From contig MGYU01000006.1 of NCBI GenBank assembly GCA_001801885.1, forward strand, positions 1-52,464: a stretch of DNA of 52,464 bases, read 5' to 3'. The first letter of the stretch is position 1; every line of letters starts with the position of its first letter. The translations under genes and the position numbers were made by a program. This document shows positions 1-52,464 of this stretch, one piece after another. The notes under the pieces are model-generated. The model ran no database searches. It saw nothing but the letters and a program-made list of their open reading frames with translations, and was not told the origin of the DNA. The stretch is from Gammaproteobacteria bacterium RIFCSPLOWO2_12_47_11. Its GTDB lineage: Bacteria; Pseudomonadota; Gammaproteobacteria; Eutrophobiales; Eutrophobiaceae.

Positions 1-130
1 CCTGCTCTAAACTTTGTGAAGTATCAATCCCATCAAAAGTCGTTTCCGGATTGGCGAAAATATGGGTATCGGTCAACTGGATCAGTTCGATATAATCAGG
101 GTTTGATTTTGATAACACGATCGAAGTCAT
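1..130 (-). CDS. cpdA: 3',5'-cyclic-nucleotide phosphodiesterase / metallophosphoesterase (CpdA/Icc-like), N-terminal part only, truncated by window edge
   Basis: Reverse translation from ATG at 130: MTSIVLSKSNPDYIELIQLTDTHIFANPETTFDGIDTSQSLEQ; the IQLTDTHIF segment matches the first metallophosphoesterase motif (DxH). Not in the ORF track because it is cut by the window start. Confidence 0.7.
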   Translation of the reverse strand, partial: MTSIVLSKSNPDYIELIQLTDTHIFANPETTFDGIDTSQSLEQ

Positions 131-156
131 AAGATCATTTTAGTACGAATCTGGCC

Positions 157-819
157 ATGAAACGCAAGACCATTAACATTACCGATCAACTGTATGATTA
201 TTTGCTTTCTGTTTCGCTCAAGGAAACGGAACTCCAGCGCGAATTGCGTGCGGACACAGCAAAGCAGCCCCAGGCCATAATGCAGGTCGGGCCGGACCAG
301 GGACAGTTGATGGCAATGCTCATCCGGTTAATGCATGCAAAAAAGATCATTGAAATAGGTGTGTTCACCGGTTACAGCTCGTTGTGCATGGCCATGGCAT
401 TACCCGATGACGGCCATATTGTGGCCTGTGATATCAATAAAGAATATACAGACATTGCCCGGCAGTATTGGCGAAAGGCCGGTGTTGCGGACAAGATAGA
501 ACTGGTCCTGGCCCCGGCCATCCGGACCCTGGATAAACTGCTCGCCCAGGGCGAACAGGGAACTTATGATTTTGTCTTTATCGACGCGGACAAGCCGGAA
601 TATCCGGATTACTATGAACGTTCACTGCAATTGATCCGGAAAGGCGGATTGATAGCCATTGATAATGTGCTCTGGTACGGCAAGCCCGCCGATCCGGTCG
701 AGAAAGACAAGGACACACTGGCAATACGGAAATTCAATCAGAAACTCTACCAGGACAGCCGGGTCATGATCAGCATGTTGACCATCGCGGATGGTTTAAC
801 GCTGGCGCTTAAACTCTAG
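157..819 (+). CDS. SAM-dependent O-methyltransferase (caffeoyl-CoA O-methyltransferase-like family)
   Basis: IIEIGVFTGYSSLCMAMALP SAM motif, FVFIDADKPEYPDYYE and GGLIAIDNVLWYGK motifs. Confidence 0.9.
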   Translation: MKRKTINITDQLYDYLLSVSLKETELQRELRADTAKQPQAIMQVGPDQGQLMAMLIRLMHAKKIIEIGVFTGYSSLCMAMALPDDGHIVACDINKEYTDIARQYWRKAGVADKIELVLAPAIRTLDKLLAQGEQGTYDFVFIDADKPEYPDYYERSLQLIRKGGLIAIDNVLWYGKPADPVEKDKDTLAIRKFNQKLYQDSRVMISMLTIADGLTLALKL

Positions 820-2722
820 TAATAAAGAAATTTTCTACATCTGCAATATTGCCGGTGATATTCATCCTGGGCAGGCTGTTCAGGAATTTTTTCCCGTAGG
901 ATTTTGAACGTAACCTCGGATCACAGATCATCAACACTCCGTAGTCATTCATATCACGGATTAACCGGCCCACACCCTGTTTCAGAACAATGATGGCCTG
1001 TGGTAACTGGTAATCCATGAAAGGATTAATTCCCTGTTCCTGCATCTTCACTGCGCGTGCGCGGAATACCGGATCATCCGGCGCGGCGAACGGCAGTTTA
1101 TCGATGATGACACTGGACAATGCCTGCCCTTTAACATCCACCCCTTCCCAGAAACTGCTGGTGCCGAGTAAGACAGCATGTTTCGTACGCCTGAATGTCT
1201 CGAGTAATTCTGTTCTGGGCGCATCACCCTGTACCAGGATTGGATAATCAAGTTTATTCTTAATCAGATCTGTCGCTTCCCGCAGGGCGCGATGACTGGT
1301 GAAGAGGATAAAGGCGTGGCCCTGACTGGCCTGTATGACCGGTAGTGCGGCATTAATGACGGCTGAAGTATAAGCCGGCTCCCCCGGCTCAGGCATATTT
1401 TCAGGGAGATACAGCAATGCCTGTTTTTGATAATCAAACGGGCTTGGCCAGGTTTGTGATTTGATTTCATTCAAGCCGAGTTGCCCGGCAAAATGACTGA
1501 AATCATCACCCACTGCCAATGTCGCTGAAGTGTAAATGCACTGGCATTCATGTTGTGAAAGGTGTTGTTGAAAAATACTGGAAATATCCAGCGGTGTCTG
1601 GTGCAACAAAAATCCATGGCCCCGGCTCTCCAGCCACTGGACAAATTCATCACTCTCGCGTTCCCTGAAATCCTTCAGCATACCCAGCAGATTGCCTGCC
1701 CGCTTCCAGCAATTTTCCAGTGACTTTGAACGTGATGATAACTGGTCCAGTGCACTTTCAAGTGCAGCCAGCTTTTCATATAGCACATCAAATGTACCGC
1801 TAATGCTTTTATCAACTGATACTTCCAGCCAGGCTGAGCGTCGATCACTATTCCCAAGGGTAAGGCGGAATTTTTGCAAGCTGGTCTGCAATACATCGGG
1901 AATTTCAGTAAATCCCGGAACATCATTGGCGTCACTCAGATAAGCAGCACGCGTATCATTAATGAGTTCAAGTAACTGGCGGCTGCTTACCGTGCTGCCA
2001 AAAAAATCAGCGGCCAGTTCAGGGAGTTGATGGGCTTCATCAAAAATAATGAAACTGGCCTTGGGCAACACCTCACCGAAACCGGTATCACGCAGGGCCA
2101 GATCCGCCATCAGCAAATGATGATTGACGATAACGAGGTCTGCTTCATTTGCGTTGCGCCGTGCCTTCAATACAAAACATTCATCATAAAATTCACAGTC
2201 CTGTCCCAGGCAATTGTCTGCAGTTGAGGTAATGCCGGACTGTACCGGTGAATTCTCCGGAAGGTCCGCCAGTTCAGTCAGATCGCCGGTCGCAGTCTGT
2301 GCCGACCAGTGTTTTATGGATACCAGGCTGTCTTGTAACTGGACCGGCATGGCCCGGTTATGCTTTTCATATTCAACCAGTCGGAATTTACAAAGATAAT
2401 TGGCCCGGCCTTTAAGCAAGGTTGTATTCACGGGCAAACCCAGCGCCCTGCTGACAACAGGAAGGTCTTTGTAAAATAATTGGTCCTGCAGGTGTTTGGT
2501 GCCTGTAGAAATAATGATTTTTTTTCCTGACATCAAGGCCGGTACGAGATAAGCAAATGTTTTACCGGTGCCGGTACCGGCTTCGCAGATCAGGGATTCT
2601 TCATCTGCCATAGCCCTGGCTATAGCTGTGGCCAGTTCCAGTTGTTGTTCCCTGACAGCATAATCCGGTAGCTGCCTGGCGATAGCCCCCTGTTTTGAAA
2701 AAACATCCGCTGCTTCTAGCAA
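809..2722 (-). CDS. ATP-dependent DNA helicase, DinG/YoaA family (XPD-like, Fe-S cysteines)
   Basis: Walker A EAGTGTGKTFAYLVP, DEAH box IIFDEAHQLPE, C-X-C-type Fe-S cysteines (CLGQDCEFYDEC), GVGRLIRD motif VI. Confidence 0.9.
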   Translation of the reverse strand: MLEAADVFSKQGAIARQLPDYAVREQQLELATAIARAMADEESLICEAGTGTGKTFAYLVPALMSGKKIIISTGTKHLQDQLFYKDLPVVSRALGLPVNTTLLKGRANYLCKFRLVEYEKHNRAMPVQLQDSLVSIKHWSAQTATGDLTELADLPENSPVQSGITSTADNCLGQDCEFYDECFVLKARRNANEADLVIVNHHLLMADLALRDTGFGEVLPKASFIIFDEAHQLPELAADFFGSTVSSRQLLELINDTRAAYLSDANDVPGFTEIPDVLQTSLQKFRLTLGNSDRRSAWLEVSVDKSISGTFDVLYEKLAALESALDQLSSRSKSLENCWKRAGNLLGMLKDFRERESDEFVQWLESRGHGFLLHQTPLDISSIFQQHLSQHECQCIYTSATLAVGDDFSHFAGQLGLNEIKSQTWPSPFDYQKQALLYLPENMPEPGEPAYTSAVINAALPVIQASQGHAFILFTSHRALREATDLIKNKLDYPILVQGDAPRTELLETFRRTKHAVLLGTSSFWEGVDVKGQALSSVIIDKLPFAAPDDPVFRARAVKMQEQGINPFMDYQLPQAIIVLKQGVGRLIRDMNDYGVLMICDPRLRSKSYGKKFLNSLPRMNITGNIADVENFFITRV

Positions 2723-2742
2723 TGCAATACTCCGCTTGTCTC

Positions 2743-3702
2743 TCAGGCCCGGTCAACCGGGAAAGCAATTACTTCACGGATGTCTGTGCAATGATGCATG
2801 GCCATCAACAAACGATCTACCCCGACAGCCACCCCGGCACAGGGTGGTAATCCATATTTCAAGGCTTCAATAAATTTCTCGTCAATGAAAACTTCCGGTT
2901 TGCCTGACTTTTCCCGTTGCAGATTGTCCTGCACAAATCTCTTTTTCTGTTCACCGGCATCACACAATTCATGGAAACCATTGGCTATCTCCAGACCATG
3001 AATGAACAGTTCAAATCTTTCCGCAACCGGCGGATCGGAATGCCTGATCCTGGCCAGCGCGGACTGTACAACCGGAAAGTCATAAATCATGTGCGGGCAT
3101 TCATGGCCGAGATGATCGCAGACACAGTGACTGAAAATAAAATCCAGTAAAACCGATCTTTCATCACCCTGTGCGGTGTATCCATAATCAGTTGCAGTCT
3201 TTTGTAATTCCACCAGTGCCGTGGTGTGGGGATCTAAATCAGTCTTTTCTTTAAATACTTCGGCATAGGTTTTTTTCTGTGCAGGTTTGAAATTCAATAC
3301 CTGCAGTAATTCATCCAGTTCATCCATTAACTGATGATGATCATATTCAGGGCGGTACCACTCCAGCATGGTGAATTCCGGATTGTGATATTTGCCAATT
3401 TCGTTGTCCCTGAACACCCGGCATATCTGATATATCGGACCACTGCCTGATGCCAATAATCTTTTCATCGCGTATTCAGGAGAGGTATGTAAAAAATGTT
3501 TTCGTATATGACGGCCACCCGGATACTGTAAAGCAGTTTCAAAACTCTCGATATGTGGATCGGATACAGCCGCATCGACGAGTATGGGTGTTTCAACCTC
3601 AAGAATCCCATGTTTGTTCATAAACTTACGCAACTTTTCAAGTAACCGGGCACGGGCGAGTAACATCTCAAAGGATACTGCCGGTTGCCATTTGGTTTTC
3701 AT
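2743..3702 (-). CDS. epmA: EF-P lysine(34) lysyltransferase EpmA (GenX/PoxA, class II LysRS-like)
   Basis: ILEVETPILVDAAVSDPHIESF, FRDNEIGKYHNPEFTMLEWYRP, GVDRLLMAMH; adjacent to efp. Confidence 0.95.
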   Translation of the reverse strand: MKTKWQPAVSFEMLLARARLLEKLRKFMNKHGILEVETPILVDAAVSDPHIESFETALQYPGGRHIRKHFLHTSPEYAMKRLLASGSGPIYQICRVFRDNEIGKYHNPEFTMLEWYRPEYDHHQLMDELDELLQVLNFKPAQKKTYAEVFKEKTDLDPHTTALVELQKTATDYGYTAQGDERSVLLDFIFSHCVCDHLGHECPHMIYDFPVVQSALARIRHSDPPVAERFELFIHGLEIANGFHELCDAGEQKKRFVQDNLQREKSGKPEVFIDEKFIEALKYGLPPCAGVAVGVDRLLMAMHHCTDIREVIAFPVDRA

Positions 3703-3731
3703 TACCAGGGGACTATCTAGGAATTTCCCGG

Positions 3732-4295
3732 TCAGGCACGGCTCATGTATGCGCCGGTGCGGGTATCAATCCTGATTTTTTCACCTTTTTCCACAAACAG
3801 GGGGACCTTGACGACTGCACCAGTTTCAAGCTTCGCCGGTTTGGAACCACCTGTGGCTGTGTCACCACGTATACCCGGATCAGTATCAGAAATTTCAAGG
3901 ACAACAAAATTAGGCGGGCTGACTGTCAGGGGAGCCCCATTCCACAGGGTCATGGTGCAGAGTTCCTCACCCTTAATCCATTGAGCAGTATCTTCCATGG
4001 CCTTTTCGCCGGCCATATATTGTTCGTAGTTTTCCTGATTCATGAAATACCAGAGTTCACCATCGTTGTATAAATACTGCACTTCCAGATCAATGACATC
4101 TGCGGCGTCAAGTGTATCACCTGACTTGAATGTACGCTCTATCACACGCCCTGTCTTCAGATTACGCAATTTGACGCGGTTAAATGCCTGGCCTTTCCCC
4201 GGCTTTACATATTCGTTAGTAAGTATCGCGCAAGGATCGTTATCAAGCATTACCTTGAGACCGGCCTTGAATTCATTTGTGCTGAAAGTTCCCAT
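3732..4295 (-). CDS. efp: Elongation factor P
   Basis: KPGKGQAF modification loop, [14 protein letters not shown], full length 187 aa. Confidence 0.97.
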
Positions 4296-4360
4296 ATTTC
4301 CCTCGTGGTGTTAATTCTCATATGATAAAGGCCGCTATCATACATTGAAGAAGGAAAATT

Positions 4361-5341
4361 ATGCAGCAGGCAAATTGGCAGGCAGAGTTACGAAAAACAA
4401 AAATCGGCCCTGCCACATTACTCGAAGATATCGGATTGGCTCGCAATGCCCCGGCATTGGCAAACCAGGCCGCCATTTCTTTTCCTTTGCGTGTCACCGA
4501 AGGGTTTAAAAACAGAATAACCAATGGAGATGAACATGACCCCCTGCTACGCCAGATTTTACCCCTGGCGGAAGAGGATCGGGATCACCCTGATTTCAGT
4601 TTCGATCCACTCGCTGAATATGCAAAACAACCCGTCCCGGGTCTCCTGCATAAATATCATGGCCGTGCCCTGCTGGTGGTGACGGGTGCCTGTGCCATAC
4701 ATTGCCGCTATTGTTTCCGCCGTCATTTTCCTTATGCTGAATCAAACCCGGCCAGCCAGCAATGGCAAACTGCCCTGGATTACCTCGCCCGGGACCAGAC
4801 TGTTACTGAAATAATATTAAGCGGTGGTGATCCCCTGACTGTAAGTGACGAACGTTTATCCGGACTGGTACAGTCTCTGGCAGATATCCCGCACATTAAA
4901 CGGTTACGCATACATAGCCGGATACCTGTCGTCCTGCCTGAACGGATTGTTGATACATTGCTGGACTGGCTGACCGGTACACGCCTCAGGCCGGTGATGG
5001 TGGTGCATGCCAATCATGCCAATGAACTCGATAATTCAGTAGCCATGGCCATGGAAAAGTTGAAGCGTGCCCATGTTCCGTTACTGAACCAGTCAGTTTT
5101 ATTGAGGGGGGTCAATGATTCAGTCACTGCACTGGCTATGCTCAGTGAACGGTTGTTTGATTACGGTATCCTGCCCTATTATCTGCACATGCTTGACCCA
5201 GTAAAGGGGGCCGCCCATTTTGCGGTTGATGAAACGCAGGCAAGGTCGATCATGCAAGGCTTGCGTGAATTACTGCCCGGTTATCTGGTACCGAAACTGG
5301 TCAGGGAGATTCCCGATACTCCCAGCAAAATACTTTTATAA
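4361..5341 (+). CDS. epmB: EF-P beta-lysylation protein EpmB (lysine 2,3-aminomutase family, radical SAM)
   Basis: CAIHCRYCFRRHFPY radical SAM motif; SGGDPL; divergent from efp. Confidence 0.95.
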   Translation: MQQANWQAELRKTKIGPATLLEDIGLARNAPALANQAAISFPLRVTEGFKNRITNGDEHDPLLRQILPLAEEDRDHPDFSFDPLAEYAKQPVPGLLHKYHGRALLVVTGACAIHCRYCFRRHFPYAESNPASQQWQTALDYLARDQTVTEIILSGGDPLTVSDERLSGLVQSLADIPHIKRLRIHSRIPVVLPERIVDTLLDWLTGTRLRPVMVVHANHANELDNSVAMAMEKLKRAHVPLLNQSVLLRGVNDSVTALAMLSERLFDYGILPYYLHMLDPVKGAAHFAVDETQARSIMQGLRELLPGYLVPKLVREIPDTPSKILL

Positions 5342-5473
5342 TCGTTAATTATCCGGGGTTAATGTTGTTCACGGCGTACTGCTATATTCGCCCATGATGG
5401 GATATACTTCATCCCCTGAATTAACCCACTTATCTGAAGTGCCTGAAATATAAAAATAATTTAGCTGATTATA

Positions 5474-7171
5474 ATGTCTGTACTTTCGATTCAAAACATA
5501 CTCATCATCGATGATTCAGCAGATTACCGGAAATTACTGACGACCTTCTTCAGGAAAGTCTGTCCATCGGCCCATGTTGAAGAATATGACCCCGCCAAAG
5601 GCAGGCCACCGGAATCATTTTCCTGGGGTGACTTTGATCTGTTGATACTCGATTATGATCTTGGCAACGGTGAAAATGGTCTGGAATGGCTGCGCCAGTA
5701 CAAGACATCAGTCGATTTTCCGCCCACTATTATGCTCACGGCAAAAGATAATGAAGAACTGGTCGTTAATGCTATCCGTTTCGGCGCCCAGAGTTTTCTG
5801 CGCAAGCCGGGTTTGACCAGGAATCTTCTTATCGAATCTATCAACGATGCGCTCACTAAATATAAACAGGAAAAGCATAAAGCCAGTTCCCAGAAGATCC
5901 AGGTCCATCTTTTTAACAAGGAAAAGTTTTTTGAAACATTAAAGACTGTTAAAAAAAATGACGCAGTCTATCTTGTGGAGATTGATAAATATCAATCCTT
6001 GTATGAAACACTGGGGATTTTTGCAACAGACAAATTTGTAAATTTCTTTATCGACACGATTTCCAGAACAATAAAAACAGCCGGTTATCGGGGCCAGATG
6101 ACCCGGATTGCAGATTCCACTGTGGCCGTTTTGCTTGCGAACAATGACCCTGCAGTGGACATTGAAAATCTGGCCAAAAAACTTTGCAATGCATTTAATC
6201 ATGCGGAATACAAAAATGATAATGTGACCGTGAAATTTTCCGTAAATATCGGTGCTATATCCATAGATGAGGAAAAATCAGATGTGATGAGCATCCTCGC
6301 AAAAATCGAGCATGCCTGCCGCAAGGCGCGGGAAACAGATGGTAACTCTTATATTATTGAATGGCATGAGATTGTAAAAGTACCGCCGGCTTTTGACCAG
6401 GCATTCGGCATAGAGGTCACCAATGCTCTCGAAGAAGACCGGCTGAAACTGTTATTTCAGTCACTCATACTCGTATCTGGAACAGCACATAAGGATTACA
6501 AGGACATCTATCAGGCACGTGTATCCCTGCTGGATATAAACAATAATATCATCGAACCTAAAAAATTCCTTCCGGTGCTGGAGAAATCCAAATCCATGAA
6601 AAAGCTGGACCGCTGGGTGATCCGGTATTGCGTGTCTGAACTGGCAAAACTGGTTTCCGGAAAAGCGAAAAAACCCGGGATACTGGTCCCATTATCAGCA
6701 CAGTCCATTGACGACAAGGGTCTTACCGACTGGATCAATAAATTAATTGAGCATGTAAAATTACCGGGGCTGGGAAATTCACTTATTTTTGAGGTCAATG
6801 TCAAGGATTTCCTGCCCAACATCCGGCAGGCGAAACTACAGTTCAATAAATTGCGGGTGAAACTCAATGCCTCAATCGCCCTCATCGGGTTGAATGAGTT
6901 ATCCGTTATGGAAAAATGCCTGCTACAGGAGAAATTTGATTTTGTAATCTTCTCGCCTGAACACACAGGCAAGGAGAAGATGCCGATGGATCAAATACAG
7001 AACATAATAAACATGGCGAAAGAATACAAAGTTCTCACTGTAGCCAGTAAAATAGACAGTGGTGAATATCTCGCTTTGTCAGCCAGTGCCGGTACGGATT
7101 ATGTGCTGGGTCATTTTGTACAACCCCCGATGGAAAATATTATTTCTACCGAAGAAGTTGTCGTGCGCTAG
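5474..7171 (+). CDS. Response regulator receiver + degenerate GGDEF + degenerate EAL protein (FimX-like)
   Basis: REC domain ILIIDDSADYRKLL...LLILDYDLG...TAKDN...RKPG; GGDEF-like fold with motif position reading RIADSTVAVLL; EAL-like region LLFQSLILV...QARVSLLD...IIEPKKFLPVLEKSKSMKKLDRWVIRYC. Confidence 0.8.
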   Translation: MSVLSIQNILIIDDSADYRKLLTTFFRKVCPSAHVEEYDPAKGRPPESFSWGDFDLLILDYDLGNGENGLEWLRQYKTSVDFPPTIMLTAKDNEELVVNAIRFGAQSFLRKPGLTRNLLIESINDALTKYKQEKHKASSQKIQVHLFNKEKFFETLKTVKKNDAVYLVEIDKYQSLYETLGIFATDKFVNFFIDTISRTIKTAGYRGQMTRIADSTVAVLLANNDPAVDIENLAKKLCNAFNHAEYKNDNVTVKFSVNIGAISIDEEKSDVMSILAKIEHACRKARETDGNSYIIEWHEIVKVPPAFDQAFGIEVTNALEEDRLKLLFQSLILVSGTAHKDYKDIYQARVSLLDINNNIIEPKKFLPVLEKSKSMKKLDRWVIRYCVSELAKLVSGKAKKPGILVPLSAQSIDDKGLTDWINKLIEHVKLPGLGNSLIFEVNVKDFLPNIRQAKLQFNKLRVKLNASIALIGLNELSVMEKCLLQEKFDFVIFSPEHTGKEKMPMDQIQNIINMAKEYKVLTVASKIDSGEYLALSASAGTDYVLGHFVQPPMENIISTEEVVVR

Positions 7172-7179
7172 GAAAAAAA

Positions 7180-9432
7180 TCAATCCGTCACCTTGAGTCT
7201 GAAAACATTCCGGTAACCTCTGGGCAACAGGTTCCCCCGCCTGCCACGTTCACCGGTGTAGGCTACAATATCCTTCGGTTTTAATACCAGCTTGCGCTGT
7301 CCTGCAAAGACTGTCAGACAGCTACCGGCAGGAATGACAGTGACAGCAACCACATACTCTTCCCTCGCTTTTAATTTTGCCGAAGGAATATTGATAATCT
7401 TCAAGCCCTTGCCCCTGGGAAGAACCGGCAATTCACTGGCCCTTATAACCAGGAAATGACCGGCAGAGGATACGGCCGCCACCTGATCAGAAGGCATATC
7501 GTTGACTGCTGCCGGGATTAATACCTTTGCCCCTTTAGGAACAGAGACAATCGACTTGCCACTCTTGTTTTTAGTGATCAGATCATCCAGTCTGGCAATG
7601 AAACCATAACCACTATCAGACGCCAACAGGTAATGGCTGTCCGGTAGTCCCATCATCACACCCTCAAAACTGGCACCTTCAGGCGGATTTAACCTGCTGG
7701 CAACAGGCTCACCGAGGCTTCTTGCGGAAGGCAACAAGTGTGCGGGCAAGGCATAACAACGGCCCGTCGAATCCAGGAACACCGCGTTCTGATTGCTGCG
7801 GCCACAGGCAGTGGATTTGAAACTATCACCGGGACGGTAAGCCAGTTCTTCCGGCACAATATCATGTCCTTTTGCAGCCCTTACCAGCCCCTTGTCGGAT
7901 AGTATGACTGTCACAGGTTCCGTCGGGATAAGATCAGTTTCATTGATTGCCTTTGCTTCTTCCCTTTCCTTCAATGGTGAACAGCGGTCATTGCCAAAGA
8001 TTTTTGCATCATCTTCCAGTTCCTTGCGGATCAGTGTTTTCAAACGTTGCCTGGACCCCAGTATCTGATCAATTGTTTTGCGTTCATTCTCGAGTGCCTT
8101 GAGTTCTCCCTTGATGCGGATCTCCTCCAGTTTTGCCAGTTTGCGCAGTTTCAATTCCAGAATCGCTTCGGCCTGGAGATCAGACAATTTGAAACGCTTC
8201 ATCAGGACCTGTTTAGGATTCTCTTCCTGCCGGATAATGGCAATGACTTCATCAATACTCAGGTAGGCGATCATCAATCCCTGCAGGATATGGATCTGGG
8301 CCAGCACTTTTTCCAGCCGGAATTGCAGGCGCCGTTTTACCGTTTCCGTGCGATAGGACAGCCATTCCCTGAGGACCATTTTGATGTCCTTGACCTGTGG
8401 CCGGCCATTGATACCTATCATATTGAGATTAACGCGGTAACTGCATTCGAGGTCGGTCGTGGCAAACAGGTGCGACATCAGTTCATCCAGATTGATCCGG
8501 TTGGAACGTGGGACCAATACGAGGCGCACCGGATCTTCATGATCTGATTCATCTCTGAGATCTTCCAGCATAGGCAGTTTTTTTGCCTGCATCTGGTTCG
8601 CAATTTGTTCCAGTATTTTTCCACCTGAACTCTGATATGGCAACGCGGTGATAATGATATTGCCGTCATCTTTTTCCCAGACAGCGCGCATCTTGATCGA
8701 TCCATGGCCTGTTTTATATATCGCCCGGATCTCTGATTTGGGAGTGATTATTTCCGCCTTTGTAGGAAAGTCCGGTCCCTTGATATATTTGCAGAGTTCA
8801 TCGATTGTTGTGTTGGAAGATACCAGCAGGCGGATACAGGCATTGGTCACTTCACGCAGGTTATGCGGTGTAATATCGGTGGCCATGCCAACTGCAATGC
8901 CAGTTGTCCCGTTCAACAGGATATTCGGCAGGCGTGCGGGTAACAGACGGGGCTCATTTAAAGTACCGTCAAAATTCGGCAACCAATCCACGGTCCCCTG
9001 CCCGAGTTCACCCAACAAACTGTCTGCATAAGGCGTAAGTCTGGATTCGGTATAACGCATGGCAGCAAATGACTTTGGATCATCCATGGATCCCCAGTTG
9101 CCCTGTCCATCAATCAATGGATAACGATAGGTAAACGGCTGTGCCATCAACACCATGGCCTCGTAACAGGCAGAATCGCCATGCGGGTGATACTTGCCGA
9201 TCACATCACCCACGGTACGTGCTGATTTTTTATATTTTGCCCCGGTCTTCAGACCGAGTTCTGACATGGCGTAGATGATCCTGCGTTGCACAGGTTTAAG
9301 GCCATCACCGATATGTGGCAAGGCACGATCAAGAATGACATACATGGAATAATTCAGGTATGCCTTCTCGGTGAATTCATGCAACGGTTGTCGTTCGTTG
9401 CGTTCGAAGTCGAGACTTAATGTTTCAGCCAC
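7180..9432 (-). CDS. parC: DNA topoisomerase IV subunit A
   Basis: [20 protein letters not shown], catalytic Tyr region [10 protein letters not shown], full length 750 aa. Confidence 0.96.
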
Positions 9433-9554
9433 TGTTTTCTCCGGATAAATTAAGCAATTAAAAGTTTGTCATCATAAATTCATACTGCTGACATTTCTCT
9501 ATCATACTTTTCACGCAAGATTGGCGCGTAACTTAATATGAAAGGAGAAATATC

Positions 9555-9725
9555 ATGCGAGTTGATCATTATCATATTCAGCGGTTTCTGGCATTATCTG
9601 AACTGTATTTCAGACTGACGGATAAAACGGCCTCCGATGTCAGCAGTGAAGAGATGGAGGAATTTCTCGAGGCCATCAATGAATGCTCGCCGCCTTCGAT
9701 GTCACCAGAACAATACGTGGCCTGA
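9555..9725 (+). CDS. Small hypothetical protein (56 aa)
   Basis: ATG at 9555 preceded by AAAGGAGAAATATC (strong SD); MRVDHYHIQRFLALSELYFRLTDKTASDVSSEEMEEFLEAINECSPPSMSPEQYVA, stop at 9723-9725; below the ORF-track length cutoff. Confidence 0.5.
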   Translation: MRVDHYHIQRFLALSELYFRLTDKTASDVSSEEMEEFLEAINECSPPSMSPEQYVA

Positions 9726-9735
9726 AGCCTGGGCA

Positions 9736-11625
9736 TCATTCCAATTGCGCAATATCGCCCTTCGATTCCAGCCACTGCTTGCGATCCTGGGCGCGTTTTT
9801 TGGCCAGTAACATATCGAGCATTTCGTCTGCTTTTTTACCGTTTGGCAAAGTCAATTGCACCAGGCGGCGCGTCTCAGGCGCCATTGTCGTCTCACGCAA
9901 TTGCAATGGGTTCATCTCTCCCAAACCCTTGAAACGTTGCACATTGGCCTTACCCTGTTTTTTTTCTGCTGCAATATGGTCAAGGATGCCTTCCTTTTCC
10001 GCATCATCCAGTGCATAGTAGATATCCTTGCCAATATCGATGCGATACAACGGTGGCATGGCCACAAAGATATGCCCTGCCTCGACCAGCGGGCGGAAAT
10101 GTTTCACAAATAATGCGCATAACAGTGTGGCGATATGCAGGCCGTCAGAGTCGGCATCAGCGAGTATGCAGATCTTCCCGTATCGCAAACCTTCCAGATT
10201 TCCTGAACCCGGGTCAACGCCTATAGCGACCGCAATATCATGCACCTCTTTGGAAGAGAGCACCTCGCCGGAATCCACTTCCCAAGTATTCAGTATCTTG
10301 CCACGCAATGGCATCACCGCCTGAAATTCCCGGTCCCGCGCCTGTTTGGCCGAACCACCGGCTGAATCTCCCTCGACCAGAAACAATTCTGAAACGGAGA
10401 TGTCCTGAATACTGCAATCCACCAGTTTGCCCGGCAGGGCTGGCCCACCCGTGATCTTTTTTCTGACAATCTGTTTGTTGGCCTTGAGTCGCTGCTGTGC
10501 ACTCGATATGGCAAGTTCAGCTATTTTCTCACCCGTCTCAATATGCTGGTGTAACCAGTGACTGAAGACATCTCGTACTACACCGGCAACAAAGGTCGTG
10601 CATTCACGTGAAGACAGGCGTTCCTTGGTCTGGCCGGCGAACTGGGGTTCATCAAGTTTTACGGATAATACATAGCTGCAGCGTTCGCAAATATCATCAG
10701 CTGTGAGCTTCACACCACGTGGCATGAGATTACGTGCGTCACAGAATTCACGGATTGCATCCATCAATCCCTGACGCAGACCGGTGACATGCGTGCCACC
10801 CTGAACAGTCGGCACAAGATTCACATAACTTTCGGTTATTATCTCACCTGCTTCCGGACACCAGTGGATGGCCCAGTCGACGGCTTCATGATTACCTTCC
10901 ATCGAACCCATGAAGGGTTCCTGCGGTAATAAATCCTTTCCGGCGAGTTGTTCCGAGAGATATGTCTTTAATCCATCCTGATAACACCATTCCATTTTTT
11001 CATTGGTGTTTTCGTCTTTCAGTTGCACGATCAGACCCGGACACAAAACGGCCTTGGCGCGCAATACATGAACCAATTTGCTGAAAGAAAATTTTACACT
11101 GTCAAAATATTTTGGATCCGGCCAGAAACGGATGGTCGTACCGGTATTGCGCTTGCCGACTTCTCCAACCACTACCAGTTTTGATTTCTTGTCACCGCCG
11201 GCAAAGGACATGTTGTATTCCTTGCCATCGCGCCTGACCCATACTTCCAGGTGTTTGGAAAGTGCATTGACAACGGACACACCGACGCCATGCAAACCAC
11301 CGGAGAATTTATAATGCTTGCTGGAAAATTTACCGCCAGCATGCAGGCGTGTAAAAATAACTTCCACACCAGAGACTTTCTCGCCTGGATGAATATCCGT
11401 TGGCATACCACGGCCATCATCGGCGACGGTGACTGACCCGTCTTTATGCAATGTGACCTCAATCTTCTTCGCATATCCGACAATGGCCTCATCAACGCTG
11501 TTATCTACAACTTCATGAATGAGATGATTTGGGCGGGTAGTATCAGTATACATACCCGGTCGTTTACGCACCGGGTCGAGACCGGTCAGGACTTCGATGT
11601 CAGCTGCATCGTAGCTGCGGTTCAT
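9736..11625 (-). CDS. parE: DNA topoisomerase IV subunit B (start likely at MNRSYDAADIEVL rather than the upstream Met)
   Basis: GHKL ATPase motifs EVVDNSVDEAIVGYA, GLHGVGVSVVNALS; TOPRIM EGDSAGGSAKQARDREFQAVMPLRGKILN. Confidence 0.96.
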   Translation of the reverse strand: MNRSYDAADIEVLTGLDPVRKRPGMYTDTTRPNHLIHEVVDNSVDEAIVGYAKKIEVTLHKDGSVTVADDGRGMPTDIHPGEKVSGVEVIFTRLHAGGKFSSKHYKFSGGLHGVGVSVVNALSKHLEVWVRRDGKEYNMSFAGGDKKSKLVVVGEVGKRNTGTTIRFWPDPKYFDSVKFSFSKLVHVLRAKAVLCPGLIVQLKDENTNEKMEWCYQDGLKTYLSEQLAGKDLLPQEPFMGSMEGNHEAVDWAIHWCPEAGEIITESYVNLVPTVQGGTHVTGLRQGLMDAIREFCDARNLMPRGVKLTADDICERCSYVLSVKLDEPQFAGQTKERLSSRECTTFVAGVVRDVFSHWLHQHIETGEKIAELAISSAQQRLKANKQIVRKKITGGPALPGKLVDCSIQDISVSELFLVEGDSAGGSAKQARDREFQAVMPLRGKILNTWEVDSGEVLSSKEVHDIAVAIGVDPGSGNLEGLRYGKICILADADSDGLHIATLLCALFVKHFRPLVEAGHIFVAMPPLYRIDIGKDIYYALDDAEKEGILDHIAAEKKQGKANVQRFKGLGEMNPLQLRETTMAPETRRLVQLTLPNGKKADEMLDMLLAKKRAQDRKQWLESKGDIAQLE

Positions 11626-11761
11626 ATCAGCATATCTGAACAGTAGGCAGGCATTAACATGGATGCGAAATGTACCATAAAACCACAAATTATTTGCAGC
11701 ATTTCATTCCATGCAGACAAAAGTGACCGGAATCGGTCAGGATTAATTCAGTACTGTTTAA

Positions 11762-12346
11762 TCAGTCCAGATCCCGGATCAATGAGAGGCAAATATTTTC
11801 GGGGACCGGGTCTACCGTATGCCGGTATGCATCGTGATCAATACCGGCGGAAAGTGATGCGCCCTGTTTCAGGGCGTTGATCATTTTGTCAGTTAATTCA
11901 AAGCGTAGAAAATGCACAGAGGAAGTCTTGCCTTCAGTAGTACGGTCCATGTCTTCGTCCGCTACGGGAATAACCCGCTCCATATCATCCACCTTGATCC
12001 ACACTGCGGTTTCAATATTGATCATCCGGGTCAGTTGTTTTCTGCGTTCTGCTTCATCGTCAAATTCGATCATGAAGGTGGCCTTCCAGTTCTTCCCGTC
12101 CGGGATGAGTGGATTGTAGGCGTCCAGTTCTTCCTGGATCCCCCCCGCTTCAAAAATCCGCTCGACCCGCAACATTTCCTGTATCTGGTATTGCATGGTC
12201 AGCGCATCTTCAAAATATAACGTGGCATTCGGGCCGATGGGCAAGTGCCGGTTTTTTTTGTGTTTGATAACTTTGTCACGGAACACCTTGCGGGCTTCTG
12301 CATATTTTTCGAGGGTAAATAGTTTATCTCGTGTAAGTTTCTGCAT
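11762..12346 (-). CDS. DUF3501 family protein
   Basis: MQKLTRDKLFTLEKYAEARKVFRDKVIKHKKNR...GPNATLYFEDALTMQYQIQEMLR...; operon context with Fe-S oxidoreductase and rubrerythrin. Confidence 0.8.
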   Translation of the reverse strand: MQKLTRDKLFTLEKYAEARKVFRDKVIKHKKNRHLPIGPNATLYFEDALTMQYQIQEMLRVERIFEAGGIQEELDAYNPLIPDGKNWKATFMIEFDDEAERRKQLTRMINIETAVWIKVDDMERVIPVADEDMDRTTEGKTSSVHFLRFELTDKMINALKQGASLSAGIDHDAYRHTVDPVPENICLSLIRDLD

Positions 12347-12410
12347 GATTATTGATGCTCTGATTAAATTGTTGGTGTCATATTAAATTTCAGACGTGTT
12401 TGGTATTTCA

Positions 12411-12462
12411 CCCCACCTCAATCCTCCCCCTTCAAGGGGGAGGAAGTTGTGCTTGAGGTGGG
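12411..12462. repeat. Intergenic nested palindrome (REP-like): CCCCACCTCAATCCTCCCCCTTCAAGGGGGAGGAAGTTGTGCTTGAGGTGGG
   Basis: Outer arms CACCTCA/TGAGGTG and inner arms CCTCCCCCTT/AAGGGGGAGG; related sequences at 30171-30283 and 51831-51930. Confidence 0.75.
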
Positions 12463-12481
12463 TTCTATTTTTCGGAGATCC

Positions 12482-13828
12482 TTAAATACCATATGCCTGG
12501 CGTAATAAGGTAAATGGACTTTCGGCATGGTTGCCATTCTTCAGCCCGTTTTCGATCTGATCACCCGCCATAGGGCAATCGCTGATATAATGATCAACTG
12601 TAGCATGCCTGATCTTGTTCACGACCGGACGGCAGATCTTCATGGAGATGTTATGAAATTCACTCTTGACCGCATAGGTGCCGTCATGGCCCGAACAGCG
12701 TTCAATGACATCGATAGAAGTATCCGGCACCAGAGCCAGAATGTCCCTGGTTTTTAAACCGATGTTCTGCACCCGTTGGTGACAGGGTGCATGATAAGCG
12801 ACTTTCCCCAGGGACTTTTTAAATTCAGTTTTTAACTTGCCTTCCTTGTGACGCAGCGACAAATATTCAAACGGATCGTAAATCGCGTCTTGTACCTTTT
12901 GCACCTGCGTATCAGATGGAAACATCAGCGGGATTTCCTGCTTGAACATCAAAACACAAGAGGGGACCGGCGCGATAATGTCCCAGCCATCATCAACCAG
13001 TTTTACGAGTTCCGGAATATTGAAGTCCCTGGATAGTTCCACCGCTTTCAAATCACCCAGTTCCAGTTTGGGCATACCACAGCATTGCTCGCTATCGGTC
13101 AGCCGTACCTCAATACCATTGTGTTCAAAAACTGCGATGAGATCTTCAACAATCTGCGGTGCGTTTTTATTGCCATAACAGGTCACAAATATTGCCACCC
13201 TGCCACGGGTATATTGACCGGGTTCTGCGCTGATACCGGTGATCTTCTTTTTTGCATAGCGTTTGCGCAGGTTGTTGCTGTGAAATTCAGGCAGTTTGGC
13301 ATCCGGATGTATGCCGATGGTTTTATCCATGATTTTTCTTGCCCATGCGTTGTTGTTCACGGCATTAACCGTCTGTGCGATCACCGGGATACCGGCGATA
13401 CTGCCAATGGCATCGGTAGAAGTCAGGACTTTGTCCCGGAGTTTGTCCCTGCCTTGTTCATGCCTGATGGCCTTGGCCTGCAACATCAGGTGCGGGAAAT
13501 CCACGTTCCACTCATGCGGAGGCACATACGGGCATTTGGTCATGTAACAGAGATCACAAAGATAACAATGATCAACCACCTTCCAGTAATCTTCTTTTGC
13601 GACACCATCCACTTCCATTGTGAGAGATTCATCCACCAGGTCAAACAAGGTGGGAAATGCGTTACACAGACTTACACAACGGCGGCAACCATGACAAATA
13701 TCATAAACACGTTCCAGTTCCTTGAAGAGATCTGTTTCATTGTAATATTCCGGATCCTGCCATTTGATAGGATGACGGATCGGCGCATCGAGACTGCCTT
13801 CTCTTTTGCCTGTATTTTGGTCGTTCAT
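12482..13828 (-). CDS. Heterodisulfide reductase / GlpC-like (Fe-S)-binding oxidoreductase subunit
   Basis: Two N-terminal 4Fe-4S motifs (CHGCRRCVSLCNAFP; CYLCDLCYMTKCPY) and two CCG-type domains (CYGN...QCCGMP; CHQR...RCSGHDG). Confidence 0.88.
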   Translation of the reverse strand: MNDQNTGKREGSLDAPIRHPIKWQDPEYYNETDLFKELERVYDICHGCRRCVSLCNAFPTLFDLVDESLTMEVDGVAKEDYWKVVDHCYLCDLCYMTKCPYVPPHEWNVDFPHLMLQAKAIRHEQGRDKLRDKVLTSTDAIGSIAGIPVIAQTVNAVNNNAWARKIMDKTIGIHPDAKLPEFHSNNLRKRYAKKKITGISAEPGQYTRGRVAIFVTCYGNKNAPQIVEDLIAVFEHNGIEVRLTDSEQCCGMPKLELGDLKAVELSRDFNIPELVKLVDDGWDIIAPVPSCVLMFKQEIPLMFPSDTQVQKVQDAIYDPFEYLSLRHKEGKLKTEFKKSLGKVAYHAPCHQRVQNIGLKTRDILALVPDTSIDVIERCSGHDGTYAVKSEFHNISMKICRPVVNKIRHATVDHYISDCPMAGDQIENGLKNGNHAESPFTLLRQAYGI

Positions 13829-13863
13829 AAGATCAAAAATAGAAGACTATACAACAGAAATCA

Positions 13864-13885
13864 GAACCGGGCTTAAGCCCGGTTC
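13864..13885. repeat. Perfect 22-nt palindrome between rubrerythrin and the Fe-S oxidoreductase gene
   Basis: GAACCGGGCTTAAGCCCGGTTC; followed on + strand by TTT; candidate terminator/attenuator or processing stem. Confidence 0.6.
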
Positions 13886-13911
13886 TTTAGTCTTGAGTGA
13901 TTTAGCGCCTA

Positions 13912-14331
13912 TCAGGCTCCCAGTCCATCCAGTGCCTTCTGGAACCGGTTGGCATGTGATCGCTCGGCCTTGGCCAGGGTTTCAAACCAGTCAGCGATTT
14001 CATCAAAGCCTTCTTCACGCGCTACCTTGGCCATACCCGGATACATATCGGTGTATTCATATGTTTCGCCGGCGATAGCCGCCTTCAGGTTATTGGATGT
14101 ACCGCCAATAGGAAGTCCGGTGGCCGGATCGCCCACTTCTTCCAGATATTCAAGATGACCATGTGCATGCCCGGTTTCACCTTCAGCCGTGGAACGGAAT
14201 ACGGCGGAGACATCGTTGTAGCCTTCCACGTCAGCTTTCTGGGCGAAGTAGAGGTAACGGCGGTTAGCCTGTGATTCGCCGGCAAAAGCGGCCTTGAGAT
14301 TTTCTTCGGTTTTACTGCCTTTCAGTCCCAT
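13912..14331 (-). CDS. Rubrerythrin
   Basis: [34 protein letters not shown]...[12 protein letters not shown]...[43 protein letters not shown] ferritin-like di-iron motifs. Confidence 0.95.
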
Positions 14332-14376
14332 AATATTTACCTCCTGAAATGGATAGAAATTATTTATTCTGGATAC

Positions 14377-14398
14377 TTTAGACTTCGTCTAAATTATA
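14377..14398 (-). promoter_or_regulatory. Candidate rubrerythrin promoter (-10 TATAAT on minus strand, 14393-14398) with downstream inverted repeat TTTAGAC-N3-GTCTAAA (14377-14393)
   Basis: Perfect 7+7 inverted repeat abutting a consensus -10 hexamer upstream of the rubrerythrin gene. Confidence 0.5.
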
Positions 14399-14573
14399 GT
14401 TGACAACTTACCCCAAGGTAAATTTACTGTCAATGTCATTATTCAAGCCTGATTTTAACAGTTTCACCGTTATGGAATGGGTCGAATATGGTAAAAAATA
14501 ATGTAAAAAATTGGTCATCCCTTAACATGTTGCAATAGAATTGATGCTTTAATTTTAACCACCGGCCCGGAGA

Positions 14574-14831
14574 GTGGAGAACACAGTGGCAAAAAAACAA
14601 AATGAAATAAATTTTGAGCAATCTTTACAGGAACTTGAGGCGCTGGTCGAAAAAATGGAGGCAGGAAACCTCAGTCTGGAAGAGTCACTAAAGTGTTTTG
14701 AGCGTGGTGTTGCCTTGACCCGGAATTGCCAGAAGGCCCTGGCTGAAGCTGAACAGAAGGTTCAGATATTGCTGGAGAAAAACGGCAAAGAAAAACTGCA
14801 TGACTTTGAAGCAGATGAAATCCGGAAGTAA
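14574..14831 (+). CDS. xseB: Exodeoxyribonuclease VII small subunit (GTG start)
   Basis: [55 protein letters not shown]. Confidence 0.95.
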
Positions 14832-14864
14832 TACACGGGCATTAACCTGCCAACACTAATCACT

Positions 14865-15755
14865 ATGTCTTTGAATGAACGTCTGAGGGTCTATCAGGCC
14901 TGTATTGAAAACGCACTTGAATACTGGTTGCCCGGGAATGATATTCAACCCTGCCATCTGCATGAGGCCATGCGTTATGCCGTGCTGGGCAACGGAAAAC
15001 GAATCCGGCCTGTCCTGGTTTATGCCACCGGTGAGGCATTTGGAGTAGAGCTGGAGGCCCTGGACAGTCCGGCCTGTGCGGTCGAGATGATCCACGCCTA
15101 TTCATTGATTCATGACGATCTACCGGCGATGGACAATGATGATCTGCGGCGCGGGCGCCCGACCTGTCACAAGGCATTTGGTGAAGCAACCGCTATCCTG
15201 GCCGGAGATGCACTCCAGGCACTGGCTTTCCAGGTACTGGCCCATTCACCAACAAACAGGGGCACCCCTGAACAAAGGTTGAAAATGATTGATATCCTGG
15301 CATTGGCCAGTGGTTCAAGGGGTATGGCAGGCGGCCAGGCCATTGATTTGGCCTCAGTGGGCAAAAAACTGAATATTGCCGAGCTGGAAAATATGCACAT
15401 CCATAAAACCGGTGCCCTGATCCGGGCCAGTGTGGAACTGGGTGCATTATCTGCCGAAGGCGTTGACCCTGACGCATACAATAAGGTTTCGCACTATGCC
15501 AAATGTATCGGTCTCGCCTTCCAGATACAGGACGATATTCTGGATGTGGAGAGTGACACCGACACCCTGGGTAAAACACAGGGTTCTGATTTAAAAAGGA
15601 ATAAACCCACCTATCCCGAGTTATTGGGACTGGACGGGGCTAAAAAAGCAGCGAAAGAACTGCATGCTGAAGCCCTGCAAAGCCTTCATGAATTTGACCA
15701 TAAAGCAGATCCTCTACGCTGGATAGCTGATTACATTGTGCAACGCCAAAAGTAG
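14865..15755 (+). CDS. ispA: Farnesyl/geranyl diphosphate synthase (polyprenyl synthetase)
   Basis: DDLPAMDND first Asp-rich motif, FQIQDDILDVESD second Asp-rich motif; downstream of xseB. Confidence 0.95.
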   Translation: MSLNERLRVYQACIENALEYWLPGNDIQPCHLHEAMRYAVLGNGKRIRPVLVYATGEAFGVELEALDSPACAVEMIHAYSLIHDDLPAMDNDDLRRGRPTCHKAFGEATAILAGDALQALAFQVLAHSPTNRGTPEQRLKMIDILALASGSRGMAGGQAIDLASVGKKLNIAELENMHIHKTGALIRASVELGALSAEGVDPDAYNKVSHYAKCIGLAFQIQDDILDVESDTDTLGKTQGSDLKRNKPTYPELLGLDGAKKAAKELHAEALQSLHEFDHKADPLRWIADYIVQRQK

Positions 15756-15885
15756 TACACTACATCATGAAACACCATTGTTTTTGGTGCGTACCGCTTA
15801 ATTATTGGAGAATAACAGTTACAGCTAGTAAACTTAGAATCAGACTAAATCAGATTATGATACGTAATGAGGCAATAAACTTAAG

Positions 15886-16698
15886 ATGAGCCGACCAGCA
15901 AAATTAACAACAGAAATACCGGATACCCAGAACAGCAGGGATACCCGGCATATCCCCATCGAGAAGGTCGGTATAAAAGACATCAAACATCCCGTCGTTA
16001 TCGGTGATCGTAATGGTGGCGAACAGCACACGATTGCCCGTTTCAATATGTATGTGAATCTGCCACATAATTTCAAAGGCACGCATATGTCACGCTTTGT
16101 TGAGATCCTCAACCAGCATGAATATGAAATCACGGTCAAATCCTTCAAAACGATGATTGAAGAAATGACCAGCCTGCTGAATGCCCAGTCCGGACATATT
16201 GAAATGACATTTACTTATTTCATGACCAAATCTGCGCCTGTATCCGGGGTCAAGAGTCTGATGGATTATGAAGTCTCATTCCTGGGCCAGATTAAAGGCA
16301 ATAAACCGACAGTACTGGTCAAAGTAGTCGTGCCTGTCACCAGTCTGTGCCCATGCTCAAAGAATATCGCCGATTACGGCGCCCATAACCAGCGCTCACA
16401 TATCACAGTCACTGTGCGGACAAGGACATTTCTGTGGGTTGAAGAACTGATAGAAACTGTGGAAAAGGTGGCCTCCTGTGAACTCTATGGTTTGTTGAAA
16501 CGGCCGGATGAGAAATACGTCACCGAGAAAGCCTATGACAATCCGAAATTTGTTGAAGACATCGTCAGGGATGTGGCGGTCGAATTTAACAAAGACGACC
16601 GTATTGCAGCCTATGTGGTTGAATCAGAGAATTTTGAATCCATACACAATCATTCAGCCTACGCCATGCTGATGCATGACAAGGATGCTGACAAGTAA
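15886..16698 (+). CDS. folE2: GTP cyclohydrolase FolE2 (type IB)
   Basis: [59 protein letters not shown]. Confidence 0.95.
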
Positions 16699-16906
16699 TA
16701 CCCACCTTACGTTTAATTGATTCCGAAGGTACTGCAGTTAATCACTGCACCTGGGATCAAATATCAATAATATACATTAAATAATATTGTTAACTTCATG
16801 ATATATATTATTATATATAATTATTTAAAGTATTACTTTAATTCTGTTCAATAGAATTACAACGTCATTGTGACTGTGTCATGAATTTACCGGGAACATC
16901 CACGCA

Positions 16907-17254
16907 ATGGATAAATCTGATATTAATGAACCTGAAACCGGTTATTACCTATTGAAAAATTATTCCACAATAACCGGTGTTCTGTTGTTGCTCAGTCCCG
17001 CAGCGTTGGCTGACTCGGTCTCCATGCAGGATTACAACCTGCTCTCGAATGGCATGTCAGAAGCTGAAGTGTTATACCGGCTTGGGCCCTACGATCATGA
17101 AACTGTCGCTGTCGGTCTTTATAATAATATCCTGCACAAGACCTGGTATTACATACCGTTGCCGGATGAGAACAGCAACCGTAAATGGATTACGGAGATC
17201 CGTTTCGATGGTAATGGACGGGTAATCACACGCGACCGTTACAAGCCAAAGTGA
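16907..17254 (+). CDS. Small exported protein with SmpA/BamE-like repeat (hypothetical)
   Basis: N-terminal hydrophobic segment; LLSNGMSEAEVLYRLGPYD...WYYIPLP...ITEIRFDGNGRVITRDRYKP pattern. Confidence 0.55.
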   Translation: MDKSDINEPETGYYLLKNYSTITGVLLLLSPAALADSVSMQDYNLLSNGMSEAEVLYRLGPYDHETVAVGLYNNILHKTWYYIPLPDENSNRKWITEIRFDGNGRVITRDRYKPK

Positions 17255-17256
17255 TG

Positions 17257-18060
17257 TTATCTGCTCATGCTGGACTTTGATTCTTCCCAGAGTCTGTCCA
17301 TTTCTTCCAGTGAAGCATCTTCCAGCGAACGATGTTGTGCATGCAGGCTTCCCTCGATATAACGAAATCGCTGTTCAAACTTTCTGTTTGCTGCCCGCAA
17401 GGCACTCTCGGCATCGATATCCATGTGCCGGGCGAGATTGACACAACTGAACAGCAAATCGCCCAGTTCATCCTGCAACCTCATCGGGTCTGTCAGGCCA
17501 GAGAGTTCACTGGTTAATTCCTTTATTTCTTCTTCAATCTTGAGCATGACATCCCGGATATTATTCCAGTCAAAACCGGCATGGGCCGCCCGTAACTGTA
17601 TTTTCTGCGCCCTGCCAAGTGCCGGCAGATTGAGACTGATCCCGGCAAGAATGCTGACAAAAGCGTCCTGCGCTGCCGCCCTTCTCTCCTGTAATTTCTG
17701 CTGTTCCCAGGCTTGCGACTGTGCCTTGGCGTTGTCAACAGTTTCATTGCCGAAAACATGTGGATGACGTTGTTGCAATTTCTTGTTAATTCCTTCCACA
17801 ACGTCATTGAATTCAAAGCAGTTCTTTTCGGCTGCTAATTGCGCATGGTAAACCACCTGGAAAAGCAGATCGCCGAGTTCACCACGCAAGGACTGCATGT
17901 CATTGCGGTCTATGGCATCCGCAACTTCATAGGCTTCCTCTATGGTATAAGGGGCGATACTGGAAAAGTCCTGTTCCCGGTCCCACGGACAGCCTTTAAC
18001 AGGGTCGCGCAGTGTTGTCATAATCTCCAGAAGTTTGTCCATCGAATTCATTAAGTTCAC
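17257..18060 (-). CDS. mazG: Nucleoside triphosphate pyrophosphohydrolase MazG
   Basis: MDKLLEIMTTLRDPVKGCPWDREQDFSSIAPYTIEEAYEVADAI...ELGDLLFQVVYHA; second MazG domain. Confidence 0.95.
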   Translation of the reverse strand: MNLMNSMDKLLEIMTTLRDPVKGCPWDREQDFSSIAPYTIEEAYEVADAIDRNDMQSLRGELGDLLFQVVYHAQLAAEKNCFEFNDVVEGINKKLQQRHPHVFGNETVDNAKAQSQAWEQQKLQERRAAAQDAFVSILAGISLNLPALGRAQKIQLRAAHAGFDWNNIRDVMLKIEEEIKELTSELSGLTDPMRLQDELGDLLFSCVNLARHMDIDAESALRAANRKFEQRFRYIEGSLHAQHRSLEDASLEEMDRLWEESKSSMSR

Positions 18061-18198
18061 CTGTTAACTTATAACCCCAATAACTTGATTTTATACTCGA
18101 TTTAGAATAAAACATGCATGGCATAAACAATGCGTAATAAGCATTGCATTGATTCTTCCTTTATTGCATGAGTGTTGCAACACTGTTTGGAGCTGAAT

Positions 18199-18771
18199 AT
18201 GGTCCCTTTAATCTTGCGGCTTGATATGGCCGGCGCGCCAGTGACCTGGATTCCCTGGCAGGATGCCGTATGCCTGTATAGCCGTAACATGGTGGCCTGG
18301 ACCGCCGGAGACAGTGTATTCAATATCCTAGGTGGGACGAACCGGCTCACCGGACTGCGTTCCTTTATCGATGTCAATTCAATTATTGCTATCAAACGAT
18401 CAACCACACATAAGCATCCCAAACGTAACATTCCACCGCTGACCAATCGTGAATTATTTCTGCGCGATGCCTATATGTGCATGTATTGCGGCGGACAATT
18501 CAAGGAATACTCTCTCACACGTGACCATGTGATCCCGATGTCTCGTGGCGGAAAGGACCGCTGGTCCAATGTCATTACAGCCTGCCGGCATTGCAATACC
18601 TCCAAGGGCAACAAAACCCCGGAAGAAGCCAGGATGTCTCTGCTGGCTGTCCCCTATGTCCCCAACTGGGCAGAGTATCTGGCGCTTTCCAACAGGAAGA
18701 TCCTGTCTGATCAGATGGAATTTCTGAAAACGCAATTTTCCAATCGTCCCATGCCGTTTACCCGGCAGTAA
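18199..18771 (+). CDS. HNH endonuclease family protein (start likely MVPLILRLDMAGAPVTW)
   Basis: CMYCGGQFKEYSLTRDHVIPMSRGGKDRWSNVITACRHCNTSKGNKTPEEA HNH/zinc motif. Confidence 0.85.
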   Translation: MVPLILRLDMAGAPVTWIPWQDAVCLYSRNMVAWTAGDSVFNILGGTNRLTGLRSFIDVNSIIAIKRSTTHKHPKRNIPPLTNRELFLRDAYMCMYCGGQFKEYSLTRDHVIPMSRGGKDRWSNVITACRHCNTSKGNKTPEEARMSLLAVPYVPNWAEYLALSNRKILSDQMEFLKTQFSNRPMPFTRQ

Positions 18772-18861
18772 TCTGATCATTAACTGACCGGTTTGGCTGC
18801 AAACATGCTTTCTGGCGGTGATAAGTTGATTATCGCTGCATTGCTCTATTGAATTTTATCT

Positions 18862-20049
18862 ATGCAAAATTCAAAACTCCTGTCTGAAGGTCGTATGCAA
18901 GCAGTACAAACACCGATCATTCCTGTAATTGCCGAACTGATTGCACAAACACCAGGGACCATCTCGCTGGGGCAGGGCGTCGTCTATTATGGTCCGCCCC
19001 GGGCCGCTTTTGACCGTCTTTCCATTCTCAATTCAGCCAACGGCATGCACAAATACGGAGACACCAGTGGCTTGCTGGAACTCAGAGAAATCATTGCCGG
19101 AAAGCTGTTAAAAGAAAACAGGATTAATATTGATAATGGCAGCAAGGTCATTGTAACTGCCGGTTCCAACATGGCCTTTCTCAATGCCCTGTTTGCCATA
19201 ACCAATCCTGGGGACGAAATTATCCTGCCAGTACCCTATTACTTTAACCATGAAATGGCCATCAGGATGCTGAACTGCAAACCTGTGCTGGTTACTACAG
19301 ATGAGCATTATCAATTGCGCCTGGATGAAATACGTAAAGCTATCAATGCAAAGACCCGTGCCATTGTAACCATATCCCCGAATAATCCGAGCGGTGCAGT
19401 TTATCCGGAATCCAGCCTGATTGAGATCAATACTGTCTGTCACGAGCTTGGTATTTACCACATCAGTGATGAGGCCTATGAGTACTTTACTTATAATGGT
19501 GCCCGGCATTTTTCACCCGGCAGTATCAACGGCGCCAGCAGGCACACTATCTCATTATTCTCTTTATCAAAGGCCTACGGGTTTGCCAGTTGGCGTATCG
19601 GTTATATGGTCATCCCGGACCATCTCACCAACGCTGTTTCCAAGGCCCAGGACACCAATCTTATTTGCCCTGCCCTGCCATCCCAATATGCGGCAATAGG
19701 CGCGATGAAAGCAGGGATAGAATATAGCAGGGAAAAATTAAAAATTATTGAAGAAGTTCGTAATATAATGCTCCGGCAAATGGAAAAAATCAGCGGCCTT
19801 TGCAGGATTTCCATGAGTGATGGTGCATTTTACTTCCTGTTAAAAGTAGATACCGGCATGGATGACATGACCCTGGTCGAACGGCTGATTAAAAAACATC
19901 AGGTTGCCGTGATACCCGGCCATACCTTTGGACTGAAGGATGGCTGTTATTTACGGGTGTCCTATGGAGCACTCGATATAAATAATGCCGCAGAGGGAAT
20001 CCAGCGACTCACAAATGGTCTCAGCACTATTACCCGGCAGGTTAGGTAA
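18862..20049 (+). CDS. Pyridoxal-phosphate-dependent aminotransferase class I/II
   Basis: ISPNNPSGAVYP, SDEAYEYFTYNG, SLSKAYGFASWRIGYM PLP-lysine motif. Confidence 0.92.
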   Translation: MQNSKLLSEGRMQAVQTPIIPVIAELIAQTPGTISLGQGVVYYGPPRAAFDRLSILNSANGMHKYGDTSGLLELREIIAGKLLKENRINIDNGSKVIVTAGSNMAFLNALFAITNPGDEIILPVPYYFNHEMAIRMLNCKPVLVTTDEHYQLRLDEIRKAINAKTRAIVTISPNNPSGAVYPESSLIEINTVCHELGIYHISDEAYEYFTYNGARHFSPGSINGASRHTISLFSLSKAYGFASWRIGYMVIPDHLTNAVSKAQDTNLICPALPSQYAAIGAMKAGIEYSREKLKIIEEVRNIMLRQMEKISGLCRISMSDGAFYFLLKVDTGMDDMTLVERLIKKHQVAVIPGHTFGLKDGCYLRVSYGALDINNAAEGIQRLTNGLSTITRQVR

Positions 20050-20086
20050 TCATAAATAGAACATTAATGATCGAGGAGTTCCAGAG

Positions 20087-20455
20087 ATGAGATTTTACAG
20101 CATGATATTTTTATTAATTTATGCATCTGCTTCAGTGGCTGCTGACAAAAAAGGCAACTATGCCATCTGGGGGGCAGGTAATTCACCCTGTCATGGCTAT
20201 AATCTGGCCCGCGCAGCAAATGAAGACAATAAATTCAGGGATTATATTATGGGGTATTTCACGGCCTATAATCACGAGGCGGCTGATACCTACAGTATTT
20301 CAAGGGACATGAACCTGAATGAGATTCTGAACTGGGTCGATGAACAATGTGAATTGAAACCGATTACCAGTATTGAAGAGGTATTGACTAACTTCATCAT
20401 TGAAAATTATGAGAATCGCATGAAATCAGCGCCCGGGAGCAGGGTTGGCCGCTGA
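20087..20455 (+). CDS. Secreted hypothetical protein (122 aa, two cysteines in mature part)
   Basis: Signal peptide-like MRFYSMIFLLIYASASVAA; C...YIMGYFTAYNHEA...WVDEQCELKPITSIEEV. Confidence 0.6.
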   Translation: MRFYSMIFLLIYASASVAADKKGNYAIWGAGNSPCHGYNLARAANEDNKFRDYIMGYFTAYNHEAADTYSISRDMNLNEILNWVDEQCELKPITSIEEVLTNFIIENYENRMKSAPGSRVGR

Positions 20456-20503
20456 ATTACTATGGAATACCATTGAACCAGTATAACTGATAGTTACACT
20501 CCA

Positions 20504-21277
20504 ATGCTGGGGGCCATTGCCGGAGACATTATCGGTTCTGTCTATGAACGAAATCCTGTAAAAACCAGGGATTTTGAACTCTTTTCTTCAGACAGTAATT
20601 TCACTGATGATACTGTCCTGTCAGTCGCCGTAGCCGAGGTGTTGCTCTCGGATACAGATTATGAAAACGCATACCGGGAGTTTTACCGGCAATATCCAAA
20701 TCAGGGTTATGGCTATGGTTTCAGGCGCTGGGTCATGGTAGAGACAAATAGTCCCTATAACAGTTACGGTAATGGCTCAGCCATGCGGGTAAGCCCTGTT
20801 GGCTGGGCCTTTGACTCCCTGCCCGAAGTCCTGTACGAAGCAAAGAAAAGCGCCATCGTCACGCATAATCACGTTGAAGGTATCAAAGGTGCTCAAGCCG
20901 TGGCAGCAGCCATCTTTCTGGCAAGAACCGGACATTCCAAAGCAGCTATAAAGGGCTATCTGAGCGACACCTTTCAATATGATCTGGACAGATCGCTGAA
21001 CGAAATCCGGCCGGATTATTCATTCGATGTCAGTTGTCAGGGCTCGGTACCGGAATCGATCATCGCCTTCCTGGAATCAGACAATTACGAAGATTCCGTG
21101 CGCAATGCCATTGCGCTGGGAGGTGACAGCGATACTATGGCCTGTATCGCCGGTGCTATTGCCGAGGCATATTATAAATACATAGACCCGGAGATAATTG
21201 CTGCGATATTCGACCGGTTACCTGGACATTTAGCAACCATAGTCAAACAATTTACCGGAAAATATTGCCGATACTGA
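20504..21277 (+). CDS. ADP-ribosylglycohydrolase family protein
   Basis: MLGAIAGDIIGSVYE, FTDDTVLSVAVAEVLL, GGDSDTMACIAGAIAEAYY. Confidence 0.93.
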   Translation: MLGAIAGDIIGSVYERNPVKTRDFELFSSDSNFTDDTVLSVAVAEVLLSDTDYENAYREFYRQYPNQGYGYGFRRWVMVETNSPYNSYGNGSAMRVSPVGWAFDSLPEVLYEAKKSAIVTHNHVEGIKGAQAVAAAIFLARTGHSKAAIKGYLSDTFQYDLDRSLNEIRPDYSFDVSCQGSVPESIIAFLESDNYEDSVRNAIALGGDSDTMACIAGAIAEAYYKYIDPEIIAAIFDRLPGHLATIVKQFTGKYCRY

Positions 21278-21448
21278 GCCCATATACATTATAAAAAGCT
21301 TGTAAATTCGACCTATATTTCACAAAATTAATCACAATTTTTCACCAAATTAATTGATAATCCGGCTAAAATCGGTCATTATTCCATAGACATTAGAACT
21401 GGGGAAAACCTCAGCCATAGGTTAAAGGTTTAACGGGAGAAAATAGAT

Positions 21449-21727
21449 ATGCAAAAACTCATTAAAATTTCAGTACTGGCTCTTTCCATGGGACTGGTTG
21501 GTGGTTGCGCTGACATGACACAGATTGATGCGGCCAAAGCCGCTGCAGATGCGGCCATGGCCAGAGCCAATGATGCCTACAATTTGGCACAAAATGCTCA
21601 TACCGTGGCTTCAGAAGCTTCTTATGCTGCTGACAAGGCAAGCAAAGATGCCCAGGCTGCCCTGGCTTGCTGCAATGAAAATTCCAGCAGACTGGATCGC
21701 ATGTTTGAAAAGGCAATGATGAAGTAA
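21449..21727 (+). CDS. Lpp/OprI-like alanine-zipper lipoprotein
   Basis: Lipobox-like LVGGC; Ala-rich heptad coiled coil; C-terminal residue Lys (…EKAMMK). Confidence 0.75.
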   Translation: MQKLIKISVLALSMGLVGGCADMTQIDAAKAAADAAMARANDAYNLAQNAHTVASEASYAADKASKDAQAALACCNENSSRLDRMFEKAMMK

Positions 21728-21750
21728 CAAATCAAGAACTGCAGTAACCA

Positions 21751-21780
21751 AAAACCCCGAAATTATTTTCGGGGTTTTTT
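21751..21780 (+). terminator. Rho-independent terminator (likely bidirectional) between the Lpp-like and L,D-transpeptidase genes
   Basis: AAAACCCCGAAATTATTTTCGGGGTTTTTT. Confidence 0.9.
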
Positions 21781-21803
21781 ATTTGGGTAGCCTCGATTTG
21801 TTG

Positions 21804-22877
21804 TTACTGTCCAATCTCTGTATCCAGTTTTAATTCAACCTTGATCATCTTACCGGGCTCAGGGTTTAATTTTTGTTCAGTGATTATCTTTTCAACCGAT
21901 GCCTGTTTTATTTCAGGTAAATGCAACCCGATCGGGACAGGTATGCCCTTCGAATCAGCTACGATTTCCTTGACAAGTTCCCAATCAATTTCATAACGAT
22001 TCTGCTCGGTTGACTCAATAATGTATTTAACAACCTCGGTAAGACTATTTTGTGAAAAATGTTCGCCATCCTCATCAAGATACGGATGAACTTCAAGATA
22101 GATGATGCCATCCAGCTCGCCAATCTTGTAAGGCTGATTAATGATATTCACCGGCGTACCAATCTTGACCCTGTTGAACAGGTCTTCTATATGTTCCGGA
22201 TACAGGCGGATACAACCGTGGCTTACGCGCATGCCTACGCCATAAGGTTTATTGGTGCCATGTATTAGATAATCACCCAGACCGAGCCGCATGGCATAAG
22301 CACCAAGGGGATTATCAGGTCCGGCTGGTACTACGGCCGGTAATATATCACCTTTTTCTGCATGTTCTATGCGGATAGATTCCGGCGGGGTCCAGGTGGG
22401 ATCCTTTTTCTTTTCTATAATATTCGTTCTGGTATACGGAGTTGACCAGCCCTCACGGCCAACACCTAGCGGATAAGTGATAACCTGTTTATCTTCTCCG
22501 TCCTTGCTCTCCGGAAAATAATAAAGCCGCATTTCCGGAATATTCAAAACAATACCCGTTTTCGGTGCATTCGGTAAAACAAATTTCTCGGGCAATAATA
22601 TCTCTTTTCCCGTTCCGGGGAGCCATGTATCAACATCAGGATTGAGCAATTTCATATCCTGATAACCGAAACCGTTTCTGCGCCCGATATCCAGCAATGT
22701 ATCATTGAGTCCGGCAATTTCAGTACGCAACTCGCCAATAACAGTGTCACTGCCCTTGAGATAATAAATAACGGCCGCCATTGCATTGGCAGATACTGCA
22801 AGATTTATGGCAATGAACCCGATTATGGCTGATTGCCGTATAGTATTTTTTTTCCGATTAAACATAACTTGTTTCAA
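21804..22877 (-). CDS. L,D-transpeptidase (ErfK/YbiS/YcfS/YnhG family) with LysM-like N-terminal region
   Basis: IHGTNKPYGVGMRVSHGCIRLYPEHIEDLF catalytic motif; N-terminal hydrophobic segment. Confidence 0.92.
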   Translation of the reverse strand: MKQVMFNRKKNTIRQSAIIGFIAINLAVSANAMAAVIYYLKGSDTVIGELRTEIAGLNDTLLDIGRRNGFGYQDMKLLNPDVDTWLPGTGKEILLPEKFVLPNAPKTGIVLNIPEMRLYYFPESKDGEDKQVITYPLGVGREGWSTPYTRTNIIEKKKDPTWTPPESIRIEHAEKGDILPAVVPAGPDNPLGAYAMRLGLGDYLIHGTNKPYGVGMRVSHGCIRLYPEHIEDLFNRVKIGTPVNIINQPYKIGELDGIIYLEVHPYLDEDGEHFSQNSLTEVVKYIIESTEQNRYEIDWELVKEIVADSKGIPVPIGLHLPEIKQASVEKIITEQKLNPEPGKMIKVELKLDTEIGQ

Positions 22878-23074
22878 AATTAAGCTTCAAAAATTACTGG
22901 TAACAAAAATATAATCCAACAACCTGCAATTATGACACAATTACGCAAAAAAATAACAGGATGCATATCCAGACCTTAACAAAGCTTGTGCTTGCCGGTT
23001 TCCGGCGATACTGTGTAACCGCAACCCGCACCTGACCCTGTACATTGAATAATAATAAGGCCCGAATAACCTAC

Positions 23075-24079
23075 ATGATACTCAGATTCCTTTTACCCAT
23101 TCTGGTTCCATTAACGTGGCTTCTAATAACCTTTCCGTCAGTCTCCATCGCCGAATCAATAGCTGAAATTGAGCAATTCGATTCCACATACTCCAACGAG
23201 GCCAGCCTCTATGAATTTAATCTTCTGGCGATAGCAGTCTTGTCCAACCTGACCATTGACGGGTTCAAGGTTTCGGAATTGTCCGGACTGGCATGGGATG
23301 AAGATGAAAATCTGCTGTATGCCCTCTCTGATAATGGCTATCTACTGCACTTACGGCCGCTCTTTGATGACAATAAAATGACAGATGTCCTGTTCCTCAA
23401 GGGTTATTCTTTACGTGACAAGAACAAACGTGCACTGAGATACAAGGAGTCCGATAGCGAAGGACTCGTTGTCAAACATGGCAATAACGGCATTCAGGGT
23501 GACAGCCGTTTGATAATCTGTTTCGAGCGCATCCCCAGATTGGTGGAGTACAATACTGATGGCGCCATGCTAGCCGGGATCCCGTTGCCTGCTGAATTGT
23601 CCGATATCCGGAATTATCAGGGTGAAAACAAATCTTTGGAGGCCGTCACCATTCATGGCAAATTTGGAATAATCACCGGCCCTGAACACCCCTTGATTTC
23701 ACAACCAGCCAATAATGCCCTGGATATATATTCACTCGACGGCAGGCACTGGAATTTCCCCGTGCATAATGAACATTACGGTGCCCTGGCCGGTATGACC
23801 ACCATGCCTGACGACGGTATGCTCGCCCTGGAAAGGGCTTACGGTGGCATATTCCCGGCGACGGAAATTACCTTGCACCGTATTTTGCTGGGTGAGGACA
23901 AATCTGAAATCAACACAATTTATACTTTCGACACTGATGCCGGCATACTGAATGAAAACTTTGAGGACATTACACGATTCAGAGGAGATACTTACTTCAT
24001 GGTGAATGATGACAACAATCACCCTTTGAAACGAACCACACTGGTATATTTCTCCATTAACAAAAAACAGGCAAAATAA
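23075..24079 (+). CDS. Exported esterase-like activity of phytase family protein (start likely MILRFLLPILVP)
   Basis: Signal peptide; ELSGLAWDEDENLLYALSDNGYLLHL; ESDSEGLVV...FERIPRLVEY; NFEDITRF..DTYFMVNDDNNHPLKRTTLVYF. Confidence 0.75.
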   Translation: MILRFLLPILVPLTWLLITFPSVSIAESIAEIEQFDSTYSNEASLYEFNLLAIAVLSNLTIDGFKVSELSGLAWDEDENLLYALSDNGYLLHLRPLFDDNKMTDVLFLKGYSLRDKNKRALRYKESDSEGLVVKHGNNGIQGDSRLIICFERIPRLVEYNTDGAMLAGIPLPAELSDIRNYQGENKSLEAVTIHGKFGIITGPEHPLISQPANNALDIYSLDGRHWNFPVHNEHYGALAGMTTMPDDGMLALERAYGGIFPATEITLHRILLGEDKSEINTIYTFDTDAGILNENFEDITRFRGDTYFMVNDDNNHPLKRTTLVYFSINKKQAK

Positions 24080-24135
24080 CAATAATAAATCTTCTCAAAA
24101 ATTCGCTGGCCGTATATATTTTTGATAAGGTTTAA

Positions 24136-24651
24136 TTATTTTTCGAGCAACCTCGGCATTAACTCCACCAGGTTACAGGGCCGTGTCCGGTAATCCAGCT
24201 GAAAGCTGATAATTTTATCCCAGGCTGTAGCACAGGCATTCATTGAACCCGGCAGGCAGAAAACAAATGTGCCGTTTATTACGCCAGCAATAGCCCGTGA
24301 CTGTATGGTGGAGGTATTGATTTGTTCGTAGGAAATAATGCGGAAAGTCTCACCAAAGCCCGTAATCTCTTTATCCAGTAATGCACTCACCGCTTCCGGT
24401 GTACCGTCTCTGCCGGTAATACCGGTCCCGCCCGTTGTGATGATCGCCTGAATAGTGTCATCTATACACCAGTTCGAGACTGTCGCCCGGATCCGGTAAA
24501 CATCATCCGGAACAATTTTTTTCTCACGCAACAGATGACCGGCTTCTTTAATACGTGCAACTAACAGCTGGCCAGATTTATCATCCTGTTCCTTACGCGT
24601 ATCAGAAACCGTCAATACGGCAATCCCGATGGGCATAAATTCTCTCTGCAT
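24136..24651 (-). CDS. moaB: Molybdenum cofactor biosynthesis protein B
   Basis: AVLTVSDTRKEQDDKSGQLL; ITTGGTGITGRDGTPEAV; FCLPGSMNACATAWDKI. Confidence 0.93.
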   Translation of the reverse strand: MQREFMPIGIAVLTVSDTRKEQDDKSGQLLVARIKEAGHLLREKKIVPDDVYRIRATVSNWCIDDTIQAIITTGGTGITGRDGTPEAVSALLDKEITGFGETFRIISYEQINTSTIQSRAIAGVINGTFVFCLPGSMNACATAWDKIISFQLDYRTRPCNLVELMPRLLEK

Positions 24652-24721
24652 AGTCCCGGCCCGCCCCTGTTTTCAAGTAATATACTGACAGTACTATACA
24701 ATATTCTGATCGAGTATACCT

Positions 24722-25138
24722 ATGAAGTCTGAACAGAATCACAATGAAATCTCCACCATGCGCCTGGATAAATGGTTATGGTGCGCACGTTTCTACAAGA
24801 CACGTGGCCTGGCTGCCGATGCCATCAAAGGCGGCAGGATACTGGTCAATGAAGAAAAGCCAAAACCCTCCAAAACCATACAGGCAGGCACCCGGCTCAA
24901 AATACGGCGTACACCCTATCAGTTTGATATCACAATAGTGTTACTTGCCAAATCAAGAAAATCAACCAGGGACGCTGCGCTACTTTATCAGGAATCTGAA
25001 GAGAGCATCAGAAAACGTGAAGAGATATCTGCCCGGTTGAAGCTTGATGCCATAAATAACCCACGAACGATCGGTCGCCCCACAAAACGTGACCGGCGGC
25101 ATATCATCCGTTTCAAGACGAAAGGAAACTCTGACTAA
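24722..25138 (+). CDS. hslR: RNA-binding S4 domain / heat shock protein 15 (HslR)
   Basis: MRLDKWLWCARFYKTRGLAADAIKGGRILVNEEKPKPSKTIQAG; GRPTKRDRRHI. Confidence 0.92.
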   Translation: MKSEQNHNEISTMRLDKWLWCARFYKTRGLAADAIKGGRILVNEEKPKPSKTIQAGTRLKIRRTPYQFDITIVLLAKSRKSTRDAALLYQESEESIRKREEISARLKLDAINNPRTIGRPTKRDRRHIIRFKTKGNSD

Positions 25139-25154
25139 CCCGTAATTTCAGGAT

Positions 25155-25769
25155 TCAATCCTGATTTTCCCTATAGGGATTGCCCCAGGTCCCTTCAAAA
25201 AAATTCATGCCCAGCGGGTTACGTGCCCGTTCGGTAATTTCACGTTCCCTCACTTCTCCATCTATTTTTTCAAGCGGTAATTGATACCCGACTGTTATCA
25301 TCGCCATCGGCATATATTGTTCGGGAACAGAAAACAGTTTTCTCGATGTATCTGCGTTAAATCCGCCCATCTGGTGCACCATCAGACCAAGCTCCGTCGC
25401 CTGTATGCATAAACTCATGGTGGCGGCACCGGTGTCATGCTGCCCCCAACGGTTGGGTTTGCCGGTTTTCGACATGATGCTGTCCGCAACAGACAATATC
25501 AGCACCGGTGCATCCTTCGCCCAGGATTGATTACCCTCGGACAGACAGGAAAATGCCTGGTCCCAGGCGGCCTGATTTTTATGTTTATTGCAGATGATAT
25601 AACGCCAGGGTTGATCGCCAAAACAGGAAGGCGCCCATCTCGCGGCTTCCAGCAGTGCAATTATATGTTTTTCCGGTACAGGCCTCGTTGAATCGTAAGC
25701 ACGCCCGCTCCAGCGTCTTGCAATCAGATCATTGACCGGGACCGAAGTTCTGGGTTTTTTATCAAACAT
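25155..25769 (-). CDS. Nitroreductase family protein
   Basis: RRWSGRAYDSTRPVPEKHIIALLEAARWAPSCFGDQPWRYI; VHQMGGFNAD. Confidence 0.92.
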   Translation of the reverse strand: MFDKKPRTSVPVNDLIARRWSGRAYDSTRPVPEKHIIALLEAARWAPSCFGDQPWRYIICNKHKNQAAWDQAFSCLSEGNQSWAKDAPVLILSVADSIMSKTGKPNRWGQHDTGAATMSLCIQATELGLMVHQMGGFNADTSRKLFSVPEQYMPMAMITVGYQLPLEKIDGEVREREITERARNPLGMNFFEGTWGNPYRENQD

Positions 25770-25847
25770 GGATGTCCTTTATTATTTGTCATTAGGTTAC
25801 AATTGGTTATATTGTTCAATCATATCCAATAATGAAAATTAATCCCA

Positions 25848-26780
25848 ATGCCGCAGGAAGTAATCTACCAGAAAATCTTCGATAACCTGGAAAGGGTAAT
25901 CAAGGGCCAGGCCGGATCAATACGGAAACTTCTGGCTGCTTTTTTCAGTGGTGGTCATGTGTTACTCGAAGATGTTCCCGGCACCGGGAAAACCACCCTG
26001 GCCAAGGCACTGGCACGCAGCATTGCTGCCGATTACCGGCGCATACAGTTCACCCCGGATTTGTTGCCAACAGATATACTCGGAGTATCCATATTCAATC
26101 CACGCGATCAACAGTTCAGTTTTCATGAAGGCCCGGTTTTCACGAATATTTTACTCGCTGATGAAATTAACCGTGCCTCGCCTCGTACCCAATCCGCATT
26201 ACTCGAAGCCATGGCCGAATCACAGGTCAGTATAGATAATGATATACGGCCACTGGAGAAGTTGTTTTTTGTCATTGCGACACAGAACCCGATTGATTAC
26301 CACGGCACCTATCCCCTGCCTGAAGCACAAATGGACAGGTTTGCCATGCGCCTGAAACTCGGTTATGTAGCACATGAGGAAGAAGTATCTATCCTGACTG
26401 AGCAGAATTATATGCATCCTCTGGCTGCAATCACGGCATGTGTCAACAAGGAGGATGTTATCAAAATCAAGGAAAGCATATCTTCAATCCGGATCAGCGA
26501 GGAGATTAAACATTATATTGTCAGCATTATCCGTGCTACCCGTCATGCTGAAGGCGTTATCAATGGCGCGAGCCCGCGTGCATCGATATCCCTGATGAAA
26601 ACCACACAGGCCCTGGCCCTGATTGATGGCATGGAGTTTGTGACACCTGATCATGTGCAGGAAATTATTTTGCCGGTCGTGGCGCACCGCCTGATACTGG
26701 ATTCAAAGGTGCGTTTCTCCGGTAAAACGGCTGAAGATATAATTGGAAAAATACTTGAGACCATACCGGTTCCGGTATAG
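25848..26780 (+). CDS. MoxR family AAA+ ATPase
   Basis: GGHVLLEDVPGTGKTTLAKALAR Walker A; LLADEINRASPRTQSALLEAMAE; IATQNPIDYHGTYPLPEAQMDRF. Confidence 0.95.
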   Translation: MPQEVIYQKIFDNLERVIKGQAGSIRKLLAAFFSGGHVLLEDVPGTGKTTLAKALARSIAADYRRIQFTPDLLPTDILGVSIFNPRDQQFSFHEGPVFTNILLADEINRASPRTQSALLEAMAESQVSIDNDIRPLEKLFFVIATQNPIDYHGTYPLPEAQMDRFAMRLKLGYVAHEEEVSILTEQNYMHPLAAITACVNKEDVIKIKESISSIRISEEIKHYIVSIIRATRHAEGVINGASPRASISLMKTTQALALIDGMEFVTPDHVQEIILPVVAHRLILDSKVRFSGKTAEDIIGKILETIPVPV

Positions 26781-26791
26781 TTAGTGTTTAT

Positions 26792-28159
26792 GTGATCAAA
26801 AAACTCCTCTTTCATAATTTTTTAATCGTATACCGCGCCAGCCAATGGATACGCCGGCACTTTACTCATACGGGCATGTTGATACTGGCAGGCCTTGTTG
26901 TTTCAGCCATATTTGGCCTTAATATCAGACAAACCCTCTCCTACCAGATTTTTACATTGCTCCTGGGCATATTGCTGATGTCATGCATTTCCGTCCTGGT
27001 TTTCAGAGGTAAATTCAGGTTCAAACGTGTATTGCCGGAATATGGCACGGTTGGTCAAAAACTGGAATACCGGATCCTGTTGGAAAATTTGTCACCAAAA
27101 GAATTCAATAATCTGACGTTACTGGATGAACTTGCAACGGATCTTCCCTCATTTGAACATTTCCTCAAGGCCAGGGACATTCAGGACAAACGTCGGAATT
27201 TCTTCGATCGGATAGTGGGCTATCCACGCCTGGTATCACTGATCCGGAAAACCCGTGGTGGACTGATACAACCCGGGAAATTGGAAACGATTTCCGGGAA
27301 AGACAAGATTCAGCAAAGAATTACATTAATACCGGTGCGGCGGGGTTATCTGAGATTTGCCACAACGGCTATCGGCAAATGCGATCCTTTCGGTTTGTTT
27401 CGCCGCTTCAAAAAATATAATCATCAGGACTCCCTGCTGGTATTGCCACGGCTGTATGAATTTCCACCAATCAATCTGGCTGGTAGAAGAAAATATCAGC
27501 ATGGCGGAGTCAATCTTGCATCTTCCGTCGGAGATTCTGAAGAATTTATTTCACTGCGTGATTACCGGCCAGGTGATCCAATGCGGTCTATTCATTGGCG
27601 CAGCTATGCAAAAAAAGGTGCACCGGTCGTCAGGGAATACCAGGATGAATATTTCTCCAGACTGGGTCTGGTGCTGGATACATTTGCAGGGGGTTATACG
27701 GAAATCGTATTTGAAGAAGCCGTCTCCGTAGCTGCGTCCATAGCGGTATCCAGCCTGCAACAGGACAGCCTGCTGGACCTGATGTTTATTAATAACCAGG
27801 TGTACCGGTTCACTGCAGGGCGGGGACTCGCAGGTGTCAATAACATGCTGGAAATTCTGGCCTGTGTTGAGTCTGCACGGGAAGAAAATATCAACGAACT
27901 TGAAACACTGTTGCTGCAACATATGAATGATAGCAGTGGATTTATTTGTATATTACTGGCCTGGGATAAAAAGCGGCAAAACATGATAGAACGGCTCAGG
28001 TCTGCAGGCATACCTTTGATGGTTTATGTGATCAGCATGAGTGCTGATAGTGACGGTTTCAGTAATATGACATTACCGGACCATCCTGAATACTTTCAGG
28101 TATTACAGGCCGGTGACATCGAACATTCCCTGCAAGAAACACACGGGCGGAATCGATGA
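26792..28159 (+). CDS. DUF58 domain-containing membrane protein
   Basis: Two N-terminal TM segments; EFISLRDYRPGDPMRSIHWRSYAKKGAPVVREYQDE. Confidence 0.93.
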   Translation: MIKKLLFHNFLIVYRASQWIRRHFTHTGMLILAGLVVSAIFGLNIRQTLSYQIFTLLLGILLMSCISVLVFRGKFRFKRVLPEYGTVGQKLEYRILLENLSPKEFNNLTLLDELATDLPSFEHFLKARDIQDKRRNFFDRIVGYPRLVSLIRKTRGGLIQPGKLETISGKDKIQQRITLIPVRRGYLRFATTAIGKCDPFGLFRRFKKYNHQDSLLVLPRLYEFPPINLAGRRKYQHGGVNLASSVGDSEEFISLRDYRPGDPMRSIHWRSYAKKGAPVVREYQDEYFSRLGLVLDTFAGGYTEIVFEEAVSVAASIAVSSLQQDSLLDLMFINNQVYRFTAGRGLAGVNNMLEILACVESAREENINELETLLLQHMNDSSGFICILLAWDKKRQNMIERLRSAGIPLMVYVISMSADSDGFSNMTLPDHPEYFQVLQAGDIEHSLQETHGRNR

Positions 28160-30168
28160 ATGATATGAAAACGCAAAATCCCGGCAGTGTGTTACTGCCT
28201 GCTACTCCACCGTTTCTGAATGGATGCGCCCTCCTGATCTGGGGCTGGCAATGTGACTTTATACTCTATGCAATTGGTATGGCTGTGCTGCTCGAATCTG
28301 CGCGGTTTATCCATTGGCGCACTCCGATCACTGACAAGGAATTTAACCGTATATCCGATTTAAGCAGTGTCATATTTATGATTACTGTCGTTTATGTCTT
28401 TGCAACGCGCTCATATCACGGAATTTTTACGATACTTGCCCTGTTGCCCTTTCTTCTCTTTCTTTTGATACTGGCGCAAACCTGGAGCGTGCAGGGCAAT
28501 ATAAAACCCGGGGCTTTATTCATCAGTATGCGCAGACTCAACCCGGATGAACCCGGATTCAATAATCCGGGTATTGATCTGTCATTCCCTTATTTAATGG
28601 TCTGTATCATTTCAGCCAGTGCAGGAAAGCAGCAGGAAAATCTGTTTTTTATTTTCGTGATAATACTTGTCGCCTGGACACTCTGGGCATTGCGTCCACG
28701 ACATACCGGGAAATACCTTTGGCTGTCTCTTTTAATATTATCTGTTGCAATTTCTTACGCAGGCCAGTTGGGTTTATTCCGATTGCAGGAACTCACAGAA
28801 AATACCTTTTTGCAGTGGTTTGAACAATACATGTGGCGCAGCCGCGACCCGAGTCGCACTACAACGGCGATAGGTTCACTCGGTAAACTGAAACTATCGG
28901 ACCGGATCATGGTGCGGGTTGATACTCACGGGGAAAAATTAAGCAGCCCGTTATATCTGAGGGAAGCCAGTTACAATAATTATGGTTACGGAGTCTGGAC
29001 CAACTTCCAGCACACATTACGCCTGATAGACCCATTACCCAAGGGGCGGTATTGGATAATCAATGATCAGATTGCCGGCAATGACCGTATTTCCATCAGC
29101 TTCTATATGGATGATCAAAAAGCCATCATTCCGGTTCCGATGGGACTCAACAGTATCAGCAAGGTCAACGCTATAGAAATTGAACACAGTCCATATGGCG
29201 CATTATCGATGGAATTAAATCCGGGCTGGGTAAAATACGATGCAAAATTCAATCATGAACGTATCGATGATGCTCCACCCGGCAAGGAGGAACTGGAGAT
29301 ACCGCCCGTCTACCAGAAAGAACTGGCCGGACTGGCAGACCAATTGGGTCTGGAAAGGCAATCACCGGCACAAAAAGTCGACACCGTAAAAAAATTCTTT
29401 GCTGATAATTTTGTCTATTCGCTGACCCAGACTGAACGCTACCCCCGCGGCAAATACCTCAGCAAATTTATTTTTGAAACCCGGAAAGGCCATTGTGAAT
29501 ACTTTGCCACAGCAACTACGCTGTTGTTACGCGCCGCCCAAATTCCCACCCGTTATATTGTCGGTTATGCCATTGATGAATACAGCCCGCTGGAAGGTCA
29601 GTACATCGGCCGGGCACGGCATGTACATTCCTGGGTATTGGCTTATGTGGATAATCACTGGCAGATGATAGATACCACACCATCCGTATGGGCGCCGCTA
29701 GAGGCTATGGACCGATCCTTCATCGAACCCCTGGTTGATCTCTGGTCATGGATTTCCTATAAACTTTCAACCTGGGACGCAGATGATACTGATAGCAATA
29801 CCTCAGGTTTTTATTACTGGCTGCTGGTTCCGGTATTGCTTTATTACCTCTGGCGTATGTTCATCAAAGACCGGGTACAAAACATCAGGCGCCGGGCAAA
29901 AGATAAACAGATGGCTATTCTTCTCGCCGGAACCGATTCTGCATTCTTTCAACTACTCCCTGCACTGGAGGCGCGTTACGTCCCGCGTAAACCGGGAGAA
30001 ACACTCACCTCATGGCTCACGAAAATAGAAAAAAATATTCAAGGAACTGAATTACGGGAATTACTTGCCTTGCATTACCGTTACCGTTTTGATCCTTCCG
30101 GCCTGAGCAAGGATGAAAAACAAAGGCTGGAACACAAGGTGAAGGATCAACTGGCAACACTACACTAA
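28156..30168 (+). CDS. Transglutaminase-like membrane protein (TgpA-type)
   Basis: Multi-TM N-terminus; RKGHCEYFATATTLLLRAAQIPTRYIVGYA...HVHSWVLAYVDNHWQMIDTTPS catalytic Cys/His/Asp; ATGA overlap with DUF58. Confidence 0.93.
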   Translation: MNDMKTQNPGSVLLPATPPFLNGCALLIWGWQCDFILYAIGMAVLLESARFIHWRTPITDKEFNRISDLSSVIFMITVVYVFATRSYHGIFTILALLPFLLFLLILAQTWSVQGNIKPGALFISMRRLNPDEPGFNNPGIDLSFPYLMVCIISASAGKQQENLFFIFVIILVAWTLWALRPRHTGKYLWLSLLILSVAISYAGQLGLFRLQELTENTFLQWFEQYMWRSRDPSRTTTAIGSLGKLKLSDRIMVRVDTHGEKLSSPLYLREASYNNYGYGVWTNFQHTLRLIDPLPKGRYWIINDQIAGNDRISISFYMDDQKAIIPVPMGLNSISKVNAIEIEHSPYGALSMELNPGWVKYDAKFNHERIDDAPPGKEELEIPPVYQKELAGLADQLGLERQSPAQKVDTVKKFFADNFVYSLTQTERYPRGKYLSKFIFETRKGHCEYFATATTLLLRAAQIPTRYIVGYAIDEYSPLEGQYIGRARHVHSWVLAYVDNHWQMIDTTPSVWAPLEAMDRSFIEPLVDLWSWISYKLSTWDADDTDSNTSGFYYWLLVPVLLYYLWRMFIKDRVQNIRRRAKDKQMAILLAGTDSAFFQLLPALEARYVPRKPGETLTSWLTKIEKNIQGTELRELLALHYRYRFDPSGLSKDEKQRLEHKVKDQLATLH

Positions 30169-30170
30169 GA

Positions 30171-30283
30171 AAGCTCCTCCCCTTATGAGGGGGAGGACAC
30201 ATGTGGGGGTGGGAGCTTAAAAATAGTAACAAGGCTCCAGCAATTCATCCCCATCCTGGCCTTCCCCTTCAAGGGGGAAGGGA
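30171..30283. repeat. Composite two-hairpin dispersed repeat (BIME-like)
   Basis: AAGCTCCTCCCCTTATGAGGGGGAGGACACATGTGGGGGTGGGAGCTT (30171-30218) then CATCCCCATCCTGGCCTTCCCCTTCAAGGGGGAAGGG. Confidence 0.75.
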
Positions 30284-30457
30284 TAATATGTTTACACAGT
30301 CAAAGTAGACAAACCTGATATCTTGAATCTATACTCCCATCCGAACCTGCTATTGAAAAAAAGATCCTTTCCATAATGTCCACTTACAATCCCCATATAT
30401 CCTTATGGAGCATTCGGCTCCCTTTTACTTGTTAGACGCCCTCTCGCACAATTTACT

Positions 30458-30919
30458 ATGGGAATAGAAACCTGGGAATTAATAAGCTATGTAGTCACAG
30501 CTATCGGCTTACCTTTAGCTATCGCTGTTTTCATCTATGAACAGAGAAAAGGGAGAGATAATGACGAAGAGGAAGTCTATCAGCTGCTGTCGGACAACTA
30601 TCAGGATTTCCTGAAAGTTGCTCTCGATAACCCTGATCTCAGATTGTTTTCAGCCGAGGGGACACCAAAACTTACAGATGAGCAAAGGGAAAGGATGGCC
30701 ATCATTTTCAGTATGCTTATTTCCTTATTCGAACGCGCATACCTCCTGCTGTATGAGAAAACTATGTCACCCAAGCAGATGAGGCGATGGCTTTCGTGGG
30801 AGGATTATATGCGTGAGTGGTGTCAGCGGACAGATTTCAGGGCTTCTCTACCGAGACTACTTCGTGGCGAGGATCCTGAGTTTGTGAAATACATCCAGCA
30901 GATTGCTGTAGTTGAATGA
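30458..30919 (+). CDS. Hypothetical protein with N-terminal TM helix
   Basis: MGIETWELISYVVTAIGLPLAIAVFIYEQRKGR then helical cytosolic domain; conserved family not identified. Confidence 0.6.
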   Translation: MGIETWELISYVVTAIGLPLAIAVFIYEQRKGRDNDEEEVYQLLSDNYQDFLKVALDNPDLRLFSAEGTPKLTDEQRERMAIIFSMLISLFERAYLLLYEKTMSPKQMRRWLSWEDYMREWCQRTDFRASLPRLLRGEDPEFVKYIQQIAVVE

Positions 30920-30998
30920 AATAGCATACAATTAATCGTATAAGTCACGCCGCATGTACGGCTCGCAGTTGGACTCAGCGCAAAATATCACTGACAGA

Positions 30999-31622
30999 CT
31001 ACCAATACACCTCCAGTACCCCGTCCGTGGTCCTGGTCTCGTATTTTCGTAAAGGGCGGTCACCGTTTTTTATGCATTCACCGGTTGTAATATCGAATTT
31101 CCAATGATGTTTCGGGCAGGTGAGTATATGTTCGGTCAAGGCCAGGCCGGGAATATTGGTGACCTGGTGCGGGCAATGGCTGTCATAGACATTGACCAGA
31201 TCTTTTTTACGGTAAATAAAGAGTTCACGATCATCACATTTAACCCGTGTCGTTCCCTCGTTAATCTCGTCAAATGCCATGACCTGATGCCAGGTGGATT
31301 GTCCACCAAGCATTTCCGGCCTGAATTCGGGGATGTCCAGTTCAATAATGATATCAATGGCCCAGATAATCTTGCTCAACCCCAGAATTGGGAATGCGGC
31401 AAACAATGCATCAATAATTTCATCAGCTGCTACACCCGCCTGCAGGGCCCTTGAAAGATATTGTTTAAATCCTGTTTCAGTCTGGTTATCGACTTTGGTA
31501 ATGACCGAAATCAAGGCACGGGTTTTTTTATCAAGGTGCTTGCCGGATTTCTTGACAAAATCAAAATAGGATTGCATGGCCTCCGGCCGGACTTTCATCA
31601 GATAATTCAGGGCATCACTCAT
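30999..31622 (-). CDS. Fusion protein: AhpD/carboxymuconolactone decarboxylase-like N-terminus + Rieske [2Fe-2S] C-terminus
   Basis: KLDKKTRALISVITKVDNQTETGFKQYLSRALQAGVAADEIIDALFAAFPILG (CMD-like) and CPH…CPKHH (CxH/CxxH) Rieske ligands. Confidence 0.82.
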   Translation of the reverse strand: MSDALNYLMKVRPEAMQSYFDFVKKSGKHLDKKTRALISVITKVDNQTETGFKQYLSRALQAGVAADEIIDALFAAFPILGLSKIIWAIDIIIELDIPEFRPEMLGGQSTWHQVMAFDEINEGTTRVKCDDRELFIYRKKDLVNVYDSHCPHQVTNIPGLALTEHILTCPKHHWKFDITTGECIKNGDRPLRKYETRTTDGVLEVYW

Positions 31623-31625
31623 GTT

Positions 31626-32105
31626 TTACTCCCGACTTTCATCCGGTTCGGGACTGGCCAGCCCCATCCGTTTAGGCATTGTGATGGTGAGCTGTTTCCC
31701 TTCCAGTGACGGCAAGTCCTTCGTCATGATTGATTCCACCGGACTGGCATAATCGGAATGTATGAACATGATATGCAGCATGGGATCTTCTGTATCCACC
31801 AATTCTTCACCTTGTTTGAATATGTGGGAATGGGTGATTATTTTGTGAATGGGGATCTTGAGCGACAGCATGCCTGCTATGCCGTTGTTAACCTCGCTGC
31901 AGGCATTGCGATTTTCCTTCTGAAAACATCTGACGTGGGCATGCATTAAAGGGGCGCCCGTTTCTTCATCAACCATTTTGAAATTAACCTGAACATAGTC
32001 CAGCACTGTTATTTTGCTGGTCCCGAACCAGGCCAGATAATCGCCCAGCAGGAATAATAAAAAACCCAATGTGGTGACAATCAGAACAATATATGTATTT
32101 CTCAT
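31626..32105 (-). CDS. Membrane-anchored hypothetical protein
   Basis: MRNTYIVLIVTTLGFLLFLLGDYLAWFG TM segment; 159 aa ORF in tight operon with flanking minus-strand genes. Confidence 0.6.
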   Translation of the reverse strand: MRNTYIVLIVTTLGFLLFLLGDYLAWFGTSKITVLDYVQVNFKMVDEETGAPLMHAHVRCFQKENRNACSEVNNGIAGMLSLKIPIHKIITHSHIFKQGEELVDTEDPMLHIMFIHSDYASPVESIMTKDLPSLEGKQLTITMPKRMGLASPEPDESRE

Positions 32106-32110
32106 TGACT

Positions 32111-33301
32111 TCAGTCTCTCCTGAGGTTGTCAGCCACGGCAATGGGCGTTGGATAATTCAATACTATAATATAGGAAGAAATGATAAATGTGAGCAGCGT
32201 GGTGAGTTGTATAAGATTTGATGTCACCTCGCCTATAAATCCGGATTGCACTGCAAGCACTGTGATCAGTAATGAAAACTCACTCGCCTGCCCCAGCCTG
32301 TAACCGACTTCTCTTGATACATTTATCTTTTCACCCGCCATATTCAACAACCTGCTGAATATCACCGGTTTCAGCACAATGACCAACAGCGCCAGTACAA
32401 GCGCCGGAATAATAATACCTCCGATTGTAAATATATTGAAACTGGCACCGAGAGAAAAAAAGAAAATAATCAGAAAAAAATCGCGCAGTGGTTTAAGTCG
32501 CTCCGTTATAAACAGGGCAATCGGGCTGGAGGCCAGGGTTACACCGGCAATGAAGGCACCGATTTCATGTGATAAACCCATGATAGTGGCCAACTCTGCA
32601 ATACCCATGCACCAGGCAATGGCCAGCAGGAATATATATTCATGTATCTGATCAAATTTCTGTATCAGTTTGATCAAAATAAAACGCTCCAGCAACCAGG
32701 CTATCGCAATCAGTATTGGTAAGGAAACCAGTTGCAATAATATATCCAGCATCAGATTATTGCCCTTGCCATATCCCTGTAACAGTAACAGCACAACAAT
32801 AGCAATCAAATCCTGTATCAACAATACACTGATGATGATCTGGCCGGTATGTCGATGATGTAAAATCGTTGTCGGCAAGAGCTTGAGTCCAATGATAGTG
32901 CTGGAAAACATCAGCACTGTGCCGATTAATACTGAATCCAGTACGGGATACCCGAATAAATAACCTGTACCATAACCGATTATCCAGAAGGCCAGGGAAC
33001 TCAGCAGTGTGATCTTCAACGCTTCGCCCAGCATCTGCCATAATTGTTGCGGCAGAAGATCCAGACCCAGTAAATAAAGCAGAAAAATAATACCAATATT
33101 GGAAATGTCCTTGATAAGTTCAGGGTCATCAATCAGTGACAACCCCCACGGACCCAGCAAGATGCCCAGCAATATATATCCCACGATCATCGCCTGCCGG
33201 GCATACAAAGCCATTGTTGCCAGTATGGCCGCCCCGGTAAAAATCAGGAACATGGAATATTCTATTGATGCCTCTTCAATCATGGCTAGTCCAGATATCA
33301 A
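32111..33301 (-). CDS. Cation:proton antiporter, CPA2 (KefB-like) family membrane domain
   Basis: Multi-TM; VGYILLGILLGPWGLSLI; FMLSLGASF-like FFFSLGASFNIF; EIGAFIAGVTLASSP. Confidence 0.9.
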   Translation of the reverse strand: MISGLAMIEEASIEYSMFLIFTGAAILATMALYARQAMIVGYILLGILLGPWGLSLIDDPELIKDISNIGIIFLLYLLGLDLLPQQLWQMLGEALKITLLSSLAFWIIGYGTGYLFGYPVLDSVLIGTVLMFSSTIIGLKLLPTTILHHRHTGQIIISVLLIQDLIAIVVLLLLQGYGKGNNLMLDILLQLVSLPILIAIAWLLERFILIKLIQKFDQIHEYIFLLAIAWCMGIAELATIMGLSHEIGAFIAGVTLASSPIALFITERLKPLRDFFLIIFFFSLGASFNIFTIGGIIIPALVLALLVIVLKPVIFSRLLNMAGEKINVSREVGYRLGQASEFSLLITVLAVQSGFIGEVTSNLIQLTTLLTFIISSYIIVLNYPTPIAVADNLRRD

Positions 33302-36300
33302 GCATTTTTTCCAGCTTTCTTGATTAAGACACTGCCCGATATATTTCTTATCGAATCAAGCTGACGCTGCAACCGTTCCGGAGATATAGATATTGCCGTA
33401 CCCAGTTCCTGGGCAAATAGCGATACCCTGTATTCCTCAAGCATAAACCTGAATGCATCCAGACCCGGACAGATATTATCTGATGTCCTGTTTAATTCCT
33501 CGATCTGGATATATACCGCCCAGTAAGGTTTTAATTTATTTAATTGTATCTCATCTTTGTGTGATACATAGGCCAATTTTTCCAGGCGTTTTTTAACTGC
33601 ATCAAGATAACGCGGATAATGTTTCAATAATGTCAGCGGTACTTTTTGCAGAAACCCCGGGAAAACCAGGCTGGCCAGATGCTGTTTAATGTCATCAATC
33701 GAATTGGTCATCGCCGTGAGTGATTTGTCACTGATCCCGAGATTGATTTCATTATGGCTTTTCAAGATGTTGCTGACGAGGAGGCAAATATTGTTAGCCT
33801 CGGTTAACAACACTTTACTGCCCTGAACTTTGCGGTGATCAAATGACTGACGTGTTCTGATATCTTGTTCATCCGTAATGAACACCTCGGTTGCAACCAG
33901 ATTCAACAGGTCATTTTTCAAATCCTCAACCTGCCCCATCGCAGAGTAATACAGACACATCTCGCCGATACGGGGCAGGTTTTTCTTCATATAATTGAAG
34001 TCCCTGGCCAGTTCCAGCATGAACAGCCGTTTTAGTCCTGCCTGCATGTTCAACTGTGCTTTCTCTTTTGTATCAAAAGAACAAATAGTTACGGAATCCT
34101 GCCTGTCCACCAGGGCCGGATAGGCTGTTACCGGCATGTTATTGATTTTGATTTCTATCTCTGCGGGCAGATCATCGAAATCCCAGCGGGTTATCCCTTC
34201 GCGGTTCAATCCGGTTGATGAAATGACACTGAAGCGGCTCTGCAGTTGTTTGGAAAACCTGTTTTTGAGTTTGTCCAGATCACGGCCTTGTGCCAGCACA
34301 TGATTATCTCCATCCATAACCCGGATATTAAACCGCAGATGATCCGGGATGCTGGCAACCTGCCAGGCTTCGGCCGGAACCCGAATGCCGCGGCTGCGAA
34401 AAAGATACTCAGCAAGATTTACCGCAAGACCCTTGTCGCCTGTCTTTATGGTTGCGGCACATTCCCTGGCCGTCTCCGGGACAGGCACGAGATTACGCCG
34501 GATATTTTTGGGTAATGCCCGCAGCATGACTGTTATTTTTTCTTCGAGCATGCCGGGCACCAGTCCTTCCAGTTGATCATTACTGATCTGATTTAGCATC
34601 AATAACGGAATATCGATATTGACGCCATCGTCAATTTCACCCGGACTGAATTTGTAATTCAGCGGTAATGGATTCCGGTTGATCTCCAATGTGTCCGGAA
34701 ATCTCTCTGCAGTGACGCTTTCGGCCTCGTGGTAAATGATGTCCTGTTTATCAACGCACAACAGATTTTCATGCTCTTTTGAAGCGGTGGTATACCATTG
34801 TTCAAATGCCGGTCCATTGGAAATATTTTCCGGAATATTTTTATCATAAAAATCATAAAGCGCCTCTTCATTGTAGATATCAAGGCGACGTGACTTCTGT
34901 TCCAGCAGTTTAATTTCTTCGATAATCTTCTGGTTATGTTTGAGAAACACGGCCCTGGTGTGAAAATTATTTTCCACCAGTGCATGACGGATAAAAATGG
35001 CCCGGGCCTCACGGGGATTCACCTTGCCGTAATTTATTTTCTGACTGGCAATCAGTAATAATCCAAACAGTGTGACTCGTTCATAACCCATGACCTGTTG
35101 TATTTTGCTGTCCCAGTGTGGTTCAAAATATTCCCTTTGCAACAGGTGTGCGGCAGGTTTGATCAGCCATTGCGGATTGATGGCTGCTACTGTCCTGGCA
35201 TAAAGCCGCGATGTCTCTACAAGTTCTGCTGCCACTATCCATTTAGGTAATTTGGAAAACTGGCTAGAACCCGGGAAGATATGCAATTTGATACCGCGGG
35301 CGCCGGTATATTCCTTTTCGTCTGTTTTGACCGCGACATGACTCAGCAGGCCTGGTAATAATGCGCTATGTATCGCATCGTAATCTGCCGGTTGTGAGTT
35401 TGCGCGGATATCCAGTTCCGCCAGTAACACGATCAATTGTTTGTGCACTTCTTTCCATTCCCGGATACGGACATAGGAAAGAAAATTCTGCTGGCATAGT
35501 TTATGTAACTGGTTCCGGCTCAGCTGTTTTACATGCTCGTGATAAAACCGCCAGATGTTTAAAAACATTATGAAGTCAGAACGTTCATCCCTGAACTGTT
35601 CATGGGCCGCATCGGCCTTTTCCTGTGCATCCGGTGGACGTTCCCTCGGGTCCTGTGCACTCAAGGCACTGACAACGATCAATATTTCACTGACACAACC
35701 CAGTGCATTGGCAGCCAGTAACATGCAACCCAGCCTCGGGTCCAGTGGCAGACGCGCGAGTTGTTTGCCGGTCCGGGCCAGAAGGCCGTCCGCATTAATC
35801 GCCTTGAGTTCGATTAATAACCTTAACCCATCATTGATGAAACGTGGATCAGGTTGATTGATAAACGGGAAATCCCGGATATCCGGAAGATTGAGGGCCT
35901 TCATCTGCAAGATTACTGATGCCAGGTTGGTGCGTAATATTTCCGGATCGGTAAATTCAGGACGTGTTGCGTAATCTTCTTCGGAATAAAGCCGTATGCA
36001 GATCCCGTCGGCGACGCGTCCGCAACGTCCCTTGCGTTGCTCTGCGGAGGCCCGTGATATTTTTTCCACCGGTAATTGCTGTACCTTGCTGCGCCGGCTG
36101 TAACGGCTGATCCGTGCATACCCGCGATCGATCACATAGCGTATTCCCGGTATGGTGAGTGAAGTCTCGGCAACGTTGGTAGCGAGAATAATGCGGTGGC
36201 GTTTGTGTGGTGCAAATATCTTTGCCTGTCTGGCACTGCTCAGACGTGAATACAGCGGCAGGATATCGGTATTTCCGGGTTTCTGCTTTTCCAGAAACCG

Positions 36301-37113
36301 GGCCGTCTCATGAATCTCTCTCTCGCCTTCCAGAAAGATCAACATATCGCCATGGCCGTCCTGTGAAAGTTCGCAAACGGCTGCAAGCAAGGCAGATAAT
36401 TCCGCATCATCATCACGTTCATCATCTACCGCTTGTTCAACCGTCCGGTAACGGACTTCAACCGGATAAGTGCGCCCGGAAACTTCAATCACGGGGGCCT
36501 GATCAAAATATTCAGAAAACCGTTCCACATCGATTGTCGCAGAGGTAACGATCAATTTCAGATCCGGCCGCATGGGCAGGAGTTGTTTCAGATAACCCAG
36601 GATAAAATCAATATTCAGACTGCGTTCGTGGGCTTCATCAATGATCAACGTGTCATATTTTCGTAAATGCCGGTCACGTTGCAGTTCAGCCAGTAAAATG
36701 CCATCCGTCATCAGTTTGATGCGGGTATTATCAGACGTCGTATCGGTATGCCGGATCTTGAAGCCAACCACATCACCCAGCGGCACTTTTAATTCCTCGG
36801 CTATCCTGTTGGCTACTGCCCTTGCTGCAATACGCCGGGGCTGGGTATGGCCGATCTGGCCATCTTTTCCCCTGCCCATGGCCAGACATAATTTGGGTAT
36901 TTGTGTGGTTTTTCCTGATCCGGTTTCACCGGAGACTACCAACACCTGATGCTGGATGAGGGCCGCCCGGATGTCATCCAGTTTTGCATGAATCGGCAGA
37001 TCCATGGCGAAAGTCACCGCAGGTGTTCCTGTGGTCTGCTCTGATTTGGCTTTTTCCGATCTATCAATTTTACCGGGCCGTCGCCGCAGTCGTTTCAAAT
37101 CGCTTGGCATCAC
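33298..37113 (-). CDS. hrpA: ATP-dependent RNA helicase HrpA (DEAH)
   Basis: GETGSGKTTQIPKLCLAMGRG, IIDEAHERSLNIDFILGYL, RKGRCGRVADGICIRLYSE; 1271 aa. Confidence 0.95.
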   Translation of the reverse strand: MMPSDLKRLRRRPGKIDRSEKAKSEQTTGTPAVTFAMDLPIHAKLDDIRAALIQHQVLVVSGETGSGKTTQIPKLCLAMGRGKDGQIGHTQPRRIAARAVANRIAEELKVPLGDVVGFKIRHTDTTSDNTRIKLMTDGILLAELQRDRHLRKYDTLIIDEAHERSLNIDFILGYLKQLLPMRPDLKLIVTSATIDVERFSEYFDQAPVIEVSGRTYPVEVRYRTVEQAVDDERDDDAELSALLAAVCELSQDGHGDMLIFLEGEREIHETARFLEKQKPGNTDILPLYSRLSSARQAKIFAPHKRHRIILATNVAETSLTIPGIRYVIDRGYARISRYSRRSKVQQLPVEKISRASAEQRKGRCGRVADGICIRLYSEEDYATRPEFTDPEILRTNLASVILQMKALNLPDIRDFPFINQPDPRFINDGLRLLIELKAINADGLLARTGKQLARLPLDPRLGCMLLAANALGCVSEILIVVSALSAQDPRERPPDAQEKADAAHEQFRDERSDFIMFLNIWRFYHEHVKQLSRNQLHKLCQQNFLSYVRIREWKEVHKQLIVLLAELDIRANSQPADYDAIHSALLPGLLSHVAVKTDEKEYTGARGIKLHIFPGSSQFSKLPKWIVAAELVETSRLYARTVAAINPQWLIKPAAHLLQREYFEPHWDSKIQQVMGYERVTLFGLLLIASQKINYGKVNPREARAIFIRHALVENNFHTRAVFLKHNQKIIEEIKLLEQKSRRLDIYNEEALYDFYDKNIPENISNGPAFEQWYTTASKEHENLLCVDKQDIIYHEAESVTAERFPDTLEINRNPLPLNYKFSPGEIDDGVNIDIPLLMLNQISNDQLEGLVPGMLEEKITVMLRALPKNIRRNLVPVPETARECAATIKTGDKGLAVNLAEYLFRSRGIRVPAEAWQVASIPDHLRFNIRVMDGDNHVLAQGRDLDKLKNRFSKQLQSRFSVISSTGLNREGITRWDFDDLPAEIEIKINNMPVTAYPALVDRQDSVTICSFDTKEKAQLNMQAGLKRLFMLELARDFNYMKKNLPRIGEMCLYYSAMGQVEDLKNDLLNLVATEVFITDEQDIRTRQSFDHRKVQGSKVLLTEANNICLLVSNILKSHNEINLGISDKSLTAMTNSIDDIKQHLASLVFPGFLQKVPLTLLKHYPRYLDAVKKRLEKLAYVSHKDEIQLNKLKPYWAVYIQIEELNRTSDNICPGLDAFRFMLEEYRVSLFAQELGTAISISPERLQRQLDSIRNISGSVLIKKAGKNA

Positions 37114-37343
37114 CCGGTAATTTCCTGTTTGGATTTATCTGTCACCATCATTAACCCGCTTCCAAAATTTGATTTTCATCCCATAATCAACAATTTACTT
37201 TGTAAAATATACGGAGACTGGTAGGATAAGTTTATTATTGTAATGAGGATTTAATGTCCTTCTCATAAGTTCGAGGATAAGATACTTTTAATCGTTGCAA
37301 TAGGCCATTCTACTCAAATAACCCTGTGAAATAATTAGAATTA

Positions 37344-39377
37344 ATGACCCTGAGTTTCGAAATTGCCGGTGGCCAGATTGACGGGGCACGTGACTATCAG
37401 GAAGATGCCTTTCTGATCACCCATTTGGCTGGAAACGCAGCTCTTGTTGTCGTGGCTGATGGCATGGGTGGCCATGCCGCCGGAAATGTGGCCAGCAACA
37501 TGGCGGTACAGGCATTCAATAAGTATGTTTCCAGTCATTACCCTGCCGACCACGTACACGAAGTCCTCAATGGCGCCGTATTAAAGGCCAACCATTCTAT
37601 CGCTGAAACAATCAAGGAAACGCCTGCACTGGATGGTATGGGATGTACCATGGTGGCGGCATTATTGCAGGGCAACAATATCTGGTGGGCCAGTGTGGGT
37701 GACAGCCACCTCTATCTCGTGCGCAATCGAGAGTTGAACAAGATTAATGCCGATCACAGTTATGGTGGTTTCCTGGATGCCATGTCCAAGGCTGGCACAC
37801 CGGTTGAACCGGAACCTGGTCTGGCCAGGAATATGCTGATGAGCGCCATAACGGGTGTGGATATAGCAGATATCGATTGCCCCACTTCACCTCTGCAATT
37901 AAAGCACGGGGACAGGATAATCATTTGCAGTGACGGAATGGACACACTCAGTGACGGCAAAATCATCCAGTACAGCGATTGGTCAGAATCCCCCAAGGAA
38001 TGTGTTGACGCATTGCTGAATGCAGTAGAAGAAGCAGAGTCGCCAAAACAGGACAACACTACTGTCCTGATCATCAATATTATTGATAAGGCTATCCAGG
38101 CCAGCGCCGCTGCCAAAACCGAAGAAGAAGTTGATGATGAGGACATTACTGATACTCGGGGTAACGAGAGAGCAGCTGCAAGCAAACTGGAAAAAACTGT
38201 TGAATTGACAGAGGATAGCGCCGAAGAGCCGGACGAGATTGAACTGCCTGAACTCGATGCCGAATCAGTACCGGAACCTCCTGTCCCTCCAGAGCCGGTT
38301 GTTACTCCCAAAGATGACAAAACAGGACCCAAAAAAAATACGGGCCTGATGATTGGCATTGCCGCTGCAGTCATCATCGCAGTTGGAATCGGCGGCTTCT
38401 TCATGTGGGGCAAAGAAAAAGCGCCAACTACAACCCTTGAACCGGATACCACAAGTATTACTCCTGCCGAACCTGAGGAAGAAATTGCAACCGAAGTTGA
38501 ACCGGAAGAGGTTACTGAAGAACCCTCCGTTGAAGAAATCGAACCTGCAGCAGCAGAACCAGAGCCTGCAGTGACCGCAGAAGAACCTGTCACAGAACCG
38601 GAACCAGAACCCGCACCTGTACCGGAAGCCACAGTTGTTACGAAGGAGGAAAAAGCGTTTACCGATGCCTTGAAGAGTGGTGGTAGCGGGCCTGAGATGG
38701 TGTGGATGCCGGCTGGATCATTTGAAATGGGTAGCCCAAGCAGCTCTACCAATGCCGAAGAACGGCCACGGCATTCTGTGAAGATAAAGAAATTTGCCAT
38801 CAGTAAATATGAAATCACCTTCAGCGAATATGACAAATTTGCCAAATCGACGGGGAGAAAAATCCCGGATAACATGTATATGGATCGCGCCACCACCCCG
38901 GTTATCTTCATCAGTTGGGATGATGCCTATAACTATGCCAAATGGTTAGCTGAAGAAACGGGCAAAAAGTACCGTCTGCCCAGCGAGGCGGAATGGGAAT
39001 ATGCAGCTTCAGGTGGAAAGAAAAGCACCTTCTGGTGGGGTTTCAATGAAGAGGTTGGCAAGGCCCATTGTTTTACCTGTGAAAGCCAGTTTGATCCACG
39101 CAAACCCACCAAGATAGGCAGTTTTCAGCCTAACCAGTTTGGCATCTACGATACAGCGGGTAATGTTGCCGAATGGGTACATGACTGCTGGCATGAGAAC
39201 TACAATGATGCGCCAGGTGACGGCAGTATTTGGGAAGGGGGTGATTGCACCATGCGCGCAGCACGTGGCGGATCATACATCAGTCCACAACAATCCATAC
39301 GCACAGCCAAGCGGGACAAGTTCAAATCCAACTCGGGTTATGACCATATTGGAATAAGGTTGGTACGAGAAGAATAA
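37344..39377 (+). CDS. PP2C-type Ser/Thr phosphatase – TM – acidic linker – SUMF1/FGE-sulfatase-like domain fusion protein
   Basis: PP2C motifs ARDYQEDAFL, VVADGMGGHAAGNVAS, IICSDGMDTLSD, QDNTTVLIINI; TM GLMIGIAAAVIIAVGIGGFFMWG; SUMF1-like MVWMPAGSFEMGS, YRLPSEAEWEYAASGG, YDTAGNVAEWVHDCW, AARGGSY. Confidence 0.9.
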   Translation: MTLSFEIAGGQIDGARDYQEDAFLITHLAGNAALVVVADGMGGHAAGNVASNMAVQAFNKYVSSHYPADHVHEVLNGAVLKANHSIAETIKETPALDGMGCTMVAALLQGNNIWWASVGDSHLYLVRNRELNKINADHSYGGFLDAMSKAGTPVEPEPGLARNMLMSAITGVDIADIDCPTSPLQLKHGDRIIICSDGMDTLSDGKIIQYSDWSESPKECVDALLNAVEEAESPKQDNTTVLIINIIDKAIQASAAAKTEEEVDDEDITDTRGNERAAASKLEKTVELTEDSAEEPDEIELPELDAESVPEPPVPPEPVVTPKDDKTGPKKNTGLMIGIAAAVIIAVGIGGFFMWGKEKAPTTTLEPDTTSITPAEPEEEIATEVEPEEVTEEPSVEEIEPAAAEPEPAVTAEEPVTEPEPEPAPVPEATVVTKEEKAFTDALKSGGSGPEMVWMPAGSFEMGSPSSSTNAEERPRHSVKIKKFAISKYEITFSEYDKFAKSTGRKIPDNMYMDRATTPVIFISWDDAYNYAKWLAEETGKKYRLPSEAEWEYAASGGKKSTFWWGFNEEVGKAHCFTCESQFDPRKPTKIGSFQPNQFGIYDTAGNVAEWVHDCWHENYNDAPGDGSIWEGGDCTMRAARGGSYISPQQSIRTAKRDKFKSNSGYDHIGIRLVREE

Positions 39378-39380
39378 ACT

Positions 39381-39510
39381 GGTGATTGGTAATTGGTGAA
39401 TAGTGATTTGTAACAAACACACCAATCATTAATCACCCGCCGCTCCTGCGCATCCTTGCGCCCGCGGCATACCGTACTTCCTGTACATAATCACCATTCA
39501 CTAATCACTT
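39381..39510. repeat. Dispersed-type inverted repeat between convergent genes
   Basis: GTGATTGGTAATTGGTGAATAGTGATT (left) is inverse of AATCACCATTCACTAATCACTT (right); GC-rich centre CGCCGCTCCTGCGCATCCTTGCGCCCGCGGCAT. Confidence 0.6.
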
Positions 39511-39803
39511 TTATTGTCGCTATGCCCTAAATCTTTCCCGGGCGCAATCACATCCCGCACCAGTTGTTTTATCTCTTTGGATTCAGGGAATCTGCCGGCA
39601 GCCTTCCTGGAAAACAATAACTTTCCATTCAGCCTGATTTCGAAGATCCCGCCCTGCCCCGGGATCAGGGCGACCTCACCCAGTTCTCCTGCAAAGGTCA
39701 TTAATAATTCCTGTGCCATCCAGCCTGCCCGGAGGATGAACCGGCACTGGGTGCAATATTCAATTTCCACACGATGGGAATTTTTCCCGGCAACCATAGT
39801 CAA
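39501..39803 (-). CDS. SelT/SelW/SelH (Rdx) family protein, CxxC form
   Basis: VEIEYCTQCRFILRAGWMAQELL; GGIFEIRLNGKLLFSRKAAGRFPESKEIKQLVRD. Confidence 0.88.
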   Translation of the reverse strand: MTMVAGKNSHRVEIEYCTQCRFILRAGWMAQELLMTFAGELGEVALIPGQGGIFEIRLNGKLLFSRKAAGRFPESKEIKQLVRDVIAPGKDLGHSDNKSD

Positions 39804-40596
39804 TTTATGTAGTCTATAAGCTTATCTTGAATGATATGAGGGGACGAGCATGAAAATGCGCCCGAATAGTATTGCTGTCCTGGTTTACGGTATTTCACTA
39901 TTACTGGCCTCCACAACCGCAAAGGCCGGCGATTCCTTTTTTTCCATCAACTTCGGTTACAGCAGCCATGGTCATTATGCCAGCCCCTACAGATATATTT
40001 ACTCACCTGCCTATTATTACAGTATACCCTCACCATTTTTCTTCGGTTATACAAGCTATTATTACCCGGTTTTCCCCTACTATTATACTCCTGTAGTCTA
40101 TTACCGGCCGGTTTTCCCATATTACAATCCCTATGCGTATCAACCATATTGGTACACGTATCGCGTAATATATCCATATTCCTATATCTACGGTTATTAT
40201 CCGTACAACAGTTATTATTCCTATTACCCGCTTAAATATTACAAGTATCAACATGATCATCACTATGATCATTTCTATGGTCACGGCAATAAACAACAGT
40301 ATGCCGGGTCATATAAAAAATATTCCCCGGGAAACAAGCGGGATGTGCTACAGAGATCAGGCAACCGTGATATTAAAACTGCAACTGTTATAGAAACTAA
40401 CAACACGCAGCAAAGAAGCGTGGAATTGGTAAAACAAAGGACCTTATTGCAACAAAGACCGGTCAATCAAAGAACAGGACGGCCTGCTGTCAGACCTTCA
40501 AGGAGCGAACAGCAAACACTCGCAGCCACTGATCCACGGTCTGTCCTGCAACGACGACAGAACAGACAGGACATGGAACGCGGCAACAACCGGAAT

Positions 40597-40948
40597 CAAC
40601 TGACTGAACAATCAAGTCAGTCAAAACGTAACGCCAATAATGCAAGGATAGACCGCCTGATCAATCGGGACAGGAAGCCGTCACCAACGGAAATGGAAAG
40701 CTCCAACAGGCCAATTCAACAGAGACAGGCCATTAATCAACATAGTGACCGTCGCGCCCAGACCCGGGTAACCACAATAAATAAAAGAGTGATAGCACCG
40801 CCAACACAGGCAAGGCAGACTTATCAGCAACAACCCGTTCGCAGAAATTTGGACAGCCCGGGCAACGGTTCATTTCGCCAGCCACCCGCTGTGACTGTGC
40901 GCAGCAATCAAAACATCCAAAGACAGGTTGCCCGGCAACAACCTGTTC
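40597..40948. repeat. Copy 1 of perfect 352-bp direct tandem repeat
   Basis: CAACTGACTGAACAATCAAGTCAG…CGGCAACAACCTGTTC, identical by eye to 40949-41300. Confidence 0.95.
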
Positions 40949-41300
40949 CAACTGACTGAACAATCAAGTCAGTCAAAACGTAACGCCAATAATGCAAGGA
41001 TAGACCGCCTGATCAATCGGGACAGGAAGCCGTCACCAACGGAAATGGAAAGCTCCAACAGGCCAATTCAACAGAGACAGGCCATTAATCAACATAGTGA
41101 CCGTCGCGCCCAGACCCGGGTAACCACAATAAATAAAAGAGTGATAGCACCGCCAACACAGGCAAGGCAGACTTATCAGCAACAACCCGTTCGCAGAAAT
41201 TTGGACAGCCCGGGCAACGGTTCATTTCGCCAGCCACCCGCTGTGACTGTGCGCAGCAATCAAAACATCCAAAGACAGGTTGCCCGGCAACAACCTGTTC
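40949..41300. repeat. Copy 2 of perfect 352-bp direct tandem repeat
   Basis: Immediately abuts copy 1, ends at CAACCTGTTC (41300) where sequence continues GCAGCAATATAGAAAGG. Confidence 0.95.
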
Positions 41301-41549
41301 GCAGCAATATAGAAAGGCCAGGCAATAGAAGCTCATTCCGGCAGGAACAAATCGTATCAGCACGAAACCAACAGGACGGCCAGCAGGCACGTCCTGTTGC
41401 CAGGGAAAGGGAACCCTCCACCGAAAAAACGATAAGCATGCGTGTTGGAGAGCGGAGATCTTTAAATCAGAATTACGGCTATGGCATGCAACAAAGGCAA
41501 ATGTCCCAAAGAAGTTTTGCCGGCGCCGGTAAAAGGCGCTAGGCGATAA

Positions 41550-41583
41550 TATCTCCGAAGACCTGAGGAGAGGTATTATCGCT
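41550..41583. terminator. Candidate bidirectional hairpin between convergent genes
   Basis: AGGCGATAATATCTCC…GGAGAGGTATTATCGCTT inverted repeat; overlaps the stop codon of the minus-strand MFS gene. Confidence 0.6.
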
Positions 41584-42829
41584 TGAGGGCGTGATCAAGC
41601 TGCATGAATTCCGGTTTTAATTTCAGTAACAAAACAAGCCCCGGCAACGCCACCAGGAAGGTTATAAAATAGAACTGAGTCCAGCCAACCCAGGCGATAA
41701 GATGCCCGGCAGGCGGGCCAACAAATACACGGCCAATCGCAGCCAGTGCCGATAATAATGCAAACTGCGTGGCGGTATAGCGGTGATTACATAATGCCAT
41801 CAGCAAGGCCACAAATGCAGCAGTCCCCATGCCACCGGCAAAATTCTCCATGCCGATGATCATCACTGCACCTGAATAACTCTTGCCATACCAGGCCAGC
41901 ACCATAAACCCCAGATTGGTCAACGCCTGTAGTAATCCAAACCACAACAAGGCATAAAAAAGTCCAATCCGGAACATCAGGACACCACCCAGCAAGGCGC
42001 CCATGATGGTCATGACCAGACCGATAAACTTATTAATTACAGCCACATCCGACACACTGAAATCCATACCGGATATAAGAAAAACTGTTGTGAGTGTACC
42101 GGCGAATGCATCACCCAGTTTATACAGCACGATAAGCAACAGGAACAACCACGCTGAATCACGCCGTAAAAACTCCATGAAAGGTTGAATCACAGCCTCG
42201 TCCAGGGTAGCAGGAGGTTTCACTTCCTTGCCGATATCCGGCCCCAGATATACGCCGATCATGCCAAACACAAACAACAGCGAAATAATCAGGAATGCCG
42301 CCTGCCAGCCGATATGATCGGCCATAATCAATACCCCGGCACCCGATACAATCAACGCTATCCGGTAAGCCGTGACAGATATACCGGCACCCATCCCGCG
42401 TTCTTTCTCAGTTAACATATCGGCACGGTACGCATCAAAGGCAACATCCTGTGACGCAGACAGAAAGGCAATGACCAGAGCCAGAATGCCCATGATGTGG
42501 ATACTCTCCCTGGGATCTGAAAATGCCATCAGAATAATCACCGTGATCAAAAGGCATTGAGAAAAGAATATCCAGCCGCGGCGCCGGTCAAAACCCGGAA
42601 GAGAATAACGATCCATCAGGGGCGCCCAGAGAAATTTCAATACATACGGTATCTGTACCAATGTAAACAGGCCGATGGTCTTGATATCGATATCTATGCT
42701 CGCCATCCATGCCTGCAAGGTACTGGTTGAAAGCGACAACGGTAGCCCGGATGAAAATGCGAGCAGAAACATGACCGACATGCGGCGGTTAAAAACCAGA
42801 CTGCTGTGACCTTGCGGGAATAATTGCAT
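41576..42829 (-). CDS. AmpG-like MFS permease (muropeptide transporter family)
   Basis: FSSGLPLSLSTSTLQAWMASIDIDIKTIGLFTLVQIPYVLKFLWAPLMDRY, DVAFDAYRADML. Confidence 0.88.
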   Translation of the reverse strand: MQLFPQGHSSLVFNRRMSVMFLLAFSSGLPLSLSTSTLQAWMASIDIDIKTIGLFTLVQIPYVLKFLWAPLMDRYSLPGFDRRRGWIFFSQCLLITVIILMAFSDPRESIHIMGILALVIAFLSASQDVAFDAYRADMLTEKERGMGAGISVTAYRIALIVSGAGVLIMADHIGWQAAFLIISLLFVFGMIGVYLGPDIGKEVKPPATLDEAVIQPFMEFLRRDSAWLFLLLIVLYKLGDAFAGTLTTVFLISGMDFSVSDVAVINKFIGLVMTIMGALLGGVLMFRIGLFYALLWFGLLQALTNLGFMVLAWYGKSYSGAVMIIGMENFAGGMGTAAFVALLMALCNHRYTATQFALLSALAAIGRVFVGPPAGHLIAWVGWTQFYFITFLVALPGLVLLLKLKPEFMQLDHALKR

Positions 42830-42876
42830 CAGAGATTTTTATTCACGAATGATTTTTTACAGGCTACGATACTGTT

Positions 42877-43344
42877 ATGGCAAAAGAAATAGAAAGAAAA
42901 TTTTTAGTTGTTAACGATAACTGGCGTAATGATGTAACAGACAGCATTCATTACATTCAGGGTTATTTCACCACAAATAAATCCTGTTCTATACGTGTCC
43001 GTGTGTCAGGTGCGGAGGCCAGCCTGAATATCAAAAGTGCCACACTCGGTATAACCCGGACCGAATATGAATACCCCATCCCTTCCCAAGATGCAAAAGA
43101 GATGCTGGAAAACCTGTGCAACAAACCTCTGCTCGAAAAAACACGCTACCATATACAACATCACAATCATCTGTGGGAGGTTGACGTCTTCTCCGGAGAT
43201 AATGAGGGACTGGTCGTGGCCGAAATCGAACTCCAATCAGTTGACGAACCATTCAGTAATCCAGATTGGTTAGGTGCAGAAGTTTCGGGTGATCCACGTT
43301 ACTACAATGTCTGCCTGGTTGAGCATCCTTACAAGAACTGGTAA
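42877..43344 (+). CDS. CYTH domain protein (adenylate cyclase/thiamine triphosphatase-like)
   Basis: MAKEIERKFLVVNDNW (ExExK motif); RVRVSGAEASLNIKSA; VDVFSGDNEGLVVAEIELQS. Confidence 0.92.
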   Translation: MAKEIERKFLVVNDNWRNDVTDSIHYIQGYFTTNKSCSIRVRVSGAEASLNIKSATLGITRTEYEYPIPSQDAKEMLENLCNKPLLEKTRYHIQHHNHLWEVDVFSGDNEGLVVAEIELQSVDEPFSNPDWLGAEVSGDPRYYNVCLVEHPYKNW

Positions 43345-43359
43345 CTCTGTAGTCCCTGC

Positions 43360-44976
43360 TTATATGAACAGTTTGGCGGCGCTCTTCAACGTCTGCCAGA
43401 TGCCCCATGACAGCGGGATACCGACCAGGGTCCAGAAAATTACCACCAGAGGCAGACTTGCAGGATTGGCATGCCAGGACAAGGGACCCTTCTGCGCCAG
43501 CTTTTCATGGGCGAGTTTACGTTCCTTTTCCAGATCGGCTTCGGACATATAGTGTTTTTCAGCCACGGGCCTTACCAGCAGATTGCACAGGAATCCCAGC
43601 ACCAGCAACCCGGCCAGGATATACATGGTCGTGTTATAAGCTTGTCTGGCCGGGACACCTGCATCAAGCTGAAATTCCCGGATATAGTTCACCAGTACCG
43701 GGCCGAGAATTCCGGCAGTCGACCAGGCGGTCAGCAGGCGCCCGTGGATGGCACCCACGAAGCGGGTACCGAACATATCGGCCAGATAAGCCGGTATGGT
43801 TGAAAAGCCACCCCCGTACATAGTCAGGATGATACAGAATATAGCCACGAAAAAGACCACGCTGCCGATACTGCCGGCAAACGGTGCGGCAGAATACAGG
43901 GCGATCCCCAGGCCAAAGAAAATATAGTAGGTCAGTTTGCGTCCGATATAATCAGATAACGAAGCCCAGATAAAACGCCCGGCAATATTGAACAGACTCA
44001 GCAGTCCTGCGAATCCGGCTGCCACAGTTGCAACGGCAATACGCTGGTCTTCCGCGAGTTGATAAAGACCGCCTTCCACCCCGATCAACCCGCCGCCAAA
44101 GACCTCCTGCAGCATGGGCGAGGCCATGCCGATGACGCCGATGCCGGCGCTGACATTCAGGGTCAGGATGCCCCATAACAGCCAGAATTGCGGGGTTTTG
44201 TGTGCTTCATTCAGATGCACGTGACGGGTGGTAATCATGGTGTTGTTGTTTGCCGGTGCTGTCCAGCCCTCCGGTTTCCAGCCGTCCGGTGCCACCCGGT
44301 AGCCAAAAGCACCACACAACATGGCAATGAAATAGATGATGCCCATGGTCGTGAATGTCTCCCACACCCCCACTGATGCCGGTGTTGCGTAGAAATTCAT
44401 CAGCCTGTCGGCCAGTGGTGCACCGATCATGGCCCCGCCGCCGAAACCCATGATGGCCATGCCGGTGGCCATACCGCGCCGGTCCGGAAACCATTTAATC
44501 AGGGTCGACACTGGAGAGATATAACCCAGACCCAGGCCTATGCCACCGATCACGCCCGAACCCAGCCACAACATCCAGATCTGGTGGAAATAGACACCTG
44601 CTGCGGAAATCAACAGGCCGCCGCCCCAGCAGAAAGCCGCCGCCACACCGGCCTTGCGTGGCCCTTCGTGCTCCAGCCAGTGCCCGAAGACCGCGGCGGA
44701 TGAACCCAGAAACACAAAGAACAGGGTATACATCCAGCCCAGCATGCTGATTTTCCAGTCACAATCGGTAGTAAGTACGCTGGCAAAGAAACCCATGTTT
44801 TCCGGACAGGCAACAGGCTCAGTAATACCGATCGCCTGGCTCAGGGGCAACCAGAACACACTGAAACCGTAGGCCATCCCGATACAGAGATGGATGGCCA
44901 GGGCGGCCGGCGGTACCAGCCAGCGATTAAACCCCGGTTTGGCGATGGTGCGTTCTTTGGATAACAATCCTGCCAT
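43360..44976 (-). CDS. OFA (oxalate/formate antiporter-like) family MFS transporter
   Basis: HLCIGMAYGFSVFWLPL; GSGVIGGIGLGLGYISPVSTLIKWFPDRRGMATGMAIMGFGGGAMIGAPL; 538 aa. Confidence 0.9.
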   Translation of the reverse strand: MAGLLSKERTIAKPGFNRWLVPPAALAIHLCIGMAYGFSVFWLPLSQAIGITEPVACPENMGFFASVLTTDCDWKISMLGWMYTLFFVFLGSSAAVFGHWLEHEGPRKAGVAAAFCWGGGLLISAAGVYFHQIWMLWLGSGVIGGIGLGLGYISPVSTLIKWFPDRRGMATGMAIMGFGGGAMIGAPLADRLMNFYATPASVGVWETFTTMGIIYFIAMLCGAFGYRVAPDGWKPEGWTAPANNNTMITTRHVHLNEAHKTPQFWLLWGILTLNVSAGIGVIGMASPMLQEVFGGGLIGVEGGLYQLAEDQRIAVATVAAGFAGLLSLFNIAGRFIWASLSDYIGRKLTYYIFFGLGIALYSAAPFAGSIGSVVFFVAIFCIILTMYGGGFSTIPAYLADMFGTRFVGAIHGRLLTAWSTAGILGPVLVNYIREFQLDAGVPARQAYNTTMYILAGLLVLGFLCNLLVRPVAEKHYMSEADLEKERKLAHEKLAQKGPLSWHANPASLPLVVIFWTLVGIPLSWGIWQTLKSAAKLFI

Positions 44977-45237
44977 TACGATCCCCCGAATTTATTGTTA
45001 GTTATTATCAGCAGTTATCTACGATGGTTTATACTGGCCTGTATCTTGGAGTTTTCTTTAAGCCGGAAGCATGGCGAATCAGGGCAGTTTAGTCAAATAA
45101 GCCTATAATTACGATTATTGTACAGCAACATACTGTGTCACTGTTTTGACCCACCATACAAAGGGACGTAGAATTGATAATACTGTAAATTCATATATAT
45201 CAGATACTTTTCAAATCCAACAGACTCTGATTATTAA

Positions 45238-46251
45238 ATGCCGCAAACCGCGAATTCATCTGCCGAAAGACTCATCGACCGCCATGGACGGACCGTCAAC
45301 TATGTGCGTATTTCCGTAACGGATCGTTGTGATTTCCGTTGCGTGTATTGCATGTCCGAAGACATGGAATTTGTTCCACGGGCACAACTGTTGACCCTGG
45401 AAGAGATTGCAACTATTGCCAGGGCCTTTACCGAACTGGGCGTCGATAAAATCAGAATCACCGGCGGTGAACCGCTTATCCGCCGCAACGTGATCAAGTT
45501 GTTCCGCGATATCGGCGAATTGTCCGCTCTGCGCGAACTGGTATTGTCCACCAATGGATCACAACTGGCGCATATGGCAATGGATTTGAAGCAGGCCGGC
45601 GTGAAACGTATCAACATCAGTCTGGATTCACTGAATGCTGATAAATTCCGGCGTATTACCCGCGTTGGAGATCTGAACAAGGTCATGACCGGTATTGAAA
45701 CTGCACTTCAAACTGGTTTTGAACGCATCAAGATCAATGCCGTCATCCTGAAAAACCGTAACCATGATGAAGTGACCGGTCTGGTACAGTATGCCATCGA
45801 CAAGGGCATCGACATCAGCTTTATTGAAGAGATGCCGCTCGGCATGATCGGTGATCACGATCGTACAGAGGTCTATTATTCCAGTGACGAGATTCGAAGC
45901 GATCTGGAAAAGAGTTATACGCTCATCGCCACCACGGAATCCACTGGCGGACCTTCAAAATATTTCAGAATACCTGGCACCAATACACGGGTCGGATTTA
46001 TCTCACCTCACAGTCACAATTTCTGTGATACCTGTAACCGTGTGCGCATCACCTGTGAAGGAAGATTGTTGCTCTGTCTGGGGCAGGAGCATTCGGTTGA
46101 TCTGCGGCATGTCGTACGCGGCTGGCCCGGGGATATGGAGAAACTCAAACAAACCATCAGGGATTCCATGTTGATTAAACCCAAAGGCCATGAATTTGAT
46201 CTTGATGCCAGGCCCGTTATTCTGCGACACATGAATGTCACTGGGGGCTGA
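45238..46251 (+). CDS. moaA: GTP 3',8-cyclase MoaA
   Basis: VTDRCDFRCVYCM radical SAM motif; ITGGEPLIRRN; C-terminal CDTCNRVRITCEGRLLLCLG; C-terminal GG. Confidence 0.96.
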   Translation: MPQTANSSAERLIDRHGRTVNYVRISVTDRCDFRCVYCMSEDMEFVPRAQLLTLEEIATIARAFTELGVDKIRITGGEPLIRRNVIKLFRDIGELSALRELVLSTNGSQLAHMAMDLKQAGVKRINISLDSLNADKFRRITRVGDLNKVMTGIETALQTGFERIKINAVILKNRNHDEVTGLVQYAIDKGIDISFIEEMPLGMIGDHDRTEVYYSSDEIRSDLEKSYTLIATTESTGGPSKYFRIPGTNTRVGFISPHSHNFCDTCNRVRITCEGRLLLCLGQEHSVDLRHVVRGWPGDMEKLKQTIRDSMLIKPKGHEFDLDARPVILRHMNVTGG

Positions 46252-46252
46252 T

Positions 46253-47110
46253 ATGCCTCAGACTGTTTACCGTCCGGAAATGACTCATGCCGGACTCCCG
46301 CCGACACAGGCTGTTACCGCCGTTGATGAATACCAGAATATCCGGGATCAGCATATTGCCGACGAACGTCCACTGACGATATATCTTGACCGTTATGAAG
46401 TCGTCACCCTGATGACGCTCGGCACACAACCGGAATTGCTGACCCTGGGTTACCTGAAAAACCAGGGCCTGATAAAAAATATCGAAGATATCAAATCCAT
46501 CCAGGTGGACTGGGACGTGAATGCCTCAGTTGTCACCACCATAAGTGAAAATAATGAATGGCTGGACAAGATGAAGAACCGCACGGTCACTACCGGTTGC
46601 GGCCAGGGAACGACCTTCGGCGATATCATGGAACAACTGGAAAATATCAGACTGCAACCGATCAAGTTGAAGCAGTCCGATATTTATAAATTGCTGAAGA
46701 ACCTGAACGAGTTCAATGATGTTTACAAGTCAGCCGGGGCCGTACATGGCTGCGCCCTGTGTCATGGCACCGGGATTGTAACTTTCATGGAAGATGTGGG
46801 ACGGCATAATGCAGTTGATGCCATAGCAGGTTATATGTGGCTGGAAGGCATCCAGGGAAATGATAAATTATTCTATACCACCGGCAGATTGACCTCGGAG
46901 ATGGTCATCAAGGTCGCACAGATGGGCGTCCCCGCCCTGCTCTCCCGTTCCGGGATTACCCAGATGGGACTCAAACTTGCCAAGGATGCCGGGGTGATCA
47001 TGTTTTCACGCGCCAAAGGGCAACACTTCCTGGTCTATAACGGCGCAGAACATATTGAATTTGATACCGAATTGCCGCCGAAACTCCAGGTGGCGCACAT
47101 AAAGTCCTGA
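46253..47110 (+). CDS. fdhD: Formate dehydrogenase accessory sulfurtransferase FdhD (variant)
   Basis: TVTTGCGQGTTFGD, FMEDVGRHNAVDAIAGYM, FYTTGRLTSEMVIKVAQMGVPALLSRSG. Confidence 0.92.
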   Translation: MPQTVYRPEMTHAGLPPTQAVTAVDEYQNIRDQHIADERPLTIYLDRYEVVTLMTLGTQPELLTLGYLKNQGLIKNIEDIKSIQVDWDVNASVVTTISENNEWLDKMKNRTVTTGCGQGTTFGDIMEQLENIRLQPIKLKQSDIYKLLKNLNEFNDVYKSAGAVHGCALCHGTGIVTFMEDVGRHNAVDAIAGYMWLEGIQGNDKLFYTTGRLTSEMVIKVAQMGVPALLSRSGITQMGLKLAKDAGVIMFSRAKGQHFLVYNGAEHIEFDTELPPKLQVAHIKS

Positions 47111-47120
47111 TGCTATCTTG

Positions 47121-47327
47121 TCACTCCAGCGCAATCGTTCCTTTTATGTCGCAACTCAAACCAAGCAAGTCAACGCTGAGCACTATCTTTGCGTCCAGCT
47201 TTTCAGTGCCCTGTAATGCGCCGGAATTTATTCCATTATGCACCGCCTTTTCGATCTCGCGTTGTGATGTGATACCGACCTTTTTCAGGAATTTACGTAA
47301 TTCCATATTAAATGTATCTTCATTCAT
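47121..47327 (-). CDS. Small conserved protein (DUF6494-like), 68 aa; start MNEDTFNMELRKFLKK
   Basis: MNEDTFNMELRKFLKKVGITSQREIEKAVHNGINSGALQGTEKLDAKIVLSVDLLGLSCDIKGTIALE; longer track ORF start is antisense to mobA and unlikely. Confidence 0.65.
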   Translation of the reverse strand: MNEDTFNMELRKFLKKVGITSQREIEKAVHNGINSGALQGTEKLDAKIVLSVDLLGLSCDIKGTIALE

Positions 47328-47354
47328 AATGATATCTCCAGAACCAAACCCGTT

Positions 47355-47969
47355 ATGGATAATATAGCTGTCGCCAGACGAATTTTCACAGGTGTAATAC
47401 TGGCCGGAGGTCAGGCGCAGCGTATGGGCGGACAGGACAAGGGCCTGATTGAACTGAATGGCAGCCCCATGGTGCAATATGTACTGGATGTGATGGTACC
47501 GCAGGTAAACAAGGTCATTATCAACGCCAATCGTAACCAGGATATTTACGCCCATTACGGTCATGAGGTCATCGGTGATGAATTTGAAGGATTTTGCGGA
47601 CCACTTGCCGGCATGGCCAGCACCATGCGTGCAGTCGACACACCCTTCATGCTGACTGTGCCCTGTGATTCACCATTTGTACCGGATGATCTGGCTAAAC
47701 GACTCTATCTGCAGATGATAAAAAAAGACGCTGACATCAGCGTTGCGCATGATGGCAACCGTATACAACCGGTATTCGTATTGTTAAAAGCTTCTTTACT
47801 GGATTCGATGCTGGCTTTCCTGAATAAAGGCGAACGCAAGATTGATAAGTGGTTTGAACAACATAACCTGGCTGTCACTGATTTTTCGGACAAACCGGAT
47901 ACGTTCATCAATATCAACAACCGGGGTGATTTATCCATGATTGAATCGAGGTTGAAAGAAAGGGGCTGA
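47355..47969 (+). CDS. mobA: Molybdenum cofactor guanylyltransferase
   Basis: GVILAGGQAQRMGGQDKGLIELNGSPM; VPCDSPFVPDDL. Confidence 0.94.
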   Translation: MDNIAVARRIFTGVILAGGQAQRMGGQDKGLIELNGSPMVQYVLDVMVPQVNKVIINANRNQDIYAHYGHEVIGDEFEGFCGPLAGMASTMRAVDTPFMLTVPCDSPFVPDDLAKRLYLQMIKKDADISVAHDGNRIQPVFVLLKASLLDSMLAFLNKGERKIDKWFEQHNLAVTDFSDKPDTFININNRGDLSMIESRLKERG

Positions 47970-48514
47970 TGGAAAACCCGCCTGAAATACCTGTGCTCGG
48001 TTTTGCCGCCTACAGCGGCACAGGCAAGACTTCCTTGCTGGTAAAACTTTTGCCGCTGTTGGGTGAAAAAGGCATCCGTGTCGGCGTGATAAAACATGCC
48101 CATCACACCTTCGATATCGACCATGAGGGCAAGGACAGTTATGCACTGCGCAAGGCCGGGGCAAAACAGATGTTGATCGGTTCTGACCGGCGCTGGGCAT
48201 TAATCGTTGAAACCGAAAAAAGAACCGGAAATATATTAAATGATTTTATCCGGCGCCTGGATCATGAAAGTCTGGATCTGATCCTGGTCGAAGGCTTCAA
48301 GCCGGAAATTATCGCCAAGATCGAACTGATCAGACCATCACTGGGCAATCCATTGTTTTATCCGGAAGACAAGAGTGTCATTGCTGTCGCGACCGATGCG
48401 GACTTGCCTGTAAAAACCACTCTGCCGGTACTCGATCTGAACAATCCACAGCAGATAGCAGAATTCATTATTACGCGTTTCATTAATCAAAAACAAATCC
48501 AGACAGGCACCTGA
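47969..48514 (+). CDS. mobB: Molybdopterin-guanine dinucleotide biosynthesis protein MobB
   Basis: GFAAYSGTGKTSLLVKLLPLL P-loop; IKHAHHTFDIDHEGKDSYALRKAGA. Confidence 0.94.
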   Translation: MENPPEIPVLGFAAYSGTGKTSLLVKLLPLLGEKGIRVGVIKHAHHTFDIDHEGKDSYALRKAGAKQMLIGSDRRWALIVETEKRTGNILNDFIRRLDHESLDLILVEGFKPEIIAKIELIRPSLGNPLFYPEDKSVIAVATDADLPVKTTLPVLDLNNPQQIAEFIITRFINQKQIQTGT

Positions 48515-48517
48515 ACG

Positions 48518-49786
48518 ATGCAACCTGATACCATAAAGAAAGAAACCAGTTGCATGGATGATCATGATCCTGCATCGCTGCCGGCCGATGTGGCATTAAA
48601 AAAAATCATTTCTGCCATAGAACCCGTTACCTCCATGGAAAAAGTCGCAATCCGTACTGCACTCGGCCGCATACTGGCCGAAGATATAATTTCTACCATC
48701 AATGTTCCGTCAGGAACCAACTCGGCGATGGACGGATATGCGATCACCAGTGCTGATATTCCGTCAACTGGAACGGCTGAATTAAAAATGATGGGGACAG
48801 CCTACGCCGGGAAACCTTTCCCCGGCAAAGTTAGCAGTGGTGAGTGTGTACGCATCATGACCGGCGCCATTATGCCGTCCGGATCAGACACCGTGGTGAT
48901 GCAGGAGCATGTTGAACACAGGCATGGCTCCATCAGGATAGACACCGATACGAAGGCTGGTGCGAATGTGCGTCAGGCAGGTGAAGATGTAACAAAAGGT
49001 GATGTTGTGCTTGGCAAGGGCACAACATTGACACCTGCTGATATTGGTCTCATTGCCTCTCTCGGTCTTGCTGAAGTCAATGTCAGCCGCCGTCTCCGGG
49101 TTGCATTTTTCTCAACCGGGGATGAATTGAAATCAATAGGACAACCACTGGAAGATGGGCAAATCTATGACAGCAACCGCTATACACTGTACGGCATGCT
49201 GGCGCGGCTGGGTGTCGAGATCATCGATATGGGGGTTATCTGCGATAATCGTACTGCATTACAGAATGGATTTGAGCAGGCCGCAGCAAAGGCTGATGTA
49301 TTAATCACTTCGGGCGGTGTATCGGTCGGAGAGGCTGATTATGTCAAGGAGATACTGGAAAAAGTAGGGACAGTGAATTTCTGGAAAGTTGCGATGAAAC
49401 CCGGGAGACCGCTGGCCTTCGGGAAAATCAACAACACCTGGTTTTTCGGATTACCGGGAAATCCGGTCTCTGTCATGGTGACATTCTACCAGTTCGTACA
49501 GCCTGCCCTGCTTTACCTCATGGGCGCCCGGCATATTGAACCTTTCACATTCAAGGTACTGTGCAAATCAAGACTGAAAAAGCGGTCGGGCCGTACTGAA
49601 TACCAACGAGGCATATTGGGCTGCGATGGTTCCGGACAACTTGTTGTGGAGAAAACCGGTGGCCAGGGATCAGGAATTCTCAGTTCCATGGCGCAGGCCA
49701 ACTGCTTCATCATCCTGCCGACGGACAGTGGTAATGTAGAATCGGGGGCAATTGTTGATGTACAACCCTTTTTTGGTCTTGTATGA
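48518..49786 (+). CDS. moeA: Molybdopterin molybdenumtransferase MoeA
   Basis: VPSGTNSAMDGYAI; MTGAIMPSGSDTVVMQEH; FFSTGDEL; LITSGGVSVGEADYVK; GLPGNPVSVMVTF. Confidence 0.95.
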   Translation: MQPDTIKKETSCMDDHDPASLPADVALKKIISAIEPVTSMEKVAIRTALGRILAEDIISTINVPSGTNSAMDGYAITSADIPSTGTAELKMMGTAYAGKPFPGKVSSGECVRIMTGAIMPSGSDTVVMQEHVEHRHGSIRIDTDTKAGANVRQAGEDVTKGDVVLGKGTTLTPADIGLIASLGLAEVNVSRRLRVAFFSTGDELKSIGQPLEDGQIYDSNRYTLYGMLARLGVEIIDMGVICDNRTALQNGFEQAAAKADVLITSGGVSVGEADYVKEILEKVGTVNFWKVAMKPGRPLAFGKINNTWFFGLPGNPVSVMVTFYQFVQPALLYLMGARHIEPFTFKVLCKSRLKKRSGRTEYQRGILGCDGSGQLVVEKTGGQGSGILSSMAQANCFIILPTDSGNVESGAIVDVQPFFGLV

Positions 49787-49791
49787 ACAGG

Positions 49792-51012
49792 CTACTTCAG
49801 CCTCCGCCCGATCTCATCCACCACCAGCTTGCTGAATGGAAAAGCACAGGTGTAAGCCGGTGATACCGCATTCAGGATATGAAATGAACGATCATCGCCT
49901 TCAAAACAGAAATCCATCTCCAGCGTCATCGTTTTTGTATTGAGTAACTGTGCCCTGATCCCCGGCCTGCTCCATTTCATAAAATCCTTTTGCCGGACGC
50001 CCTCAGCCAACCGGGATGCCAATAAGACCAGTTTATTTTTCCTGGCCTTGCTCAATGCTTCCATCGCCAGTTTCCGGAATCTAAAATTGTTGGTAACAAG
50101 CAGCCTTGCCTCCATGCCCAGAATTTTTATTAACTCTGAAAATTGAAAATTGTCCAGGCCCTGGTAATTCTCCCGCCAGAATGCCGGTAGGGCAGTTGGC
50201 CCGATTTTCACCACGCCATCCACGCCCACAGTTATATGTACACCCAGAAAGGGGTTATTCATATCCGGCACAGGATAAATATTACATCTGAAACTTTCAG
50301 CATTGTTTTCTGAATAGAGGGACAGACCCTTGAATGGCAATATTGTGTAATCTTTGGAAAAACCGAAGGAACGGGCAATGTGATCGGCATACAGCCCGGC
50401 TGCATTGATCACATATCCTGCACTGATCATGCCCTTGCTGGTCTTTATCTCACTCCCTTTACTGGAAATAAATGCTGTACCGGTCAGTATCCTGATCCCG
50501 GCCAGCAATGTATCCTGATAAAGTGATTCATTTACATGCACCGGGCTGATTGTCGAAGTGGTTGGTGAATACAGCGCCTGTTCAAAGGTCCTGGCCTTTG
50601 GTTCAATTTCCCCGGCTTCACTGGCGGATAGCAAATAAACATCTACCCTATTCACCCCTCCTCTTCTTATTAATTCATGTAAACCTGCAAGCTCGTTCTG
50701 GTTCCGGGCAACAACCAGTTTGCCGCACCGGTTGATAGGTAATTTGTGCTCGATACAATAGTCAGTCATTGCACGGTTACCTTCCCGGGTCAGCCTGGCC
50801 TTGAGAGAATTTGCCGTGTAATAAAATCCTGCATGCAATACTCCGCTGTTGCGGCCGCTGGCATGCTGGCCTGTCTGTTGTTCTTTTTCCAGCAGAACGA
50901 TGCTGGCATCCGGAAAGCGCGTTTTCAGTTCGAGGGAAATGGTCATTCCGATAATACCACCACCGATGATCAGAAAATCAGCCTGCAGTGGAAGCCTGGT
51001 GTTAAGGACCAA
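49792..51012 (-). CDS. lhgO: FAD-dependent oxidoreductase, L-2-hydroxyglutarate oxidase (LhgO)-like
   Basis: DFLIIGGGIIGMTISLEL FAD motif; GQHASGRNSGVLHAGFYY; NAAGLYADHIARSFG; GVHITVGVDGVVKIGPTALPAFWREN. Confidence 0.85.
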   Translation of the reverse strand: MVLNTRLPLQADFLIIGGGIIGMTISLELKTRFPDASIVLLEKEQQTGQHASGRNSGVLHAGFYYTANSLKARLTREGNRAMTDYCIEHKLPINRCGKLVVARNQNELAGLHELIRRGGVNRVDVYLLSASEAGEIEPKARTFEQALYSPTTSTISPVHVNESLYQDTLLAGIRILTGTAFISSKGSEIKTSKGMISAGYVINAAGLYADHIARSFGFSKDYTILPFKGLSLYSENNAESFRCNIYPVPDMNNPFLGVHITVGVDGVVKIGPTALPAFWRENYQGLDNFQFSELIKILGMEARLLVTNNFRFRKLAMEALSKARKNKLVLLASRLAEGVRQKDFMKWSRPGIRAQLLNTKTMTLEMDFCFEGDDRSFHILNAVSPAYTCAFPFSKLVVDEIGRRLK

Positions 51013-51097
51013 CAGATTTCTCCCTTCAGTCGAAATGACAAAAAATCATGTCATTCCGAACGAACGTGAGGAATCTTTATTTTGCGGTATAACTCCC

Positions 51098-51532
51098 TCA
51101 CCCTGGTGTATTCTTTTCCACCCAGCGTTTGCCATTCTCCAGAATTTCCTGTTTCCAGAATGGCGCCTTTGATTTCAGATCTTCCATGATGAAACGGCAG
51201 GCATCGAATGCGGCTGCACGGTGTGCAGACCACACACACACCAGTACGATCGGATCACCGATATTAATCTCACCGACACGATGCAGCACAAGTATATCGA
51301 TCAGATCCCAGTTTTTATCAGCCTCGGTACAGATTTCCTTCAGGTGTTTCTCCGTCATCCCGGGATAATGTTCGAGCTGCATCTCCGTGACCCTGTCTCC
51401 TTCGTTAAAGTCACGCATACTACCGACGAAACTGGCCATGGCGCCAAACTGGCCGCTCTTTAACATCTGTTCCTGATGAATCTGGATTTCACTCGAGGGA
51501 TTAAAGGGTTCCGGCCGGATTTCTATTTTCAT
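51098..51532 (-). CDS. moaE: Molybdopterin synthase catalytic subunit
   Basis: GAMASFVGSMRDFNEGDRVTEMQLEHYPGM; VLHRVGEINIGDPIVLVCVWSAHRAAAFDACRFIMEDLKSKAPFWKQE. Confidence 0.95.
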   Translation of the reverse strand: MKIEIRPEPFNPSSEIQIHQEQMLKSGQFGAMASFVGSMRDFNEGDRVTEMQLEHYPGMTEKHLKEICTEADKNWDLIDILVLHRVGEINIGDPIVLVCVWSAHRAAAFDACRFIMEDLKSKAPFWKQEILENGKRWVEKNTPG

Positions 51533-51534
51533 CG

Positions 51535-51774
51535 TCAGCCACCCGTCACCGGCGGAAAGAATGCCACTTCATCACCATCCTTGACGGCCGTATCCGGCTT
51601 CACATATTCCATGTTGATTGCGGTGAGGACATTCTCCGGCAAGGATTTTTGTTCGTCTGCCACCTGTTTCCAAACCTCCGATACTGTGATATTTCCATCC
51701 CCGATTTCGAGGCTGTCTTCACTGCGTCCGAGGATCTCGCGCAAACTGGCAAAATATTTAACTTTAATTGACAT
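51535..51774 (-). CDS. moaD: Molybdopterin synthase sulfur-carrier subunit (start MSIKVKYF)
   Basis: MSIKVKYFASLREILGRSEDSLEIG…DGDEVAFFPPVTGG with C-terminal GG. Confidence 0.94.
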   Translation of the reverse strand: MSIKVKYFASLREILGRSEDSLEIGDGNITVSEVWKQVADEQKSLPENVLTAINMEYVKPDTAVKDGDEVAFFPPVTGG

Positions 51775-51830
51775 ATTTTCTATATTAATACGAATGATTA
51801 CTTGATAAATTAGCTCCGTAATATACTGGA

Positions 51831-51930
51831 AAGTTCCTCCCCCTGGCAGGGGGAGGATACAGGTGGGGGTTGAATCCAGACCATTTGTCATTTACCCCCA
51901 TCCTTGCCTTCCCCCTTAAAAGGGGAAGGT
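51831..51930. repeat. Second composite two-hairpin dispersed repeat between moaD and moaC
   Basis: AAGTTCCTCCCCCTGGCAGGGGGAGGATACAGGTGGGGGTTGAATCC … TTTACCCCCATCCTTGCCTTCCCCCTTAAAAGGGGAAGG, same architecture as 30171-30283. Confidence 0.75.
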
Positions 51931-52008
51931 ATCCGATTTCCAGATTTTCACACAGGTTTTGGCTTAATGATTAATTATAAATCACACTGCAAAATCATTC
52001 CTGACTAT

Positions 52009-52464
52009 ATGGCAAAACTGACACATTTCAATCAGCAAGGTGAAGCACATATGGTGGATGTCGGGACCAAGCCCGTATCACAACGTATTGCCGTAGCAGA
52101 AGGGACGATCCGGATGCAGGCGAAAACCCTGGATCTGATCCTGCAGGGGAAACATAAAAAAGGCGATGTACTGGGTATTGCCCGCATCGCCGGCATCATG
52201 GCCGCCAAAAAAACCGCTGAACTGATCCCGCTCTGCCATCCCATCTCCATCACCCGTATTGAAATCGATCTTGAGCCGCAAAAAAACAGCAACGCCATTT
52301 ATTGCCGGGCCACCACGGAAACCCGCGACCAGACCGGTGTGGAAATGGAAGCCCTCACCGCCGTGCAGATCGCCCTCCTGACCATCTACGACATGTGTAA
52401 ATCGGTGGACCGCGGCATGACCGTCAGTAACGTGCAACTGCTGGAAAAATCCGGTGGCAAATCC
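52009..52464 (+). CDS. moaC: Cyclic pyranopterin monophosphate synthase MoaC (3' end truncated by window)
   Basis: [36 protein letters not shown]…[24 protein letters not shown]…[44 protein letters not shown]; open at window end so missing from the ORF track. Confidence 0.96.

Follow-up and report, generated by a model that had tools for sequence, protein, structure and literature searches.

An exact 352-bp tandem duplication that interrupts a lineage-specific gene in a gammaproteobacterial draft genome is probably an assembly artefact

The window analysed here is the whole of contig C6 (52,464 nucleotides) of the draft genome of Gammaproteobacteria bacterium RIFCSPLOWO2_12_47_11. One of its genes is interrupted by an exact tandem duplication of 352 bp. 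This duplication is probably a false duplication made by the assembly, and one copy of the unit is probably not in the real genome. The artefact is favoured because the draft is fragmented, because no other exact repeat longer than 76 bp was resolved in the sampled sequence, and because unmerged overlaps are present elsewhere in the same assembly. From these observations, and from relatives of the gene that are free of the duplication, we infer that the join at 40948|40949 is itself false.

The two copies of the unit were compared by self-comparison of the window at lag 352, and 352 of the 352 letters are the same. The match exhibits zero extension to the left and zero extension to the right, and the repeat ends exactly at the join. 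TRF reported a single array (40581-41300, period 352, 2.0 copies), and the pair is the only exact repeat of at least 25 bp within the window. A chance origin of this identity is excluded because of its length. The unit is not a multiple of three (352 mod 3 = 1), so the 369-aa frame that starts at 39850 stops at the TGA at 40957-40959 and the remainder of the gene lies in another frame. The reading of the initial annotation, in which two identical copies shift the frame into this TGA and the rest of the gene continues in a second ORF of 204 aa, is confirmed. Its statement that collapsing one copy restores a 446-aa ORF also holds, where (1693-352)/3 gives 447 codons, that is 446 aa and the stop. 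The coordinates of the features are shown in Table 1.

Table 1. Features of the interrupted gene, the duplicated unit and the surroundings of its breakpoints (positions in the window).
Feature	Position	Strand	Remarks
5' part of the interrupted gene	39850..40959	+	369-aa ORF; relatives in G021 and G020
3' part of the same gene, shifted frame	40928..41542	+	204-aa ORF
Copy 1 of the 352-bp unit	40597..40948	+	All 352 letters shared with copy 2; the match does not extend to the left or right
Copy 2 of the 352-bp unit	40949..41300	+	Same as copy 1; assembly context
Left 11-bp direct repeat, CGGCAACAACC	40581..40591	+	Longest in-register direct repeat (lag >100) within the gene up to the end of copy 1
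Right 11-bp direct repeat, CGGCAACAACC	40933..40943	+	Ends 5 bp before 40948|40949
Left hairpin, 7-bp stem, two registers	40599..40623	+	Starts 2 bp after the unit begins
Right hairpin, 8-bp stem, 8-nt loop	40923..40946	+	Ends 2 bp before the junction

The protein encoded by the interrupted gene has a signal-like N terminus and a Tyr-rich stretch, followed by a long low-complexity tail rich in Gln, Arg, and Asn, and it has no match in Pfam. Among the 53 genomes of the family, detectable relatives of the gene were identified only in G021 and G020 (38 and 42% identity, respectively, over the matched parts only). The scan of genome contigs with the gene as query found no relative, and the scan of viral contigs with a 30-mer from the 352-bp unit found no match. 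The genus g1 consists of this genome alone. Both the G020 and G021 versions of the gene are uninterrupted ORFs, and no long tandem duplication or repeat of the 352-bp kind was found in either of them. Both genomes share with the window the order of PP2C-FGE protein, small ORF, the gene, MFS transporter, and CYTH protein. In G018, the small ORF adjoins the MFS gene with nothing between them (L133:2040-3555, compared with 39850-41542 in the window). The comparison of these loci indicates that the interrupted gene evolves fast, is specific to its lineage, and was inserted among conserved neighbours, and that the ancestral state is most simply one without the duplication.

Two other readings of the repeat were rejected. 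A native internal repeat of the protein is rejected because the relatives lack the repeat and the unit is out of frame. A mobile element is rejected because the unit lies within the coding sequence of a single gene and no other copy of it exists in the genome.

The draft genome consists of 2,345,669 bases in 115 contigs, is 91.8% complete, and is probably a metagenome-assembled genome. Repeats were surveyed in a sample of 932 kb (40%) of this draft. Apart from the 352-bp pair, the exact repeats within contigs of the sample are at most 76 bp long. The next lengths, 86, 90, and 95 bp, all come from contig ends that overlap but were left unmerged (C21/C64, C115/C12, and C12/C5), and no repeat length between 95 and 352 bp was found. 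The exact 352-bp repeat within a contig therefore exceeds what the assembly otherwise resolves in the 932 kb sampled. A repeat limit in the range of 76-86 bp could reflect a de Bruijn k of about 77. Several contigs terminate in a dispersed element of ~70 bp, which indicates that even short repeats broke the assembly. Where repeats of 70-95 bp already break an assembly, an exact repeat of 352 bp in the middle of a contig is not expected, except if it was unrolled by paired reads or if the join came later than graph assembly. In 180 kb of G007, a better assembled relative, no local exact repeat of at least 25 bp was found, so, to the extent that this small control can tell, the family does not habitually carry such duplications.

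The sampled sequence includes seven N runs, and one of them has duplicated flanks. This gap of 17 N (L008:14778-14794, on contig C2 of this draft) lies between two identical 24-bp stretches, one the suffix of its left flank and the other the prefix of its right flank, and the region L008:14754-14818 is clearly a false duplication made by scaffolding. Insertion of Ns despite overlapping flanks and wrong repeat numbers have been described as errors of IDBA-UD and CLC assemblies (PMC7111523). The duplication in the window resembles such scaffolding errors (PMC7111523) in that the sequence of a contig end would be repeated at the start of the next and the repeat ends at the join, with L008:14754-14818 as another instance in the same assembly. 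It differs in that the overlap is 352 bp rather than 24 bp and no N run is present at 40948|40949.

The exact junction has a microhomology of 0 bp, and ends picked at random most often give this value (53%). The initial annotation had noted no evident microhomology, and this is correct for the exact junction and does not extend to its surroundings. Two in-register copies of CGGCAACAACC, separated by the lag of 352, each lie 5 bp upstream of a breakpoint, and 12 of the last 16 bases before the breakpoints match (12/16). Only 5 of 93,433 random end pairs from the second half of the gene do as well as this 11-bp repeat (~5e-5, for a feature chosen after the fact), and judging from the run list all five are the CGGCAACAACC repeat itself. 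The right hairpin has an energy of -7.3 kcal/mol when folded as DNA (z -2.24). The whole gene has about four such hairpins, and the ends of the unit lie 2 bp from two of these, which was also noticed after the fact. The 11-bp repeat and the hairpins together suggest that the breakpoints were guided by sequence and are not random.

The letters of the junction are TGTTC, and a switch inside the 11-bp repeat would leave GGAAT. The simplest account of these letters is a join on an imperfect overlap of 16 bp (12/16) in which the letters of the left side are kept. Such a join could be made by a tolerant scaffold joiner or, less easily, by a polymerase that extends a mismatched 3' end. Nothing was found in the literature on a mismatch-tolerant scaffold joiner, and since no paper was found this step stays hypothetical.

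Under the favoured explanation, two contig ends, or two paths of the assembly graph, would have one stretch of 352-368 bp in common and would have been joined end to end without being merged. The shared stretch would thereby be written twice, and the gene would look frameshifted. The joiner may further have taken the 16-bp imperfect suffix/prefix overlap, which is built on the 11-bp repeat, and kept the letters of the left contig. The identical copies with a repeat that ends at the join, the unmerged overlaps elsewhere in the same assembly (24 bp at the N gap and 95, 90, and 86 bp at contig ends), a repeat length above the 76 bp that are otherwise resolved in the 932 kb, and the uninterrupted gene of the relatives in the same place all argue for this explanation. 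The zero microhomology is also typical of random ends, unlike the junctions verified in bacteria. Against the explanation stand the missing N run at the join and the failure to find a second N-free case in the 932 kb sampled, and the 352 bp far exceed the other unmerged overlaps (24-95 bp). Blind joining end to end predicts neither the 11-bp repeat nor the hairpins near the ends, and with paired reads an assembler can unroll a simple loop of two copies more readily than it can a dispersed repeat. The 11-bp repeat in register makes it less likely that purely random joining of ends is the full story. An origin of the junction in merged read pairs is rejected by geometry, as reads of more than 368 bp would be needed.

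A rather unlikely alternative, though one with several observations on its side, is that the duplication is real, arose very recently in the sampled population, and was produced by template switching or by unequal exchange, with the 11-bp repeat and the hairpins as guides. Such an event would have inactivated a dispensable secreted low-complexity protein, and recombination between the copies could remove the duplication again. Non-random breakpoints are suggested by the in-register repeat 5 bp from the junction (5/93,433 random end pairs) and by the hairpins, which lie 2 bp from each end of the unit. The zero divergence between the copies fits a recent event, and relatives such as G018 do without the gene, so cells would tolerate losing it. 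Spontaneous short tandem duplications of bacteria (PMC3411829, PMC3161906) are likewise head-to-tail exact copies with a short repeat and hairpins near the ends. However, the homology of the verified cases is at the junction itself, where the duplication in the window has none, and its 11-bp repeat, in register, is found 5 bp away. Microhomology has been reported at 40 of 40 sequenced amplification junctions of E. coli (PMC3161906), and short homologous repeats at all endpoints of confirmed Salmonella rearrangements that were selected partly for that feature (PMC3411829). A switch within the 11-bp repeat would also leave GGAAT instead of TGTTC, so five mostly mismatched 3' bases would need to have been kept, and the assembly sample has no other resolved exact repeat above 76 bp.

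It is very unlikely that a chimeric molecule from library amplification or a minority variant gave the junction, with the assembler unrolling the loop while most cells have one copy. This would account for the homology near the junction and for the lack of a second copy of the locus in the genome, but a rare junction must then beat the direct path in the assembly, and the five mismatched bases are left unexplained too. The initial annotation had offered a reversible on/off mutation beside the artefact; the draft state and the unmerged overlaps favour the artefact, and the on/off function has no support, as the relatives have no repeats there. A reversible switch (phase variation) by gain and loss of a 352-bp copy is extremely improbable. 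The duplication does put the 3' part of the gene out of frame, and repeats of 352 bp are long enough for RecA-dependent loss. The two relatives that have the gene, G020 and G021, nevertheless exhibit no such repeat, the duplication is seen in one genome only, and the gene is lineage-specific, without known function, and not detected in most of the family. The composite view, in which a real duplication guided by homology and hairpins reversibly switches off a fast-evolving secreted protein, is highly improbable.

The finding is ordinary on either reading. Should the duplication be an artefact, it adds another falsely disrupted gene to the public draft genomes and serves as a reminder to check exact tandem duplications in metagenome-assembled genomes against reads. 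If it is real, it would be an ordinary recent mutation in a dispensable gene. A useful internal check is to set a suspicious repeat against the longest repeats that the same assembly resolves at other sites, and against the overlaps that remain at its contig ends and N gaps.

Other features of the locus and of the genome were also observed. The stretch that separates the small ORF from the MFS gene varies in the family, where it is empty in G018 and is occupied by the present gene for a Tyr/Gln-rich secreted protein in genera g1 and g9. The gene at 37344-39377 encodes a 677-aa protein in which a PP2C-type phosphatase domain and an FGE-sulfatase (formylglycine-generating-enzyme-like) domain are joined by an acidic linker that includes a hydrophobic segment, and this fusion protein is conserved in the same position across the family. 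The start of contig C68 (L055:1-190) exhibits a 50-bp exact direct repeat at lag 101 that includes part of the dispersed element, and it is another spot where the assembly halts in a repeat. The window also has a dispersed intergenic repeat at 39386-39510, with a core of about 50-75 bp and TGATTAGTGA-like flanks. Some contigs of the draft terminate in this repeat. It is MITE- or REP-like, has about fifteen more matches in the sampled part of the genome, and is also present in other genera of the family (G020, G045, G028, G005, G051, and G022).
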